64,000 bases of DNA, taken from NCBI GenBank assembly GCA_017451265.1, contig JAFSPU010000003.1, positions 62,001-126,000 on the forward strand, read 5' to 3'. This document shows, one piece after another, positions 1-64,000 of the stretch (position 1 is the stretch's first letter; every line of letters starts with the position of its first letter). The position numbers were made by a program, and so were the translations under genes. Below the pieces are notes generated by a model, which worked only from the letters and a program-made list of their open reading frames with translations, had not been told where the DNA came from and ran no database searches. This DNA is from Clostridiales bacterium (GTDB lineage Bacteria; Bacillota; Clostridia; Saccharofermentanales; Saccharofermentanaceae).

Positions 1-331
1 CATTACGGTCACCGAGAACTCTGATATATCTCGCGCCGATCTTACCCGCGAGCTCACAGTAGGCAATGATCTCGTCCTCAGCCTGCTGTCTTGTATTAAC
101 GTCATTAACCGGCTCACCGGAAGAAAGACACGGAATCTCAAGCTTTAGCTGCTTTAGCTTCGCGATTGTCTTCGGAAGCTCGGAATCCTTAAAAGGAGGA
201 GCCTTTACAGAGAAGATATCGTTACCGAGACCTCTGATCTCGATACCGTCGAAGTTAAAGTCCTTGGCCATGGAATAGATGTCCTGCCAGGAAAAATCGG
301 GACACGCGAGTGTCGAGAAGCAAGTGAGCAT
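1..331 (-). CDS. Sugar-phosphate isomerase/epimerase-like TIM barrel protein (partial)
   Basis: The gene starts at the ATG at 331-329, preceded by GGGAG, and runs off the left edge, so only about 110 N-terminal residues are visible. The reading begins MLTCFSTLACPDFSWQDI and continues with FDGIEIRGLG, the first-strand signature of the xylose isomerase-like TIM barrel (AP endonuclease family 2 fold) of IolE-type isomerases and epimerases. A later stretch, YCELAGKIGARYIRVLGD, fits the third strand of that fold. These enzymes usually act on sugars or inositol derivatives with a divalent metal; the metal ligands lie beyond the edge, so the substrate is unknown. A promoter candidate lies at 369-397. 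Confidence 0.7.
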   Translation of the reverse strand, partial: MLTCFSTLACPDFSWQDIYSMAKDFNFDGIEIRGLGNDIFSVKAPPFKDSELPKTIAKLKQLKLEIPCLSSGEPVNDVNTRQQAEDEIIAYCELAGKIGARYIRVLGDRN

Positions 332-368
332 AGTTTCTCCCTACCTTAATGCTAGTTTTATCATGCGT

Positions 369-397
369 ATTTTAATATCTGAAAGCACTGCTGTAAA
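369..397 (-). promoter_or_regulatory. Promoter candidate for the isomerase-like gene
   Basis: On the minus strand TTTACA (397-392) and TAAAAT (74-69 of the 300s, i.e. 374-369) are 17 bases apart, a sigma-A-type layout ending 37 bases before the start codon at 331. The -35 box overlaps a short inverted repeat, GCTGT AAA ACAGC, which could be an operator or a weak terminator for the gene ending at 449. Inferred by eye. Confidence 0.4.
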
Positions 398-448
398 ACA
401 GCAATAGTTAATAAAAATTCACGATATTATGCGCGTATACATGGGAAA

Positions 449-1867
449 TCAATACCCTATTCTGATTCCGATGGCTAAAAAAGCCACCACGGCAAGCGTT
501 ATCGCCGTGAAAAGAGGAGCACTCTTCTTAACCCAGGTAAAGTAGCTTACGTTGATCATGGAAAGACCCAGCAGAAGCACCGGAGACGTCGGAAAAAGCA
601 TATTCGTGTAGCCGTCAGCGAAAGTATAGATCAGCACGAGCATGGTCTTAGACAGCCCGAGGTTTGCAACCGAGAGCATGCTCATGACAAGGATCGCCTT
701 GGCTGTGGAAGACGAGATAAAGAACTCCAGCACCAGCACAATAACATACACGATCAGCGCCACTCCTAACGGGGCCACGCCGCTCGTGATCTCGTTCATC
801 TGATTAACGATAGTCGGCAGCACCTGTCCCTGCACAAAAACAAACTTTACGGAAGATGCCACCGCCACAAGCAAAATAGCCGGAAGTGCACTCACAAGGC
901 CTGTTTTTAAGCCCTGGAAAACCTTACGCATATCGTGACACGCAAGCTTACCCGCGATTATGCCGCCTATCAGGAAATAAACCGTCAGGAACACCACAGA
1001 GTAATCCCTTACGGCTTCGATCATGGAGGGCACTATAACGGCTACGACTCCGAGCACCAGGAATACCGTGTAGATCTTTCTTACCCTGTCCTCGTCAGCT
1101 TCATCGAAAAGCTCCGTCTTCTCCCCTGAACGCAGCTTCTCGTCACTCTCGTATGTGTAACTTGAAGTCGGGTCCTTGGTAATCTTCCGGGTGTACAGAA
1201 GAATGTACGTTACCATTATCAAGAAGATCACGATGAAGATGATGATCCTGTACCAGATCTTGGCCATTGGGCTGATATCGATGATATTGGAAGCGAGAAC
1301 GACCGTGAACGGGTTGGTTATAGCCGTAGCGAAGCCTATTCCTGTCGAGGCGATGCAGCACAGAAATCCTGTGAAAGAATCGTAACCCATCAGCACACAA
1401 AGCGATGCCACGATAGGAAGAAGCGTAAGCATATTCTCGAACTGACCGAGAAAAGCTCCCAGCGAATAGAACATAAGCGACATAGCAACGATAAGAAGCT
1501 TTCTTCTGTTACTGAACTTCCTGCTCAAAGAGCCGATAAGTGAATGAACTCCTCCGACATCAGACATTATCTGGAATGCACCGGCGACAACTACAAGGAA
1601 TAAGGCAAGCACGAACAGAGTCAAACCGTCGGATGTTAAGAATACAAGCACCGGAGCGAATATGCCCTTAAGTATCGGGACGCCTGTGTAATCGTCCCTT
1701 CTGATATATACAGAATAATCGGGCGTTCCGTCAGATAAGGTACCGAATTCTCCTCCGGGAATGATATAAGTCAGAACGATGGATACAAGCATGATGGCAG
1801 CAAGTAATGCAGTTACCTGAATTACCGTCTTCTTAGGCAGATTTATAAGTCTGTTCTCATTCTCCAT
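449..1867 (-). CDS. YfcC family membrane transporter
   Basis: A 472-residue polytopic membrane protein with about a dozen hydrophobic segments. The first helix ends in YIIPGGEFG, characteristic of the YfcC branch of the C4-dicarboxylate anaerobic carrier (DcuC-like) superfamily; FLTSDGLTLFVLALFLVVVAGAF and FGQFENML-type loop motifs also fit. Family members carry organic acids or amino acids across the inner membrane by ion-coupled exchange or uptake, but substrates of YfcC proteins are poorly known and cannot be read here. The start overlaps the end of the upstream acyltransferase gene by 11 bases, so the two are probably cotranscribed. Confidence 0.8.
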   Translation of the reverse strand: MENENRLINLPKKTVIQVTALLAAIMLVSIVLTYIIPGGEFGTLSDGTPDYSVYIRRDDYTGVPILKGIFAPVLVFLTSDGLTLFVLALFLVVVAGAFQIMSDVGGVHSLIGSLSRKFSNRRKLLIVAMSLMFYSLGAFLGQFENMLTLLPIVASLCVLMGYDSFTGFLCCIASTGIGFATAITNPFTVVLASNIIDISPMAKIWYRIIIFIVIFLIMVTYILLYTRKITKDPTSSYTYESDEKLRSGEKTELFDEADEDRVRKIYTVFLVLGVVAVIVPSMIEAVRDYSVVFLTVYFLIGGIIAGKLACHDMRKVFQGLKTGLVSALPAILLVAVASSVKFVFVQGQVLPTIVNQMNEITSGVAPLGVALIVYVIVLVLEFFISSSTAKAILVMSMLSVANLGLSKTMLVLIYTFADGYTNMLFPTSPVLLLGLSMINVSYFTWVKKSAPLFTAITLAVVAFLAIGIRIGY

Positions 1868-3041
1868 CAGTCCGCTCAGTCTCCTTCCTGGACTTGATTA
1901 TATCAACAATGTGCGCCCATCTGGTGGACTGAGCAGGATTCTCATCCGGGCAGAAAAAAAACATCTCGTCTTCATAATAGATCTCGAAGTGGTCGCCGCT
2001 CGTAAACGCCATAGCCTGTATCTTGTCCATGGAATAAGTAAAGGATACATTCGGGGATTCGTATGAGAACTCATCATGTGTGAGTCTGCAGAAGCCTCTC
2101 TCCTTCCTCTTCTTACCGGTGCTTGAATAAATCACAGTCGTAACTTCCGCACTAAGATCGATGTTCTCTATGTCTTTAAGTTCCACATCCGTCATGTGAT
2201 CGTACCAGGCCGCGATAGTATACGGCTCCTCAGTAAACCTGTAGTCCTCATCGAGAGTGAAAGTCTTACCGCACTTGGAGCAGGATATGGTGTTTCCCTT
2301 GGTGCTGGTGGTGTAAAGACTGTCGCACGCATAGCAGCGGTAAAGGATATTGTGAAGGCCCTCTGCCTTGTCTTTCTGCGGGTACTTACACAGGAGGTGC
2401 GAGCCGGCGTCATTTCGAATAGTGTTCTCGATAACGCTGTTAAGCTCCTCCCCTGTCATGGCGGCTGCTTCTTCCTTCGTGATGATCCTCTGAACCGTAA
2501 CGGACACAGGCGTGCGGTAGCGGCGCTTACGCCACTTGGGCTTCTCGTAGAAAGCGCCGTTTACCCTTACCAGAACGATATCCACCCCAAGCCTTCTATA
2601 GAAAGCGCCTCCCGGCTCGGCGATCCTGTTGGTCCTGCCGTCGATGCACATTCTGCCTTCAGGGTAGATTATTACCGGATTACCGCTCTTAAGAGTCCTC
2701 ATGATCCTTACGGGAGTGACCATATCGTCGGTGAACAGCTTCTTCGGGATCATGCCGGTATGCTTATTCAGTTGCTTCAAAAACGGCATGGTACAGTAAA
2801 GCCTGTTGACTACATAGATTGGCTTTCTCTTGTGAGGGAGCCTGTAAAGATAGTAGAAATCATAGAATGATTCATGATTAGACAGCAAGATGTACGGGGA
2901 CTCAACCTTATCGAAGTCATTCAGTATAAACTCGGGTTCAGGTTTACTGCCGAATATGAGTCCTACCAGAAAGAAGACGAAATTATAGACCGGAGAAACG
3001 GATTTTGAATGTTTGTTTAACAAGTTCTTATTGTCAGTCAT
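1857..3041 (-). CDS. PlsC-like acyltransferase with C-terminal zinc ribbon
   Basis: A 394-residue protein. The first half is a 1-acyl-glycerol-3-phosphate acyltransferase (PlsC) domain: acyl-transfer motif NHESFYD with H56 and D61, and YPEGR with E128-R130 for glycerophosphate binding. A hydrophobic stretch near residues 19-31 suits membrane attachment. About residues 230-262 hold two CxxC pairs (CYAC, CSKC), a zinc ribbon, followed by a 130-residue beta-rich tail. Members acylate lysophosphatidate or similar acceptors at the membrane, but the zinc ribbon and long tail are not part of standard PlsC, so the acceptor may differ. GAAGG lies 7 bases before the start. It is first in a likely two-gene unit with the YfcC transporter. 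Confidence 0.8.
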   Translation of the reverse strand: MTDNKNLLNKHSKSVSPVYNFVFFLVGLIFGSKPEPEFILNDFDKVESPYILLSNHESFYDFYYLYRLPHKRKPIYVVNRLYCTMPFLKQLNKHTGMIPKKLFTDDMVTPVRIMRTLKSGNPVIIYPEGRMCIDGRTNRIAEPGGAFYRRLGVDIVLVRVNGAFYEKPKWRKRRYRTPVSVTVQRIITKEEAAAMTGEELNSVIENTIRNDAGSHLLCKYPQKDKAEGLHNILYRCYACDSLYTTSTKGNTISCSKCGKTFTLDEDYRFTEEPYTIAAWYDHMTDVELKDIENIDLSAEVTTVIYSSTGKKRKERGFCRLTHDEFSYESPNVSFTYSMDKIQAMAFTSGDHFEIYYEDEMFFFCPDENPAQSTRWAHIVDIIKSRKETERTDGE

Positions 3042-3114
3042 AGAGCCTTCGAAAGTGATAAAATTCTTATTAATATATTAATATTTTTCTAAATTTAGGG
3101 GGATTAGTCAATAA

Positions 3115-4332
3115 ATGGCTGCTGAGAAACGGTTTACATTAGCAACAAGATTATTGTTGACGCATGTTTACCATTCAGAAAACATCGATGAAGCACTGAC
3201 ATCGGGATTAGATGTCATACTTGACGCGCTTGGAGCTGAAAGCGGCACAATCTGGATTCTCAACAACAAGAAAGACAGACTGTTCCCTGCTACGAGCGTC
3301 GGCCCTCTTGATATTTCAAATACCAGCATACGGATCGGTGCAGGTGTCGTAGGAACTGTAGCTTCATCTCAGAAGAGCATCCTTATCTCACAGTCAGAGG
3401 GCAAGGAATACACCTTAACGCCGGAAGAGACTTGCGGTATGACTGTATTCTCACTCATATGCGTTCCCCTCCTAAGCAATAAAGAAATTGTTGGCTGCAT
3501 TGAGATAATCAACAAGAAGGACGGGACCTTCTTCAATTCAATCGATACTGAATTGTGCGAGCACCTGGCTTACCTTACGGCGATGGCCGTTGATGAGAAG
3601 GGCTTCCCTCTCATCGCAGAAGAACCGAAGGATCTTCTCATCACCATCAGAGATCTTAAGAAAGACTACGAGAACGGTGAATCGAAGTTACATGTTCTGA
3701 AGGGACTTAACCTCGACATATACAAGAATGAATTCCTCGTTATCCTCGGTGAGTCAGGATGCGGCAAGTCCACACTTATGAATATCATCGGCGGAATGGA
3801 TACACTTACGAGCGGCACTGTTCTCGTAGAAGGCCGCGATATCTCACACCTTACCGAGCGTGAGCTTACGATGTACCGAAGAGATTTCTTAGGATTCGTC
3901 TTCCAGGCATATAACCTTATGCCTAACCTGACTGCTCTCGAGAATGTCAGATATATCGCAGAGCTTGTTGATAATCCCATGAGGCCCGAGGATGCTATCG
4001 ATAAGGTTAAGCTCAGTGCGAAGGCAGGCTTCTACCCCGGCCAGATGTCAGGAGGCCAGCAGCAGCGTGTATCGATCGCACGAGCCATCGTTAAGAACCC
4101 GAAGCTTATTCTCGCTGATGAGCCTACGGCCGCACTCGATTATCAGACGAGTATCGAAGTTCTGTCCGTTATCGAGGATGTAGTTAAGACCAAGGGAACA
4201 ACGATCGTCATGATCACTCATAACACACAGATAGCGAAGATGGCTGACCGTGTCGTTACGATGAGAAACGGAGTTGTCTCGAACATCAAGAAGAATCTCA
4301 ATCCCTGTTCTGCGACGGATCTTGTTTGGTAA
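3115..4332 (+). CDS. GAF domain-ABC transporter ATPase fusion
   Basis: 405 residues. Residues about 15-160 look like a GAF domain ([52 protein letters not shown]), a fold that senses small ligands or redox state. Residues about 175-395 are a LolD/MacB-type ABC ATPase: Walker [10 protein letters not shown] (212-220), Q-loop at FQ263-264, signature [10 protein letters not shown], Walker B LILADEP, and a switch histidine in MITHNT. It should power the FtsX-type permease next door, the start of which lies within 6 bases of this stop. The fusion suggests that transport or mechanical work is gated by a cytoplasmic signal bound by GAF. GGGGGAT precedes the ATG. Fusion is seen directly; gating is inference. 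Confidence 0.85.
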
Positions 4333-4337
4333 GACTT

Positions 4338-7300
4338 ATGAAGCGGACGCAGCTTAAAGATTCACTAAGAACGATCAAGAAGCAGATAGTCTCATACATA
4401 TCTGTCATTGTTATCGCTTTGCTCGCGACCTCCATTTTCCTTAGTGTAAGCTTCGCATCCAAGACGATCTTAAACAACGGTAATTACTACTACAACGAAT
4501 CGAATTACCGCGACGCTGAATTGTTCTACAATTACGGTGCCAAGCAGGAAGACATCGACTACTTCTCTTCCCTCGAAGGTGTTAGTGCAGCGGAGGGTGA
4601 ATTCACGCTCACATGTTCGTTGGCAACTGACAGTAATCCCGTCACTGTCGATGTAATGTCACTCACGCATAATATCAGCACCCCTATTCTCCTCGAAGGA
4701 GAACTTCCGCTCGCCAATAACGAGTGTCTGGTCGAACAGGATCTCGCGACAGAGAATTCGATCAGCATCGGCGATCATGTATCGTTCGTCGACGAGGACG
4801 GCAACAAACCGGATGAACTTGCATATGACGAATATGTGGTTACCGGTATTATTTACCACGCCAACAACCTCGCTATAGCCATGTACACTAACAACAATCT
4901 GTGCGCTGTTATACCGCTGGACGGATTCGATTCCGAGGCACGCCACGACTTATTCACCTCAATTCTTCTCAGGTTCAACTGCACTGAGGGAATGTCCAGA
5001 TTCGACAAGAGATATCTCGAAGCTGTGCGTGACATGGAGGACGAACTTGAACCCATAATCGAAGAACGCGGCGGAATTATCTACAGCGGTATCCGTTCCG
5101 AATATGAAGAAACGATAGACGGATACCAGGTCGACCTCGACGCAGGACTTGCACAACTTAACGATTCCAGAGCACAGATAGATGACGGCTGGGCAGAACT
5201 TGCCGAAGGTGAAGCTGAACTCGAGGATGCCGAGCGACAGCTTGCAGAATCAAGGCAGCAGCTTGATGAAGCACAGACTACTCTCGAGAATGCACGTGTA
5301 CAGCTCGAAGATGCAGAAAGACAGCTTGCCGCAGGATGGCAGGAACTGCAGGCTAATCTCGCGGCACTCGAAGCCGCAGAAGCACAGTTCGCCCCTGCCC
5401 GAGCCCAGCTCGAAGCCGCAAGAGCACAGCTTGATGAAGCACATCAGCAGCTCCTGGACGGTGAAGCTCAGCTGCAGTATTTCGCAGATCAGATTGCTCA
5501 GGGACAGATACAGCTTGATGAAGCAAGGCAGCAGCTTGCAGAAGCGGAATCCAGACTTAATCAGGCACAGGCCGAGATTGATTCACATGCAGCTGAAGCC
5601 GCAGATCTCGAACAGCAGCTGCAGGATGCGACGAACACTATCAACAACAATGTTGTTCCTTTCGCCACGAACCTGCATACCATACTGAAATCACTCATCG
5701 GTGATTATGCAGATTCATTCGACTGGTCACAGGTAACAACGCCTGTCGACTACCACGACCGCAATTCTCACATCAACAGATATGTATTGCCGGGAGATGT
5801 AACTATCGATATAGCCCAGCCTCTTTCAGTAAATGTCGAGACGCTGCTGCGCACGCTGAACCTAAGCGAGGAAACGCTTGCCGCTGCATATTCTGCCGCT
5901 ACGGGCAACCCGCCGGAATTACCCGTAGGAGTGTCTTCATGGCATCAGTATATTTCCGGTATCGCGGCGGACAGAGTGCTCGATGTATTCCCTCAGTACA
6001 ACACTCTTGCTGACAATGTTAACCAGTGGGAAACAGGACACGATTACTACATCCAGTACACCGATGCCGTCAACGAAGTACAGAACGGATGGAATCAGTA
6101 TTACGGCGGCATGAGCAGGTACTATCAAGGTCTTGAAGAACTTAATTCTTCGATAGATCTTTTTAACCAGAAACAGGCTGAATATAATGCCGGTCTTGAA
6201 GAGTATAACCGCGGGCTTGCCGAGTATAATGCGGCACTCGCTGAGTACAATGCAGCACGTGCTCCGCTCGATGAAGGCTGGGCACAGTACTATGCAGCTC
6301 TCGACCGTTATAACGCTGCACTTGCCGAGTTCGAACGTAACCGTCAGGCATACCTCACGGGACTTGCAGAGTATCAGGCAGGATCTGAGGATTATGAATA
6401 CGGTCAGTCTGCATATGAACAAGGTCTTCGTGAATATGAGGAATCGTTCGAGAGACTGCAGGCTGCTGAGGATGAATATGCTGAAGGACTCGCGGAATAT
6501 GAAGAAAGTCTCGAGCAGTTCGAGGCCGCCAGAGATATGCTCGACATCAGCAATGAGTCGAGGTTCTTATTCTCTGATGTAACAGCTAACCGTTCGTACT
6601 CTATCATCCGCAGAACTGGCGGCAACCTCTCTGATATAGGACGCACATTCACGGCAGTATTTGTTATTATCGCCGCACTGGTTATCTATGCGACACTCGG
6701 CAGAATCGTTGATGAGCAGAGAAACCAGATCGGCACAAACAAAGCACTCGGTTTCTTCAACAAAGAAGTTCTGTCTAAATATCTGTTGTTCGGTATCACG
6801 GGTACCCTTGCAGGCGCGATAATCGGAACTGTACTCGGATACATCGTAGTCTTGCCTGTTGTTATGAAAGGCTATTCTCATAACTTCGTTTACGGCGCAG
6901 GCAAGTATGCATTTGTTCCTTATCTTGTTGTTGCAGTGGTGGTCACTGCAATAATTCTCGCGACATTCACTATCGTATTCGCATGTCTTACGATGCTGAC
7001 ATCGAATGCCATCACACTTCTTGCTCCTCCCGTCCCTCATGTTCACAAGCATAAGGGCAAAGCGAAGTCCGTCAAGTTCCTGTATCCGAAGCTTATCGTG
7101 ATGAATATGCTTTCTGACAAGAAGAGAGTAATCGCGACTATCGTAAGCGTACTCGGATGCTGCACACTGTTGTCAGCCGGATTCGGAATGCAGTTCGCTA
7201 TCAAGAATTCGATCTCGAACCAGTTTATTAAATATGAGCATTACGACTATAAAGTAAAGTTCGATAACGTACGTAATCCTGATGCCGAGGCGGAAGTGCT

Positions 7301-8192
7301 CGAGGCACTCAATAACAACGGAACAACATACGTAGAGATGAGCGATTACTTCAGAGTAGCAAAAGTAGAAGGTACGACAATTGCCATCGAATTAGTCTGC
7401 GGAGATCTTGATGAGATCAATCCGTACTTCACTCTTAACGATGCTGATACCGGTACTCATCTTGATTCCTCACGTTCCGGAATCTGGATACATAGCAAGC
7501 TCTCTGAATACTACGGCGTTTACCCCGGTGATACACTTATTGTTTACGACAACAAATTGAACCCGTATACGATTACGATCGCAGGAATATATGAGAACAA
7601 TCTGGGTTTCTATTCGTTCATGACACACGAGAATTATGTGGAAATATTCGGAGAGGAACCTCAGTACAATTCGTACTTCATATTCCAGAATGAACAGGGT
7701 CCGCTTAACCTCATATCAGACATTGATCAGATAGAAGGAATCTCGGAGTTCAAGAATAATATCGAGTTAAGAGATTACTATCTTGATGTAGCATCTGCTC
7801 TTGATGCACTCTCCTTCGTTCTCATAGGTATGTCTGCTATGCTCGCATACTTCATTCTTCTTAATCTCGTATCAATGCTGATCAACCAGAAGAAGAGAGA
7901 ACTTACGATCATGCGAGTTAACGGTTTCTCACTCGCGAAGACTATCACATATGTCGCGAGCGAACTTGCTGTATGTACCGTCATAGGAATCATCCTCGGC
8001 TTGATATGCGGCAACGGTCTGGAGTTAAATATCGTGCAACTTCTCGAATCAGATCAGCTCAGATTCGAACACGGAATTCAGTGGACCGCGTGTCTGTATG
8101 CCACATTGATAACAATATTCTTCACAGTTCTTGTCTCGGCACCGGTATTCCGTAAGATCAAGTTTCTTCAGCTTGCTGACATGACCTCGTAA
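4338..8192 (+). CDS. Giant FtsX/MacB-type ABC permease with two coiled-coil arms
   Basis: About 1,284 residues. One N-terminal membrane helix is followed by an extracellular region with two long degenerate repeat segments, then FtsX modules: three helices at roughly residues 770-900, another near 940, and three at the C-terminus. The first segment (about 5110-5640) is rich in 7-residue units of the AEAQLxx / ARAQLEx type; the second (about 6175-6540) repeats xGLAEYx / AALAEYN. Both read as long coiled coils. FtsX-type transporters couple ATP hydrolysis to movement of extracellular domains rather than to classical import. I prefer the ATG at 4338; a TTG at 4326 would overlap the ATPase stop. 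Substrate unknown. Confidence 0.85.
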   Translation: MKRTQLKDSLRTIKKQIVSYISVIVIALLATSIFLSVSFASKTILNNGNYYYNESNYRDAELFYNYGAKQEDIDYFSSLEGVSAAEGEFTLTCSLATDSNPVTVDVMSLTHNISTPILLEGELPLANNECLVEQDLATENSISIGDHVSFVDEDGNKPDELAYDEYVVTGIIYHANNLAIAMYTNNNLCAVIPLDGFDSEARHDLFTSILLRFNCTEGMSRFDKRYLEAVRDMEDELEPIIEERGGIIYSGIRSEYEETIDGYQVDLDAGLAQLNDSRAQIDDGWAELAEGEAELEDAERQLAESRQQLDEAQTTLENARVQLEDAERQLAAGWQELQANLAALEAAEAQFAPARAQLEAARAQLDEAHQQLLDGEAQLQYFADQIAQGQIQLDEARQQLAEAESRLNQAQAEIDSHAAEAADLEQQLQDATNTINNNVVPFATNLHTILKSLIGDYADSFDWSQVTTPVDYHDRNSHINRYVLPGDVTIDIAQPLSVNVETLLRTLNLSEETLAAAYSAATGNPPELPVGVSSWHQYISGIAADRVLDVFPQYNTLADNVNQWETGHDYYIQYTDAVNEVQNGWNQYYGGMSRYYQGLEELNSSIDLFNQKQAEYNAGLEEYNRGLAEYNAALAEYNAARAPLDEGWAQYYAALDRYNAALAEFERNRQAYLTGLAEYQAGSEDYEYGQSAYEQGLREYEESFERLQAAEDEYAEGLAEYEESLEQFEAARDMLDISNESRFLFSDVTANRSYSIIRRTGGNLSDIGRTFTAVFVIIAALVIYATLGRIVDEQRNQIGTNKALGFFNKEVLSKYLLFGITGTLAGAIIGTVLGYIVVLPVVMKGYSHNFVYGAGKYAFVPYLVVAVVVTAIILATFTIVFACLTMLTSNAITLLAPPVPHVHKHKGKAKSVKFLYPKLIVMNMLSDKKRVIATIVSVLGCCTLLSAGFGMQFAIKNSISNQFIKYEHYDYKVKFDNVRNPDAEAEVLEALNNNGTTYVEMSDYFRVAKVEGTTIAIELVCGDLDEINPYFTLNDADTGTHLDSSRSGIWIHSKLSEYYGVYPGDTLIVYDNKLNPYTITIAGIYENNLGFYSFMTHENYVEIFGEEPQYNSYFIFQNEQGPLNLISDIDQIEGISEFKNNIELRDYYLDVASALDALSFVLIGMSAMLAYFILLNLVSMLINQKKRELTIMRVNGFSLAKTITYVASELAVCTVIGIILGLICGNGLELNIVQLLESDQLRFEHGIQWTACLYATLITIFFTVLVSAPVFRKIKFLQLADMTS
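5109..6540 (+). repeat. Coding heptad repeats forming two coiled-coil arms
   Basis: Within the permease, two tracts of imperfect 21-base units encode 7-residue repeats. The first (about 5109-5640) has the pattern LEDAERQ / LAEAxxQ, the second (about 6175-6540) LAEYNAA / LxEYxxG. They are separated by a roughly 180-residue non-repetitive linker. Symmetry suggests an antiparallel hairpin projecting outside the membrane, which is inference. Confidence 0.7.
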
Positions 8193-8206
8193 ATAAGCTG
8201 TGCCTG

Positions 8207-8815
8207 TCAGATAAAAGGCTCCTCAGGCGGCTTAATACCGATGCTGCCCATGATCTTTACTCCCACGTCGTACATCATCCTGCAGGCCGCTTCCTTGGGC
8301 ATTCTGAAGTTATCAAAGATCATCATTACCGCAAGGCCGTGCGTGTATATAACGACGTCCCTAACGGCTTGGCCAAGAACATCTCCGTCGATGTTATACT
8401 CCGCCGAAATCATCTGCAAAGCTTCCTTATCGAACTGATTCATGAAGATACTTGAGTTGCCGGTGATACTCTCGCCTATCGTCTTCTCGGGACTGTCTAC
8501 ATTAATAAAGCGGAACACATTCGGGTGGTCACAGGCTCCGGAGAGATAATGCACGCCTGATATAAAGAACGCCTCGAAGGCAGGCTTACCCTCCATCTTA
8601 CGAGGCAGCTCCTCGTAAAGCTTATTGCCGGCAAAGAAATACAGTTCCTTCTTAAGTTCCGTCATGCTCCCGAAATGCCACGATACCGGCTGAGTGGAGC
8701 AGTTAAGCTTCGCCGCTATAGACTTAATGGCAACGGCTTCGATACCGCCCTCATCGAGCAGTTCGTAAGTCGCCTCCAGTATCATCTGTTTGTCTATCTT
8801 CGCTTTACGTCCCAT
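8207..8815 (-). CDS. TetR/AcrR family transcriptional repressor
   Basis: A 202-residue regulator. Residues 6-52 form the TetR helix-turn-helix: ILEATYELLDEGGIEAVAIKSIAAKLN followed by CSTQPVSWHFGSMTELKKEL, where WHF replaces the usual YHF. The rest is the variable ligand-binding domain. It is the last gene of a three-gene minus-strand unit with two flavin oxidoreductases, overlapping the previous gene by 11 bases. A 9-base-arm palindrome over the operon promoter at 9989-10010 is the obvious operator, so I infer autoregulation. It converges on the permease gene 15 bases away; whether it also controls that transporter cannot be read from the sequence. Confidence 0.88.
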   Translation of the reverse strand: MGRKAKIDKQMILEATYELLDEGGIEAVAIKSIAAKLNCSTQPVSWHFGSMTELKKELYFFAGNKLYEELPRKMEGKPAFEAFFISGVHYLSGACDHPNVFRFINVDSPEKTIGESITGNSSIFMNQFDKEALQMISAEYNIDGDVLGQAVRDVVIYTHGLAVMMIFDNFRMPKEAACRMMYDVGVKIMGSIGIKPPEEPFI

Positions 8816-9458
8816 AAGGTTTATAGTTCAAAGGCTTCTCGCAGCCCCATCCCTTTGCTATCTTTCCGAACATGATCCTTCCGATCGTCTTAAAGATTAT
8901 ACCTAACAAAAGTCTTATATGCGCCGGAAAAATCTCAGGACCCGTAAACTTCCTGCACTCTTCGCCGAAGAAATCACCTGTCTGCCCATAGACCTCACCC
9001 ATTTTCTGATACGGTCCGGTAACCCTGTCCTGCATATCTCCCTCGAAGAATCTGATGCTGAAGTTATCGCCCTTAATAAGTGTGCCCTTGTACTCACAGC
9101 CTAAACGCTTGCTTAACATAACGAGGTACTCCTCGCCGCACCTTAACTGTGCACCCTCAGCGAAACCTCCCTGCAGGATATACGCTATCTTTGTGCTGCC
9201 GTCCTTAGGCGTAACGCTTGCAAGAAACTCCAGCAGCAGGCCGGGAATGTTTTCGACATAAAGAGGGATCGCGATAAGGATGTTACCGTTCCTGTCCCAG
9301 GCCTCACGGATGCTGTCCCACTGCTTCCTGTCGGAGACCTCATACTGCTCGAAGGTATTCCCCTGAGAGCTTAACCCTTCCGTGAACTTCGCAAGGATCT
9401 TGTCCGTGTTGCTGTACTTTTTTACCCTGGGACTTCCGTTTATTATTAAGACATGCAT
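8805..9458 (-). CDS. NAD(P)H-dependent FMN reductase/flavodoxin-fold oxidoreductase
   Basis: 217 residues starting MHVLIINGSPRVKKYSNT, where NGSPR...SNT is the FMN-phosphate binding loop of the NADPH-dependent FMN reductase family. IAIPLYVENIPGLLLEFLASV corresponds to the second flavin contact region. These soluble enzymes reduce quinones, azo or nitro compounds, or supply reduced flavin. It sits between a second flavin oxidoreductase (13-base overlap) and the TetR gene (11-base overlap), so all three are translationally coupled and probably induced together. The substrate is unknown; control by a TetR repressor suggests a response to a redox-active small molecule. Confidence 0.8.
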   Translation of the reverse strand: MHVLIINGSPRVKKYSNTDKILAKFTEGLSSQGNTFEQYEVSDRKQWDSIREAWDRNGNILIAIPLYVENIPGLLLEFLASVTPKDGSTKIAYILQGGFAEGAQLRCGEEYLVMLSKRLGCEYKGTLIKGDNFSIRFFEGDMQDRVTGPYQKMGEVYGQTGDFFGEECRKFTGPEIFPAHIRLLLGIIFKTIGRIMFGKIAKGWGCEKPLNYKPYGT

Positions 9459-9952
9459 GCTGCTGCCTCCTCTATACTTTCCTTGCTGTAGGCACCGAGC
9501 GACTCACTCTCAAAGTTAAGCGCGCACCTTACAGTCCACTTCTTCAGGTAGTCCATGTCAGCCTCTCCTGTTACGATGAGGCCTACGTCCGTACGTTTCT
9601 TATAACGCGCCACATGTCTCATCTGATCACCTTTAAACTTCAGATACATAGTGGCGATGGGAAGGATCCTGTCGAAGATATTTTTCCCCTTATGATCGAT
9701 GAATCCGAGTGCTGTATCGGATATCACCCAGAGCTGATCCGCCTTGATGATCTTCTTTAAGATCTCCTCGTAGTCATCCTTGATGGAACAGACGCCCGGC
9801 GTCTTAAGCCAGCAGTAGTTGCAGCCGATGCAGTGACTGATCTTCATGTCACCAGCTTCAACGATTTGTGCTTCTATTCCCTTATTCCCGATGTGGGCTT
9901 GAAGTTCTTGTGTTATTCCTGTGTCTTTTGTGGTGTTGACTATCAGGACCAT
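9446..9952 (-). CDS. Flavodoxin-family oxidoreductase with Cys cluster motif
   Basis: 168 residues. It begins MVLIVNTTKDTGIT, a degenerate flavin phosphate loop lacking the usual NGSPR. Residues about 40-57 carry CIGCNYCWLKTPGVC followed by DDYEEI; this CxGCxxC...PGxC..DD arrangement is typical of many anaerobe NAD(P)H-dependent flavin reductases and resembles the cluster motif of iron-sulfur flavoproteins, so an Fe-S cluster is possible. It is first in the TetR-controlled unit, directly downstream of the operator at 9989-10010. It may pair with the next flavin reductase as a two-subunit or two-step reductase. Confidence 0.75.
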   Translation of the reverse strand: MVLIVNTTKDTGITQELQAHIGNKGIEAQIVEAGDMKISHCIGCNYCWLKTPGVCSIKDDYEEILKKIIKADQLWVISDTALGFIDHKGKNIFDRILPIATMYLKFKGDQMRHVARYKKRTDVGLIVTGEADMDYLKKWTVRCALNFESESLGAYSKESIEEAAACMS

Positions 9953-9988
9953 AGTATTACCCCTTTTCGCAATTTTATGTAAGTGCGT

Positions 9989-10034
9989 TTATGTAAATGC
10001 GTTTACATAATATCATATACCCCGTCTTTGTCAA
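9989..10034 (-). promoter_or_regulatory. Promoter and TetR-type operator for the flavin reductase operon
   Basis: On the minus strand TTGACA (10034-10029) and TATTAT (10012-10007) are 16 bases apart, a near-consensus promoter. Overlapping its -10 and transcription start is a perfect inverted repeat, TTATGTAAA (9989-9997) and TTTACATAA (10002-10010), separated by TGCG. An extra half site, TTATGTAAG, lies 14 bases on at 9975-9983, giving a direct repeat spaced TGCGTT. This is where a TetR dimer would block transcription; the regulator is encoded by the third gene of the unit. Confidence 0.75.
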
Positions 10035-10036
10035 GC

Positions 10037-10045
10037 TGTTATAAT
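10037..10045 (+). promoter_or_regulatory. Extended -10 promoter candidate for the nuclease-like gene
   Basis: TGT followed by TATAAT (10040-10045) makes an extended -10 element 33 bases before the ATG at 10079. No good -35 box is present, as expected of extended -10 promoters. It lies back to back with the TetR-regulated promoter, so repressor binding could affect both directions. Confidence 0.4.
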
Positions 10046-10078
10046 GATTATCGGAACAGGGACAGAAAGCGTATATTT

Positions 10079-10876
10079 ATGTTTACTAATCAAATCTCAC
10101 TTGAACTGAGGTCTCGTTTAGCTTCGGTGAATAAAATCATCGACTGGTGTGAGAAAGGCCTAGCTAAATCCCCTCCGGGGAGGCTAAAGATCAAGCATCA
10201 GGGCGGCAAAGTCTACTTTTATCAGTTGTCAGAAGGAAAGTATCCAAAGGCACATTATCTCGACAGCGGTCAAATGGATTTAATCAAGGCTTTGGCACAG
10301 AAAGCATACATAAAAGATCTTCTCAGGAAAGCTCAGAACGAGAAGCGCATGTTAACACATTTTCTCGGAGGTTTTTCCGAGTCATCATTAACGCAAATCT
10401 ATGAAGATTATTCTCATGATCGCAAGAGTCTAATAACACCTTTCACCCTCCCCGATGAAGAATTCAAACAAAGCTGGCTTTCCAAAGAATACAAGCATAA
10501 GAGCATCTCTGAAAATCTGCCAGTATTCGAAACTCTAAATGGAGAAAGAGTAAGATCAAAGTCCGAGCAGATAATAGCTGACAGGTTGTATGTTAATAAC
10601 ATTCCATACAAATACGAATGTCCTTTTCCAATGGAGGACTATGTGGTCCATCCGGACTTTACCATCCTTCGTATGAGCGACCGCCGTGAAATCTACTATG
10701 AGCACCTTGGGCGAATGGATGACGAGGATTATGCCAACAAGAATACAAGAAAGATAATTAATTACAATAGAAACGGCCTCGTACTTGGAGATAACCTGTT
10801 CGTTACAATGGAAACCAAACGTAATCCGCTGGATGTCAGAGTATTAGACAACTTGATTCAAAGGAAATTCAAGTAG
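10079..10876 (+). CDS. PD-(D/E)XK nuclease-like protein of unknown role
   Basis: About 265 residues if translation starts at the ATG at 10079; the open frame extends upstream but includes the divergent promoter. The C-terminal half shows a restriction-endonuclease-like core: RSKSEQIIADRL (E163), then VVHPDFTIL (D193), then EIYYEHLG (E208) and a helix with KNTRK. The E...HPD...E-H-L-G order matches PD-(D/E)XK nucleases in which the lysine is displaced. The N-terminal half is basic and helical (LRSRLASVNKIIDWCEKGL, LLRKAQNEKRML), which would suit DNA or RNA binding. Base composition is visibly richer in A+T than its neighbours, hinting at transfer. The gene ends 2 bases before a regular array of short inverted motifs, which may be its target. 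Function unknown. Confidence 0.65.
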   Translation: MFTNQISLELRSRLASVNKIIDWCEKGLAKSPPGRLKIKHQGGKVYFYQLSEGKYPKAHYLDSGQMDLIKALAQKAYIKDLLRKAQNEKRMLTHFLGGFSESSLTQIYEDYSHDRKSLITPFTLPDEEFKQSWLSKEYKHKSISENLPVFETLNGERVRSKSEQIIADRLYVNNIPYKYECPFPMEDYVVHPDFTILRMSDRREIYYEHLGRMDDEDYANKNTRKIINYNRNGLVLGDNLFVTMETKRNPLDVRVLDNLIQRKFK

Positions 10877-10878
10877 AG

Positions 10879-11072
10879 TGGTCACATTATCTAATTGTTC
10901 TTAAAGTGGGACCAGATTAATTACCTTTATCTGGTCCCAAATCCTTATATATTCGAATACGGGACCATTATTATCAGGATTTCTGGTCCCAACAAGTCAA
11001 ATACAGATATGTGTGACCATCTTAATCAATAAAACCTGGTCCCATTCTCCTTAATTACTAATAGTGGGACCA
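10879..11072. repeat. Array of eight alternating TGGTCCCA/TGGGACCA motifs
   Basis: Eight 8-base motifs alternate in orientation. Forward copies: 10879 (TGGTCACA), 10932, 10984, 11037 (TGGTCCCA). Reverse copies: 10907 (TGGGACCA), 10960 (CGGGACCA), 11012 (TGTGACCA), 11065 (TGGGACCA). Forward-to-reverse starts are 28 bases apart in all four pairs; reverse-to-forward starts are 25, 24 and 25. The period is therefore 52-53 bases, about five helical turns. The 20-base and 16-17-base gaps are A+T rich and share no sequence. The array fills the space between the nuclease-like gene and the tRNA-Gln terminator. The core resembles the repeated TGTGACC words I recall from ends of IS21-family elements, but no transposase is present. 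Confidence 0.85.
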
Positions 11073-11092
11073 GACGCCCCGAAAACAGACAA

Positions 11093-11123
11093 CAAAAAAC
11101 CTCTCACCGTTAAGATGAGAGGT
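11093..11123 (-). terminator. Intrinsic terminator of tRNA-Gln
   Basis: Minus-strand transcript forms ACCTCTCA with TGAGAGGT (11099-11123, 9-base loop) followed by a run of six U from 11099 to 11094. It lies 5 bases beyond the tRNA 3' end. Confidence 0.85.
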
Positions 11124-11127
11124 CTTA

Positions 11128-11201
11128 TGGCTGCCGAACTAGGATTCGAACCCAGACAGACGGTGCCAGAAACCGGAGTGCTACCCTTACACAATTCGGC
11201 A
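11128..11201 (-). tRNA. tRNA-Gln (anticodon CTG)
   Basis: A 74-base cloverleaf with encoded CCA. Acceptor TGCCGAA pairs with TTCGGCA, then G73 and CCA. D arm is GTGT/GCAC with loop AAGGGTA. The anticodon loop TTCTGGC gives CTG, reading CAG glutamine codons; its stem has four pairs and one C-T mismatch at the outer position. T arm is CTGGG/CCTAG with loop TTCGAAT. A good promoter at 11225-11253 and a terminator at 11093-11123 flank it, so it is a single-gene transcript. Confidence 0.9.
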
Positions 11202-11224
11202 ATGTTGATTTATCAACGCAAGCA

Positions 11225-11253
11225 AGTATAGCAAATCAAAAATGAAAATTCAA
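11225..11253 (-). promoter_or_regulatory. Promoter of tRNA-Gln
   Basis: Minus strand TTGAAT (11253-11248), 17-base spacer, TATACT (11230-11225), ending 23 bases before the tRNA 5' end. Confidence 0.7.
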
Positions 11254-11261
11254 TAGCTGAT

Positions 11262-11870
11262 TCAAGCATCCGGATTAACCGGTTCCAGAGGAGGCAAAAC
11301 GCCCAATTCTTCGAGCTTTGCCCTCACCTTCCCCATATCTTCGTAGATCGGTATCTTCTGCTTGGGATCACGCAGAGCATATGCAGGATGGTAAGTCGTC
11401 ATGATGTAATAGCCGTTGCTTTCAATAAAGCGGCCGCGCACATCGCCCATCTTAACCTTCTGACCGAAGAAGCCCTCACAAGCCGTGGAACCGCACAGAA
11501 GGATCACCTTAGGGCGTACAAGCCGGAACTGAGCTGCCAGAAGCTTCTTACAAGCATTGATCTCTGTAGGTTCAGGTCTTCTGTTCTGAGGAGGACGGCA
11601 CTTACAGATATTACAGATGTGATAATCCTCATCACTGAAGCCGTATGAAGAAAGAAGGCTCTGGAGAAGCTGTCCTGAACGTCCTACAAAAGGACGGCCC
11701 TCCATATCCTCATTCGCACCGGGAGCCTCACCTACGATCATCAAAGGCGCATGACGGCCGCCGCGGTAGATAACGGTATTCGTCGCATTCTGCCTAAGAG
11801 GACATGCAGAACATGATCTGCATAAAGCCTCGAACTCATTCCACTTCTCATTAAACTGATCTGAATTCAT
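11262..11870 (-). CDS. Uracil-DNA glycosylase, family 4/5-type Fe-S enzyme
   Basis: 202 residues. Motif A is GEAPGANEDMEGRPFVGRSG and motif B is HPAYALR, both diagnostic of the iron-sulfur uracil-DNA glycosylases (type 4). Cysteines for the 4Fe-4S cluster are seen in CRSCSACPL near the N-terminus and in CNICKCRPP and CGSTAC further on. The enzyme removes uracil from DNA arising from cytosine deamination, starting base excision repair. It follows the Smr gene by 7 bases on the same strand and is probably cotranscribed with it. Confidence 0.92.
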   Translation of the reverse strand: MNSDQFNEKWNEFEALCRSCSACPLRQNATNTVIYRGGRHAPLMIVGEAPGANEDMEGRPFVGRSGQLLQSLLSSYGFSDEDYHICNICKCRPPQNRRPEPTEINACKKLLAAQFRLVRPKVILLCGSTACEGFFGQKVKMGDVRGRFIESNGYYIMTTYHPAYALRDPKQKIPIYEDMGKVRAKLEELGVLPPLEPVNPDA

Positions 11871-11877
11871 ACATTCC

Positions 11878-12216
11878 TCACTTAAACATAACTATCGTTA
11901 TTCCCGGGTTATCCCTTCCCCAGTCAATATCCTTACGAACTTCGGGACACGCAGCTGAAAGACTTCTGCCCTCCTCACTGAATGGCCCAAACTTCTCACC
12001 GGGACAGATCTGTTTGATCACATGCCGGACTTTATACTCCAGAAGCTTTCTTCTGCATTCCTTGCGGATAATTCCGCCGCGCCCGGTAGACCCGTATCCG
12101 TGAATGATCTTAACTAACCTAGCACCCGTAGCCCTCTCGGCATAGATCCGGTTATTCAGTGTATTCATCGCTTCGAGCGAAGTCGGCATCCCTGCTTCAA
12201 GGTTTATCGTTCTCAT
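11878..12216 (-). CDS. Small Smr-domain protein
   Basis: 112 residues made almost only of an Smr (small MutS-related) domain: LEAMNTLNNRIYAERATGARLVKIIHGYGSTGRGGIIR, with HGYGSTGRG the conserved HGxGxGxL-like loop. Smr domains act as nucleases on RNA or DNA junctions, or in ribosome rescue when attached to MutS2; stand-alone forms are less understood. The start codon lies 7 bases after a minus-strand TATAAT at 12229-12224, and there is no room for a ribosome binding site, so the mRNA may be leaderless. It diverges from rsuA. Confidence 0.8.
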   Translation of the reverse strand: MRTINLEAGMPTSLEAMNTLNNRIYAERATGARLVKIIHGYGSTGRGGIIRKECRRKLLEYKVRHVIKQICPGEKFGPFSEEGRSLSAACPEVRKDIDWGRDNPGITIVMFK

Positions 12217-12223
12217 GGAGTAA

Positions 12224-12245
12224 ATTATACACTATGGGATATAAT
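12224..12245. promoter_or_regulatory. Divergent -10 boxes for smr and rsuA, probably leaderless
   Basis: Minus-strand TATAAT at 12229-12224 is followed by 7 bases and then the smr ATG at 12216. Plus-strand TATAAT at 12240-12245 is followed by 6 bases and then the rsuA GTG at 12252. Both place the start codon at the expected transcription start. Recognisable -35 boxes are poor on both strands. Confidence 0.55.
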
Positions 12246-12251
12246 TAATCC

Positions 12252-12980
12252 GTGAGACTCGATAAAGCATTGGCATCATCCGGATACGGAACCAGAACAG
12301 AAGTTAAAGCCCTTATAAGCAAGGGGCTCGTTTCTTTGGACGGAACTGTAATTAAAGATCCCGGTTTTAAGATCAGCGATGATCAGAAGGACCTCATCGA
12401 AGTCGCAGGACAGTCGGCAACCATCAAGGATAAAATCTATCTTCTCCTTAATAAACCGGACGGAGTTCTCACTGCCATGGAAGACAAGAGACTTCCTCAT
12501 GTCGGACAGTTCATCCCTTCTAATATCATCAACAGAAAGATATCCCCTGTAGGAAGACTGGACTTCCATACTACAGGTCTTCTTATACTCACCAACGACG
12601 GCGAGCTCTCTCACCGTCTGACTTCTCCCGTATACGGCATCAGTAAGGTATATGAAGTCACTTATGATGGCCCTGTTCTCACGGAAGCTGAAGTAAATGA
12701 AGCCAAGGCCGGTATCACTCTTACGGATCAGGACAAACCCGTTAATCTTCACCCGGCCGAACTTAAGATCAAAGACGGCAACTCCGCCTGCCTCACCCTC
12801 ACGGAAGGAAAGACACACGAGGTCAGAAGGATCTTTGCTCACTGGGAAAGACCCGTCCTCACATTAAAAAGAATATCCGTAGGAGATCTCGCACTCGGAG
12901 ACAACCTTGCAGAAGGTCAGATAAGAGAGCTTACAGAAGAAGAGATCAACGGACTTAAGAAGATCACAAAACTGAATTAA
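12252..12980 (+). CDS. rsuA: 16S rRNA pseudouridine synthase (RsuA family)
   Basis: 242 residues starting with GTG. Residues 1-60 are an S4 RNA-binding domain (MRLDKALASSGYGTRTEVKALISKGLVSLDG). The catalytic domain has GRLDFHTTGLLILTNDG, where the aspartate of GRLD is the catalytic residue, and EGKTHEVRRIFA, the family motif II. RsuA-family enzymes isomerise a single uridine in rRNA, U516 of 16S in E. coli; the close RluB/RluE relatives modify 23S rRNA, so the exact target is inferred. The 3' end overlaps the convergent J-domain-like gene by 17 bases. Confidence 0.88.
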   Translation: MRLDKALASSGYGTRTEVKALISKGLVSLDGTVIKDPGFKISDDQKDLIEVAGQSATIKDKIYLLLNKPDGVLTAMEDKRLPHVGQFIPSNIINRKISPVGRLDFHTTGLLILTNDGELSHRLTSPVYGISKVYEVTYDGPVLTEAEVNEAKAGITLTDQDKPVNLHPAELKIKDGNSACLTLTEGKTHEVRRIFAHWERPVLTLKRISVGDLALGDNLAEGQIRELTEEEINGLKKITKLN

Positions 12981-14337
12981 GCAGCTCCATAATAATCATC
13001 TCGGAATCGCTGTAATTCATGGTCTGCGAATAGATCGTGAATACGAGCGAAGGCTCTGTCTCAGGCCACAGGTTCTGATAACCGAGTGCGGTTATAGCAT
13101 CTTCATCCTCAATAACGATTCCGATCATAATGGGATTCTCATCATAGACTGACATATCAAGATCATCGATTCCGCCGATACCCTCGGCACCATAATTGAT
13201 CTCATAATCGATAAGTATCTCCTGAGCCTGTCTCTCGCTCATATAGATCGGACGCAGCTTGGCAAGCTGAGCCTGGGTAAGATTATCACGCAGATAGCTG
13301 TACAGCAATGTAAGATCCTGAAGATCCGAATAGTAATACGGCAGAGTCGCTTCATCGAATATAAGCACATTTGGGCCTGACAGCATAAGAGTCGAAGCCG
13401 TCTGGTCTGCATATGCCTGCTGTGACTGTCCCTGATCATTCGGGACAACAATGTCGACAGTGCTGATAAGAGGATTCTCAAATCCGAGTCTGGATGTCAT
13501 AAACCTCTCGACATAATCCGTAGTCATCTCGAAATGTCCTATCGAGACCACTCCGCTGTCGTAACCCTTATTTGTTATGATCGCGTGCAGGATATTTCCT
13601 GCCAGGATAATGAGCAGCAGGCCGATAAGGTACTTGTACCATGTGTATGAGAAATACGTTCTCCACTCGTCCCCGGTCTTACCGAGGAACTTCTTCTCCC
13701 TGTCACGCTGTTCTTCCTTAAGAACTCTCTCATCACGGCGTCCCGTCGCAATGTCATAGGCAGCTGAAAGGTCAGCTATCTTCTGCTTGCCTTCAGGAGT
13801 GTTATCACCGCGAAGCTGCTTGCTCATCTTCCAGAACTTCTCGTCTATGGCGAAATCATTCGCATCAACAGGCAGGCCCATATATGTCAGAGCCTGCTCA
13901 CGTGTCATGGAGCTGATATCGGAAGGCGCACCGGAATCCGTGCCGTTCTTGATCATAAGCAGCGCGAACTGCTCGCTTACGACCTTATCCGTCTTGAACT
14001 TGTCTTTAAACAGGCAGTAAGGCGAATCATCGCAGGATGTTCCAACCTTTTCTTCTTCAACGACAAAGAAGATATGCTCGCACGAAGACTGTACGAGCTT
14101 GGGAATAATAACCTTCTTTATCCATTTGAGGTCATCCTCCCCGAGTTCCATGTTCTGCTCACAGGCATCCTCGATGATCAGGTGCATGCAGCCATGCTTC
14201 CTGATGATCTCGACCGCCTGCATGATCGGGGTTCTGAAATTATCTCTGTCCCCGTACGTCTTATGGATCAGCACGCACGAGTTCGTTTCATCATCGTATC
14301 TTAATCTGAAAGATTCTGAATCATATAATTCATCCAT
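12964..14337 (-). CDS. Membrane protein with degenerate J-domain
   Basis: 457 residues without a recognised family name. The N-terminal ~100 residues alternate strands and helices (MHLIIEDACEQNMELGEDDLKWIKKVIIP) in a way reminiscent of STAS-type folds. Residues about 143-200 look like a DnaJ J-domain (MTREQALTYMGLPVDANDFAIDEKFWK, LSAAYDIATGRRDE), but the HPD tripeptide needed to stimulate DnaK is replaced by RGD. One transmembrane helix spans about 235-254, followed by a 200-residue extracytoplasmic part rich in aspartate and tyrosine. It starts 8 bases inside the end of the GH3 gene. Function unknown. Confidence 0.6.
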   Translation of the reverse strand: MDELYDSESFRLRYDDETNSCVLIHKTYGDRDNFRTPIMQAVEIIRKHGCMHLIIEDACEQNMELGEDDLKWIKKVIIPKLVQSSCEHIFFVVEEEKVGTSCDDSPYCLFKDKFKTDKVVSEQFALLMIKNGTDSGAPSDISSMTREQALTYMGLPVDANDFAIDEKFWKMSKQLRGDNTPEGKQKIADLSAAYDIATGRRDERVLKEEQRDREKKFLGKTGDEWRTYFSYTWYKYLIGLLLIILAGNILHAIITNKGYDSGVVSIGHFEMTTDYVERFMTSRLGFENPLISTVDIVVPNDQGQSQQAYADQTASTLMLSGPNVLIFDEATLPYYYSDLQDLTLLYSYLRDNLTQAQLAKLRPIYMSERQAQEILIDYEINYGAEGIGGIDDLDMSVYDENPIMIGIVIEDEDAITALGYQNLWPETEPSLVFTIYSQTMNYSDSEMIIMELLNSVL

Positions 14338-16855
14338 CTTTGAAACACATTACCGCCATTCTAATAATATTGCAGGTGCAGTACTGAAGGTCCGCCTTAG
14401 GCAGGCTGCCGTCAGCCACAGCATCAATTATATCAGTAACATTCTGTTTGCAACCCGGCATCTGCCAGTCATTTCCGCTTCTGATACATTCTACGCTGGA
14501 AGAATGAGGATATATGGCTTTCTTGGGGTCACTGATTCCGAATACCGCCTGAGATGTAAACCAGTCTGTCATAACAACGCCCTTGAAGCCCCACTCATCG
14601 CGTAGGACACGCTTGCACAGGCCAACATGATTCGCTGTGTGGATGCCGTTAAGCAGGTTGTAAGAAGACATTACCTAGTACGGCTGCGACTTCCTTACAG
14701 CTATCTCGAAGCCCCTGAGGTACAGGTTACGCAGCGTTCTCTCGGTTACTCGGGAGTTTGAATACATTCTGTTGGTTTCCTGGTTGTTGCAGCAGAAGTG
14801 CTTGATGGTGGTGCCTCCGATGCCCCACTTCTGCACTCCGTCAGTCATGGCTGCCGCGCACATACCGGAAAGGAACGGATCCTCCGAATAATACTCGAAG
14901 TTTCTTCCGCACAGGGGATTTCTGTGAATATTCATGCCGGGGGCAAGCCAGAACTGAACGAAATACTCCTTCATCTCCTCTCCTACGGCAGAACCGATCT
15001 CTCGTATAAGTTCCGTGTTAAAGCTCTGCGCCAAAGCTGTCGCAATGGGGATGGCGGTGCAGTACTGGTAGTAGTCCTCTGCGTCCTCAGGGATATCGTC
15101 AGGGAAAGGTGTGACAGCAAGACCGAAGACCTCGCCGCCGGGCAGCTTCCTGCCGTCCTTGGCCTTAAAGTGAGGATACAGTCTCAAGCCTGCAGGGCCG
15201 TCAGCAAGGATCATGGACGGTATACCGCGGTCCTTCTCATAGGTGGAGATAGTCTCGGCAGCGGCACCCGGAACCCGTACGGCAGCATTGCCTACGACAG
15301 CAAGATTCAGGTCCTCGCCGAAGTCTCCTACGCAAAGGGCAGCCATCTGCTCCACAGTAAGCTGGGCTACAAGCTCCTCTACTGTCGCCTTGCCCGCAAG
15401 CACGTCTTCAAATCTTAAGGTCTCACCTGCACGCGCATCGGTAAGCTCAGGGCTTACTTCCTTGTATTCAGGCTCAAACACCTTTACGCCGGAAGCGTCG
15501 ATCGTAAACTCTTCCACACCGAAATCATCAACAGGAGCGGCATTACCGGGATTGGTATACTCCTCAGTGATTCCGCTTACGCCGAATACATTCTTAAGAT
15601 GCTCGGTCTCAATGCTGTCCGTAACGATCAACTTGGCAATAGCCTGCACATTCTCTGAATCGCTTCCTGCGAGCACATAATAATTACCAGCCTCGAGCAC
15701 TTTAGACTCACACTTATCGCAGTATGAAGCTACCTGTGCAAGATTGAATGAAGCCTTTACAATCGTCTCCTTACCGGGTTCTACGGGATCGGACTTAACA
15801 AATGCCACGAGCTCCTTGAAAGGCTTATCCAGAATATCATGAGGAGATGCCACATAGATCTGGACGACCTCCTTACCCGTGCGGGCTCCGATATTAGCCA
15901 CATTAAACTCAGCTTCCACTTCAAGTCCGTTAACCTTAACTGACTTAAGGTCTGTATCAAACGAGGTGTATCCGAGTCCGTATCCGAAAGGATAATCCGG
16001 CTTAATACCAAAGGAATCAAAGTACCTGTAACCTATATACGGTCCCTCTGTATAGTACTCATCATCAGTATTGCCGTTATTAAGACTGAAAGTCTCGCTG
16101 TTAGGATAGTTATAGTAATCGGAATCCCATGTATCCGTAAGTCTTCCGCAAGGATCGCTCTTTCCGGTTAAAACATCAGCACAGATATTACCCGTGAGGT
16201 TACCGAGCTGGCTTAAAAGAACAACGGAGGAGAACTTCTTGGCATACTTTCCGAGGGAGATGATACCGCCTACATTAAGGATCAGGATACTCCTGGCATA
16301 TGAAGAAGTGATAGCCTCGAAAGCTGCCTCTTCTTCGTCCGTCAGGAAGAAGTCTCCCTTATCGGCCTTACGGTCATAGCCCTCTCCGGAATCTCTTGAA
16401 AGAACATAGATCGCAGTATCAGCATCATCCTCTTCCGGCTTGATGGCAGGGATCGGAGGAATTGACGGCGCGAACTCCAACATGATGGTGATCTCGTTGT
16501 AGCCGGTTTCGGCACAGCGGCGTCTTACCTCTGTCATATAGTCTTCGATATGCTGCTTAGACACTGCATCGAATTCATCTAGCCAGGCTCCGGTAGCAAT
16601 CTCAAAACCCGCATCCTTAAGGCCTTCTTCAATATTAACTACATATCTGGAATTTACGTCTCCGCTTCCTGTACCGCCCTTGATGGTGTGTCTGGCACCG
16701 TTTCCGAAAAGCGCTACCTTTCCGGGGGTCTCGATCGGTAATGAACCGTCATTTTCAAGAATAACAACGCATTCCCCTGCAAGCTTTCTTACTGTATTGC
16801 TGTGAGCGATCTCTTCAGGGGTGATCTTATCCGTAGTTCTTGCGTGGTAAGCCAT
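14330..16855 (-). pseudogene. GH3 beta-glucosidase, domain-swapped type, interrupted by TAG
   Basis: One reading frame of 841 codons is cut by an in-frame TAG at 14677-14675. The layout is reversed compared with classical GH3: the alpha/beta sandwich comes first (SRDSGEGYDRK, with the likely acid-base Glu), then a fibronectin-like part containing YPFGYGLGYTSFD, then the TIM barrel (LTVEQMAALCVGDF, GIPSMILADGPAGLRLYP). After the stop the frame continues VMSSYNLLNGIH and GFKGVVMTDWF, which carries the nucleophile Asp, so the truncated product cannot be active. A G-to-T change of a GAG codon would explain the stop. A ribosome-site hairpin precedes the start. It could be a recent pseudogene, a readthrough gene or a sequence error. 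Confidence 0.85.
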
Positions 16856-16908
16856 AAGCGGGACCTCCTCAAAATATCTGTAAATATTTTAAAGGTTAAG
16901 TCCCGCTT
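16856..16908 (-). promoter_or_regulatory. Hairpin enclosing the GH3 ribosome binding site
   Basis: In the minus-strand transcript AAGCGGGAC (16908-16900) pairs perfectly with GTCCCGCTT (16864-16856), which ends directly before the ATG at 16855. An inner inverted repeat AAAATAT/ATATTTT lies at 16890-16871. The GAGGAG ribosome binding site (16870-16865) sits between the two stems, so folding would hide it. This suggests translational control or insulation from upstream transcription. Confidence 0.6.
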
Positions 16909-16941
16909 TTGAAATTAAAGTATTTGTGAATAATGGGGCAG

Positions 16942-17454
16942 TTACTGTCTTATCCAGCGCTTGATGTAGATCTTAAATCCTCTTACGTCAGCGCCGTGAA
17001 TAGAAAGGCCTTCCTTGATCTCAGCACCCTGGCAGATACCGGTAATATCCTCGATAGCATGACCGAAAGCGGAACCCTCATGTGTGATGAAAGGCTTGAT
17101 CGTCTTACCTTCCCAGTTAAACTTCTCCAGGAATGTAAACATGGCCATCGGATAGGTCTCGATATAATTAGGGCCTCCGAGGTAGACCGTATCATATTCG
17201 TCGATGGACTCGGGGCAGTTCTTGATCTCGGGTCTCATATTAGCACTCTGATCGACCTTAGCCTTGGCAAAGCAGTCCTCATAGGACTCAGGCATAGGCT
17301 CCACGGGATCGATCTTAATCATATCCGCATCGGGAATGAACTCTTTAATGTACTCTGCAGCAATCTCAGTATTGCCCTTGGGGAGATTTACGATATCTCC
17401 GTTAACGTTGTTCTCACCGGCCTTTGAAAAGTAGGCTATCAGTGTCTTACCCAT
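16942..17454 (-). CDS. Flavodoxin
   Basis: 170 residues beginning MGKTLIAYFSKAGENNVNG...KGNTEIAAEYI, the flavodoxin FMN-phosphate loop in the variant of the Clostridial Flavodoxin_4 group. YDTVYLGGPNYIETYPMAMFTFLEKFNWEGKTIKPFITHEGSAFG holds the second FMN-binding loop and the conserved HEGS. It carries electrons between reductases and acceptors in the cytoplasm under low iron or in fermentation; the partner is unknown. It follows the cytidylate-kinase-like gene by 23 bases on the same strand. Confidence 0.85.
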   Translation of the reverse strand: MGKTLIAYFSKAGENNVNGDIVNLPKGNTEIAAEYIKEFIPDADMIKIDPVEPMPESYEDCFAKAKVDQSANMRPEIKNCPESIDEYDTVYLGGPNYIETYPMAMFTFLEKFNWEGKTIKPFITHEGSAFGHAIEDITGICQGAEIKEGLSIHGADVRGFKIYIKRWIRQ

Positions 17455-17477
17455 CTGTTACTCATCTCCTGTTTCTA

Positions 17478-18050
17478 TCACTCAGCTTCATCGAGCTTGT
17501 TTATTACATAATCGAGGATGGCCTCTTCTATTTCCTCCGGGCTCATCTGCTCAGCGTCAAAGCACATATCGTAGTTTGCGGGGTCACCGAAGACCTTACC
17601 AGTATATGCCTCATAGAAGTCCTTCCTGTACTTGTTGGAGCTTATCTCAAGCTTGGCGGCATCCTCTTCACTGACTCTCAGTCTCTTGGCGATATTCTTT
17701 ATTCTGTATTCCTTGGGAGCATCAATAAAGAAGCTGAAAACATTGGGGCGTCCCGAGAGAACATAGTCAGCGCATCGGCCTACGATGATACAGGACTCGC
17801 TGTCAGCCAGAAGATTGATCAGCTGCGCCTGCTTATCAAATAGTTCCTTATCATAAGTAAAAGCGGACTCCGGCTCGATAGTATCACCGGAACCTTCGCT
17901 CAGAAGATTCTTTATATCAACCTTGCCGCGGCCTACGTTCTTGATACCTTTGTTGTAGTACCTGATACCGAGCTTATCGGCGAGGTTCTTGGCAACTCGC
18001 TTACCGCCGCTGCCGAATGTTCTTGATATGGTGATCACATAATCTTTCAT
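17478..18050 (-). CDS. Cytidylate kinase-like protein
   Basis: 190 residues. MKDYVITISRTFGSGGKRVAKNLADKLGIRYY is the P-loop region typical of the cytidylate kinase-like family (GSGGKxxA in place of the classic GPAGAGKST). CIIVGRCADYVL and FSFFIDAPKEYRIKNIAKRLRVSEEDA fit the lid and core of the NMP-kinase fold. True Cmk in Clostridia usually has a separate gene, and members of this group often have uncertain substrates, so I do not assign a symbol. GGAGG precedes the ATG. It diverges from queA. Confidence 0.8.
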   Translation of the reverse strand: MKDYVITISRTFGSGGKRVAKNLADKLGIRYYNKGIKNVGRGKVDIKNLLSEGSGDTIEPESAFTYDKELFDKQAQLINLLADSESCIIVGRCADYVLSGRPNVFSFFIDAPKEYRIKNIAKRLRVSEEDAAKLEISSNKYRKDFYEAYTGKVFGDPANYDMCFDAEQMSPEEIEEAILDYVINKLDEAE

Positions 18051-18127
18051 ATCTGTGCCTCCGATCCAAACACAATTATATCACAGTCAATTTGTGGTAT
18101 ATTGTATTGGCATAAGAAAGGAATAAA

Positions 18128-20832
<2,705 letters not shown>

Positions 20833-20836
<4 letters not shown>

Positions 20837-21714
20837 AGAAGGCTCCTTTTGACCGTAAACACGATCGCGGTGTAGTTATCCTGCTTGGGACGTTTGCGCG
20901 CGGCAACGGCATGCTTAAGCTCTACTGCAGTTGAAGCTGCCGTGTCTTTTAAGTAGCGCGTAAGATTGCGAAGGGAGACGGCATCTGTAAGGCCGTCCGA
21001 GCTGACGATTATCTTGTCGCCGTCGAAGATCCTTATCGGCTTCTTGGTGTAGATGACCCTGGGGTTCTTGTTTCCCATGAAGTCCACCAGGGACCTGGCC
21101 TTTGGGTTGCTGTAAGCGGTCTGCGTCTGCTTGTTGTTGCGGCAAAGGGACTTTATAAGCAGCGCCATGTAATTCTGCCTCGGGTTAAGAATGGTTGGAG
21201 TGCCGTTACGCACCAGGATAATATCGCTGTCGCCGACGCTGTAGTAGTTCATGAAGTTGCCCGTGATGTGAACCATCGCGAGCGTGGAGCCGCCGGACAG
21301 ATTGTATTCTTCGTAAAGCACATTAGAGAAACGCCTTAATTCATCCGCATTCTGCTCAGAGGCAAAGAATGACATGGGACACATATTCTCGACGAAACCC
21401 GCTACCTTCTCAGAGATCTCGCCTCCGAATTCCATTCCGCCCATGCCGTCGGCAACGAGAGCCGTAATACCGTATTTATGGTAATCCTGCAAAGGAGAGA
21501 TATAGACCGAGTCCTGCTGAGACGGTCTCTTTCCTATCTCGCAAAACCAGGCACAGTCAATATACAATTCATTGTCATCAGGATGGCCGAAGCCCCCCTT
21601 TTTAACATAAACAACAGAAAACCAGATGAAAACAGCCGTAGTCAGCACAAACAGGATTACAGCCGGCAGGATAAGCCCGTGCAGGACCGGAAGATCTGCA
21701 AAACTAGTCTGCAT
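20833..21714 (-). CDS. Membrane-anchored PP2C-family Ser/Thr phosphatase
   Basis: 293 residues. One transmembrane helix at about 12-35 is followed by a cytoplasmic PP2C domain with all main motifs: KRPSQQDS, VADGMGG, GGSTLAMV, YYSVGDSDIIL, VSSDGLTDAV and KQDNYTAIV. The Asp residues bind the two metal ions. Such phosphatases oppose Hanks-type Ser/Thr kinases; no kinase gene lies in the window. It starts 10 bases inside the upstream DUF624-like gene and ends 4 bases inside the degenerate PP2C gene, so the three form a coupled set. Confidence 0.88.
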
Positions 21715-22660
21715 CGCCTTCCTCTTCCGTTAATTCATCAGACAGATCATCGTCTTCTACGGTTTCTTCCGCCGCATCCATGGGGGCGATATACTCCTTG
21801 ATAACTTCGCCTGTGAAGTAAGCCATTGTGTACTGCACAAGACCGAAGATAAGTGTCAGATAGTAGAAGACTACAACCGCATAAGCGAAGTATGTGGTCG
21901 TAACCAGAAGCATCGCAGGGATGATGATGAGAGCCACGATGAGAAGCAGCGCGAGTCCCAGACAAGGTCCGAACTTAAGAAGGAAGAACAGGAATGCATT
22001 CTTGTAGATCTTACGAAGAGGAAGATCACGGGAAACGATCAGAGTGTAGACCATATTCTGAATGATGATAAACACAAAAAACAGTATCACGAAGAATGTT
22101 CCGATCGCGGTACCCCAGGTAGTTCCGATATTTAGATAGAAGCCTGTGGCCAAAAGGCACAGCGCAGTTACGATTACAGATATGATCGAAGCTGCCAGCG
22201 ACTGCTTCCAGTTAGTCTTCATACCATCCTTAAAATCAGTAAAGAGGAATACTCCCTCCTGCCTGTAAAGGTTTCTGTAGACCTGAGTGAAACCGGCCTG
22301 AAAAGGTCCTATTACGAGCAAAGTACTTCCCAGAAGGAACATAACGCAGAAAAGTACGATTAGGTAATAGATCTGGTAAGCGGCATCAGAACCGACATCA
22401 TTGATAGACTGGTTGCCGACGACTCCTGAATCAAACATGAACTGAACGAAGTTCTCGGGAACAAATACGCTGTTGATATACGGAAGGAAGAACAGCACGA
22501 ATGCAAAGGCCAGAAGCATCATCGGTATATTAAATACCAGGAAGAGCACATTGACCGACATTACCGTAAACAGGTGCGTCTTGAGAGCATAAAAATAATT
22601 ATAGACAGGCCCGTGCTGTTCGGGCACATAATCTTCCTTGGGAACTTTCTTCAGATTCAT
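21704..22660 (-). CDS. DUF624/YesL-like membrane protein
   Basis: 318 residues with about six hydrophobic segments. The start region YNYFYALKTHLFTVMSVNVLFLVFNIPMMLL and the later QAGFTQVYRNLYRQEGVFLFTDFKDGMKTNWKQSLAASII resemble the YesL/DUF624 family, where a short cytoplasmic loop with FxxFxxxxKxNxKQS-type sequence lies between helices. The C-terminus is acidic (EETVEDDDLSDELTEEEGDAD). The family is often found near sugar uptake genes, but here it sits between trmFO and PP2C. Function unknown. The gene ends with TAG inside the PP2C start region. Confidence 0.7.
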   Translation of the reverse strand: MNLKKVPKEDYVPEQHGPVYNYFYALKTHLFTVMSVNVLFLVFNIPMMLLAFAFVLFFLPYINSVFVPENFVQFMFDSGVVGNQSINDVGSDAAYQIYYLIVLFCVMFLLGSTLLVIGPFQAGFTQVYRNLYRQEGVFLFTDFKDGMKTNWKQSLAASIISVIVTALCLLATGFYLNIGTTWGTAIGTFFVILFFVFIIIQNMVYTLIVSRDLPLRKIYKNAFLFFLLKFGPCLGLALLLIVALIIIPAMLLVTTTYFAYAVVVFYYLTLIFGLVQYTMAYFTGEVIKEYIAPMDAAEETVEDDDLSDELTEEEGDAD

Positions 22661-22675
22661 CTGAATCTCCTTAAA

Positions 22676-24019
22676 TCAAATCTTTATCTTATTGATTATA
22701 TCGCTAAAAGCATCGATTCGGGCAAGTGAACGTTCTGCAATGGCTGCATTCTTGTCCTGTTTGGCTGTTTTGCCTCTGAATTTGCCCGGCATATGAGCCA
22801 CGATACCGAAATTGGCATTCATGGGAACGAACTTGGTTATCGTCTGATCCGATACATAAGATGCCATGGCGCCAATTACAGTCTCATCGTTAAGTGTCTG
22901 AGTAGGATCTATCCCCTTGGTTCTTAATGCTGCATTAAGTCCCGCGAAGAAACCGGAAGATGCAGATTCGATATAGCCCTCTACTCCCGTTATCTGTCCC
23001 GCAAAGAAGATATCGGGATGATCCTTCATGCTGTAATCGGGATTAAGAAGCTTAGGTGAATTGATATAAGTGTTACGGTGCATTACTCCGTATCTTAGAT
23101 ACTCCGCATTCTCAAGGCCCGGTATCATACCGAAGACACGCTTCTGCTCACCGAACTTGAGTCTTGTCTGGAAGCCGACGAGATTATACATGGTGGATGC
23201 TCTGTCATCCTGTCTTAGCTGCAGACAGGCATACGGCTCCTTGCCCGTGTTGGGATCTGTAAGTCCCACGGGCTTCAGGGGACCGAATCTCATGGTGTCC
23301 TCTCCCCTTGCCGCCATAACTTCGATAGGCATACAGCCTTCGAACACATTGATCTTGTCGAAGCCGTGTACATCGGCTTTCTCCGCCTCGATGAGAGCGT
23401 TGTAGAAATCCTTGTATTCTTCCTCGTTCATCGGACAGTTGATATAATCGTTACCGCCTTTGCCGTAACGGGACTGCCTGAACGCTTTGTTCATATCAAT
23501 GGACTCATAAGAGACGATCGGAGCCGCGGCATCAAAAAAATGAAGATCTGCATTTCCCGTAAGCCTCATGATGTCATCGTAGAGCTTACCGTCAGTAAGA
23601 GGGCCTGTGGCCACGATTACGACTCCGTCGGTCGGGATAGTCTCAACTTCTTCGGTCAGCACATGAATATGAGGATTGTTTTTGATCTTCTGTGTTATGT
23701 AACCCGAGAACTCCTCACGATCGACCGCCAGAGCACCACCCGCAGGAACCTCAGCCTTATCGGCAGCCTCCATAATAAGAGACCCCATACGGCGTAATTC
23801 TTCCTTAAGAAGTCCTACGGCATTTGTTATGGACACAGCTCTTAATGAGTTACTGCAGACAAGTTCAGCGAACATATCCGTCTTATGCGCAGGAGACTTT
23901 CTTGCAGGCTTCATCTCATAAAGGTCAACGTCTATACCAAATGAAGCAATAATATGAGCAGCCTCGCATCCTGCGAGGCCGGCTCCTATAACTTTTATTC
24001 TATTAACGGGATCAGGCAT
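22676..24019 (-). CDS. trmFO: Folate/FAD-dependent tRNA (uracil-54-C5) methyltransferase
   Basis: 447 residues. VIGAGLAGCEAAHIIASFG is the FAD-binding Rossmann motif, followed by VDLYEMKP and HKTDMFAELVCSNSLRA, both signatures of TrmFO (Gid). INCPMNEEEYKDFYNALIEAE and GQITGVEGYIESASSGFFAGLNAA are also family blocks. The enzyme makes ribothymidine at U54 of the tRNA T-loop using methylene-tetrahydrofolate. It lies 2 bases after the topA frame, the usual Bacillota order. Confidence 0.96.
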   Translation of the reverse strand: MPDPVNRIKVIGAGLAGCEAAHIIASFGIDVDLYEMKPARKSPAHKTDMFAELVCSNSLRAVSITNAVGLLKEELRRMGSLIMEAADKAEVPAGGALAVDREEFSGYITQKIKNNPHIHVLTEEVETIPTDGVVIVATGPLTDGKLYDDIMRLTGNADLHFFDAAAPIVSYESIDMNKAFRQSRYGKGGNDYINCPMNEEEYKDFYNALIEAEKADVHGFDKINVFEGCMPIEVMAARGEDTMRFGPLKPVGLTDPNTGKEPYACLQLRQDDRASTMYNLVGFQTRLKFGEQKRVFGMIPGLENAEYLRYGVMHRNTYINSPKLLNPDYSMKDHPDIFFAGQITGVEGYIESASSGFFAGLNAALRTKGIDPTQTLNDETVIGAMASYVSDQTITKFVPMNANFGIVAHMPGKFRGKTAKQDKNAAIAERSLARIDAFSDIINKIKI

Positions 24020-24021
24020 CC

Positions 24022-26160
24022 TTAATCCTTACTGTCCGAATCGGACTTCTTTCTTGTCTTCCTGGAAGGGCAGTCTTCATTGCCGCATCTCGGATACATC
24101 TTGCCTCTGAATCTGTGGAGTACCATGTAAGATCCGCATGTCTCACACTTCTTACCCTCAACAGGGATATCCCAGGAAATGAACTTACACTCGGGATCAT
24201 TACCCTTCTTGTCACATACATAGAATGTTCTGTGGTTCTTGATGGTCTTCTTGATAAGAAGTCCGGAACCGCACAGAGGGCACTTTCCCTTGGCCTGTAC
24301 TTCGATGTTTCTGGTGTACTTACACTCAGGATAATTGGAGCAGGCAATGAACTTACCGTTTCTTCCGTCCTTAATAACGAGCTCTCCGCCGCAGTCAGGA
24401 CAGATCTCACCGGTCTTAACATCCTCGATCTTGACCTTCTCGATGTTGGCATCAGCCTGCTTGATCTTATCGTGGAAGCCGGGATAGAAATCCTTAAGAA
24501 GTCTTACCCAGTCCTTCTCACCTATCTCGACATCATCAAGCTTGGACTCCATGCCTGCTGTGAAAGAAACATCAACGATCTCATTGAAGTTCTCCTCAAG
24601 CATATTGGTTACGAGCTTACCGAGATCAGTGATAAGAAGGTTCTTGCCTTCCTTCTCGACATACTTTCTGTCGAGAACTGTGGTGATAGTCTTGGAATAT
24701 GTGGAAGGTCTTCCGATACCGAACTCTTCCATGGCCTTGATAAGAGAAGCTTCGTTATAGTGTGCGGGAGGCAGCGTCTGCTTTGCCTCGATCTTGGCGC
24801 CGAGGTTCTTAAGAACAGCACCCTAGCTTACCTCAGGAAGTATAGCCTTTCCCTATTAAGCTTTCTTATCGTCCTTTATATCTCCGTATGCCGCAAGGAA
24901 TCCGGGGAATACAACTGTCTCACCCGTAGCACGGAATACATCGTCACCGCACTTGGCGTCGATCGTAACCGTATTGGTAACTGCATCAGCCATCTGGGAA
25001 GCAAGGAATCTTTCCCATATGAGCTTATAGAGCTTATACTGCTCGTTCGACAAAGATGACTTAATAGATTCAGGATTAAGATCAAAGTGAGAAGGACGGA
25101 TAGCCTCGTGCGCATCCTGGGCAGAATTTCTGTTCTTGAACTTTCTGTCATAAGGACATACGAATTCCTTGCCGTACTTCTCCTTAATAAGACCCTTTGA
25201 AGCTGCTACAGCCTCATCGGAGATTCTTACGGAGTCTGTTCTGATATAAGTAACGAGAGCCGTCTGACCCTGCCCCTCAATGTTGACACCTTCATAAAGC
25301 TGCTGGGCAACTCTTGTCGTGGTCCTGGTAGTAAAGCCGAGTCTTCTTGAAGCCTCCTGCTGCATCGTAGATGTAGTAAACGGAGGTGCAGGCTTCCTGG
25401 AGCCCTTGCCCTTCTTTACACTGAATGCCTCAAGGTCGCTGTCCTTAACATTTTCGTAGATCCTGTCAGCAGCTGTTTTATCAGTTACCTTGCCGCCCTC
25501 AGGCTTAACGATCTCGCCACCCTCGTATGTACCGTAATACTTAACAGTAAATGAATCCTTCTTGGCTCCGGGTGTAACCTCGCATGAAAGATTCCAGTAA
25601 TCCTCAGGAATAAATGCCTCTATCTCGGCGTCCTTATCAAGAACCATCCTTGTTACTACAGACTGTACGCGGCCTGCAGAAAGACCTGTTCTGATCTTCT
25701 TGCAAAGCAGCGGGCTTAACTCATATCCTACGAGTCTGTCGAGGATTCTTCTGGCCTGCTGTGCATCCACAAGATTCATGTCGATGGCTCTAGGGTTAGC
25801 AATGGCCTCCTGAACAGCCTTCTTGGTAATCTCGTTAAATGTAACTCTGCATGAAGATTCGGGATCGATCTTCAGTGTCTTGGCTACATGCCATGCAATA
25901 GCTTCTCCCTCGCGGTCCGGGTCGGTTGCGATATAGACCTGATCGGCCTGGGAAGCAAGAGCGATGAGCTCTTTCTTTACCTTTACATTCTTATCTATAT
26001 ATAAGGGCTTAAAATCATTCTCGACACTTACACCCAGCGTCTTATCCGGCAGATCTCTGAAATGACCTACCGTTGCTGTTACTTTATAATCGTGTCCAAG
26101 ATATCTCTCGATGGTCTTTGCCTTGGCAGGAGACTCAACGATAACAAGATTCTTTCCCAT
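24022..26160 (-). pseudogene. topA: DNA topoisomerase I, interrupted by three in-frame stops
   Basis: The 713-codon frame encodes a complete type IA topoisomerase except for TAA at 24858-24856, TAG at 24855-24853 and TAG at 24825-24823. Before the stops are the Toprim domain (LVIVESPAKAKTIERYLG, YIATDPDREGEAIAWH) and the catalytic tyrosine in TYIRTDSVRIS. After them come LPPAHYNEASLIKAMEEFGIGRPSTY and three C-terminal zinc-finger units (CPDCGG, CPLCGSG, CETCGS). Homologues have Glu at the third site (LPELxEGDxL), so GAG-to-TAG fits; the first two fit GAA GAG. TopA relaxes negative supercoils and is normally essential or nearly so, so true loss would be surprising. The next in-frame ATG (24732) would omit conserved residues. 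Confidence 0.9.
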
Positions 26161-26205
26161 GGTTAAATTTCACCGCTTTCAATCGATTCAGTGTTTTACT
26201 ATAGA

Positions 26206-27405
26206 TTAACCTTTCTGAATTGTCAAAACATATTTTCCTCGCTCATTGGCGATCAAACCTTCCGTCTCGAGCATTGTAATGATCGATGACAGATACGTAA
26301 AAGGGATCCCGAGGCAGTTACAAAGCTCATCGATATTCCTTGGTTTCTCGGATATCTCATCACAGATCACGGCCTTCCATGCGCCTTCAGACAGGTGCTC
26401 GGGATCGACCTTCATCATCTCCCTGAAAAAGTCCAGATCAGGCTCCTCAGGGTAGTCACCGCATAGAAGCCGCCTGTTCTCCACCTCCTTTTGTATACGC
26501 TCGTAAACAGTTTCAACATCTATCAGCACTTCGGCACCATCACGCAGAAGATTAAGGCCTCCGATGCAGTTATCGACATAAATGCTGTTCGGCAGCACGA
26601 AAACATCTTTCCCCTGGTTAGCCGCGAAAGATGCGGTATGAAGAGTGCCGCTGCGTTTTCCCGCCTCCATGATCAGGCACACATCTGATAAAGCGGATAT
26701 AAGCCTGTTTCTGGATGGAAAATACTGCTTAATGACATCATGTCCGGGCGGCATCTCGGACACCACTGCCCCCGTCTGACAGATTCGCTCATATGTATCC
26801 CTGTTATGGTACGGGTAGATCACATCGCAGCCTCCGGGAAGCACCGCGATCGTGCGTCCGTTATTTGCCATACACGCTTCATGCGCATTTCTGTCTATAC
26901 CCAGCGCCATACCGGATACGATTACGACATTCCTTTCACTTAAGGCCTGTGAGAACTCACGGGTTGCATACAGGGAATATCTTCCGGGGTCCCGGCTTCC
27001 CACGATAGCCGCGCCGCCGTTGTTATCGACTTCCCTTAACACATCAGGATCGCCCTTTAAAAACAGCACCGGCGGCATTCCGCTTAAGTAGCGCCATATT
27101 CGGGGATAAAGATCACTGTCTCTGGGAATGATCCTGATATTCCCTCTGTCGGCAAATTCGGCATATCTTAACGCCGCCTCTTTAACCTTAGGTGAACTTC
27201 CGACTGCATCATCGATAAGAAGCGAAGTCCTTCCGCTTAACCGCGTATAATACTCCTCCGAGATCCGTTTCAGATCCGCAATATCAGGGAAGTCATGAAA
27301 GCCTATAGCGCCGATATTATTCAATTCTTCCCAGACCTTATAGTCCACCTTCGTTTCATTTCTGATCGCCACATATTCAAGAAGCGCTAAGTCCCGCTCT
27401 GACAT
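26206..27405 (-). CDS. dprA: DNA-processing protein DprA
   Basis: 399 residues. The Rossmann-like core is intact: AAIVGSRDPGRYSLYATREFS, VSGMALGIDRNAHEACM, GRTIAVLPGGCDVIYPYHN and FPSRNRLISALSDVCLIMEAGKRSGTLHTASFA. The C-terminal ~60 residues form a winged helix (EKPRNIDELCNCLGIPFTYLSSIITMLETEGLI). DprA loads RecA on incoming single-stranded DNA in transformation. The start overlaps the comM end by 29 bases. With comM here and comF at 58689 the window holds three competence-related genes, though all occur widely in species not known to transform. Confidence 0.93.
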   Translation of the reverse strand: MSERDLALLEYVAIRNETKVDYKVWEELNNIGAIGFHDFPDIADLKRISEEYYTRLSGRTSLLIDDAVGSSPKVKEAALRYAEFADRGNIRIIPRDSDLYPRIWRYLSGMPPVLFLKGDPDVLREVDNNGGAAIVGSRDPGRYSLYATREFSQALSERNVVIVSGMALGIDRNAHEACMANNGRTIAVLPGGCDVIYPYHNRDTYERICQTGAVVSEMPPGHDVIKQYFPSRNRLISALSDVCLIMEAGKRSGTLHTASFAANQGKDVFVLPNSIYVDNCIGGLNLLRDGAEVLIDVETVYERIQKEVENRRLLCGDYPEEPDLDFFREMMKVDPEHLSEGAWKAVICDEISEKPRNIDELCNCLGIPFTYLSSIITMLETEGLIANERGKYVLTIQKG

Positions 27406-28939
27406 ACTGATTATCTCCTTTCCTGTAAATACCCGCTTCGGCTACATCCGCCTTGATCATGTCTTCTCTTCCTGCAAGATCCGCGACAGTTCTTCCCACG
27501 CGCAGGATACGGTTAAAGCCCCTGGCCGAGAACCCCGAAGCCTCTGCAATCTCGGCTGCATATCTGACTACTTCTGAACTTGCTCTGAACAGCTCGGCAT
27601 CGGCATTACAGCATGTCCCGTTAAATACGCCGTCGTTAAACCTATTTCTCTGCATATCCCAGGCACTCTTCACATAGGCCTTCATCTGTTCGTTAACCTT
27701 TATGTCCTCCTTCACCGCAGACTCTGCCAGGTACTCTCCGGATATGGACCTCATCTCCGCGACCAGATCTATCCTGTCTTTGATCGGGCCCGACAGTTTC
27801 CCCATATAGTTATTGATGACCCTGGGCGTGCAAGTGCACCTTCTGCCCTCTTCGTAGAGCATTCCGCACCTGCACGGGTTGCCTGCAGCCACGAACACGA
27901 ACGACGCCGGGAAAGCGAAGTTTCTGCCGTCTTTGCTCATGCGCACCACATGGTCTTCCAGAGGCACTCGCAGGGCTTCCATAACTTCCCTTTTAAACTC
28001 GAATATCTCATCCGCGAAAAGCACACCGTGATTGGCGAGCGCGAACTCACCCGGCATAAGCTTGCTGGGCGTGCCGAGTATCCTTCCCCTGCTCATCCCC
28101 GGGTAAATGTAGCGGAAAGGCCTTCTGTCGCTTAGGATCAGGCTCTCCTCGGGGTCATCCTTCAGCCCCGCAGCCTCCATCACCGAGTAAACATCACCTA
28201 TCTCGGCACCCTTAAGAGGAGGCAGTATACCCGCAAGTATCTTTCCTGCCATGGTCTTGCCGCACCCCGGGCTTCCGAGCAGGAGTATGTTATGCACTCC
28301 AGCCGCAGCAATGAGCAGTGCGCGCACCGCCTTCTGCTGTCCCTTTACGGAAGAGAAGTCAGGCAGGTCCTCTTCACTTCTGCCGATGTCATCCACGCTA
28401 TAAGACACAGGGCTGTACCCGTCATCTTCAAAAATACTTCGCAGCTCGCTTATGCTCCTTAATGTCATGCACTTTAAGCTTGCGCACCTCGCCGCATCCA
28501 CCTCTTCTTCCGGTATGAAGACCATATCGTACTGTTCATGGTTCATGCGCAGCCTTAAGGAAGCCGCAGGCGTACCCTTGACCGTACCGTCCAACATGAT
28601 CTCTCCACTTGAATAGATGCGTACCCCTGACGGGACTTCTAGCTGACCTGAAGCGATAAGCATACCCACCGCAATAGGCAGATCGAATCCCGTGCCGGAT
28701 TTCTTGATGTATGAGGGCGAGATTGAAGCCGTGATGTGGCCCTTGGGCATCTTATATCCGGAAGCCGCAAGCGCAGGCTGTATCCTGCCCCTGGACTCCC
28801 TTATGGAAGAGTCGCACAGACCTATTACATCAAATGACGGCAGGCCCGGCGTGATCGAGACTTCAATCTGCGCATCCACAGCGGTCATGCCGTCCATAAA
28901 AGACGTAAAAACCTTAACTAAAGCTGTTTTTGCAGCCAT
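27377..28939 (-). CDS. comM: ComM/YifB family Mg-chelatase-like AAA+ ATPase
   Basis: 520 residues. An S5-like N-terminal domain (GLPSFDVIGLCDSSIRESRGRI, PKGHITASISPSYIKKSGTGFDLPIA) is followed by the AAA+ core: Walker A GSPGCGKTMAGKILAGILPP, Walker B HGVLFADEIFEF, and sensor FVFVAAGNPCRCG. The C-terminus is the Mg_chelatase_C domain ending GFSARGFNRILRVGRTVADL. In transformable bacteria ComM is a helicase promoting branch migration. AAGGAGGA precedes the ATG. The start is about 60-100 bases from the phased CGACAA array at 29001-29038. Confidence 0.9.
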   Translation of the reverse strand: MAAKTALVKVFTSFMDGMTAVDAQIEVSITPGLPSFDVIGLCDSSIRESRGRIQPALAASGYKMPKGHITASISPSYIKKSGTGFDLPIAVGMLIASGQLEVPSGVRIYSSGEIMLDGTVKGTPAASLRLRMNHEQYDMVFIPEEEVDAARCASLKCMTLRSISELRSIFEDDGYSPVSYSVDDIGRSEEDLPDFSSVKGQQKAVRALLIAAAGVHNILLLGSPGCGKTMAGKILAGILPPLKGAEIGDVYSVMEAAGLKDDPEESLILSDRRPFRYIYPGMSRGRILGTPSKLMPGEFALANHGVLFADEIFEFKREVMEALRVPLEDHVVRMSKDGRNFAFPASFVFVAAGNPCRCGMLYEEGRRCTCTPRVINNYMGKLSGPIKDRIDLVAEMRSISGEYLAESAVKEDIKVNEQMKAYVKSAWDMQRNRFNDGVFNGTCCNADAELFRASSEVVRYAAEIAEASGFSARGFNRILRVGRTVADLAGREDMIKADVAEAGIYRKGDNQYVRAGLSAS

Positions 28940-29000
28940 TTTCTATCCTCCTTATTCCCTGTTCCTTCTTAACAATAGCAGGGTTTGGAGTCCAAAAGAC

Positions 29001-29038
29001 CGACAATTGTCGACAAAAAACGACAAAAAACGACAAAG
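29001..29038. repeat. Phased CGACAA array between comM and ychF
   Basis: CGACAA starts at 29001, 29011, 29021 and 29031, an exact 10-base period. The last 30 bases (29009-29038) are identical in reverse complement to 63079-63050. CGACAATTGTCG at 29001-29012 is also a perfect palindrome. The CGACAAA core equals that of the Spo0A box (TTCGACAAA), although the two flanking bases differ (AA or GT). The copy lies across the expected -35 region of a ychF promoter (TACAAT at 29045-29050) and 60-100 bases before comM, so regulation of either gene is possible. Confidence 0.7.
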
Positions 29039-29044
29039 TGGTGG

Positions 29045-29050
29045 TACAAT
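29045..29050 (+). promoter_or_regulatory. -10 box candidate for ychF
   Basis: TACAAT lies 46 bases before the ychF ATG. The -35 position falls inside the CGACAA array (29001-29038) and no TTGACA is present, consistent with a promoter that depends on an activator bound to the array. Inference. Confidence 0.4.
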
Positions 29051-29096
29051 ACGTAGGCTTTATTAGAAATAAATAATAAGAACAGAGGTATATATA

Positions 29097-30188
29097 ATGG
29101 AACTTGGTATAGTAGGACTTCCGAACGTAGGAAAGAGTACACTTTTCAATGCGATCACAAAGGCCGGCGCAGAGTCTGCCAACTACCCCTTCTGCACCAT
29201 CGAGCCTAACGTAGGCGTCGTTGCCGTACCTGACAGCAGACTTGATGAGCTTGCCAAGATGTATAACCCCGAGAAGTACACTCCCGCCGTTATCAAATTC
29301 GTTGACATCGCAGGTCTCGTTAAGGGCGCGAGCAAAGGCGAAGGCTTAGGAAACAAGTTCCTTTCCAACATTAGAGAAGTTGATGCCGTCGTTCACGTTG
29401 TAAGATGCTTCGATGACCCTGATGTTATCCACGTAGACGGCAGCGCTGATCCTGAGCGTGATATCGGTGTAATTAATCTCGAGCTCATCCTCTCTGACAT
29501 GGAAGTTATGGAGAAGAGGATCGACAGAACCAAGAAGATGATGAAGGGCGGCGATAAGTCCTATCAGGCCGCTTTGGATGTATATGAGAAGATCTATGCA
29601 GCTCTTGAGGCTGAGAAGTCCGCAAGATCAGTAGAGCTTGACGACGACGAGATGGAGTTCACCAAGGACCTTCAGCTCATCACCATGAAGCCTGTCCTCT
29701 ACTGCTGCAACATCAAGGAAGACGAGATCGGCAACGACGATATTCCTTATGTAAATACCGTAAAGAAGATCGCGGCTGAGGAAGGCTCACAGGTAGTAGT
29801 CATCTCCGCTAAGATCGAAGAAGAATTAAGTCAGCTTGATGATGAAGACAGACAGATGTTCCTTGACGACTTAGGTCTGGATTCAGCAGGTCTTGATAAG
29901 ATGATCCAGGCTTCCTACAAGCTTCTCGGTCTCATCTCCTACCTCACCGCCGGTCCTCAGGAAGTCCGCGCATGGACTATCAAAGAAGGCACCAAGGCTC
30001 CTCAGGCAGCAGGTAAGATCCACTCCGACTTTGAGCGCGGATTCATCCGTGCAGAAGTAGTCTCCTTCGATGACCTCGTAGGACTGGGTTCCATGGCCGC
30101 ATGCAAAGAGAAGGGCCTTGTAAGATCCGAAGGAAAAGAATACGTAATGAAGGACGGCGACGTAGTACTGTTCAGATTCAACGTCTGA
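29097..30188 (+). CDS. ychF: Redox/translation-associated GTPase-family ATPase YchF
   Basis: 363 residues, full length. [18 protein letters not shown] is the P-loop; the G4 position is changed from NKxD so the enzyme prefers ATP, as in the OLA1/YchF group. [38 protein letters not shown] and the C-terminal TGS-like domain ([36 protein letters not shown]) are family blocks. It binds ribosomes and affects stress responses. AGAGG lies about 9 bases before the ATG. An intrinsic terminator follows within the convergent GH2 gene. Confidence 0.96.
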
Positions 30189-30194
30189 TACAGC

Positions 30195-33100
30195 TCATCG
30201 CTCGTTTATACGAATCTCAAACGTCTCCTTATAGGTGACGTTTTTCTTTAACGGAAGATTTGTCGTATTCGTATCCGTACGCTCGATCTCCTTACTGCAG
30301 AAGTCGATCATAAGCTCACAGAAATCATTCTGTCGCAGCAGCTCATCGTGAAGTGATTCGTTCATCTGCTCGGGAGTAAACGGAAGGATCGTGAAGTCGA
30401 ACTTCTTATCACCTGTTACTCTTGTAACTACAAACGAACTTCCCTGCGATGACTGCAGTCTCATGGAATCAGTCTCTGTATGTGAGCTGTTCTCGGCCGG
30501 TCTTGCATATGAGTGGAAGATCTTGTCTGCACCCGCTGAAAACTGTCCTATACGTGTCGCATTCTTACGATCGTAGTAAGACTCTCCGGGACCTCTTCCG
30601 TACCATGTACAGAGCATGTCATCCTTAGTAACCGGCATACGGAAACCGTAGCGCACCATATCGTATCTGGGAGTAAAGTTAAGCGTGACGCGGATAAGAT
30701 CCTTGGAAGGAACTTCATACGCCACCAGGATATCTCCCTTAAATGCAAATGACTTATATCTTGAGATGAGTGAGAATACGCCGTTTACCACGCCGTAGTT
30801 CATGCCGTCGAACTTAATAGACTTCTGTATCTGCTCGTAATCACTCTCGTTGGAGAAGATAGTCCTGGACAGTACAAAACTTCTGTCTGTTCTGTCGATA
30901 TTAGACGGGCATCTGTAGAAGCTCGGCATCATGGGGCCCTTGATAAACTCGAAGCCGTGGGAAGCGATTCCGAAGAGTGCGCCGTCATTGCGCGAGAAGC
31001 GGATGCTTAAGGCTTCTGTATTAAACTGCAGGCAGTCCGGCAGTGCCGTGAGCTCAGCCTTCTCGAGCTTGGTAACAGATGTCTCCTCCAGAGCCTCTGA
31101 CTCCGCAATGGCCATGGCCATTTCAGAGAGCGGTATCTCCTCTGTGTCCTCCTGAACCGGCTGCTCCATGACTGTGAGCGAGCCGTCAAAATTCTCCTCG
31201 GTGACTTCAGGTGCCGGAAGCGCATTAGGCGATACCGGTGCTTTCTCCTCGATTACAGCAGCAGCCTTGCTCTTGCCTCCGCCCGGGAGTCCGCAGTCAG
31301 GCGCAATAATATCCTGGTAGAAAGCGATCTCGAAGCCTTCCTTGGCATAGTAAGTGTCCTTGGCAAGCTTGAGTGTGATGGCGAAAACGATCTGATGTGA
31401 CAGAAGGTTCATATACATCTCGACGAGCTCGGGCTTGCCATCAGCCCAGCCGTCCTCAAGGAACTTGTCTATATTGATCGGGAACTTCAGTGTTCTCGTG
31501 CCGTAAGGCTCAATCTGAGGGATGGTTCCCCTGCCCGTCATTACCGCCTGGCCTCCGAGCTGCACCTGCCACTCCAGGAGGAGTTCGGCAGTATAAGCAA
31601 ACGGGTGCGCATTGCGAAGTGTCAGCGTGGACGGATCGTCCGGATGCGAGAAGATATTCAGCGTATTGCACTGGTTCTTGATATCGAGGTAGATGGGGTG
31701 CGGATTACGCTCGGCATCTACGATACCCTGGCCGATACAGCTGTCGTCCTTGTTCTTGCCGCCTACGAGGTCAGCATGATGGATCCACTTGTACTCGGCA
31801 TTATCATCAGGGAAACGCTTTCTTCCCGGTACATTATCAAAGATATTCTTTCCAGTCTTGTTCTTGGCAAACAGTTCCTTACGGTCAAGACACAGGTCGA
31901 CCCAGGGTCCGTAAACAATACCGGACTCATTCGGGAAAGGCATGATATCGGATACGGCTTTGGTATCATCCTCACCGCAGTACCATGCTCTGTTGTGATC
32001 TACTTCAGACTTGATCTCATTCTTTACCTTGAGACACTTATCCTTATTAAAACGGTAGTCGTTGAACGCCCACATAACAACGCAGGGGTGGTTCACCGCA
32101 CTCTCGACATAATCTCTCATGAGTTTTCTGTCGCAGCAGGCAACTACATAAAGACCATACTGGTCACACAAGTTAAGGAACTCGTCGCTTAACGGGAAAC
32201 CTTCACCCATAACGGCATTAATACCGCAGCGCTTCATCAGGATGATATCCTGACGGAATCTCCCGATCGGGACCGTAATACCGCCCTTAGGATCGAATTC
32301 ACAGTAACGTACGAGGTTAAGCTTTACGGGTACGTCATTAATATGAAGCTTATCCGCGAGGATCTCGGCTGTTCTGAAACCGAATCTCTTCTTCTTGACA
32401 CAGATGGATCTTCCCTCGGAATCAAGAACCTCGATTATGAGATCGTAAAGGACCGGAGCCGCATCATTCCATGTGGCAACGTCAAGAGCTACGAACTCCA
32501 CCTTGTCCCTGCTGGTGCTTCTGGACTGGGCCGTACCGCCCGCCTGAGACTGGATGCTTATCTGAACGAGAGGAAGCTTATAAGGATCGTACTCGGATCT
32601 TACCTCCATCAAAGAGACGCTCAGCTGATAAGGCATGATGTAATCGGTATGGTTCCTTACTCTAAAGTCAGCCGTTACCGAGAAGTTATTCCTGTTGATG
32701 CCGTTCTTTACCGAAGTCGAAAGAGAGGTCGACTGGGCATTCGGGTTAATGATATCAAGCTGGTTAACATAAGCATCAGGAACATTGGTGATATTCAGAT
32801 GCAGATTGGATATCTCGAGCAAAGGCTCAGCTACGATCCTTACAGGTCTTACGAGTCCGGAGAAACCGAAGTTCATAAGTTCCTTCATGATGTGACCGTA
32901 ACGCTCTCTGTCCCATCTGTAGACAGCGATGGCAAGCTGGTTGGTACCGGGTCTAGCGCTGTCAGACAGAAGTATCCTCTTACGGGTCATAACTGCATGA
33001 GATTCCGTGATAAGCTGTCCGTTAAGATAGATATCACAGCTGCCGCATATACCGGATGCTTCAAGGTAAAGAGCTCGGTCCAGATCCTGAGGGGTAAAGA

Positions 33101-33488
33101 CTACAGTAGTCCTGTAGATACCGATCTCATCATGGGACTCATTCGTAGACTTCATCAAATACTTATCACTGATGGAGTCCTCACCGCGCTTTGTGATCTT
33201 CTCGAGCTCGGCGGGATAGTTATAAAGCAGGTTCTGAGGAAGTCCGTATCCTTCAGTCTGCCATGTGGAAGGAACATTGATAATGTCCCAGTCGGAATCA
33301 TCGAATGACAGCGCCTCAAAGCCGAACGGCATCTGTGATTCGCCGTTAGCGAGGAAGAACTTCCATGAAGAAAGGATCCTGTCGTAAGGAGAAGCTACTT
33401 CTCCAAACTCGGGGAGCTTTCTCTCTTTATATATATAATCGAACGTATCATATGGTAAAAATCCGTCTGTACTGAATTCAAACGCCAT
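30195..33488 (-). CDS. LacZ-like GH2 protein with altered active site
   Basis: 1,097 residues; the ATG at 33488 is chosen because AAGGAG lies 5 bases upstream. The fold follows LacZ: jelly roll (LYLEASGICGSCDIYLNGQLI), Ig-like parts, TIM barrel (VNHPCVVMW), and a C-terminal small chain domain (TWYGRGPGESYYDRKNATRIGQF). At the acid-base site the LacZ WSLGNES reads WAFNDYR, so Glu becomes Asp with one residue lost. No counterpart of the nucleophile motif CEYAH is seen in the following segment. An acidic, proline-rich insert of about 75 residues precedes the small-chain domain. There is no signal peptide. It is probably a non-catalytic or much altered enzyme; this rests on visual alignment. Confidence 0.8.
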   Translation of the reverse strand: MAFEFSTDGFLPYDTFDYIYKERKLPEFGEVASPYDRILSSWKFFLANGESQMPFGFEALSFDDSDWDIINVPSTWQTEGYGLPQNLLYNYPAELEKITKRGEDSISDKYLMKSTNESHDEIGIYRTTVVFTPQDLDRALYLEASGICGSCDIYLNGQLITESHAVMTRKRILLSDSARPGTNQLAIAVYRWDRERYGHIMKELMNFGFSGLVRPVRIVAEPLLEISNLHLNITNVPDAYVNQLDIINPNAQSTSLSTSVKNGINRNNFSVTADFRVRNHTDYIMPYQLSVSLMEVRSEYDPYKLPLVQISIQSQAGGTAQSRSTSRDKVEFVALDVATWNDAAPVLYDLIIEVLDSEGRSICVKKKRFGFRTAEILADKLHINDVPVKLNLVRYCEFDPKGGITVPIGRFRQDIILMKRCGINAVMGEGFPLSDEFLNLCDQYGLYVVACCDRKLMRDYVESAVNHPCVVMWAFNDYRFNKDKCLKVKNEIKSEVDHNRAWYCGEDDTKAVSDIMPFPNESGIVYGPWVDLCLDRKELFAKNKTGKNIFDNVPGRKRFPDDNAEYKWIHHADLVGGKNKDDSCIGQGIVDAERNPHPIYLDIKNQCNTLNIFSHPDDPSTLTLRNAHPFAYTAELLLEWQVQLGGQAVMTGRGTIPQIEPYGTRTLKFPINIDKFLEDGWADGKPELVEMYMNLLSHQIVFAITLKLAKDTYYAKEGFEIAFYQDIIAPDCGLPGGGKSKAAAVIEEKAPVSPNALPAPEVTEENFDGSLTVMEQPVQEDTEEIPLSEMAMAIAESEALEETSVTKLEKAELTALPDCLQFNTEALSIRFSRNDGALFGIASHGFEFIKGPMMPSFYRCPSNIDRTDRSFVLSRTIFSNESDYEQIQKSIKFDGMNYGVVNGVFSLISRYKSFAFKGDILVAYEVPSKDLIRVTLNFTPRYDMVRYGFRMPVTKDDMLCTWYGRGPGESYYDRKNATRIGQFSAGADKIFHSYARPAENSSHTETDSMRLQSSQGSSFVVTRVTGDKKFDFTILPFTPEQMNESLHDELLRQNDFCELMIDFCSKEIERTDTNTTNLPLKKNVTYKETFEIRINER
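30220..30249 (+). terminator. Intrinsic terminator of ychF
   Basis: AACGTC (30220-30225) pairs with GACGTT (30237-30242), followed by TTTCTTT. It lies 32 bases after the ychF stop and inside the 3' coding end of the convergent GH2 gene. Confidence 0.6.
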
Positions 33489-33581
33489 ACTTACTCCTTG
33501 TTCACGCAATTATATATTTTATTTTAACAGATAGGATTTTAACTGTTCGTTTCCGAATGGTTACAAGTTGTGGCAAATTAA

Positions 33582-33609
33582 AAGGACCGTTTCCGAAGAA
33601 ACGGTCCTT
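33582..33609 (-). terminator. Intrinsic terminator of hppA
   Basis: Minus-strand AAGGACCGTTTC and GAAACGGTCCTT form a 12-base stem with a TTCG loop, followed by UUUUAAUUU. It lies 19 bases beyond the hppA stop. Confidence 0.9.
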
Positions 33610-33628
33610 CATATTCATTTTTCTCTTA

Positions 33629-35788
33629 TCAGAATCTGAAGATAGAGATGCTTCTGATAACAGGAGCGAGTGTGTTTGCTACTGTAGACATCATCTTGAT
33701 GAAGATATCGAGAGCAACACCGACAACGTCCTTACGTGTGTCACCGATCGTGTCACCGGTAACGGAAGCCTTATGTGCTGCGGAGCCCTTTCCGTGGCCC
33801 TCGAGCATTCCGGACTCGATGTACTTCTTGGCGTTATCGAAAGCACCGCCGGAGTTACCCATGAAGATAGCTCTCGGGATAGCAACGATTGTAGCACCTA
33901 CGAGAATACCTCCGACGAATTGTACGCCGAAGAGGATACCGCCGACAACAGGGATAACCAGAGCGAGGATCGAAGGAACGATCATCTTTCTGATAGCCTC
34001 TCTTGCTGCCATGGCGATCATCTTGTTGTAGTCAGGCTTAACCTTACCCTCGAGAACGCCGGGAACGGACATCTGCTTGTCACCCTCGTCAGCCATAAGC
34101 TTGGCGGAGTCGATAGTGTTATCTGTAAGAACGGCACTGAAGTACTCAACGAGAGCACCGCCGATGATACCGCCTGCGACAACGGCGAATGAAGCGAAGT
34201 TAAGCACAGGATCGGAACCGAGCTCTGTGTACTGTCCTACGTAAGCCGTAATGAGGGATACTGTAGCGAAAGCTGCAGATCCGATAGCGAAGCCCTTACC
34301 GATAGCAGCAGTTGTGTTACCTACTGCATCAAGCTTATCTGTGATGGCACGGACCTCAGGCGCGAGGTGGCAAGCTTCAGCAAGACCGCCTGCGTTATCT
34401 GCGATAGGACCGAAAGCATCGATGGAAACTGTTGCACCTACGAAAGCGAGCATTCCGAGAGCGGAAACAGCTACGCCGTATGTGCCTCCGAGAACACCTG
34501 AGATGAGAAGTGAAATACCGATGAGAAGGATCGGAAGCAGACATGATCTGGAACCGATAGCGTCACCCTTAGTAACTACGAAGGCCTCACCTTCAGTACA
34601 GATCTCGGCAAGTTCTCTTGTAGGTTTGTGCTCTGTAGCTGTGTAGTACTCTGTGATGATACCGATGGCAACGCCGCTCACGATACCGAGAACGGAAGAA
34701 ATCCAAGGGGAAGCCCAGTCGAGCTTAAAACCGTAAGTTGTCATATCATGCTCCTTAAAGAGCACATAGGAAGCGATACCGCCGAGAACGACAGTAATAC
34801 CTGCGGAGATCCATGTGGAGAGGTCGAGCTCTCTTGAAGGATCATCGCCCATCTTCTTGAAGTTGGCGATACCAAGGCCGATAAGGCAGCCGATAAGGCC
34901 GCAGCCTGCAAGAACTATCGGGAACAATGTAGCATTTGTAAATGCCTGCTCTGCGATCTCCTTACCTTCATGAACTGCTACCTGGTAGATAGTAACGGCG
35001 ATCATGATAGTAGCGGACATTGTAGCAACGAAGCTCTCGAGCAAGTCGGAGCAGTTACCGGCGATGTCGTTTACATTATCACCGATGAAGTCTGCGATTG
35101 TGTTAGGGATTCTGGAGTCATCCTCAGGAAGGTCATGACGGAGCTTACCGAGAATGTCAGAAGAGATATCTGCTGCCTTTGTGTAGTTACCGCCGGCAAC
35201 ACGGTTAAACATAGCAACAATGGAACAACCGAGTGAATATGTGGAGATTCTCATCATTGTAGGATTACATACGAGGTTAACGAGTAAGCCTCTGCTCTCA
35301 GCTGTATGTGAAACACCGCCGTCGAAGCAGAACTCACCGAGGAGGAGAACAAGGATGATACCGAACATACCGAAAGCCTGAACAGCAAGTCCGCTGATGG
35401 AACCGCCGCACAAAGCAACCTTAACCGTCTCTCCGATGGAGAGGGACTCTCTAGCCTTGTTGGATGTTCTTACGTTAGCGTAAGTAGCACTCTTCATTCC
35501 GAGAATACATACGATGGAGCTCATAAGTCCTCCGATGAGGAATGAGATACCGGAAGTCTTCTCGATGACCATGCAGAAAATAACTGCAACTACACAGAGC
35601 ACGATTCCAATGTACCTGAACTCAGTCTTAAGGAATGTCTCTGCACCGGATCTGATGATACCTGCGAGTTCGGACATCTCCGCTGTACCCTCCGGCATCT
35701 GCTTGATCCTGGCATAGTTCCAGAATATGTAGACCATAGCAACGACGGTGAGACAGAGGACGATAAGCCAAACAGAAACTGTTGACAT
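33629..35788 (-). CDS. hppA: Membrane-bound ion-translocating pyrophosphatase
   Basis: 719 residues with about 16 membrane helices. DFIGDNVNDIAGNCSDLLESF and DAFGPIADNAGGLAEACHLAPEVRAITDKLDAVGNTTAAIGKGFAIGSAA contain the acidic pyrophosphate and Mg sites. Alanine in GNTTAAIGKG, where K+-independent forms have lysine, points to the K+-dependent class, which includes Na+ pumps and H+ pumps. The enzyme uses pyrophosphate from biosynthesis to build an ion gradient, typical of energy-limited anaerobes. Its own promoter (35824-35852) and terminator make it a single-gene transcript. Confidence 0.95.
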   Translation of the reverse strand: MSTVSVWLIVLCLTVVAMVYIFWNYARIKQMPEGTAEMSELAGIIRSGAETFLKTEFRYIGIVLCVVAVIFCMVIEKTSGISFLIGGLMSSIVCILGMKSATYANVRTSNKARESLSIGETVKVALCGGSISGLAVQAFGMFGIILVLLLGEFCFDGGVSHTAESRGLLVNLVCNPTMMRISTYSLGCSIVAMFNRVAGGNYTKAADISSDILGKLRHDLPEDDSRIPNTIADFIGDNVNDIAGNCSDLLESFVATMSATIMIAVTIYQVAVHEGKEIAEQAFTNATLFPIVLAGCGLIGCLIGLGIANFKKMGDDPSRELDLSTWISAGITVVLGGIASYVLFKEHDMTTYGFKLDWASPWISSVLGIVSGVAIGIITEYYTATEHKPTRELAEICTEGEAFVVTKGDAIGSRSCLLPILLIGISLLISGVLGGTYGVAVSALGMLAFVGATVSIDAFGPIADNAGGLAEACHLAPEVRAITDKLDAVGNTTAAIGKGFAIGSAAFATVSLITAYVGQYTELGSDPVLNFASFAVVAGGIIGGALVEYFSAVLTDNTIDSAKLMADEGDKQMSVPGVLEGKVKPDYNKMIAMAAREAIRKMIVPSILALVIPVVGGILFGVQFVGGILVGATIVAIPRAIFMGNSGGAFDNAKKYIESGMLEGHGKGSAAHKASVTGDTIGDTRKDVVGVALDIFIKMMSTVANTLAPVIRSISIFRF

Positions 35789-35823
35789 AACAATACCCTC
35801 CTATTAAAAAACAAACTATCAAG

Positions 35824-35852
35824 ACTATACTTTAAACAGGGGGAAAATTCAA
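35824..35852 (-). promoter_or_regulatory. Promoter of hppA
   Basis: Minus-strand TTGAAT (35852-35847), 17-base spacer, TATAGT (35829-35824), 36 bases before the hppA ATG at 35788; a GGAGGG site is present. The -35 abuts the stop of the upstream small membrane protein gene. Confidence 0.7.
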
Positions 35853-36311
35853 TTAAAAAACAAGGATAAGCCCGACCACTTCAAGAATAATCAAAAGGCC
35901 GAAAATCAGGCATCCGATAAGCAGATCGACGGGGTTGTTGAAGAACGCCGGAGTGGAGAATGATTCCTTGGATAAAGCACCCATCTGGGAGGTCCTGTCA
36001 TACGAGTCTACGGACGGCACAGCTTCGATATGATCCTTGGACGGATCATAGACATTAGGCTTGCCGTCATAGCCTGTATCATAGACAGCCGTAACCGATG
36101 GCTTGACCTGTCCTGAGATCAGTGCCTCGTCTTCAAAAGGCTCGTTATAAGCAATGGATGTATCTGTAAATTCCACAGACTCATAACGGGCGGAACGCAT
36201 AAGCTTGCGCTTATCTTCATCCGTCTTGATAACGAAACCTGTCTTGTCATCCGGGTCCCTGGTATTAAGGACGTTACGCTCCGGATCCATGTCAAAGTCT
36301 CTGACTGCCAT
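35853..36311 (-). CDS. Small tail-anchored membrane protein, unknown
   Basis: 152 residues from the ATG at 36311. The first 120 residues are polar and probably cytoplasmic (MAVRDFDMDPERNVLNTRDPDDKTGF, SYDRTSQMGALSKESF); the C-terminus is a single hydrophobic helix (LLIGCLIFGLLIILEVVGLILVF), so it looks tail-anchored. The frame stays open upstream, but that part is the arginine-rich shadow of the repeat region of the next gene. TATAAT with a TGG extension lies 6 bases before the ATG, suggesting a leaderless mRNA. No family recognised. Confidence 0.7.
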   Translation of the reverse strand: MAVRDFDMDPERNVLNTRDPDDKTGFVIKTDEDKRKLMRSARYESVEFTDTSIAYNEPFEDEALISGQVKPSVTAVYDTGYDGKPNVYDPSKDHIEAVPSVDSYDRTSQMGALSKESFSTPAFFNNPVDLLIGCLIFGLLIILEVVGLILVF

Positions 36312-36317
36312 ACGCGA

Positions 36318-36326
36318 ATTATACCA
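36318..36326 (-). promoter_or_regulatory. Extended -10 promoter, probably leaderless
   Basis: Minus-strand TGG TATAAT at 36326-36318 is followed by only 6 bases and then the ATG at 36311. There is no space for a ribosome binding site. Confidence 0.55.
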
Positions 36327-36426
36327 TAAAGCGAGAAACTTGCTTGCAAGGGGTTCGAGCGCATATGGGTATAACGGAGCGAAGCGGCGAGGACTGTCTG
36401 AAGCCAAGCGCCTCGTTGCCCGTGAG

Positions 36427-37275
36427 TCACCATGGGTGGCTCGAGTTTGTGAAGGCAGACATGTAGTCGTCCGGTGTTCCGTTGGCACCGGCATATCTTT
36501 CCTGCTGACCCTGATTCTGGAGCGCGAGGATCTGCTCTTCAGGTGTGAGTGTCGGAGTAGGTGTTGCTCCTCCCTCTCCGCCGCCTTCAGGCGTGGGCGT
36601 AGGACCCTGTTCACCGCCGTCAGGCGTAGGTGTCGGTTCTTCACCGCCCTCAGGTGTAGGCGTCGGTTCTTCACCGCCCTCAGGTGTAGGCGTAGGTGTC
36701 TCTCCACCTTCAGGAGTAGGTGTCGGCGTCTCATCAGCTCCCGGTGTGGGAGTCGGCGTCTCACTCGGCGTAGGAGACGGTTCCGGAGGAGTCGTCAGAT
36801 ACTCTTCGAAAGCATCAATCTCATTCTTAAGTCTCTGTGCATCAGGATAGTGACCGCTGTTATCCGTCCTGGAAGCACAGCCGTTCTCGCAGAGGATATC
36901 ACGGGCCTGATCAAGGATAGCGAGGACCTCATCGAGGTTCTCATCATTTATGTAAGCGGGATCGATAGCCTCTACCAAAGAGAGCGCATAGTTAACTCTA
37001 AGACGGCAGTCCTGATGATCATGAAGATCGCATTCGAGTGCCTGCTCGTACTCTGCCCTGGCAAGGTCATACTGACCCAGCGAATAGAAAATGTTTCCGC
37101 GGTTATAGTAATTAACCTGAGGCTCAAAGAAGCCCAGGAAGCCCAGAGGATTCTGCTCGTACTGACCGTTATTAAACTTCTCGATCATCCTGTTATTGCT
37201 GTAATCAGCAAGCAGAATGATAGCAAGGAGCATCGCAGTTACAGTCCAGATAGCGGCCATTATTCTCTTCATCAT
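36427..37275 (-). CDS. TPR protein with Pro-Thr-rich C-terminal repeats
   Basis: 282 residues. An N-terminal signal anchor (MKRIMAAIWTVTAMLLAIILLA) is followed by a TPR-like unit, VNYYNRGNIFYSLGQYDLARAEYEQAL, as in BatC-type proteins. Residues about 160-245 consist of repeats of PTPTPEGGE and variants, an extended linker that may span the cell wall. GAGGAGGGG precedes the start. It is the last gene of the MoxR-DUF58-VWA cluster, where BatC-like TPR proteins commonly occur. The repeats are near-identical at DNA level, so length may vary between strains. Confidence 0.75.
   Translation of the reverse strand: MMKRIMAAIWTVTAMLLAIILLADYSNNRMIEKFNNGQYEQNPLGFLGFFEPQVNYYNRGNIFYSLGQYDLARAEYEQALECDLHDHQDCRLRVNYALSLVEAIDPAYINDENLDEVLAILDQARDILCENGCASRTDNSGHYPDAQRLKNEIDAFEEYLTTPPEPSPTPSETPTPTPGADETPTPTPEGGETPTPTPEGGEEPTPTPEGGEEPTPTPDGGEQGPTPTPEGGGEGGATPTPTLTPEEQILALQNQGQQERYAGANGTPDDYMSAFTNSSHPW
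36560..36780 (-). repeat. Coding minisatellite for PTPTPEGGE repeats
   Basis: About seven tandem units of roughly 27-30 bases encode PTPTPEGGE, PTPTPEGGEE and similar; two central units are identical over about 30 bases. Slippage or recombination could change copy number. Confidence 0.75.
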
Positions 37276-37277
37276 AA

Positions 37278-38243
37278 TCAGCCCCTCCTCTTAAGACTTA
37301 TAAACTCATAGGAGACGAGCAGCACGAGAGGAGCTACAAAAATAAAGTAGCAGTCCTCATAACCCTGCCTGTACTCCGGTTCCGGATCAGCAGCAAATGA
37401 TTCTCTTAAGTCATCAATTACCGGCTCAAGCACATTATCACCGTTCATATACAGATAAGGAACATGAAGGTCGACGGCCAGATCCTGAAGGTTCTCCTCA
37501 TCGAGCTTGGTAACGGCCTGGTTATTAGGATAGTTGCTGTAATCCATCAGCATCTCATACTCGTCATCAAGGCTGTCGTAATAATTCATGTGACCGCCTC
37601 TTGTAGTGCCGTAACCCATAACAGCACCGCCGCAGATATACTCAGCAAGATCACCGAAAGAAGTCATCTCTCCGCCGTCCGTATTCTCGCCGTCAGTCAG
37701 GAAGAATAATACTGTATTGGTGTTCTCCATATCTTCTGTTCTATCAAGGATATCCTCGACCGTGTCGTAGCATACGCTGATATTAGTACCTGTCGCATAT
37801 GTGGGAGAAAGCGGATAGATGGAATCTATGGCATTCTGGACATAGTCGACATTATCGGTAAAAGGCGTCAGCACATGCGTATTGTTGTTAAAGCAGACAA
37901 CAGATATCTTGGCGCCCGGAAGATTCTGCATAATATAAGCCATATCCGCCTTGGCGCGATCAAGCCTGGTTTCATATCCGATCTGATCGTCACCGATCAT
38001 ACTGATGGTATCATCGACTACGAACACAACATTAAGATCCATATTCTGCTTCTGGACAAGGATATTATCTGCAGGATACATCGGTCTCAGGTTGATAATG
38101 AACAGCAGCAGAACCGTCAGTATCTGGCGGATATAAGGGATCACTCCTCTTCTTTTGAAGATGATCAGGACAGCACAGAATACCGCCATGACGGGGATCG
38201 GTACTATGGGATTAAATGTAAAATCACCTAACAGTCCGCCCAT
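37278..38243 (-). CDS. Membrane VWA-domain protein (BatA/B-like)
   Basis: 321 residues. Two hydrophobic segments near the N-terminus flank a short loop, followed by a von Willebrand factor A domain with a MIDAS motif VVFVVDDTISM (DxTxS) and the later aspartate in FFLTDGENTDGG. A C-terminal hydrophobic helix (YFIFVAPLVLLVSYEFISL) closes the BatA-like layout. VWA domains bind metal and protein partners. It stands 3 bases upstream of the TPR gene and follows a second VWA gene, suggesting a VWA pair as in Bat operons. Confidence 0.8.
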   Translation of the reverse strand: MGGLLGDFTFNPIVPIPVMAVFCAVLIIFKRRGVIPYIRQILTVLLLFIINLRPMYPADNILVQKQNMDLNVVFVVDDTISMIGDDQIGYETRLDRAKADMAYIMQNLPGAKISVVCFNNNTHVLTPFTDNVDYVQNAIDSIYPLSPTYATGTNISVCYDTVEDILDRTEDMENTNTVLFFLTDGENTDGGEMTSFGDLAEYICGGAVMGYGTTRGGHMNYYDSLDDEYEMLMDYSNYPNNQAVTKLDEENLQDLAVDLHVPYLYMNGDNVLEPVIDDLRESFAADPEPEYRQGYEDCYFIFVAPLVLLVSYEFISLKRRG

Positions 38244-38246
38244 ACG

Positions 38247-39281
38247 TCACACCTTACACAGCCATTCCAGAAGTATCATGAAAGCCATCGAAATAAGAAG
38301 GAACATGAACGGTATCTCGGGAGTGATCTGTTCACTGATCTCATACTCCACAGTATCCATGGTGGCTACATGCTCCTGAATATTCTCGATGATATTGCTT
38401 ACAACTCGTGAATCCTCACCGTAGTAGAACTGACCTCCCGTCATCTCTACAGCGTTCTTCATCATTCTCTTATCAGCTGAATACATCTGCTCGGTTCCGA
38501 TACCGTAAACAGTTATCCCACGCTCGACACAGAGCTGACCTGCCTCAGGAAGAGTAATGATCTCCTGTCCCTGCAGATCGTTATCTGTGGAGAAAATAAT
38601 AATCCTTGATCTGCCGGGATCTTCCTCGATGTTATTGAAGTCAAGAGCAGCTGCTGCAAGGCCGTCACCTATGATGGATGAACCTCTGTCTTCATTGCCT
38701 ATCAAAGTTCCGTCACTGATATATCTGTCGAGCTCTACCAGACGGTTGGAATATCCGCCGTTACCCTCGTAATAGTCGTAACGCAGCTCGAGGGCTTCTT
38801 CTATGATATCCAGCTCATTAAGCACCTGCTCATAATCAGTCGTCAAAGGTACAAGATAAAGCGGAGAAGTATTGAAGATAACGATACCGAATCTCTCTCC
38901 GTTAAGGTTCTCTACTACTTCCTTAAGCTTGCCTACGAGCTCGAAGTTAAGATGGTCTACCGTAGTCGAGATATCCATGCAAAGGATGATATCTCTGTTC
39001 ATGTTCTGAACCTCGGTTACCTCAGTCTTATAAGGAACTGCCATAAGATAACCGGATATCAGGATATTGGTGATTATACTGGTGGACAGTATAAACTTAA
39101 GGAACTTATACATCCTCATCTTTCTTCTGAAATAAGGGATGTTCCTTACAAACTCAGGCTCAGCAGCTTTCGTTCCGCCTCTGAACTTCTTCTTTCTTCT
39201 TAATCTGATAAAAGAGAAGACTATGAATGCAAGTGCAATTGCTGCACAGACATATAAAGCGATGACATACTTTAATTCCAT
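38247..39281 (-). CDS. Membrane VWA-domain protein (BatA-like)
   Basis: 344 residues with an N-terminal helix (YVIALYVCAAIALAFIVFSFIRL), a second helix near residue 60-80 and a C-terminal helix. The VWA domain carries MIDAS DIILCMDISTTVDH (DxSxT) and RIIIFSTDNDLQG. It overlaps the upstream small membrane gene by 10 bases and precedes a second VWA gene by 3 bases. Probably works with the MoxR ATPase of the same operon, whose relatives act as chaperones for VWA proteins. Confidence 0.8.
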   Translation of the reverse strand: MELKYVIALYVCAAIALAFIVFSFIRLRRKKKFRGGTKAAEPEFVRNIPYFRRKMRMYKFLKFILSTSIITNILISGYLMAVPYKTEVTEVQNMNRDIILCMDISTTVDHLNFELVGKLKEVVENLNGERFGIVIFNTSPLYLVPLTTDYEQVLNELDIIEEALELRYDYYEGNGGYSNRLVELDRYISDGTLIGNEDRGSSIIGDGLAAAALDFNNIEEDPGRSRIIIFSTDNDLQGQEIITLPEAGQLCVERGITVYGIGTEQMYSADKRMMKNAVEMTGGQFYYGEDSRVVSNIIENIQEHVATMDTVEYEISEQITPEIPFMFLLISMAFMILLEWLCKV

Positions 39282-39754
39282 TCAGATATCACCTTCCTGG
39301 TCCTCTCTATGGATGCCTTAACATCACCCTCCGAGATCTTATCGAACTCGGGCTCATAATACTCTTCAATCAAGTCTGCCAAAGCATCAAGACCTGTCCC
39401 CTTGATCTCGGAAAGCGAGTATTTAAGCACCTCAATGCCAGTGGCCTTATATGTAAACTCTCTGATCAGTACGCTCATGCGCTCATAAGCGGATCTGATC
39501 TGCTTATCGGAATCAAAATCAAGTTCGATCTGCATCAGCTTGGCAAGATACTCCTGACGGAGCTTATCAAGATTGGTGGGGGTCCAGAGCAAAGCCTTTA
39601 TTGTGTTCTTGCGGCCTGCCCTCTTATTCTTAATTCCGGAGAACACGAACATGGCAATAAGTATCAGCGTGAAGACAACCAAAGCCGTAGCCACAATGGT
39701 AAGCGGCCAGGGAGAGAATTTGAACATCTTTTGTAACTCTACTGTCGTCGGCAT
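39272..39754 (-). CDS. Small membrane protein of the MoxR-VWA cluster
   Basis: 160 residues. One helix (PWPLTIVATALVVFTLILIAMFVFSG) is followed by a cytoplasmic helical domain (LDKLRQEYLAKLMQIELDFDSDKQIRSAYERMSVLIREFTYKATG). The arrangement, and its place between DUF58 and VWA genes, match the DUF4381-type partner of MoxR operons, but similarity is judged only by layout. Function unknown. Confidence 0.6.
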   Translation of the reverse strand: MPTTVELQKMFKFSPWPLTIVATALVVFTLILIAMFVFSGIKNKRAGRKNTIKALLWTPTNLDKLRQEYLAKLMQIELDFDSDKQIRSAYERMSVLIREFTYKATGIEVLKYSLSEIKGTGLDALADLIEEYYEPEFDKISEGDVKASIERTRKVISEWN

Positions 39755-39758
39755 ACTG

Positions 39759-40640
39759 TTACTTCCAATGCTTATGCTTCTCCAGAAGCTCGATCAGGCT
39801 TCTGTCCACATGATCTGCAGTATCTACGGTCGTATGAGCGATACCGTTATGATTCAGTTTTTCCTCGTTTGACTCTATGATCTCCTTACGCATCTTAGCT
39901 GATATCTTCTTAAGCTTACGGCTCTCGTAAACGAAAGGAGGAAGATAATCGCGCTGTTCTACGCTGTAGATCTTCTTACCGAACATGTCAGCGTCGCTTA
40001 CATTAACGAGCAGAACATCATGAACGATAACGAGCTGTCTTAATAAAGACTCATTAAGCTTTCTCGTTCCCTCCATATCAGTGATGATTATGATGATCAT
40101 TCGCCGTCTGATATTTCGGATAAGATATGAAAGTGCATTATTCAGATCGGAATCATTATCATATGTTACCGACTGATGGTAATTGCTCAGGATATTCTCC
40201 AGATTAAGAAGACCTCTCTTAAACGGAAAATGACGCATAGACTTGCTATCAGGGAAAATAGCACTTACATAGTCACCGTTATGATCGACCATGTATGCGA
40301 GGCTTCCGCCGGAGATCAGCGCTACATCACGCTTCTCTTCACCCTTGTCGGTATCGGCAAGCATGCGCTTATTCGTATCCATAACGAACATGATATTGTG
40401 CTTCTTCTCGGCAATATACTGCCTTACAAGGACCTTCTGTGATCTGGACGTAGCCTTCCAGTCGATATCCTTGATATCGTCACCGGGCACATATTCGCGC
40501 AGCTCATCAAAGTTCATACTTCTACCCTTATAGATAGAATTGTATGAACCGTCCAAAACCCTGCTCGTCGCCTTCTTGGTATAAATTGTCTTATATCTTT
40601 GAAGGCCGAAGCTAATCCTTGAAACGTAGTTTAATTTCAT
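39759..40640 (-). CDS. DUF58 domain protein
   Basis: 293 residues. The signature RSMNFDELREYVPGDDIKDIDWKATSRSQKVLVRQY identifies the DUF58 family; the rest resembles a VWA-like fold (IMFVMDTNKRM, MIIIIITDMEGTRKL). The usual N-terminal membrane helices of DUF58 proteins are missing, so this is a soluble short form. It overlaps moxR by 4 bases. DUF58 proteins always appear with MoxR and are thought to be adaptors. Confidence 0.85.
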   Translation of the reverse strand: MKLNYVSRISFGLQRYKTIYTKKATSRVLDGSYNSIYKGRSMNFDELREYVPGDDIKDIDWKATSRSQKVLVRQYIAEKKHNIMFVMDTNKRMLADTDKGEEKRDVALISGGSLAYMVDHNGDYVSAIFPDSKSMRHFPFKRGLLNLENILSNYHQSVTYDNDSDLNNALSYLIRNIRRRMIIIIITDMEGTRKLNESLLRQLVIVHDVLLVNVSDADMFGKKIYSVEQRDYLPPFVYESRKLKKISAKMRKEIIESNEEKLNHNGIAHTTVDTADHVDRSLIELLEKHKHWK

Positions 40641-41626
40641 GGAGTATCAACAGCCTGGAAGATAGCGTCAATAATAGTCTCAGGCTGTACTCCGTCTGCG
40701 ATGGCTGCGAAGTTCAGCATGATTCTGTGTCTCATTACCTCATGGCGCATTTCCTTAACATCATCAGGGGTTACATAAGCTCTTCCTCTGATGAGGGCAA
40801 CCGCCTTGGAAGCTTCCATAAATGCGATAGCAGCACGTGTGGATGCACCCATTGCAACATAAGGAGCAAGATCCTTGAAGATGGCGTCAGGTCTTCTTGA
40901 AGCCTGTACGAGATCTACGATGTACTTCTTGATGGAAGGAGCAAGGTAGATCTTCTTGCAGATATCCTGCAGGAAAAGTACATCATCGATGGTTGCAACG
41001 GACTTTGCATTAGTGAATACATCCTTCTCGATACGGTTCAGAATCTCAACTTCCTGATCGGCAGTAGGATATGTGATGATCTCCTTAAGCAGGAATCTGT
41101 CCAGCTGAGCCTCTGAAAGCTCATATGTACCCTCCTGCTCGATGGGGTTCTGTGTAGCAACTACAATGAAGATATCGGGAAGCTTGTAGCTTGTACCGCC
41201 GATACTTACCGTTTTCTCCTGCATCGCCTCGAGCATGGCGCTCTGAGTCTTGGCAGATGAACGGTTGATCTCGTCGAGAAGTACGAAGTTCGCGAATACA
41301 GGTCCGATCTTCGTCTCGAACGTATTGTTATTCATATTAAAAGTCTGGGTACCGATGATATCACTCGGCAGAAGGTCAGGAGTACACTGAATTCTTGAGA
41401 ACTGTCCGTTAACAGCTTCAGTTACTACCTTCGCAGCTGTCGTCTTGGCAAGTCCCGGAACTGATTCCAGAAGAATGTGTCCGTTAGCCATCATGGATAC
41501 AAGGAGAGAAAGTCCAAGTCTTTCCTGTCCAACCATCTTGGAAGCATAATAGGCTCTGATGCCGTTAATTATGTCTCCGGCGCGCTGCATCTGTTCAACC
41601 GTAATATCGGTCTTGATCTGATCCAT
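40637..41626 (-). CDS. MoxR-family AAA+ ATPase
   Basis: 329 residues. Walker A is ESVPGLAKTTAAK, Walker B NFVLLDEINRSSAKTQSAMLEAM, sensor 1 FIVVATQNPIEQEGTYELSEAQLDRFLL, all typical of MoxR. It probably acts as a chaperone remodelling the VWA proteins encoded downstream. It is first in a six-gene unit: moxR, DUF58, small membrane protein, two VWA genes, TPR. AAGGGG lies about 9 bases before the ATG and a -10 box is at 41668-41663. Confidence 0.92.
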   Translation of the reverse strand: MDQIKTDITVEQMQRAGDIINGIRAYYASKMVGQERLGLSLLVSMMANGHILLESVPGLAKTTAAKVVTEAVNGQFSRIQCTPDLLPSDIIGTQTFNMNNNTFETKIGPVFANFVLLDEINRSSAKTQSAMLEAMQEKTVSIGGTSYKLPDIFIVVATQNPIEQEGTYELSEAQLDRFLLKEIITYPTADQEVEILNRIEKDVFTNAKSVATIDDVLFLQDICKKIYLAPSIKKYIVDLVQASRRPDAIFKDLAPYVAMGASTRAAIAFMEASKAVALIRGRAYVTPDDVKEMRHEVMRHRIMLNFAAIADGVQPETIIDAIFQAVDTP

Positions 41627-41662
41627 ATACCTTACCCCTTTTAAGTATTAAAAACTCATATC

Positions 41663-41668
41663 ATTATA
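41663..41668 (-). promoter_or_regulatory. -10 box of the moxR operon
   Basis: Minus-strand TATAAT at 41668-41663, 36 bases before the moxR ATG. A TTGACG 15 bases upstream lies in the loop of the fba terminator; the spacing is short, so this -35 is uncertain. Confidence 0.45.
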
Positions 41669-41674
41669 ACACAA

Positions 41675-41698
41675 AGGGCTGTCCGTCAAGACAGCCCT
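41675..41698 (-). terminator. Intrinsic terminator of fba
   Basis: AGGGCTGTC and GACAGCCCT form a 9-base stem with a 6-base loop, followed on the minus strand by UUUGUGUU. The U run is imperfect, so termination may be partial. Confidence 0.65.
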
Positions 41699-41726
41699 CT
41701 GAATGAATACTGAGTTATAAGGACTA

Positions 41727-42593
41727 TTAAGCCTTACCAGCAGCCTCGAAGCCTTCGCAGAGCTCCTTAGCCTTAGCAACGATAGCCTCGCAGCCGGGCT
41801 TGAGAAGCTTACGGGGATCGTAACCCTTGCCCTCGAGATCCTTACCAGCCTCGATGTACTTACGTGTAGCATCAGCAAATACGAGCTGGAGCTCAGTGTT
41901 GATGTTGATCTTGGAAACACCGAGGGAAACAGCCTTCTTTGTCTGCTCGAAAGGAATACCGGAACCGCCGTGGAGAACCATGGGCTTGCCGCCGATAGCT
42001 TCCTTGATCTCAGCGAGTCTGTCAAAGTTAAGACCAGCCCAGTCAGCAGGATACTTACCGTGGATGTTACCGATACCTGCAGCAAGGAAGTCTACGCCGA
42101 GGTCAGCGATCTTCTTGCACTCAGCAGGATCAGCGAGCTCACCGTTAGAAGCAACACCGTCCTCAACGCCGCCGATACCGCCGACTTCGCACTCTACGGA
42201 TACACCCTTAGCGTGTGCGAGCTCGATGATCTCCTTGGACTTAGCGATGTTCTCCTCGATAGGGAAATGAGAACCGTCGAACATTACGGAAGAGTAACCA
42301 GCCTCGATGCAAGCCTTTGCACCCTCATATGTACCGTGGTCGAGGTGCAGAGCAACAGGAACTGTGATACCCATGGAATCGATAAGGTCGTTAACCATAT
42401 CTACAACTACCTTGTAGCCGCCCATGTACTTAGCAGCACCCTCAGATGTCTGGATCATAACAGGTGTGTTTGTCTCCTGAACAGCTCTCAGAATGCACTG
42501 TGTCCACTCGAGGTTGTTTGTGTTGAATGCGGGGATCGCGTAGTGACCCTCGTGAGCCTTGTTGATCATTTCTGTAGCAGAAACTAAAGCCAT
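41727..42593 (-). CDS. fba: Class II fructose-1,6-bisphosphate aldolase
   Basis: 288 residues. HLDHGTYEGAKACIEAGYSSVMFDGSHFPIEENI holds the catalytic Asp and first zinc His; GGIGGVEDGV, GIGNIHGKYP and LHGGSGIPFEQTKKAVSLGVSKININTEL give the remaining zinc and phosphate ligands. It splits fructose-1,6-bisphosphate in glycolysis. AGGAGG precedes the start. Codon use is strongly biased to GAG/AAG/CTT-type codons, as expected of a highly expressed gene. Terminator at 41675-41698; single-gene transcript. Confidence 0.95.
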   Translation of the reverse strand: MALVSATEMINKAHEGHYAIPAFNTNNLEWTQCILRAVQETNTPVMIQTSEGAAKYMGGYKVVVDMVNDLIDSMGITVPVALHLDHGTYEGAKACIEAGYSSVMFDGSHFPIEENIAKSKEIIELAHAKGVSVECEVGGIGGVEDGVASNGELADPAECKKIADLGVDFLAAGIGNIHGKYPADWAGLNFDRLAEIKEAIGGKPMVLHGGSGIPFEQTKKAVSLGVSKININTELQLVFADATRKYIEAGKDLEGKGYDPRKLLKPGCEAIVAKAKELCEGFEAAGKA

Positions 42594-42692
42594 TTTATAT
42601 TTCCTCCTGAAAAATTATAAACCTGTTCTATATTACATTCTTTTAGTCAAAAATCAACACTAAATCCGCGAGATAGTTAGCTTATGCTAATC

Positions 42693-42722
42693 AAAAAAGC
42701 CGACCCGTAAAGGATCGGCTTT
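42693..42722 (-). terminator. Intrinsic terminator after the 222-residue membrane protein
   Basis: AAAGCCGA (42696-42703) pairs with TCGGCTTT (42715-42722), extended by a CC/GG pair, with a run of six U on the minus strand. It ends the valS-side transcript before fba. Confidence 0.85.
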
Positions 42723-42746
42723 AAGTAAACCATTGTAAAGAGGATA

Positions 42747-43415
42747 TTACTTACTGTTCTTATGCTCTTCAGTAACCTCATCAACGATATCGGAAATCTC
42801 GTCCTCGTTGAGGTCTGTGGGACCGATATCCTTCTTGCCTCTTCCGTCTGTATTAGGCTTGATAGCATCCTCGCTGTTTCTTGCGCCGTAAGCGTCAGCG
42901 ATAGCAAAAGATTCCTTCATGAGCTGGTCGAAATCCTCCTTGGAAGCGAGGTCCTTGGAAGATGTCTGATAACAAGCCTCATCAAATACATTATCAAGAA
43001 CAAGATACTTAGTAACAGAACCCTGGTTTGTTGCGTTATTCAGCATCTCCTCTGCCTTGTCAGGCTCACCCTCTCTGGCATCGAATGTATCGAAAGGGAT
43101 CTCGATAAGGCTGAATCTGTAGCGAAGAACGAGTTTCTTCTCGTTGTAATCAACTGCAACACGGAACTTCGCGATCAGGAAAGTCTGAGCGAATACCAGA
43201 AGAGTGATAATAAAAGCTACAAGGCTGATAGCAGCCAGAATGATCTGCTTATTTGTCATAAAGAAGAATACTGCTGCAAGTGCGATGAAGACCACCATAA
43301 GCACGCAAGTTACTATTCTTCTTGTCTTTATCTGCTGCGCATTGGCAGGATAGCAGTGTACGCCTTCCTGCGGAAGCTTAGCGATAAGATCGTTGTTCTC
43401 GAATCCTGTTCCCAT
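42747..43415 (-). CDS. Two-helix membrane protein, unknown
   Basis: 222 residues. Two adjacent helices (IVTCVLMVVFIALAAVFFFM and ILAAISLVAFIITLLVFAQTFL) are followed by a PH-like beta-rich region (FRVAVDYNEKKLVLRYRFSLIEIPFDTFDAREGE) and a charged tail ending EDEISDIVDEVTEEHKNSK. The layout, a hairpin of helices before a membrane-facing beta domain, recalls bacterial PH-domain membrane proteins, but the family is not recognised. AGGAGG precedes the ATG. It follows valS by 30 bases on the same strand. Confidence 0.6.
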   Translation of the reverse strand: MGTGFENNDLIAKLPQEGVHCYPANAQQIKTRRIVTCVLMVVFIALAAVFFFMTNKQIILAAISLVAFIITLLVFAQTFLIAKFRVAVDYNEKKLVLRYRFSLIEIPFDTFDAREGEPDKAEEMLNNATNQGSVTKYLVLDNVFDEACYQTSSKDLASKEDFDQLMKESFAIADAYGARNSEDAIKPNTDGRGKKDIGPTDLNEDEISDIVDEVTEEHKNSK

Positions 43416-43444
43416 TGTTATGTCCTCCTTAAAGACAGGTCTTA

Positions 43445-46102
43445 TTACAGAGCAGACAGAGTAGCGATTCTGTCTGAAATGTTCTTCTGCATTTCCTCAT
43501 ACTTGGTAAGCTTAGCCCTCTCGGCTTCAACTACCTGAGCGGGAGCCTTAGCAGTAAAGTTCTCGTTGGAAAGCTTGCCGTTAAGTCTCTTGATCTCACC
43601 GTCAAGCTTCTCCTTCTCCTTGGAAAGACGCTCGAGCTCCTTGCTGATGTCGATGAGGTCCTCGAGAGGCATGTAGATCTCTCCGCCCTCGAAAAGCGCA
43701 GCTACTGCCGTGGAAGGGATGCCTTCCTTGGTCTTCTGAATATCCATGGAGCCTACGGAAGCAAGTCTCTCTAGGAAAGCCAAGCCGTTGGTAAACATGG
43801 AAGCAACTTCATCGGAAGCTGTAACCACAATGATGTGTGCCTTGCGTGAAGGAGCGACATTCATTTCGGCACGGATATTACGCATGGATCTGATGGCACC
43901 CATGAGTGTGCTCATCATCTTCTCGTCCTCAGGGAAAGAAGGTACCTTGGAGGCATCAGGCCAGTCTGTGATCATGATGGAATCTGCCTCAGTGTCGATA
44001 ACGAGGTTCCTGTAGACTTCCTCTGTAAGGAACGGCATTACCGGGTGCAGGAGCTTCATGAGAGTTGCGAGCACGTTGTTAAGCAGATACAGAGCCTCGT
44101 TTCTTGTGGGGCAGGCCTCGTCGAAAAGACGGCTCTTGGCAATCTCGATGTACCAGTCGCAATAAGACTCCCAGATGAAGTCTACGATCTTCTGGAGTGC
44201 AACACCGTAGTCGTAATTCTCATAGTTAACAGTTACTTCGCTGATGAGTCTGTTGAGACCTGTCAGAATCCACTTATCTTCAAGTGTGTACTTAGAAGGA
44301 TCGACATTCTCATAAGAAAGATCATCACTGCAGTTCATGATAACGAATCTCATGGCATTCCAGATCTTATTGGAGAAGTTTCTTCCCATCTCGATCTTAT
44401 CTTCCTGGAATCTCTGATCGTTACCGGGAGCATTACCCGTTACGAGTGCAAATCTCAAGGCATCAGCACCGTACTTATCGATGATCTCGAGCGGGTCGAT
44501 ACCGTTACCCAAAGACTTACTCATCTTTCTTCCCTGCGCATCTCTTACGAGGCCGTGGATAAGAACATCCTTGAAAGGAACCTCGTTCATGTGTGCGCAG
44601 CCTGCAACCATCATTCTGGACACCCAGAAAGTGATGATGTCATAACCTGTTACAAGTGTATTTGTAGGATAGAACTTCTTAAGATCCTCAGTATTCTCAG
44701 GCCAGCCTAATGTGGAGAAAGGCCAAAGAGCCGAAGAGAACCATGTATCAAGTGTATCAGGGTCCTGACGCATCGGCTTTCCGCACTTGGGGCAGACTGC
44801 ACTCTCGTCCTTTGTAACTACGATCTCGCCGCAGTCATCGCAGTAGAATGCAGGAATTCTGTGACCCCACCAAAGCTGTCTGGAGATACACCAGTCACGG
44901 ATATCATTCATCCAGTTGAAGTAATTCTTCTCGAATCTTGTAGGAACAAATCTTGTTTTACCTGTCTTAACGGCTTCGATAGCGGGCTTTGCAAGCTCCT
45001 CCATCTTAACGAACCACTGCAGTGAAACGCGAGGCTCGATGGTGGTGCCGCAGCGGTAGCAAGTACCTACGTTATGGCTGTGGTCTTCAGTGCGAAGCAG
45101 GAAGCCGCCTTCCTCAAGGTCCTTAACGATAGCCTTACGTGCCTCGTAACGGTCCATGCCAGCATACTTAGGATAGTCCTCAGTTACCTTGGCATCCTCA
45201 GTAAGAACAGTAATAACCTCAAGGTTATGTCTTCTTCCTACCTCGAAGTCGTTAGGGTCATGTGCAGGAGTGATCTTAACGGCACCTGTACCGAACTCAA
45301 CGTCAACATAATCATCTGCGATAACAGGGATCTTTCTTCCTACCAGAGGAAGCACGAGCATCTTGCCGATAATATCCTTATATCGCTCATCCTTGGGGTT
45401 AACTGCAACAGCAGTATCGCCGAGGAGTGTCTCAGGTCTTGTGGTAGCAAGTTCAATGTAGCCTGTGCCGTCCTCAAAAGGATACTTAAGGTGCCAGAAG
45501 TGGCCAGCCTGATCCTCATATTCAACCTCAGCATTTGAGATAGATGTAAGGCAGTGAGGGCACCAGTTGATGATCCTCTCACCTCTGTAGATATAACCTT
45601 GATTGTAGTACTTAACGAATACTTCCTTAACGGCCTCGGAGCAACCATCGTCCATAGTGAAGCGCTCGTGATCCCAGTCACATGAGGAACCCATCTTCTT
45701 GAGCTGCTCTACGATCCTTCCGCCGTACTGCTTCTTCCAATCCCAGGCACGCTCGAGGAACTTCTCTCTTCCGAGATCTTCCTTGAAGATGCCTTCCTTA
45801 CGCATCTGCTCTACGATCTTAGCTTCTGTAGCGATTGAAGCATGGTCAGTACCCGGCAGCCAAAGTGTCGAGTAGCCTCTCATTCTCTTATATCTGACGA
45901 GAATATCCTGAAGGGTATTATCGAGAGCGTGTCCCATATGCAGCTGTCCCGTGATATTCGGGGGCGGCATTACGATAGAAAATGCTTCCTTCTCCGGGTT
46001 GCTGTCAGGCTTGAAATAGCCCTTGTCCTTCCATTCATTGTAAAGCCTGGGTTCCGCCTCTTTGGGATCGAAAACCTTGTTTACTGAATCAATTCTCGCC
46101 AT
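43445..46102 (-). CDS. valS: Valine-tRNA ligase
   Basis: 885 residues, full length. PPPNITGQLHMGHALDNTLQD carries the HMGH form of HIGH; KMSKSLGNGIDPLEII is KMSKS. The editing domain (TTRPETLLGDTAVAVNP, FGTGAVKITPAHDPNDFEVG) hydrolyses Thr-tRNA(Val). A CxxC zinc pair in CDDCGEIVVTKDESAVCPKCG is present. The C-terminus is the usual coiled-coil arm (ELERLSKEKEKLDGEIKRLNGKL). No T-box leader is visible in the 25 bases to the upstream ROK gene. Confidence 0.97.
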   Translation of the reverse strand: MARIDSVNKVFDPKEAEPRLYNEWKDKGYFKPDSNPEKEAFSIVMPPPNITGQLHMGHALDNTLQDILVRYKRMRGYSTLWLPGTDHASIATEAKIVEQMRKEGIFKEDLGREKFLERAWDWKKQYGGRIVEQLKKMGSSCDWDHERFTMDDGCSEAVKEVFVKYYNQGYIYRGERIINWCPHCLTSISNAEVEYEDQAGHFWHLKYPFEDGTGYIELATTRPETLLGDTAVAVNPKDERYKDIIGKMLVLPLVGRKIPVIADDYVDVEFGTGAVKITPAHDPNDFEVGRRHNLEVITVLTEDAKVTEDYPKYAGMDRYEARKAIVKDLEEGGFLLRTEDHSHNVGTCYRCGTTIEPRVSLQWFVKMEELAKPAIEAVKTGKTRFVPTRFEKNYFNWMNDIRDWCISRQLWWGHRIPAFYCDDCGEIVVTKDESAVCPKCGKPMRQDPDTLDTWFSSALWPFSTLGWPENTEDLKKFYPTNTLVTGYDIITFWVSRMMVAGCAHMNEVPFKDVLIHGLVRDAQGRKMSKSLGNGIDPLEIIDKYGADALRFALVTGNAPGNDQRFQEDKIEMGRNFSNKIWNAMRFVIMNCSDDLSYENVDPSKYTLEDKWILTGLNRLISEVTVNYENYDYGVALQKIVDFIWESYCDWYIEIAKSRLFDEACPTRNEALYLLNNVLATLMKLLHPVMPFLTEEVYRNLVIDTEADSIMITDWPDASKVPSFPEDEKMMSTLMGAIRSMRNIRAEMNVAPSRKAHIIVVTASDEVASMFTNGLAFLERLASVGSMDIQKTKEGIPSTAVAALFEGGEIYMPLEDLIDISKELERLSKEKEKLDGEIKRLNGKLSNENFTAKAPAQVVEAERAKLTKYEEMQKNISDRIATLSAL

Positions 46103-46127
46103 GGGTCCTTACTTCTTCTTTCTTAAA

Positions 46128-47087
46128 TTATTTGTCTGTTATCATTGAGAGCGCGCCGTAGAGGATGGAATCATCACCTAAGCCCGCTGTCTTGAACTCT
46201 ACTGTTTCTCTAATTGAAGGCATGCAGTATCTGTCTACTTCGGAGAGGATCTTCTCAAGGAAGTAATCACCGCAGGCTTCGATAACACCGCCGCCGTAAA
46301 CTACCATCTCGGGGCTGAATGTGTTTACGAGGTTGCCTGAAGCGATTGCAAGATAGTGACATGCACGATCTACTGCTTCAACTGCAACGGGATCCTTCGC
46401 AGCAAGGCTCTTCTTCAGAAGCTTGCTCTTAAAGACTCCGTCAACAACACCTTCCGCCATCATGGACTCACGACCTCTTGCAGACTGTGTTCTGATATAG
46501 TCGCTCATTCCCTGCTTACTTGAGAAAGCCTCAAGACATCCTCTCTGTCCGCAGTTGCACTTGGGTCCTTCGGGATCGAGGATCATGTGGCCGTACTCGG
46601 CACCCTTGAACTTATGTCCTGTATAGAGCTTTCCGTCAAGGATAAGGCCTCCGCCCATTCCTGTGCCTACGAAAAGTCCGACTACATTCTTCTTGCCCTT
46701 GGCAACGCCGTACTTATACTCGCCGAGAACGCCTACGTTTACGTCATTTCCGATGAAGAAAGGCGCACCAAACTTCTTCTCGATAGGCTTTCTGATGTCG
46801 TAATTCTTCCAAGGAAGATTAGGTGAAGTAAGAACGATACCGTTCTGCTGATCGATAACACCGGGAGCACCTGCAGCGATAGCCTTGATCTGGGTTCTCT
46901 TGATGCCGAATCCGCCGATGAGCTCGTCAACTACAGAGATGATAGTCTCTTCAACATTCTGTGTTGCTTCACCGTCAGCCTTAGTCTTCTTCTTGATGCG
47001 GTAGACGATATTCTTCTTGGAGTCGAAGATGGCTCCGAGGATCTTTGTTCCACCGATATCCAGACAGATGTTGTACATAGCGGGCAT
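46128..47087 (-). CDS. ROK-family sugar kinase, probable glucokinase
   Basis: 319 residues. CLDIGGTKILGAIF is the ATP phosphate-binding loop; GMGGGLILDGKLYTGHKFKGAEYGHM and the zinc motif CNCGQRGCLEAFSSKQG mark the ROK family. AAGGAGG precedes the ATG. Glucokinase is the commonest activity for stand-alone ROK kinases lacking an N-terminal helix-turn-helix; this one lacks it. It lies between clpX and valS on the same strand. Confidence 0.88.
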   Translation of the reverse strand: MPAMYNICLDIGGTKILGAIFDSKKNIVYRIKKKTKADGEATQNVEETIISVVDELIGGFGIKRTQIKAIAAGAPGVIDQQNGIVLTSPNLPWKNYDIRKPIEKKFGAPFFIGNDVNVGVLGEYKYGVAKGKKNVVGLFVGTGMGGGLILDGKLYTGHKFKGAEYGHMILDPEGPKCNCGQRGCLEAFSSKQGMSDYIRTQSARGRESMMAEGVVDGVFKSKLLKKSLAAKDPVAVEAVDRACHYLAIASGNLVNTFSPEMVVYGGGVIEACGDYFLEKILSEVDRYCMPSIRETVEFKTAGLGDDSILYGALSMITDK

Positions 47088-47107
47088 GATCTTACCTCCT
47101 TTAACTA

Positions 47108-48442
47108 TCAGCCGACATCGAGACCGAGACGCTTATTTCCGGTCGCAGATACGGCATTACTTGTATTCTCAGCTTTCTTCTTGTAGATGAGAGTAGGCTC
47201 CTTGCCTTCAGTAATACAGGGAGCGTCGATGATGCACTTTGATACATCCTTCTGTGAAGGAATGTTGTACATTACACCCTGCATAGTATTCTCGATAATT
47301 GAACGAAGTCCTCTGGCACCGGTCTTCTGCTCGATAGCCTTATTGGCGATGGCAAGAACGGCTTCATCAGTGAACTCGAGCTCTACATCATCGAGTTTAA
47401 GCATCTTCTTATACTGCTTAACGATAGCATTCTTAGGCTGTGTGAGAACATGAACGAGATCCTCTGCCATAAGCTTGTTAAGAGCTACAGTAACAGGGAT
47501 TCTTCCGATAAACTCGGGAATGAGTCCGTACTTAACGAGATCCATAGGCTGTACCTGATTATAGAACAGACCGCTGTGCATATCCTTCTTGGACTGGACT
47601 TCAGCGCCGAAGCCGTACTGCTTCTCTGCAACTCTCTGAGCGATGATCTCATCGAGGCCGTCAAAAGCGCCGCCGCAGATGAACAGGATATTAGTAGTAT
47701 CGATGGAGTAGCACTCCTCATTGGGATGCTTTCTACCGCCCTTGGGAGGAACACTTGCGACAGTTCCCTCAAGTATCTTGAGTAATGCCTGCTGAACGCC
47801 CTCACCGCTGACATCTCTCGTGATGGAGACATTCTCTGACTTCTTGGTGATCTTATCGATCTCATCGATGTAGATGATACCAGTCTGGGCACGCTCGATG
47901 TCGTAGTCAGCTGCCATGATAAGCTTGAGAAGGATATTCTCTACGTCCTCACCGACATAACCGGCTTCAGTAAGTGAAGTAGCATCTGCTACTGCGAAAG
48001 GTACATCAAGGATCCTTGCAAGGGTCTGGGCAAGAAGTGTCTTACCGGAACCTGTAGGACCGAGGAGCATGATATTACTCTTCTGAAGCTCTGTATCATC
48101 GTCTGTAAGGTCTGCGTAAACTCTCTTGTAGTGATTATAAACAGCAACGGAAAGCGCGATCTTGGCATCATCCTGACCGATTACATACTGATCAAGACTG
48201 TCCTTGATATCATGAGGAGTAATGAGCTTATTAGGTCTTGTGGACTTAAGTCTCTTCTTCTTTCTGACCTTCTCCTCTTCGGAGATGATACCGTAAGCGG
48301 TTCTGATGCAGTCTATGCAAATGTAACAGTTAACTCCGGAGAACAGTCTGGGTACGTCATACTCTGACTTACCGCAAAAAGAACAACTTAAGATCTCTCC
48401 CCCATTACCGTGATCTCCGCCGTCATATCTCATATTTGCCAT
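47108..48442 (-). CDS. clpX: ClpX, ATP-binding unfoldase of the ClpXP protease
   Basis: 444 residues. The N-terminal zinc domain ([26 protein letters not shown]) is followed by AAA+ motifs: [25 protein letters not shown], and the pore-loop/arginine-finger regions ([15 protein letters not shown]). ClpX unfolds tagged proteins for ClpP. It follows tig, but clpP is missing from its usual place between the two. A terminator separates the genes, so clpX has its own promoter in the A+T-rich 48460-48530 stretch. Confidence 0.96.
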
Positions 48443-48533
48443 TTAACACCCCTTAAAATGTTATGTCTTAACAATTAAGTTTATCACATAATATATTAAA
48501 TATAAAAATATAAGATTAAATGTATATTAAAAA

Positions 48534-48557
48534 CGCCGTTTCCATCAGGAAACGGCG
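48534..48557 (-). terminator. Intrinsic terminator of tig
   Basis: CGCCGTTTCC and GGAAACGGCG form a perfect 10-base stem with a 4-base loop, followed by five U on the minus strand. Confidence 0.92.
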
Positions 48558-48584
48558 GTAAATGCGGAGCACGCAGCGTGGATA

Positions 48585-49892
48585 TTACTCCTCGCTCTTC
48601 TCTTCTTCCTTAGGCTCAGTCTTAACAGCCTTGTCAGCGAGGTACTCAACTGTCTTTCTGCTGACGATAGTCTCCTTGATGTAAGGATTCTCCTCGCCGA
48701 AAGCCTTCTTGAGATTCTCAACGTCTGTGTTATAAGCCTTAGCCATATCCTCGAGTTCCTTCTCATACTCTTCGGAAGTAGCCTCCATCTTGAGCTCCTT
48801 AGCAACAGCTTCGATAACGAGGTTGCTCTTAACTCTGATGAGAGCCATAGGCTTCATACCAGCCTTGAAGTCATCCATGGACTGGCCTGTGTACTGGAGA
48901 TACATATCAAGGCCGATGCCCTGCTGGCTCATCCTGGAAGCCTGTTCGTCAGCCATATTCTCTACTTCGTTGTCGATCATTACATCAGGGATCTCAACCT
49001 CAGCGTTCTCAGCTACAGCGCCTACAACTGCGTTGATGAAAGCATTCTTAGCCTCGTTCTCAGCAGCCTCTTCCTGGCTCTTTCTGATATCAGCCTTGAG
49101 CTCATCAAGTGTATCGAACTCGGAAACATCCTTAACGAACTCGTCATCAAGCTCAGGAACCTTCTCCTCCTTGATGTTGTGGATCTTTACATTGAATGTA
49201 GCAGCTGCACCCTTGAGGTCCTCTGCGTGATAATCTTCAGGGAATGTAACCTCAATAGTGAACTCCTCACCGATGCTGTGGCCAGCAACCTGATCCTCGA
49301 AACCGGGGATGAAGGACTTGGAACCGAGCTTAAGGCTGTAGTTCTCACCCTTGCCGCCCTCGAAGGCAACTCCGTCCTTGAAGCCCTCATAGTCGATAAC
49401 AACTGTATCGCCTTCCTGTGCAGGACGGTCTTCAACATTCTCCAGAGTGGAGTTTCTTCTTCTCATAGCCTCGATATCGGCATTAACTGTCTCGTCTGTG
49501 ATCTCTCTCTTGAAGTAAGGAGCCTCGACACCCTCGTACTTACCGAGCTTAACCTCAGGCTTAACAGTAACTGTGAGTGTGTACTTCATTCCGTTCTCAT
49601 CAATGGACTCTACATCGAGCTCAGGACGGGAAACAACCTGGAGTTCATTCTCCTTAACAGCAGCCTGATATGCGGGATTAACTACCTCATCGATAGCATC
49701 CTCATAAAGAACACCCTCGCCGTAGTACTTAACTACCAGCTGATAAGGAACCTTGCCCTTACGGAAACCGGGAACCTGGAATCTGTTCCTGTTCTTCTTA
49801 TAAGAGCTCTGCAGAGCCTTATCGAACTCTTCTCTGCCGCACTCAAGCTTAATAGCTACCTTGGAATGCTCAAGCTTCTCGATCTGTGCCAT
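48585..49892 (-). CDS. tig: Trigger factor
   Basis: 435 residues. The ribosome-docking loop GFRKGKVPYQLV lies in the N-terminal domain; a PPIase (FKBP-like) domain (GDTVVIDYEGFKDGVAFEGGKGENYSLKLGSKSFIPGFE) and a helical C-terminal domain follow. It shields nascent chains at the ribosome exit. TTAAGGAGA precedes the ATG; the promoter is at 49942-49971. Single-gene transcript. Confidence 0.96.
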   Translation of the reverse strand: MAQIEKLEHSKVAIKLECGREEFDKALQSSYKKNRNRFQVPGFRKGKVPYQLVVKYYGEGVLYEDAIDEVVNPAYQAAVKENELQVVSRPELDVESIDENGMKYTLTVTVKPEVKLGKYEGVEAPYFKREITDETVNADIEAMRRRNSTLENVEDRPAQEGDTVVIDYEGFKDGVAFEGGKGENYSLKLGSKSFIPGFEDQVAGHSIGEEFTIEVTFPEDYHAEDLKGAAATFNVKIHNIKEEKVPELDDEFVKDVSEFDTLDELKADIRKSQEEAAENEAKNAFINAVVGAVAENAEVEIPDVMIDNEVENMADEQASRMSQQGIGLDMYLQYTGQSMDDFKAGMKPMALIRVKSNLVIEAVAKELKMEATSEEYEKELEDMAKAYNTDVENLKKAFGEENPYIKETIVSRKTVEYLADKAVKTEPKEEEKSEE

Positions 49893-49941
49893 ATATGTTC
49901 TCCTTAATATAAATATTATTCAATTAAGCAATCGACAAAGG

Positions 49942-49971
49942 ATTGTATCACAGCAATCGTGAAAATTGCAA
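49942..49971 (-). promoter_or_regulatory. Promoter of tig with a nearby Spo0A-box-like site
   Basis: Minus-strand TTGCAA (49971-49966), 18-base spacer, TACAAT (49947-49942). Just downstream, 49940-49931 reads CTTTGTCGAT, one base away from the Spo0A box TTTGTCGAA. Whether it is functional is unknown. Confidence 0.55.
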
Positions 49972-49976
49972 CAATA

Positions 49977-50495
49977 TCAGAGTACTGTAACCTGTATTCC
50001 CTTCAATATATCGAAGGTCTCTTCGTTAAGCTTCTTATCAAATGAATCAGTAAGAGATGAATCCACAATGATCTCGGCCTCGGGAGCCGCTGCCTTAGCC
50101 ATAACGGCATTGGAAATAACGCAGATATTGGATACAAGGCCGCACACCTCGATGGATTCATAATTCTTTGAATTGATATAATTGCCGAGTTCCAATGAAC
50201 CAAATGTAGGCTTTTCAAAGCACTTGCAGCCATCAAGGATCTCCTTAAGGGCAGGAACAAGAGCATGGCCTTCAGAACCCTTTATACAGTGAGGAACCGG
50301 AAGATTCTTTCCCTCCTGAGTCTGCATGTAATTCTCATGATGGGTATCAAGCGTGTAAACGATTTCGTCGCCGGCTTCCTTATAGGATCTGATCTTATCT
50401 GCGATGCCGCTGATGATCTTATCTGCCCCCTCAAACCCGAGAGCGCCGTCAACAAAGTCGTTCTGCATGTCTACTACTACCAAAAGTCTGCCCAT
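49977..50495 (-). CDS. pncA: Nicotinamidase/isochorismatase family hydrolase
   Basis: 172 residues from the ATG at 50495, chosen because GGGGAGG lies 6 bases upstream; the frame also allows a start 18 bases earlier. LLVVVDMQNDFVDG carries the catalytic Asp, DTHHENYMQTQEGKNLPVPHC the metal ligands and HCIKGSEG the catalytic Lys; CGLVSNICV holds the nucleophile Cys. The DxxH...PxHC pattern favours nicotinamidase, which turns nicotinamide into nicotinate for NAD salvage. Isochorismatase-like activity cannot be fully excluded. Confidence 0.82.
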   Translation of the reverse strand: MGRLLVVVDMQNDFVDGALGFEGADKIISGIADKIRSYKEAGDEIVYTLDTHHENYMQTQEGKNLPVPHCIKGSEGHALVPALKEILDGCKCFEKPTFGSLELGNYINSKNYESIEVCGLVSNICVISNAVMAKAAAPEAEIIVDSSLTDSFDKKLNEETFDILKGIQVTVL

Positions 50496-50527
50496 AATGT
50501 GCCTCCCCGACATTAACTGATAGTAAA

Positions 50528-50557
50528 AATCGACCGCCGAACAAACGACGGTCGATT
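50528..50557 (-). terminator. Intrinsic terminator of tRNA-Arg
   Basis: AATCGACCG pairs with CGGTCGATT over 9 bases with a 12-base loop and four or more U on the minus strand. It lies 4 bases beyond the tRNA. Confidence 0.85.
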
Positions 50558-50560
50558 ATA

Positions 50561-50637
50561 TGGCGCGCCCGGCAGAAGTCGAATCCGCAGCCTTCTGATC
50601 CGTAGTCAGACACTCTATCCAGTTGAGCTACGAGCGC
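50561..50637 (-). tRNA. tRNA-Arg (anticodon ACG)
   Basis: A 77-base cloverleaf with encoded CCA. Acceptor GCGCTCG pairs with CGGGCGC. D stem GCTC/GAGT, anticodon stem TCTGA/TCAGA with loop CTACGGA, giving ACG (read as ICG, decoding CGU/CGC/CGA). T stem GCGGA/TCTGC with loop TTCGACT. Promoter at 50651-50679, terminator at 50528-50557. Confidence 0.93.
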
Positions 50638-50650
50638 GTAAAGCTTATTA

Positions 50651-50679
50651 ATAATAGTATAGGGCGGGTTGAATGTCAA
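50651..50679 (-). promoter_or_regulatory. Promoter of tRNA-Arg
   Basis: Minus-strand TTGACA (50679-50674), 17-base spacer, TATTAT (50656-50651), 13 bases before the tRNA. Its -35 overlaps that of the divergent phosphatase promoter at 50669-50698. Confidence 0.75.
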
Positions 50680-50698
50680 CAACGACATGATGTAGAAT
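50669..50698 (+). promoter_or_regulatory. Promoter of the tyrosine phosphatase gene, probably leaderless
   Basis: TTGAAT (50669-50674), 18-base spacer, TAGAAT (50693-50698), then 7 bases and the ATG at 50706. No ribosome binding site fits between them. Confidence 0.6.
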
Positions 50699-50705
50699 AG
50701 CGCCG

Positions 50706-51446
50706 ATGAGAAACTACGATCCTGATACACAACGTCTGTTCTTCGACGATCTGATCAACTGCAGAGAGCTTGGCGGCATGCCCGGATCTGACGGTGTTAT
50801 TTTTCGCAAGGGTATCCTGCTGCGTTCCGGATCCCCTTCCCTAGCTTCAGATAAAGCATACGAGGAGCTGAAGGCATTCGGTGTGAAGACTGTCATTGAC
50901 TTAAGGTCCAAGGCAGAATACGCGCATTACGGAAACCCCTTCGATGACGGAGAGACTCATTTTTATAACATTCCCCTTTTTCTGGGAGATCCCGATGCAG
51001 TAAACGATCCCACGATGAAGTTTCTTGAAACTCACACCATGGGCGAGTTCTATGTCATGATGGTTCAGGGCTTAGGTCCCCAGATAGTCGATGTTCTGCG
51101 AGTCATAATTAAAGAAACAGACGGCTATACCCTGTTTCACTGTGCCCACGGCAAGGACAGGACCGGAGTCATCTGTGCCGTACTCTATCTCCTTATAGGA
51201 GCAGCCCCCGATGACATCATACTTAACTACAAGGTTTCTTATGAATATGCAAAGCACTTCCTCGACCCCCTCATAGAAGCAAGAGTCGATAACATGAAGC
51301 ATACATTAAGATCCGATGCCGGCAACATGGTTACACTTCTTAATTATTTCAAGAAAGAATATGACCTTAATATCGAGAAATATCTTCTTGAGAACGGTAT
51401 GACTGAAGACGAGATAGCTGAACTTAAGAAAAGGATCACTGCCTGA
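50706..51446 (+). CDS. Tyrosine/serine protein phosphatase (Y_phosphatase3 family)
   Basis: 246 residues. DLINCRELGGMPG...FRKGILLRSGSPS and VKTVIDLRSKAEY are typical of the tyrosine phosphatase 3 family. The catalytic CX5R loop is FHCAHGKDRTGVICAVLY (Cys nucleophile, Arg for phosphate). Targets could be phosphotyrosine, phosphoserine or phosphoinositides; none is indicated. It probably starts as a leaderless mRNA. It converges without any gap on the lipoprotein gene at 51447. Confidence 0.88.
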   Translation: MRNYDPDTQRLFFDDLINCRELGGMPGSDGVIFRKGILLRSGSPSLASDKAYEELKAFGVKTVIDLRSKAEYAHYGNPFDDGETHFYNIPLFLGDPDAVNDPTMKFLETHTMGEFYVMMVQGLGPQIVDVLRVIIKETDGYTLFHCAHGKDRTGVICAVLYLLIGAAPDDIILNYKVSYEYAKHFLDPLIEARVDNMKHTLRSDAGNMVTLLNYFKKEYDLNIEKYLLENGMTEDEIAELKKRITA

Positions 51447-52691
51447 TCAGGCTGAAACCTTGATATTAACTACCGTATCATTCTCATCAAAAGTGAACGT
51501 TACAGTATAAGATCCCGTTGAAGTTTCTACAGGCAGAGTAAATCCGAGATTATCCACATTCGGATATGCAAGCAGGATCTGTGACCTTGTCATTCCTACG
51601 AAGAGGTTATATCCGATACTGTATACAGAATCATTGATAAGTCTGATAGATGTAATCGAACCGACCCAGTCACCGTCAACCTCATTTACATTATCGAGCC
51701 TGAGAATAACATCAGGATAAATAAGGAGCAGCATATGGGAATTGGGATCATAAGTAAGCGTGGAAGGCTCTCCCATAACTGCCGCAATCTGCTCGTGAGT
51801 ATACTCCGGACCTACACGCAGAATTCTCTCATCACCTCTCACGAGATATGTGAGATTTATGTCAGGGGCAATGGATATCTGATCCTCAATGGAATAACTT
51901 CCGGAAGCATAATAGATTGTCACATCATGCTCCTCAAAGTATTCTCCGTCCACAGCTATCGTCTCAGGAATCCTTACGCACAGCTCCCAGGGAACGAGTC
52001 TTGTTATCTCATATTCGTTTCTGCTGGACATTACTCTTAAGCGGTAAAAATCACACAACTGCTGAGCCTTGGCATAAAGAACTTCATCCGTGTATACCTC
52101 ACTTTGAAGACCAGGGATAAGCAGAGCCTTAACGCCGTCCGCATTGGATTCATCAAGCAGATTAAAGTAGTGATTGCTGTAGTTATAGATATTGATGATC
52201 GATGTTACCCAGTCTCGTGACAATGATATGCTGCCGTCATCATTCTGTCTGAAAAAGATATAAACCGGATACTCGACATCCGATGAATACAGAAGCTGTG
52301 CTCCCTTCATATCCCCATAAGTCGCGCTTACATCCGTACCGAGAAGATCACGGCACTCCTCATCTCCAAGGATTCTGAAAGATACTACCTTGCCGTTACC
52401 GTCCTGTGTAGATACGGAACGCAAAATATTCGTATACTCATAGAAATAGGAATATGACAGTCCGTCGAGCTGTGATTCGGGAATGTTCGAATAAGCATCA
52501 GCGGTAGATCTTTTATCGTTGATCGAAGATATGAGTAGTCTGGTCATTTCCTGGAGGGAAACATCAGACTGGTAGATGATCCTTTCATGGACGCTGCTTC
52601 TGATCTGTTCAGCTATATTGCAGGCACTCGAAGACATTAGCAAAGCCGTACACATTATCAGGACTATGGCTTTCTTCATAAAACGCTTCAT
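51447..52691 (-). CDS. Lipoprotein of unknown function
   Basis: 414 residues. A lipoprotein signal (MKRFMKKAIVLIMCTALLMSSSAC) puts Cys24 as the lipidated residue. The mature part contains TRLLISSINDKRSTADAYSNIPESQLDGLSYSYFYEY and a C-terminal segment with YTHEQIAAVMGEPSTLTYDPNSHMLLLIYPDVILRLDN, which reads like a small beta-rich SmpA/OmlA-type or BamE-like unit; that comparison is weak. It overlaps the upstream lipoprotein gene by 4 bases, so the two probably act together on the outer face of the membrane. Confidence 0.7.
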   Translation of the reverse strand: MKRFMKKAIVLIMCTALLMSSSACNIAEQIRSSVHERIIYQSDVSLQEMTRLLISSINDKRSTADAYSNIPESQLDGLSYSYFYEYTNILRSVSTQDGNGKVVSFRILGDEECRDLLGTDVSATYGDMKGAQLLYSSDVEYPVYIFFRQNDDGSISLSRDWVTSIINIYNYSNHYFNLLDESNADGVKALLIPGLQSEVYTDEVLYAKAQQLCDFYRLRVMSSRNEYEITRLVPWELCVRIPETIAVDGEYFEEHDVTIYYASGSYSIEDQISIAPDINLTYLVRGDERILRVGPEYTHEQIAAVMGEPSTLTYDPNSHMLLLIYPDVILRLDNVNEVDGDWVGSITSIRLINDSVYSIGYNLFVGMTRSQILLAYPNVDNLGFTLPVETSTGSYTVTFTFDENDTVVNIKVSA

Positions 52692-55081
52692 GAAAGCACC
52701 TCTTCTGCCGATTCCTCGAAGGCATCGATCGCCAGGCCGGGATTAGAATAATCACCGTTGACATATGCTGAAGCATAATCGATGAATTCCCTCTCAATGA
52801 GACTATCGTAGGGCGAAATATCAGATGCGTCAATACCCCATGCAACCTGAGAGAACACGCGGAACGGATTCTGTCCGTTGAGCCATGTCTCACAGTACTC
52901 ATCGTTTTCTGCACAAGCCATCATTACGCTGATATTGTTGACTGTAATGCCGTCAGAAGCCATATCGTAAAGGTTTTCCTCATTGACAGCGACGTTCCTG
53001 ATAAACCTTGCAGCGGACGCCTCCATGTCGCAGTACGAGGTAACGAATATATAATTACCGCCATCATAGAAATTCTGAGGAGGAGCAACTATACCCCAGT
53101 CGCCCGGGTGATTAGGCTTCAGGAAGAGTTCTCCGAATCTCATGGTTCCGAAGTAAGCTATAGCTGTCCTGTTCGACAGTCTTACAGACCACTGAGAGCT
53201 CCATCTGGACACATCGAATGTAAGGCCGTCATTCGTAAGAGCATCGATCAAAGGCAGATAATCCTCCATATACTCAGGAGTCTGCAGATCTCCGTTACTG
53301 TCAAACCAGCTCTCGTCCCTGCCGTTGATATACGCATCCTGTATGTCGGATGGACATGAGATAAGGCAGCGGGTTCCTCCCGAGGACTCATTTACTACCT
53401 GTGCCGTACTTAAAACTGCATCCCAGGACTCGAAATAAGGAGCAACCTCTCCGGGCTCACTCACTCCAAGCTCGCTTAACATAGCACTTCTGTAGTAGAA
53501 GACAGCTCCGGGCGTAACCTCCCAGGACACACCCTTAATGACTGAATCTTCATCAGTCGTAAGCGAGAATGTGTACTCATACATGTACTGAAGTTCCTGA
53601 TATGAGATTCCGATGTCATTAAGAGGGATCGTGGATTCACTTAATGCATAGTGTCTTGCGTAGTCTATGTCACAGATAATAATGTCAGGAGCATTCTCGC
53701 CTGAAGCAAGAGCCTGATCCACGCGCTGCTCGAAGATATTCATGCTGACATTCGTATTCGTGAAATCCACTTCAGAATAATCCTCGATAACATCGATGGC
53801 ATTGGAACTTCCGGACCAGATCTCAAGCTGAGCGTCCTCATCAGTATTGGAATCCTCAACACTGTCGGGCACATCAAGTTCTGTATAATCTGCGGGATCG
53901 AGGTTAAGGATAACACTTGCCACAGAACCTCCTGCGAAGGTTCCGTTGTTATAGACATTGATCGAATATGAACCGGTCTCAAGAGCCTGACCGCTGTAAG
54001 TACATAAAGCAACTCCGTCGTAAACATCAGCGGAACCGCCGCTTAAGATGATCTCTCCGTCACGGAAGATATCATAAGTAAGATCCAGAGGTCTTCCGGA
54101 ATCGAGATATCTGGAGTCTATCCATACCTTGGCGACAATCTGATCACTGTTGAAGTAGATACCTGAACTGTCAGTATACTGCCATACGATATTCTCAACA
54201 GCCATTCCATTCGGGAATGACAGAGGGTTCAGCGTACACTGCTGATGATCCTCATAGAAATGGAATCCGGAATTCAGTATCACAAGCTGGTAGTCAAACT
54301 CAGGAAGAACGTCGAAGTTAAGTGATGTATCAGCGATATTAAGAGGACATGAAAGTCCCGATCCGTCCTCATCATAAACAGGAACGCCCTCATAGATGAG
54401 TTCATCGTTTCTGTAGTACTCATACGAAAGATCGAGTTCTATTCCGGAAGACAGATACTCATCGGTGAACGAATAGTGACAGCTTATCTGTTCACAGTCA
54501 AGGAAGCTGCCGTCCTCATTGGAACTTGACCAGGATCCGTCACACAGGATGGAACTGCCGTCGAGGATAAACTCATATCCCGGATAGAACAGAGATCCGT
54601 ACAGATCATCCGCTATTGTAGATGAGTTCATAACACGCCACTGTCCGTCGATCTTCTTAAGAATGACAGTGACCGTAACATCGGTCTTACCCATCGTGTT
54701 TAAGTTGTTGATGAACTCCTCGTATGTCGTAGGTCCTGCAGCAATGGAAGCATTGATATTAGGCATTACGAGCGTATAAACAGCATTAAGCGTACCGTCT
54801 TCTCCCGATCCTGACAGCATGGGTTCAAACCTGTAGTGCGTAGATGTGAGAATGTAGTTTACTGCTCTGTTCTTGTAATCGAGGATCATATACTCATCAA
54901 GACCGGAATCACCGTCATAACAAAGCTCATCACAAGCGGCGACATCAAGTCTTAACAGAGAGTCGATATAAGCATCGGAAGCTGAACGAGCAGCGCCGCT
55001 TACGGCAGAACAGCCGACAGCGCCTGCGATAACAATCGCAGCCGATAATGCAGCCATTCCTTTCCGAAGATTATGTCTCAT
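52688..55081 (-). CDS. Lipoprotein with a solute-binding-protein-like domain
   Basis: 797 residues. Signal MRHNLRKGMAALSAAIVIAGAVGC gives a lipidated Cys24. The first ~390 residues are a beta-rich region with no recognised family. From about residue 420 there is an extracellular solute-binding protein fold: LEIWSGSSNAIDVIEDY, ALASGENAPDIIICDIDYARHYAL, WEVTPGAVFYYRSAML, AIAYFGTMRFGELFLKPNHPGDWGIVAPP. No ABC permease or ATPase is nearby, so it may serve as a sensor or adhesion-like binder rather than an uptake component. Coupled to the next lipoprotein. Confidence 0.72.
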   Translation of the reverse strand: MRHNLRKGMAALSAAIVIAGAVGCSAVSGAARSASDAYIDSLLRLDVAACDELCYDGDSGLDEYMILDYKNRAVNYILTSTHYRFEPMLSGSGEDGTLNAVYTLVMPNINASIAAGPTTYEEFINNLNTMGKTDVTVTVILKKIDGQWRVMNSSTIADDLYGSLFYPGYEFILDGSSILCDGSWSSSNEDGSFLDCEQISCHYSFTDEYLSSGIELDLSYEYYRNDELIYEGVPVYDEDGSGLSCPLNIADTSLNFDVLPEFDYQLVILNSGFHFYEDHQQCTLNPLSFPNGMAVENIVWQYTDSSGIYFNSDQIVAKVWIDSRYLDSGRPLDLTYDIFRDGEIILSGGSADVYDGVALCTYSGQALETGSYSINVYNNGTFAGGSVASVILNLDPADYTELDVPDSVEDSNTDEDAQLEIWSGSSNAIDVIEDYSEVDFTNTNVSMNIFEQRVDQALASGENAPDIIICDIDYARHYALSESTIPLNDIGISYQELQYMYEYTFSLTTDEDSVIKGVSWEVTPGAVFYYRSAMLSELGVSEPGEVAPYFESWDAVLSTAQVVNESSGGTRCLISCPSDIQDAYINGRDESWFDSNGDLQTPEYMEDYLPLIDALTNDGLTFDVSRWSSQWSVRLSNRTAIAYFGTMRFGELFLKPNHPGDWGIVAPPQNFYDGGNYIFVTSYCDMEASAARFIRNVAVNEENLYDMASDGITVNNISVMMACAENDEYCETWLNGQNPFRVFSQVAWGIDASDISPYDSLIEREFIDYASAYVNGDYSNPGLAIDAFEESAEEVLS

Positions 55082-55082
55082 C

Positions 55083-55964
55083 TTATCCGCGTCTTCCCTT
55101 TACGGCTTCGTAGATTACGACTCCTGCGGCAACCGCAGCGTTCAGGCTGTTAACGTTACCTGCCATCGGGATTGAAAGAAGGAAGTCGCACTCCTTGCGC
55201 ACAATTTCTCTCATTCCCTCGCCCTCGCTGCCGATAACGATCGCGATGGAGCCCTTGTAATCGGCTTTATCGTAGTCGGTCTGTCCCTCGGCATCAGTAC
55301 CGAAGACCCAGAAGCCGTGCTTCTCTTTAAGCTCACGCAGTGTAGCTGCAATGTTGGTGACACGTGCCACGGGAACATACTCGATGGCACCTGCGGAAGC
55401 CTTTGCCACCACGCTGTCCAGTCCGATGGACCTGTGCTTTGGGATAATTACTCCGTCGACACCTGCAGCATCAGCAATTCTCAAGATGGAACCGAGGTTA
55501 TACGCATCCTTAAGCTCATCCAGAACAACGAAGAAGGGATATCTTCCCTCGCCAGTTACCTTGGCAATCATATCGTCGATGCTTACATATTCATGGCTTG
55601 CAACAGCTGCGATTACCCCCTGGTGATTATGGGTCTCACTCATTCTGTCTAAAGCTTCTCTCTTAGTGCGTACGACAGGGATCTTTTTCTTCTGCGCACC
55701 GTCAAGGATCCTGCTCAGGATGGGATCAGGTTTTCCAGCCGTATCAAGAACCCAGATCTTGTTGATCTCGCGGCCGGCTTTCAGCGCCTCGAGCACGGAA
55801 TTTCTTCCTTCGAGTCTGTCTGCAGAAGGAGTCTTCTCCTCTTCAGGGATACGGGTCTCTCTGTTCTCCCTGTTTCTGTTATCGTTTCTTGCAGGACGGT
55901 AGTCTCTTCTGCCCCTGTTATCACGGGGTTCTCTCTTGCCTCTGTTATCCCTGTTCACTGTCAA
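55083..55964 (-). CDS. rlmB: 23S rRNA (guanosine-2'-O-)-methyltransferase RlmB
   Basis: 293 residues. The SpoU (SPOUT) domain has VLDELKDAYNLGSILRIADAAGVDGVIIP, IVIGSEGEGM and IPMAGNVNSLNAAVAAGVVIYEA, the three trefoil-knot motifs. Residues about 50-125 are the L30e-like substrate domain (EGRNSVLEALKAGREINKIWVL). The first ~45 residues are an extra basic tail rich in RDNRG/RRD, likely to bind RNA. It methylates G2251 of 23S rRNA in E. coli. It overlaps the mrnC end by 20 bases. Confidence 0.92.
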   Translation of the reverse strand: MTVNRDNRGKREPRDNRGRRDYRPARNDNRNRENRETRIPEEEKTPSADRLEGRNSVLEALKAGREINKIWVLDTAGKPDPILSRILDGAQKKKIPVVRTKREALDRMSETHNHQGVIAAVASHEYVSIDDMIAKVTGEGRYPFFVVLDELKDAYNLGSILRIADAAGVDGVIIPKHRSIGLDSVVAKASAGAIEYVPVARVTNIAATLRELKEKHGFWVFGTDAEGQTDYDKADYKGSIAIVIGSEGEGMREIVRKECDFLLSIPMAGNVNSLNAAVAAGVVIYEAVKGRRG

Positions 55965-56352
55965 TCACCTCGAACGATCTTTGAATAATGTAATCTAGCC
56001 TGTCTCCCTGGTTATCCAGAAAAAGGAACCCCAATAAAGCCTCGAACCCGGTGGCATTCATATAATCCATCGGGCTCGCGTTCTTTGACATAGTCGGGGA
56101 ATTGGAATTTCTACCCCTCTTGAAGTATTCTGTTTCCTCTTCGGTAAGCTCATCGGCAAGGGCCGTAGCAGCCTTCGCCTGTGATGCAGCAGATACATAA
56201 TGCACATTAAGCTTATGCATCTTACCTGAGTTAGATGCTGTCTTCTCGCTGACATGACATCGGGCGTATAACTCATACACCGAATCACCTATATACGCGA
56301 GAACCGAAGGATTAATCTCACGCAGATCTGCTGCAATAAAGGGAATAATCAC
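55945..56352 (-). CDS. mrnC: Mini-ribonuclease III
   Basis: 135 residues. INPSVLAYIGDSVYELYARCHV contains the RNase III catalytic Asp; FKRGRNSNSPTMSKNASPMDYMNATGFEALLGFLFL holds the conserved glutamate. It lacks a dsRNA-binding domain, as is normal for Mini-III, and matures 23S rRNA ends in Bacillota. It overlaps cysS by 4 bases; the order cysS-mrnC-rlmB is characteristic of the phylum. Confidence 0.94.
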   Translation of the reverse strand: MIIPFIAADLREINPSVLAYIGDSVYELYARCHVSEKTASNSGKMHKLNVHYVSAASQAKAATALADELTEEETEYFKRGRNSNSPTMSKNASPMDYMNATGFEALLGFLFLDNQGDRLDYIIQRSFEVIDSEQG

Positions 56353-57755
56353 AGTTTTTCAACCTGAGGTCCCTGGGGAGTATCCTTAACGGAATAGCCC
56401 TTGGATGTGATAAGATCTCTGATGCGGTCAGCCTCTGCAAAATCCTTTGCCTTCTTGGCTGCAGCACGCTGCTCAACAAGTTCAGTGATCTCGGAAGGGA
56501 TTCCTTCCTCCTCTTCACTTAAGTCGATACCGAGAACACCCGTGATCTCCATAAGTGTGTCATAAGCATTCTGCAAAGCTTCCTTTGAAGCTGCGCCGGA
56601 AGATACTGCAGTGTTGGCAGCCTTCACGAGACCGAAGATATCGGTGATGGCATCAGCTGTGTTAAGGTCATCATCCATATGGGCGATGAAGCTGTTCTTC
56701 TGTTCCTCGCAAGCCTTGTTAAGATCAGCGTCAGCGCTTCCGTCACCGTTCATTCCGTTATCGAGATTGAACTTAAGGTTAGAAGCACATGTAGAGATTC
56801 TCTGCAAAGAAGTCTGAGCAGATCTTAAAAGCTCGTCAGAGAAATTGATGGGCATGCGGTAATGACCTGTCAGGATGAAGAATCTGATAACAGGATAAGG
56901 GAAATGAGCAACGATGTCTCTGATCGTGAAGAAGTTTCCAAGGGACTTACTCATCTTCTCTCCGTCAACATTTACGAAAGCATTATGCACCCAGTAGTTG
57001 GCAAGTGTGCATCCGTTGGCACACTCAGACTGTGCGATCTCATTCTCGTGGTGCGGGAAGATAAGATCCTGTCCGCCGCCGTGAATATCGATGGTATCAC
57101 CCAAGTGCTTCTTGATCATTGCAGAGCACTCAATGTGCCATCCGGGTCTGCCCTCGCCCCAAGGGGAATCCCATGAAGGTTCACCTTCCTTCTTGAACTT
57201 CCAGATAGCGAAATCCCCGGGATTCTTCTTACCCTCGTAAGAAGCTCCTCTCTCTCCGCCGCCTGCTACGAGCTCATCGAGCTTATAGTGTGAAAGCTTA
57301 CCGTAGTGCTCATCCTTGGAGACGTCATAATAAACCCCGTCACCTTCGATAACATAAGCGATACCCTTGTCATAAAGAGACTGAACGATACCGATGATGG
57401 CATCGATGGATTCAGTTGCACGTGGCTGATATGTAGGTCTTTTACAGTTAAGACCGTCAGCATCAACGTAATACTCTGCAATGTACTTCTCAGCGATGTC
57501 CTTAACCGTTACGCCCTCTTCCTTAGCGCGGTTGATCATCTTGTCGTCGATGTCAGTAAAGTTCTGACAGAACTCAACCTCATAACCTCTGTACTCGAGA
57601 TATCTTCTCAGAGTATCGAATGTTACGAACGGTCTTGCATTTCCGAGGTGGAAATAGTTATAGACCGTAGGTCCGCAAGCATACATCTTAACGTGACCCT
57701 CAGTAATGGGCTTGAAATCTTCCTTGTATCTTGTGAGCGTATTAAACAGCTTCAT
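56349..57755 (-). CDS. cysS: Cysteine-tRNA ligase
   Basis: 468 residues from the ATG at 57755, which shares bases with the cysE stop (TGATG). MYACGPTVYNYFHLGNARPFVTFD has the zinc Cys and HLGN form of HIGH; GWHIECSAM and GGGQDLIFPHHENE provide the other zinc and substrate residues; KMSKSLGNFFTIRDI is KMSKS. It charges tRNA-Cys. Coupling to cysE places cysteine synthesis and use in one operon. Confidence 0.97.
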   Translation of the reverse strand: MKLFNTLTRYKEDFKPITEGHVKMYACGPTVYNYFHLGNARPFVTFDTLRRYLEYRGYEVEFCQNFTDIDDKMINRAKEEGVTVKDIAEKYIAEYYVDADGLNCKRPTYQPRATESIDAIIGIVQSLYDKGIAYVIEGDGVYYDVSKDEHYGKLSHYKLDELVAGGGERGASYEGKKNPGDFAIWKFKKEGEPSWDSPWGEGRPGWHIECSAMIKKHLGDTIDIHGGGQDLIFPHHENEIAQSECANGCTLANYWVHNAFVNVDGEKMSKSLGNFFTIRDIVAHFPYPVIRFFILTGHYRMPINFSDELLRSAQTSLQRISTCASNLKFNLDNGMNGDGSADADLNKACEEQKNSFIAHMDDDLNTADAITDIFGLVKAANTAVSSGAASKEALQNAYDTLMEITGVLGIDLSEEEEGIPSEITELVEQRAAAKKAKDFAEADRIRDLITSKGYSVKDTPQGPQVEKL

Positions 57756-58435
57756 CAAATACCTTCTCCTTCCGTTCCTTGCAGATCAATAATATCCTGA
57801 AACTGCAGATGATATATTCTCTCCTGAAGTTCAGAAACGACCTTGGCGAGTTCCTTTACCTCTGCCTCAGTCGGATCATCCGTAATATAGTGGTCGAGTG
57901 CGACTGCGTGAGACTCTCCTGCTGTCTCGATCTTGACGATCTTACCCGGAACACCTACGACAGTAGAGTTGGCGGGAACATCATGAAGTATTACCGCATT
58001 GGCACCGATGCTGGAGCCGCTTCCGATGGTAACGGGACCTAAGATCTTAGCGCCTGCACCGATAAGAACATTGTCACCGATCGTAGGGTGACGCTTGGCA
58101 CCCTTAACGTGTCCGCGTCCGCCTAAAGTTACACCGTGATAGATCGTACAGTTATCTCCGATAACTGCAGTCTCACCTATAACGATGCCCATACCGTGGT
58201 CGATAAAAAGACCTGAGCCGATAGTAGCTCCGGGATGGATCTCGATACCTGTCTTATGTCTTGCCCTCTGGGAATTCCATCTGGCAAGGAAATACAGCTT
58301 GTGTCTGTAAAAGAAATTACTCACGCGGTGATAAACAAGTGCGTGAAAACCTGAATACAGGAAAATAACGCTCAGTATGTTCCGCGCGGCCGGATCACGC
58401 GTATAAATCTGTCTTGCATCATTAAGCAAACTCAT
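57755..58435 (-). CDS. cysE: Serine O-acetyltransferase
   Basis: 226 residues from the ATG at 58435. The frame is open for 51 more codons upstream, but these fall in a structured non-coding region. The N-terminal helices ([43 protein letters not shown]) precede left-handed hexapeptide repeats ([54 protein letters not shown]) with the catalytic His-Asp pair in [12 protein letters not shown]. The product acetylserine is the cysteine precursor. Short N-terminus, as in Bacillota CysE. Upstream lies the RNA candidate at 58466-58632. Confidence 0.93.
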
Positions 58436-58455
58436 CAAACAACCAATTCCACTTC

Positions 58456-58471
58456 TTTTTTGCGCAAAAAA
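58456..58471. other. TTTTTTGCGCAAAAAA palindrome
   Basis: A perfect 16-base palindrome 20 bases before the cysE start. Its T half also serves as the U run that would end the RNA candidate on the minus strand. Confidence 0.6.
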
Positions 58472-58632
58472 GCCTGATTTGGACGAACCCCGCTTGACCC
58501 CTCGAAATCTCAAGGGCGGTACCCTGCAATCGCTTTCAACAGTCCAACTAAAAAGGCTTTGCCTACGCCGACTGACTCCGGGTTCCAATTAACGTCATGT
58601 AGGTTCAATGTAGAGCCCACCCGCCTCAGGTT
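58466..58632 (-). ncRNA. Candidate ~167-nt structured RNA upstream of cysE
   Basis: This 250-base gap is G+C-rich and protein-free. A minus-strand TATAAT (58644-58639) predicts transcription from A58632. The 5' end AACCTGA (58632-58626) pairs with the 3' TCAGG (58477-58473), and six U follow, so the closing stem doubles as a terminator. Inside are further complementary pairs: GAACC with GGTTC, TTGGAC (about 58545) with GTCCAA (about 58481), and CCCTTGA with TCGAGGG. Some are mutually exclusive, as in a switch. Length and closing stem suit a 6S-type RNA; alternatively it is a cysE leader. The AGGGTACCGCC word recalls a T-box core but lacks the UGGN bulge. Confidence 0.45.
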
Positions 58633-58674
58633 GCTTATATTATATATAATGTGCGCGAATAAATCTACCCGCGT

Positions 58675-58695
58675 GTTATAAGGCTTGCTTATAAC
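58675..58695. repeat. Inverted repeat at the comF stop
   Basis: GTTATAAG and CTTATAAC with a 5-base loop, overlapping the comF stop codon. No U run follows on either strand, so it is more likely an operator for the RNA promoter, or chance, than a terminator. Confidence 0.4.
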
Positions 58696-59420
58696 GACTC
58701 GGCGTCAGGAAGGGCTCTGTTGCCCGCAAGAGCACAGCAAAGGACCTCCGCGGCACCGGCTTCATAGAGAGCCGCGGCAGCCTCATGGAGGGTGTTGCCG
58801 GTAGTGGCCACATCGTCAATGACTATCACCTTAAGCCCCTCGGCCACGAAGGAAGGATCCGCTTTAAAGGCTCCGTTTACATTCATGCTCCTGTGCGCAT
58901 TATCATAGATCTCGGTCTGCCTTAAGGTGTCGCGGGTTCTCACAAGCACATTCTCAAGGCACGGAATGCCGCATATTGCGGCAGCCTGAGACGCGATCAG
59001 CGCTGCCTGATTATAACCTCTCTCCTTAAGTCTTGATGCTGACAGAGGGACAGGAACCACGAGGTCCGCCGTTACGCCGTCCTTCTTCATGAGCGAGCCG
59101 AGCACAGTGCCTGAGAACACCGCAAGTTCAGGGTGCGAGTTAAACTTCATTGCGGGCACCGCCTTCTCGAAGAAGCCCTTGTAAGGAAACGGCAGATACA
59201 GAAGAAGCGACGGGATCGGGTCACCTTCAAAAGGGTCCGTAAGGCACGGGTAAAAGCGACTGTCCACCGCTCCAGGGACGAGCTCGGAGAGGCAGTCAAA
59301 ACAGATGTGGAAGTTTTCCGGCACCTCGAAAGGCACATGCCCGTCAGCATCGGGAAAACGTCCGCACACGCAGCAGTTATGCGGCAGCAGAAGGTCAACG
59401 GCTTCCCTTATCAGGTTCAT
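58689..59420 (-). CDS. comF: ComF-family phosphoribosyltransferase-like protein
   Basis: 243 residues if the ATG at 59420 is used, which has AAGG 7 bases upstream; earlier ATG (59426) and TTG (59441) starts are possible. An N-terminal zinc finger (CCVCGRF...CFDCLSE) is followed by a PRTase domain with KERGYNQAALIASQAA and the PRPP loop VIVIDDVATTGNTLHEAA. ComF is needed for DNA uptake in Bacillus and partners DprA and PriA; this window also encodes DprA and ComM. It overlaps recD2 by 26 bases. Confidence 0.88.
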   Translation of the reverse strand: MNLIREAVDLLLPHNCCVCGRFPDADGHVPFEVPENFHICFDCLSELVPGAVDSRFYPCLTDPFEGDPIPSLLLYLPFPYKGFFEKAVPAMKFNSHPELAVFSGTVLGSLMKKDGVTADLVVPVPLSASRLKERGYNQAALIASQAAAICGIPCLENVLVRTRDTLRQTEIYDNAHRSMNVNGAFKADPSFVAEGLKVIVIDDVATTGNTLHEAAAALYEAGAAEVLCCALAGNRALPDAESL

Positions 59421-61722
59421 CTTCATGCCTTGCCGCGACAAGCGCGAGGAAGTCCTTAAGCGAAGTCTTGCGGGAATAATCCGCCTCCGAAGTAAGCATC
59501 TTGGAAAGCCTGCCGCCGGAGTCGATTATAGTCACCTTATTGCGTCCGCGCGTGACCGCTGTGTAAAGGAGCTTCTTGTTAGAAAGCTTGTAGTTCATGC
59601 TGCCGAGAACGACCGCCACAGAATCGAACTCGCAGCCCTGTGCCTTATGGACCGTCACTGCATATGAGAGCTCAATGTCCGTTAACGTCTTCTTCTCGTA
59701 TCCTATCTTACGGTCACCGTCAAAGAGGAAATCATACTTACCGGTAAGTACGTCGTAGCCTTTAAACTTGCCCATCTCACCGTTAAAAACACCCTTACGG
59801 ATCTCGCCTTCAGAAGGATCGTAATACTCGATGGAATAGTTATTCTTGATCTGCATTATGCTGTCTCCCGGGTAGAGCTTGAGGTCCGCCCTGATATTCA
59901 CAGGCTCATCGGAATCTTCATTATGTCTCTCCTGAAGAACCCCGTTAAGATTCTCGGTTCCCAGAAGATTACGGCGCGTCGGACTTAAGATTACGAAGTC
60001 CGCTTCAGCGTTATCCGAAGAAAGTCCTGTCACATACGGCAGCGCCTCTTCGTCAGTCACAGTCTTGATTATCTCGAAGTCGTCTCCGGGCACGGGGTAC
60101 TCGCCCCTCAGAATCCTTACGGCGTTTGAAGCTATGGAAGAATCCTCTCCCTGCCTGAACACGTACTCAAGCTTCACGCAAGGAACCGCAGGGCACGAGA
60201 TCAGGTCCGCGAGAACATTGCCCGCACCTACCGACGGAAGCTGCTCAGGGTCTCCGACAAGTATCAGGGAAGCTCCTCCCGGCAGCGCATCAAGCAATGC
60301 CTTAAACAGGAAGATATCAATCATGGAGGCCTCGTCAGCTACCACCACGCGGCACTCCAGAGGGTTGTTACGGTTACGCCCGAAGAAGGTCTCGGACTCG
60401 TCGTCATCATCATCTGAAGGTGCACTCATCTCGAGCAGTCTGTGGATGGTATATGCAGTCTCACCTGAAGCCTCCGAAAGCCTCTTGGCGGCTCTTCCTG
60501 TAGGCGCGCAAAATCTGCACGGTATCTTCTCCTTGCGGAAGTGTCTCGCGAGTATCGAAGTGATGGTGGTCTTACCTGTTCCCGGGCCTCCCGTGATGAT
60601 AGAGATTGGAGAGTACATACAAAGCCTGATAGCTTCCGTCTGAAGCTCATTTAGCTCTATACCTTCCTTCTTACCCATAACCGCGATTTGTTTACGCACA
60701 CTGTCCTCATCAGGCACAACACACTTAGCATCAAGAAAGCTCTCTATCTCCTTCTTGATCGAGTACTCGGTTCCAAAGTAAGTACGCAGCGCAAACCTCG
60801 CGCCTTCATCTGTCTCCTCGCAGCCAGCGCACTTGCCGTCAGCGAAACGGTAAATGATGATAAAACGGTCTTCCTTGGCACGCATGAGGCCGTCATGGTA
60901 AAGGCCCTCAAAGATCTCGTCAGGGATCTGACCTCCGGTGTCCTTGCTTAAGATGGACATCACTTTATTCTTCACCTGCTCCGGAAGCAGATATGTATCT
61001 CCTGTTTCCTCGTGAAGTGCAGATAATGCACTTACAGCCGCACCCTCGAACCTCGTTATGCTTAAGGGTTCAGAATGAAGTTTTTTTGCAATCAGATCGC
61101 ATGTTTCGAAGCCTATCCCTGTAACACGCATAAGGATATAGGGATTATCTCTGACCGCTGTAATGCAGTCCTGCCCAAACAGGTCGTAAACCTTGACCGC
61201 ACGCTTGTTGGAAAGGCCGAGCTTACGCAGCTCCAGAAGGAGCCTGTAAAACTGCGTATCCTTCTCTAATTCGCGCGCAATATCGGCGGCCTTCTCTGCT
61301 GTAAGGCCTGTGATATTTTCCGCTACACTGTCCGGATCGTTAATAATGGCATCGATAATCTCACTGCCGTAAATCTCAGCAAGTCTGCCGGCTGTCTTCT
61401 CGCCTATGTCATCCAGGTTATCCTTCAGAAACCCTGCTATAAGAGCGGTGTCATCGTCATCCTCCGACTGCTCTATAATGCGTGCAGAGATCTGCGGCTG
61501 CTCCCTGTAGGACGTAACCTGGCCTGAGACCTTGTAGTTAACGCCTTCCACGATGGAACCTGCGTAATTACCCTTGACGGTGAATCCGCCTTTACAAGCA
61601 AAGATAACAAAACCCGCGCGTTCGAAAATGAGCTTAACGGCAGTTACCAAACAACCGTCAAGCTCTTTTCCAATGTCATCTGTATCTAAACGTTTGATCT
61701 TATCGCCATCAGATGAAGTCAT
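59395..61722 (-). CDS. recD2: RecD2-type ATP-dependent DNA helicase
   Basis: 775 residues. The N-terminal OB-like and helix-hairpin-helix region (KLGLSNKRAVKVYDLFG, RVTGIGFETCDLIA) marks the long RecD2 form that works without RecBC. Helicase motifs: SIITGGPGTGKTTIT (I), VVVADEASMIDIFL (II), LILVGDPEQLPSVGAGNVLADL (III) and AVTVHKAQGCEFDSVAVVL plus YTAVTRGRNKV (V, VI). It unwinds DNA 5' to 3' and helps replication fork repair. It lies 3 bases after metK. Confidence 0.94.
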   Translation of the reverse strand: MTSSDGDKIKRLDTDDIGKELDGCLVTAVKLIFERAGFVIFACKGGFTVKGNYAGSIVEGVNYKVSGQVTSYREQPQISARIIEQSEDDDDTALIAGFLKDNLDDIGEKTAGRLAEIYGSEIIDAIINDPDSVAENITGLTAEKAADIARELEKDTQFYRLLLELRKLGLSNKRAVKVYDLFGQDCITAVRDNPYILMRVTGIGFETCDLIAKKLHSEPLSITRFEGAAVSALSALHEETGDTYLLPEQVKNKVMSILSKDTGGQIPDEIFEGLYHDGLMRAKEDRFIIIYRFADGKCAGCEETDEGARFALRTYFGTEYSIKKEIESFLDAKCVVPDEDSVRKQIAVMGKKEGIELNELQTEAIRLCMYSPISIITGGPGTGKTTITSILARHFRKEKIPCRFCAPTGRAAKRLSEASGETAYTIHRLLEMSAPSDDDDDESETFFGRNRNNPLECRVVVADEASMIDIFLFKALLDALPGGASLILVGDPEQLPSVGAGNVLADLISCPAVPCVKLEYVFRQGEDSSIASNAVRILRGEYPVPGDDFEIIKTVTDEEALPYVTGLSSDNAEADFVILSPTRRNLLGTENLNGVLQERHNEDSDEPVNIRADLKLYPGDSIMQIKNNYSIEYYDPSEGEIRKGVFNGEMGKFKGYDVLTGKYDFLFDGDRKIGYEKKTLTDIELSYAVTVHKAQGCEFDSVAVVLGSMNYKLSNKKLLYTAVTRGRNKVTIIDSGGRLSKMLTSEADYSRKTSLKDFLALVAARHEDEPDKGSR

Positions 61723-61725
61723 CTA

Positions 61726-62916
61726 TCAAAGCTTACTTGCTTCCTCCCTGAACTTATCGACCAGGTCAAGATGCTCCCATGTAAAGTCTGCATCCTCTCT
61801 TCCGAAGTGGCCGTAAGCTGCTGTCTTCTTGTAAATAGGTCTTCTCAGATCGAGATCTCTTATGATGGCAGCGGGACGAAGGTCGCATACCTTGTTGACG
61901 ATCTCGGAAATCTTAGTATCGTCAATAGTTCCTGTTCCGAATGTATCGATCATTACTGATACGGGGCGTGCTACGCCGATGGCATAAGCGATCTGAACCT
62001 CGCACTCCTTGGCAAGGCCGGATGCAACAACGTTCTTGGCAATGTGACGCGCTGCATAAGCGGCACTTCTGTCAACCTTCGTCGGATCCTTACCTGAGAA
62101 GCATCCGCCGCCGTGACGGCCGAATCCGCCGTATGTATCAACGATGATCTTTCTTCCTGTAAGGCCTGTATCACCTGCAGGTCCGCCAAGAACGAAACGT
62201 CCTGTCGGATTGATAAAGATCTTAGTATTTTCATCCATAAGTTCTGCAGGGATAACAGTCTTAATGACCTGCTCCTTAACAAGCTCGTGGATCTGAGCTT
62301 CTGTAGCCTCTTCCTTATGCTGTGTGGAGATAACGACCGTGTCGATCCTCTTGGGCGTGGGGCCGTCATATTCCACAGTTACCTGGCTCTTTCCGTCAGG
62401 ACTTAAGATGCTGTTGGGATCAGCCTTTCTAACCTCAGCAAGCTTCATAGTAAGCTTGTGGGCAAGAGATACAGGAAGCGGCATATACTCGGGCGTATCG
62501 TCATTTGCATAGCCGAACATCATACCCTGGTCTCCGGCACCGATATCAAGCTGTCCCTCACCTCTAGTCTCAAGAGCATCATTAACGCCCTGGGCAATGT
62601 CAGGAGACTGCTCATCGATGGAAGTCATAACCGCACAGGTCTTATAGTCAAAGCTTACATGGCTTCCGTTATAACCGATCTGCTCCAGAGTCTTTCGGGC
62701 TACATCAGGGATATCAACATAAGAATCCGTTGTAATCTCGCCGGCTACTACGATCATGCCTGTAGCAGCGAAAGTCTCGCAGGCAACACGTGCCATGGGA
62801 TCGTTCTCCAGGATCGCATCAAGTACGGCATCGGAGATCTGATCACAGACCTTATCGGGATGTCCTTCTGTAACGGATTCGGAAGTAAACAGCCACTTTC
62901 CATCTTTTTTCTTCAT
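61726..62916 (-). CDS. metK: S-adenosylmethionine synthetase
   Basis: 396 residues from the ATG at 62916 (start [25 protein letters not shown]), which has GAGGT about 8 bases upstream; the open frame extends 34 codons further without support. [38 protein letters not shown] and [12 protein letters not shown] are family motifs. It makes SAM, used by QueA, RlmB and other methylases of the window. No SAM riboswitch is visible upstream; a phased TTTGTCG array lies 134-163 bases before the start. Confidence 0.97.
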
Positions 62917-63049
62917 ATATCTGACCTCACTGTCGTGTTTTTTTCGGTGTTTTATTCTAACATTCTGCGACTGATCGCTCAACAGCCAAAAATGCCGCAA
63001 GCCGACCGTACATCCCATATAAAAACTAATACATTTTTATGGCCGAAAT

Positions 63050-63079
63050 CTTTGTCGTTTTTTGTCGTTTTTTGTCGAC
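63050..63079. repeat. Phased TTTGTCG array between metK and an unknown gene
   Basis: TGTCG occurs at 63053, 63063 and 63073, exactly 10 bases apart, with a decayed fourth copy TTTTGTAG near 63081. All 30 bases match 29038-29009 in reverse complement. The core matches the Spo0A box (TTTGTCGAA) except in the last two bases. Confidence 0.75.
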
Positions 63080-63146
63080 TTTTTGTAGGTAAATTCCTCT
63101 CAGGCCCGATATATCATGGGTTTATCAATTGAAAGGAATCAGGGCT

Positions 63147-64000
63147 ATGACATTCGGAATACTTATCTACGAGAACGATACTTATCTTTATGAACTCATC
63201 AGGGAACGCCTGTCGGCGAAGTACCCGAACGCGTATATCTCACGCGCGGGCTCAAACACTTCATTCGACAGCAGCCTCATAAGCGACATCCGCATTCTCT
63301 ACGATAACAGAGAGTTCTCCCCGCCTGCCGCTGAAGGTCCCTGTGAGCCGGTACCGCTGTTTTACGACAGCGGAAAAGGAATGATGATCATCGACATGAA
63401 GCGCATCTATGAGAGCCTGCCCTGCATAAGCGAAGCATCAGAACAGGCCCACATATCAGAATGCACTGCAGACAGGCTAAGGCTTCTGGTCTCATACGCC
63501 TATATCGATGAACGGGAGAACTTCATAAGAAGTGCCGTTGGCCCTATGACATTCGACTGTATCCATCCGATCAGGATAGACCTTATGTCCGGAATAAGAA
63601 TGCCGACACCGTTTATGCAGGGTTCCACAGGCTCACTTACCAAGCTGCTGCGCTGCTGCGAAGATCGAAGGTTCACCCCTTCGCTTATCACCGAATTCCT
63701 TAACCCGGACAGCAGCGGATTTCTGTCATGCGGAAAGCCGGAGAATGAGGATGATGTGTTTGATATCGGTATCGATACATGTGTGAAGCTGATGGAACAC
63801 TTACGAAAACTGTGTGCAGAAGATGACACCGGCGCACTTGTGGTTGTCGAAGGCTGGAGAGTATCAGAGCTTACCAGGCTTATCGGTTACTGCGACACAC
63901 TGCATCTTCTCCTTCCTGCGAGGATGTGCACTGAAGATACCGGCATGACTAAGGAACTTGGAGTATTCAGAAGGGCGCTTCCTTCCGGAGCTCTTATGAC
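63147..64000 (+). CDS. Unknown protein, partial at the right edge
   Basis: An open frame from the ATG at 63147, with AAAGGA 9 bases upstream, continues to the end: 284 complete codons visible. It begins MTFGILIYENDTYLYELIRERL, like the first strand and helix of a receiver-type or TadZ/CpaE-type alpha/beta domain, and later shows GALVVVEGWRVSELTRLIGYCDTLHLLLPARM, which resembles the late strands of a P-loop-like fold without a visible Walker motif. I cannot name the family. It is the only plus-strand gene here and lies 68 bases from the phased array. Confidence 0.6.
   Translation, partial: MTFGILIYENDTYLYELIRERLSAKYPNAYISRAGSNTSFDSSLISDIRILYDNREFSPPAAEGPCEPVPLFYDSGKGMMIIDMKRIYESLPCISEASEQAHISECTADRLRLLVSYAYIDERENFIRSAVGPMTFDCIHPIRIDLMSGIRMPTPFMQGSTGSLTKLLRCCEDRRFTPSLITEFLNPDSSGFLSCGKPENEDDVFDIGIDTCVKLMEHLRKLCAEDDTGALVVVEGWRVSELTRLIGYCDTLHLLLPARMCTEDTGMTKELGVFRRALPSGALM

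Follow-up and report, generated by a model that had tools for sequence, protein, structure and literature searches.

Phased arrays of inverted motifs beside a family of nuclease-like genes in Clostridia: a probable DNA platform for the adjoining gene's product

Introduction

What is a regular array of short inverted words for when it lies directly behind the gene of a nuclease-like protein, and does it belong to that gene? The question is raised by a locus in the window, as we call the whole stretch of 64,000 nucleotides that was analysed. The gene (10079..10876, plus strand) encodes a protein of 265 residues, P0001. Two bases separate its TAG stop codon (10874-10876) from an array of eight 8-base motifs, which occupies 10879..11072 and is assigned to neither strand. 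Another 23 bases separate the end of the last motif, at 11072, from a terminator-like stem-loop (11096..11126, minus strand) of the convergent tRNA-Gln gene (11128-11201, minus strand). This stem-loop lies outside the array and marks the boundary of the locus. A preliminary description of this DNA had the array begin two bases past the stop codon and end just ahead of the tRNA-Gln terminator, and the measured positions agree with both statements.

The array in the window

Reading of the sequence and a motif scan give eight half-sites in strictly alternating orientation, that is, four inverted pairs. The forward half-sites are F1 (TGGTCACA, 10879..10886), F2 (10932..10939), F3 (10984..10991) and F4 (11037..11044), the last three all reading TGGTCCCA. 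On the minus strand, and given here as the plus strand reads, are R1 (TGGGACCA, 10907..10914), R2 (CGGGACCA, 10960..10967), R3 (TGTGACCA, 11012..11019) and R4 (again TGGGACCA, 11065..11072). The strict alternation had been reported in the preliminary description, and its consensus holds for all motifs except R2, which falls outside TG(G/T)GACCA. Its spacings came out identical when re-measured: 28 from forward to reverse in all four pairs, 25, 24 and 25 from reverse to forward, and a period of 53, 52 and 53. The gaps between the words are 16-20 bp long. The bodies of the units are mostly unrelated, the 8-bp words alone being kept, and no conserved cut site was seen when the spacers were read.

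The array is beyond chance. Its alternating chain of eight sites compares with a maximum of four in 60 dinucleotide shuffles of the region when a 7-mer detector is used, and a stricter 8-mer detector finds a chain of six or more in none of 177 other 700-bp tiles of the window. The looser 7-mer detector reports at least six sites in 3 of 278 450-bp tiles and in 4 of 171 730-bp tiles, always without a regular period. What is improbable is the arrangement and not the single motifs, which are common when one mismatch is allowed (21 matches, with 35.5 expected). The exact motif pair at the spacing of the window has no second occurrence in the assembly (1.96 Mb, about 70% complete).

The adjoining gene and its protein

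The open reading frame, its conserved residues, matches of its C-terminal part in PADLOC and structure models describe P0001 as a nuclease-like protein of two parts, an N-terminal helical hairpin with a beta tip (residues 1-115) and a PD-(D/E)XK-like domain at about residues 133-245. Among 116 homologous proteins R159, S160, K161, E163, E180, D193 and E245 are invariant and E208 is conserved at 0.99; L004, with a matched part of fewer than 200 residues, was left out of this alignment. The conserved acidic active-site residues would place P0001 with the PD-(D/E)XK nuclease superfamily, and DNA cleavage is predicted. The canonical E-x-K is not plain, E208 being followed by H209 and L210, and the role of its lysine could fall to K161 or to another lysine.

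In PADLOC, residues 137-263 align with the final 130 positions of a PDC-S68 model (E 7.7e-27), and the C-terminal part also matches PDC-S69 (2.5e-8) and HEAT_CxxC_PDDEXK (1.1e-4). P0001 therefore has its C-terminal nuclease domain in common with these candidate defence proteins, but the PDC-S68 models span about 1,200 positions, whereas P0001 has 265 residues and a different N-terminal part. The family is without a name in Pfam, NCBIfam and PHROGs, and the sole Pfam match of P0001 is at chance level, below the cut-off. Neither sequence search nor fold search returned a convincing solved relative, and the N-terminal model has no clear match to any known DNA-binding fold. A likeness of the N-terminal hairpin to prefoldin and RqcH was rejected, its Z levels being those of chance for long helices.

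A TATAAT at 10040..10045 (plus strand) is the probable -10 box of the gene; no good -35 was seen, and a promoter pattern scan did not list this TATAAT. Two overlapping genes on the minus strand (8805-9458 and 9446-9952) are divergent from the nuclease gene. By sequence appearance only, their products look like flavodoxin/FMN-reductase proteins, and a promoter-like site, TTGACA-16-TATTAT at 10034-10007, goes with this pair.

Distribution of the gene family

The P0001-like gene family appears to belong to gut and rumen Clostridia. Four full-length copies are present in the window's own genome, and 66 of the 85 genomes searched in its genus have at least one copy (E 1e-15 or better), with up to eight per genome. 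A second family, f4, has a homologue in 94 of 299 genomes and is probably Lachnospiraceae, because four of seven named relatives belong there. In a spread of 398 genomes across the phylum 7 match, the window's own included, and 2 of these matches are confined to the C-terminal domain of longer frames.

The relatives of P0001 are chromosomal in the records seen, and many of the loci are syntenic between genomes. No relative was found in IMG/VR. Nine plasmid records match in part, all of the matches taking in the C-terminal domain and covering at most 69% of P0001. Three phage-labelled records match, one of them at full length on a 4.2-kb faecal contig on which no array was detected. A phage or plasmid origin was rejected on these counts.

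A chromosomal element that occurs in up to eight copies per genome, and that is often kept in place between genomes, might serve chromosome architecture as an anchor or boundary, with the nuclease domain as a DNA-clamping scaffold. The one-face geometry described below would suit such an element. We nevertheless regard this account as very unlikely, given that the nuclease residues are conserved, that the family is patchy in both the genus and f4, and that the protein changes fast.

Arrays beside homologous genes

Our survey comprises 117 loci. From the genus come 73 of the 75 best among at least 150 listed, and the 44 others are among the matches listed by homologue searches, so that weaker homologues are under-sampled; one fragment, L007, was left out. 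With an initial 7-mer detector and a regularity filter, arrays were seen at 45 of 79 loci; the 8-mer chain and geometry detectors came later. A chain of at least six alternating sites adjoins 84 of the 117 genes, whereas among the controls such a chain was found in none of 177 window tiles and in one of 117 gene bodies. Adding the geometry detector, whose threshold is the 99th percentile of 158 controls, raises the count to 99 of 117; since each locus was tried in up to three stretches, chance may account for one or two of the fifteen added. At the remaining 18 of 117 loci no array was found by either test.

The alternating array is thus a trait of the P0001-like gene family. The preliminary description had proposed that the array belongs to the adjacent gene and had expected this link to break if homologues mostly lacked an array; instead, 84 to 99 of the 117 carry one. 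It had also proposed to look for TGGTCCCA arrays after each gene. The link between gene and array survives this check, the motif and the position do not: arrays lie mostly upstream, and a fixed TGGTCCCA signature was rejected, since the homologues mostly have private motifs.

Of the four copies in the window's own genome, three have an eight-site array past the stop codon, with TGGTCCCA in the window, ACGTACT at L009 and TGATTGCG at L010. For the fourth copy, L011, the geometry detector picks up no more than a weak signal upstream. A scan of 457.6 kb of this genome (23%) yielded three regular arrays, all beside P0001 paralogues, and no regular orphan array; the 2,247 tiles held three irregular six-site matches. 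Arrays of eight sites are the most frequent in the genus (18 of 35 refined ones, the minimum accepted being six), and other arrays reach 25 sites.

The array lies upstream at 54 of the 73 genus loci, downstream at 10 and nowhere at 9, while the 44 other loci have it upstream at 31, downstream at 2, on both sides at 2 and nowhere at 9. For the 99 array-bearing loci together this gives 85 upstream, 12 downstream only and 2 on both sides, so that 97 are one-sided. Downstream arrays start two bases past the stop codon at L009, L018 and L019, as in the window, three bases past it at L029 and seven at L010.

One explanation for these positions could be that the array is an autoregulatory operator, on which the protein would control how its gene is transcribed. 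In some toxin-antitoxin operons several phased sites sharpen the response, and phased sites could do the same here. The operator account gains from the upstream majority (54 of the 64 array-bearing genus loci and 31 of 35 elsewhere) and from the promoter signal: of the 38 upstream arrays at most 160 bp from the gene, 13 have an exact TATAAT between array and gene, against 2.3 in shuffles (largest 6), which puts many arrays close to a promoter. When one mismatch is allowed there is no excess (28 of 38, with 24.4 in shuffles). It is more difficult to explain in this way why 10 genus loci, the window's included, and 2 others have their array only downstream of the stop codon, why the six downstream-array genes tested show, over the 200 bp ahead of them, no copy of the motif that exceeds shuffle level, and why the distance from array to gene varies widely between loci. 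We therefore see the operator as possible but doubtful.

Another possibility is that the array is a substrate inside which the nuclease nicks or cuts, for recombination, for turnover of the array or for spread of a gene-array module. We consider this unlikely. Many loci are syntenic and not scattered, and arrays flank the gene in only 2 of the 99 array-bearing loci. The window spacers are without a conserved cut site, and the records of viruses and plasmids yielded either no relative (IMG/VR) or the partial matches given above.

Two loci with signals on both sides of the gene deserve mention. L088 (G306:C5) has 11 refined sites upstream and 19 downstream with the common core word GTCCGT. At L022 (G022:C20:79314-80072) two similar blocks of about 100 bp, seen by eye, flank the gene in direct orientation, and no array passed the tests there.

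Helical phasing

The period was measured in 82 arrays, of which 14 were irregular and were dropped. The periods of the 68 regular arrays fall into separate classes, with 49 at or below 54, 16 at 61.5-66 and 3 above 72.5, and none at 54-61.5 or 66-72.5. These empty gaps were not made by the detector, because the chain test admits any period from 28 to 84. One of the 68, the array of L093 with a period of 47.3, is probably spurious. Without it the class means are 52.2, 63.3 and 74.0, in steps of about one helical turn.

Five of the 68 arrays had fewer than six refined alternating sites and were dropped from refinement. By period class the inner pair averages 29.1, 28.4 and 30.3 and the linker 23.2, 35.0 and 42.7 (46, 15 and 1 arrays), but whichever spacing was nearer 28.5 bp was taken as the inner pair, which makes its constancy partly circular; several of the 63-bp arrays are split about evenly, and the 74-bp class is a single refined array. 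For this reason, more weight falls on two natural experiments. At L077 four pairs are all 28 apart, with linkers of 24, 34 and 24 (the seventh site is weak, with 3 mismatches in 11). L114 and L116 have the motif AAAGCATC in common at 69% residue identity, and the pair distance is 33 in both, while the linker is 40 (once 50) in L114 and 29 (once 30) in L116. In both cases the inner pair is kept and the linker is shifted by one helical turn.

Spacers often have unrelated sequences but a constant length, which supports the earlier suggestion that selection acts on motif and spacing. Helical phasing, also suggested earlier, now has the period classes near 52, 63 and 74 and the natural one-turn changes in its favour. 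Spacing by whole turns fits double-stranded DNA that is read on one face, and an RNA would have no reason for it.

DNA or RNA

The question remains whether the array might act as RNA, either as the chain of hairpins that the preliminary description had allowed for or as a guide-like array resembling type III toxin-antitoxin or TIGR RNAs. The window array does fold far better than its shuffles (z -6.3), but this follows from any inverted array and we gave it no weight. TIGR-Tas arrays, too, occur upstream or downstream of a single gene, according to the portion of the report drawn on here (PMC12045711).

If the arms were paired in RNA, changes in one should be matched in the other. Only 1 of 192 variant-bearing neighbour pairs in 62 arrays is compensated, against 1.8 expected from shuffles; a tight mismatch limit on site collection reduces the number of variants in view, though it does not affect whether those variants are matched. 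From this lack of compensation we conclude that the arrays are not RNA stems. Periods and linkers change by whole helical turns, as described above. No Rfam family was found on the window array, its best non-tRNA matches being below the gathering score, and P0001 has no Nop domain or other Pfam match above cut-off. The exact TATAAT found between array and gene implies that many upstream arrays are probably outside the transcript of their own gene, lying upstream of its promoter. Taken together, these observations make an RNA array highly improbable. A type III toxin-antitoxin RNA was rejected separately, as it needs near-identical tandem units and the unit bodies in the window are largely unrelated and uncompensated.

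Motifs and their readers

Motif similarity rises with protein identity (Mantel p 0.001, 1770 pairs), and the same trend is seen among the 1672 pairs that are neither syntenic nor from the same genome (rho 0.34). In 50 of 59 cases the motif of the nearest protein is closer than the average motif. Joint inheritance of the linked gene and array may explain part of this correlation. N-terminal and C-terminal identity predict motif similarity alike (rho 0.317 and 0.307), so the comparison does not locate the motif-reading domain. L116 was left out of the nearest-motif comparison, and of the synteny and residue-association comparisons below, its inner pair having been assigned the wrong way round.

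Nine genus genomes have two or more refined arrays, and the motifs differ within each of them. Syntenic loci can differ as well, with TGGTCCCA in the window and CTATACCA at the same tRNA-Gln in G016. Different motifs within one genome mean that a single general host factor is not the explanation, and we infer that the product of the linked gene is the natural reader of the adjoining array. Repulsion between the motifs of paralogues was not found within genus genomes: their similarity is 0.410 within and 0.359 between genomes (permutation p 0.04), the opposite of what repulsion would give.

When half-sites are aligned on the dyad of the inner pair, leaving out L093 and the upstream array of L088, there is a weak inner pattern with C about 12 bp and A about 10 bp from the dyad, each at about 0.5, and the other positions vary. 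The top columns in the association of residues with motifs are 41, 16, 46 and 37 (z 3.3 to 2.8; 241 tested). They are suggestive of the beta tip and no more.

We think it probable that the array serves, as double-stranded DNA, as a platform to which the adjoining gene's product binds, with dimers on one helix face. A multi-site protein-binding platform was among the earlier proposals and remains the best reading, in view of the cis linkage, the helical phasing and the missing compensation. A dimer would read one unit, two inverted half-sites whose centres lie about 28 bp apart. The linkers would keep all dimers on one face at a period of 5, 6 or 7 turns, and dimers lying side by side could bind cooperatively. 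Four units is the most frequent size in this genus, and the half-site sequence is private to most paralogues; array and protein would change together. The N-terminal beta tip may be the part that reads the motif.

The protein does change fast. In 99 syntenic genus pairs the median identity is 85% for the neighbour protein, 70% for the nuclease part and 50% for the N-terminal part, although 45 of the 99 come from one locus group and the neighbour median is lifted by a filter that required an identity of 60% or more over 60 residues in the neighbour. In 97 pairs the N-terminal part is less conserved than the neighbour, and in 82 the nuclease part is; in 17 of the 99 the nuclease part equals or exceeds the neighbour. 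L045 and L069 are a counter-case, being 96% identical with a neighbour at 87%. Such fast change is usual in conflict genes, but it is no proof of one. In one syntenic group (L035, L037, L039, L040, L042, L068, L071, L076, L079 and L081) the array signals are A+T rich and weak; its neighbour protein has a median identity of 87% and the N-terminal part of its nuclease 61%.

What the platform may do

Host avoidance of the motifs was not found in the 457.6 kb of the window's own genome, where counts outside the three arrays are close to the Markov expectation: 0 against 0.7 for TGGTCCCA, 4 against 5.2 for TGGTCACA, 11 against 11.5 for AACGTACT and 5 against 5.7 for CGCAATCA. Since the motifs are not avoided, isolated sites are probably not cut.

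We tentatively suggest, as a possibility only, that the array stores and restrains a low-level nuclease on its own locus until an attack frees or activates it. The attack could be phage takeover, or the breakdown or remodelling of host DNA. Storage would fit both positions of the array, the cooperativity that the phasing suggests and the conserved active site. It would also agree with motifs that the genome does not avoid and with a domain related to candidate defence proteins. On direct evidence, storage in check is not favoured over autoregulation.

A wider and rather doubtful extension of this idea is that these loci form a new conflict system, in which a lone nuclease gene has a private, fast-changing and phased 'self array' as its safety catch. 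The array, and not a protein or RNA antitoxin, would capture the nuclease cooperatively until infection, through the loss or remodelling of host DNA, set it free. Motif and reader would evolve in concert, leading to many specificities in gut and rumen Clostridia with up to eight genes per genome.

If the platform reading is true, a large unnamed gene family gains a defining feature in the private binding array beside the gene, and dozens of natural pairs of protein and motif with matched geometry become available for working out a new sequence-reading domain. Each gene would then state its own target sequence, which makes its function directly testable. If storage is also true, there would be a means of keeping a nuclease safe that consists of DNA only.

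Comparison with known systems

We found no description of this gene-array pairing in the titles and abstract starts of open-access papers, a search with subscription journals and bioRxiv mostly outside its range. An earlier description elsewhere is possible.

In toxin-antitoxin operator arrays and in parS and iteron clusters, dimers bind regularly spaced sites beside a gene cooperatively. The proposed binding of dimers beside the P0001 gene would resemble these systems by analogy. In contrast to them, the array can sit wholly downstream of its gene and its motif is private to most paralogues. Multiple sites also occur at transposon ends, such as the TnsB sites of Tn7 and the ends of IS21. The array differs from these in being normally one-sided, in its alternating inverted pairs and in the synteny of many loci. 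Sites at both ends, as expected of a transposon end array, are found at none of the 64 array-bearing loci in the genus and at 2 of the 35 elsewhere.

In TIGR-Tas a single gene, with a nuclease domain in some clades, lies beside a tandem array upstream or downstream, and the array has two distinct repeats of 8-12 nt, 9-nt spacers, a Nop domain in the protein and processed guide RNAs, as far as the portion of the report drawn on here describes it (PMC12045711). The likeness lies in the single gene with a tandem array, the alternating short conserved words and the variable spacers. The differences from what that portion describes are that our arrays have one word in two orientations, gaps of 16-20 bp in the window, no Nop domain found in the protein and arms that do not covary.

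The arrays also share a repeat-and-spacer look with false CRISPRs and tandem repeats, a class defined by the lack of cas genes and of spacer diversity, and the portion of that account drawn on here makes no mention of alternating orientation, helical phasing or a linked nuclease (PMC5294841). The direct repeats of true CRISPRs (about 25-36 nt) are not matched by words of 8 bp in alternating orientation, and the spacer identity of our arrays is 0.11-1.00, depending on the array.

Two further repeats were observed. In the window, a direct repeat of five copies at 30-bp spacing (36580-36759) appears in the 7-mer detector as a seven-site match of short spacing. In the upstream array of L003 the 63-bp units read, in the frame of the gene, as a repeated 21-residue peptide before the start, and arrays of this kind might get annotated as odd repeat proteins or as CRISPRs.
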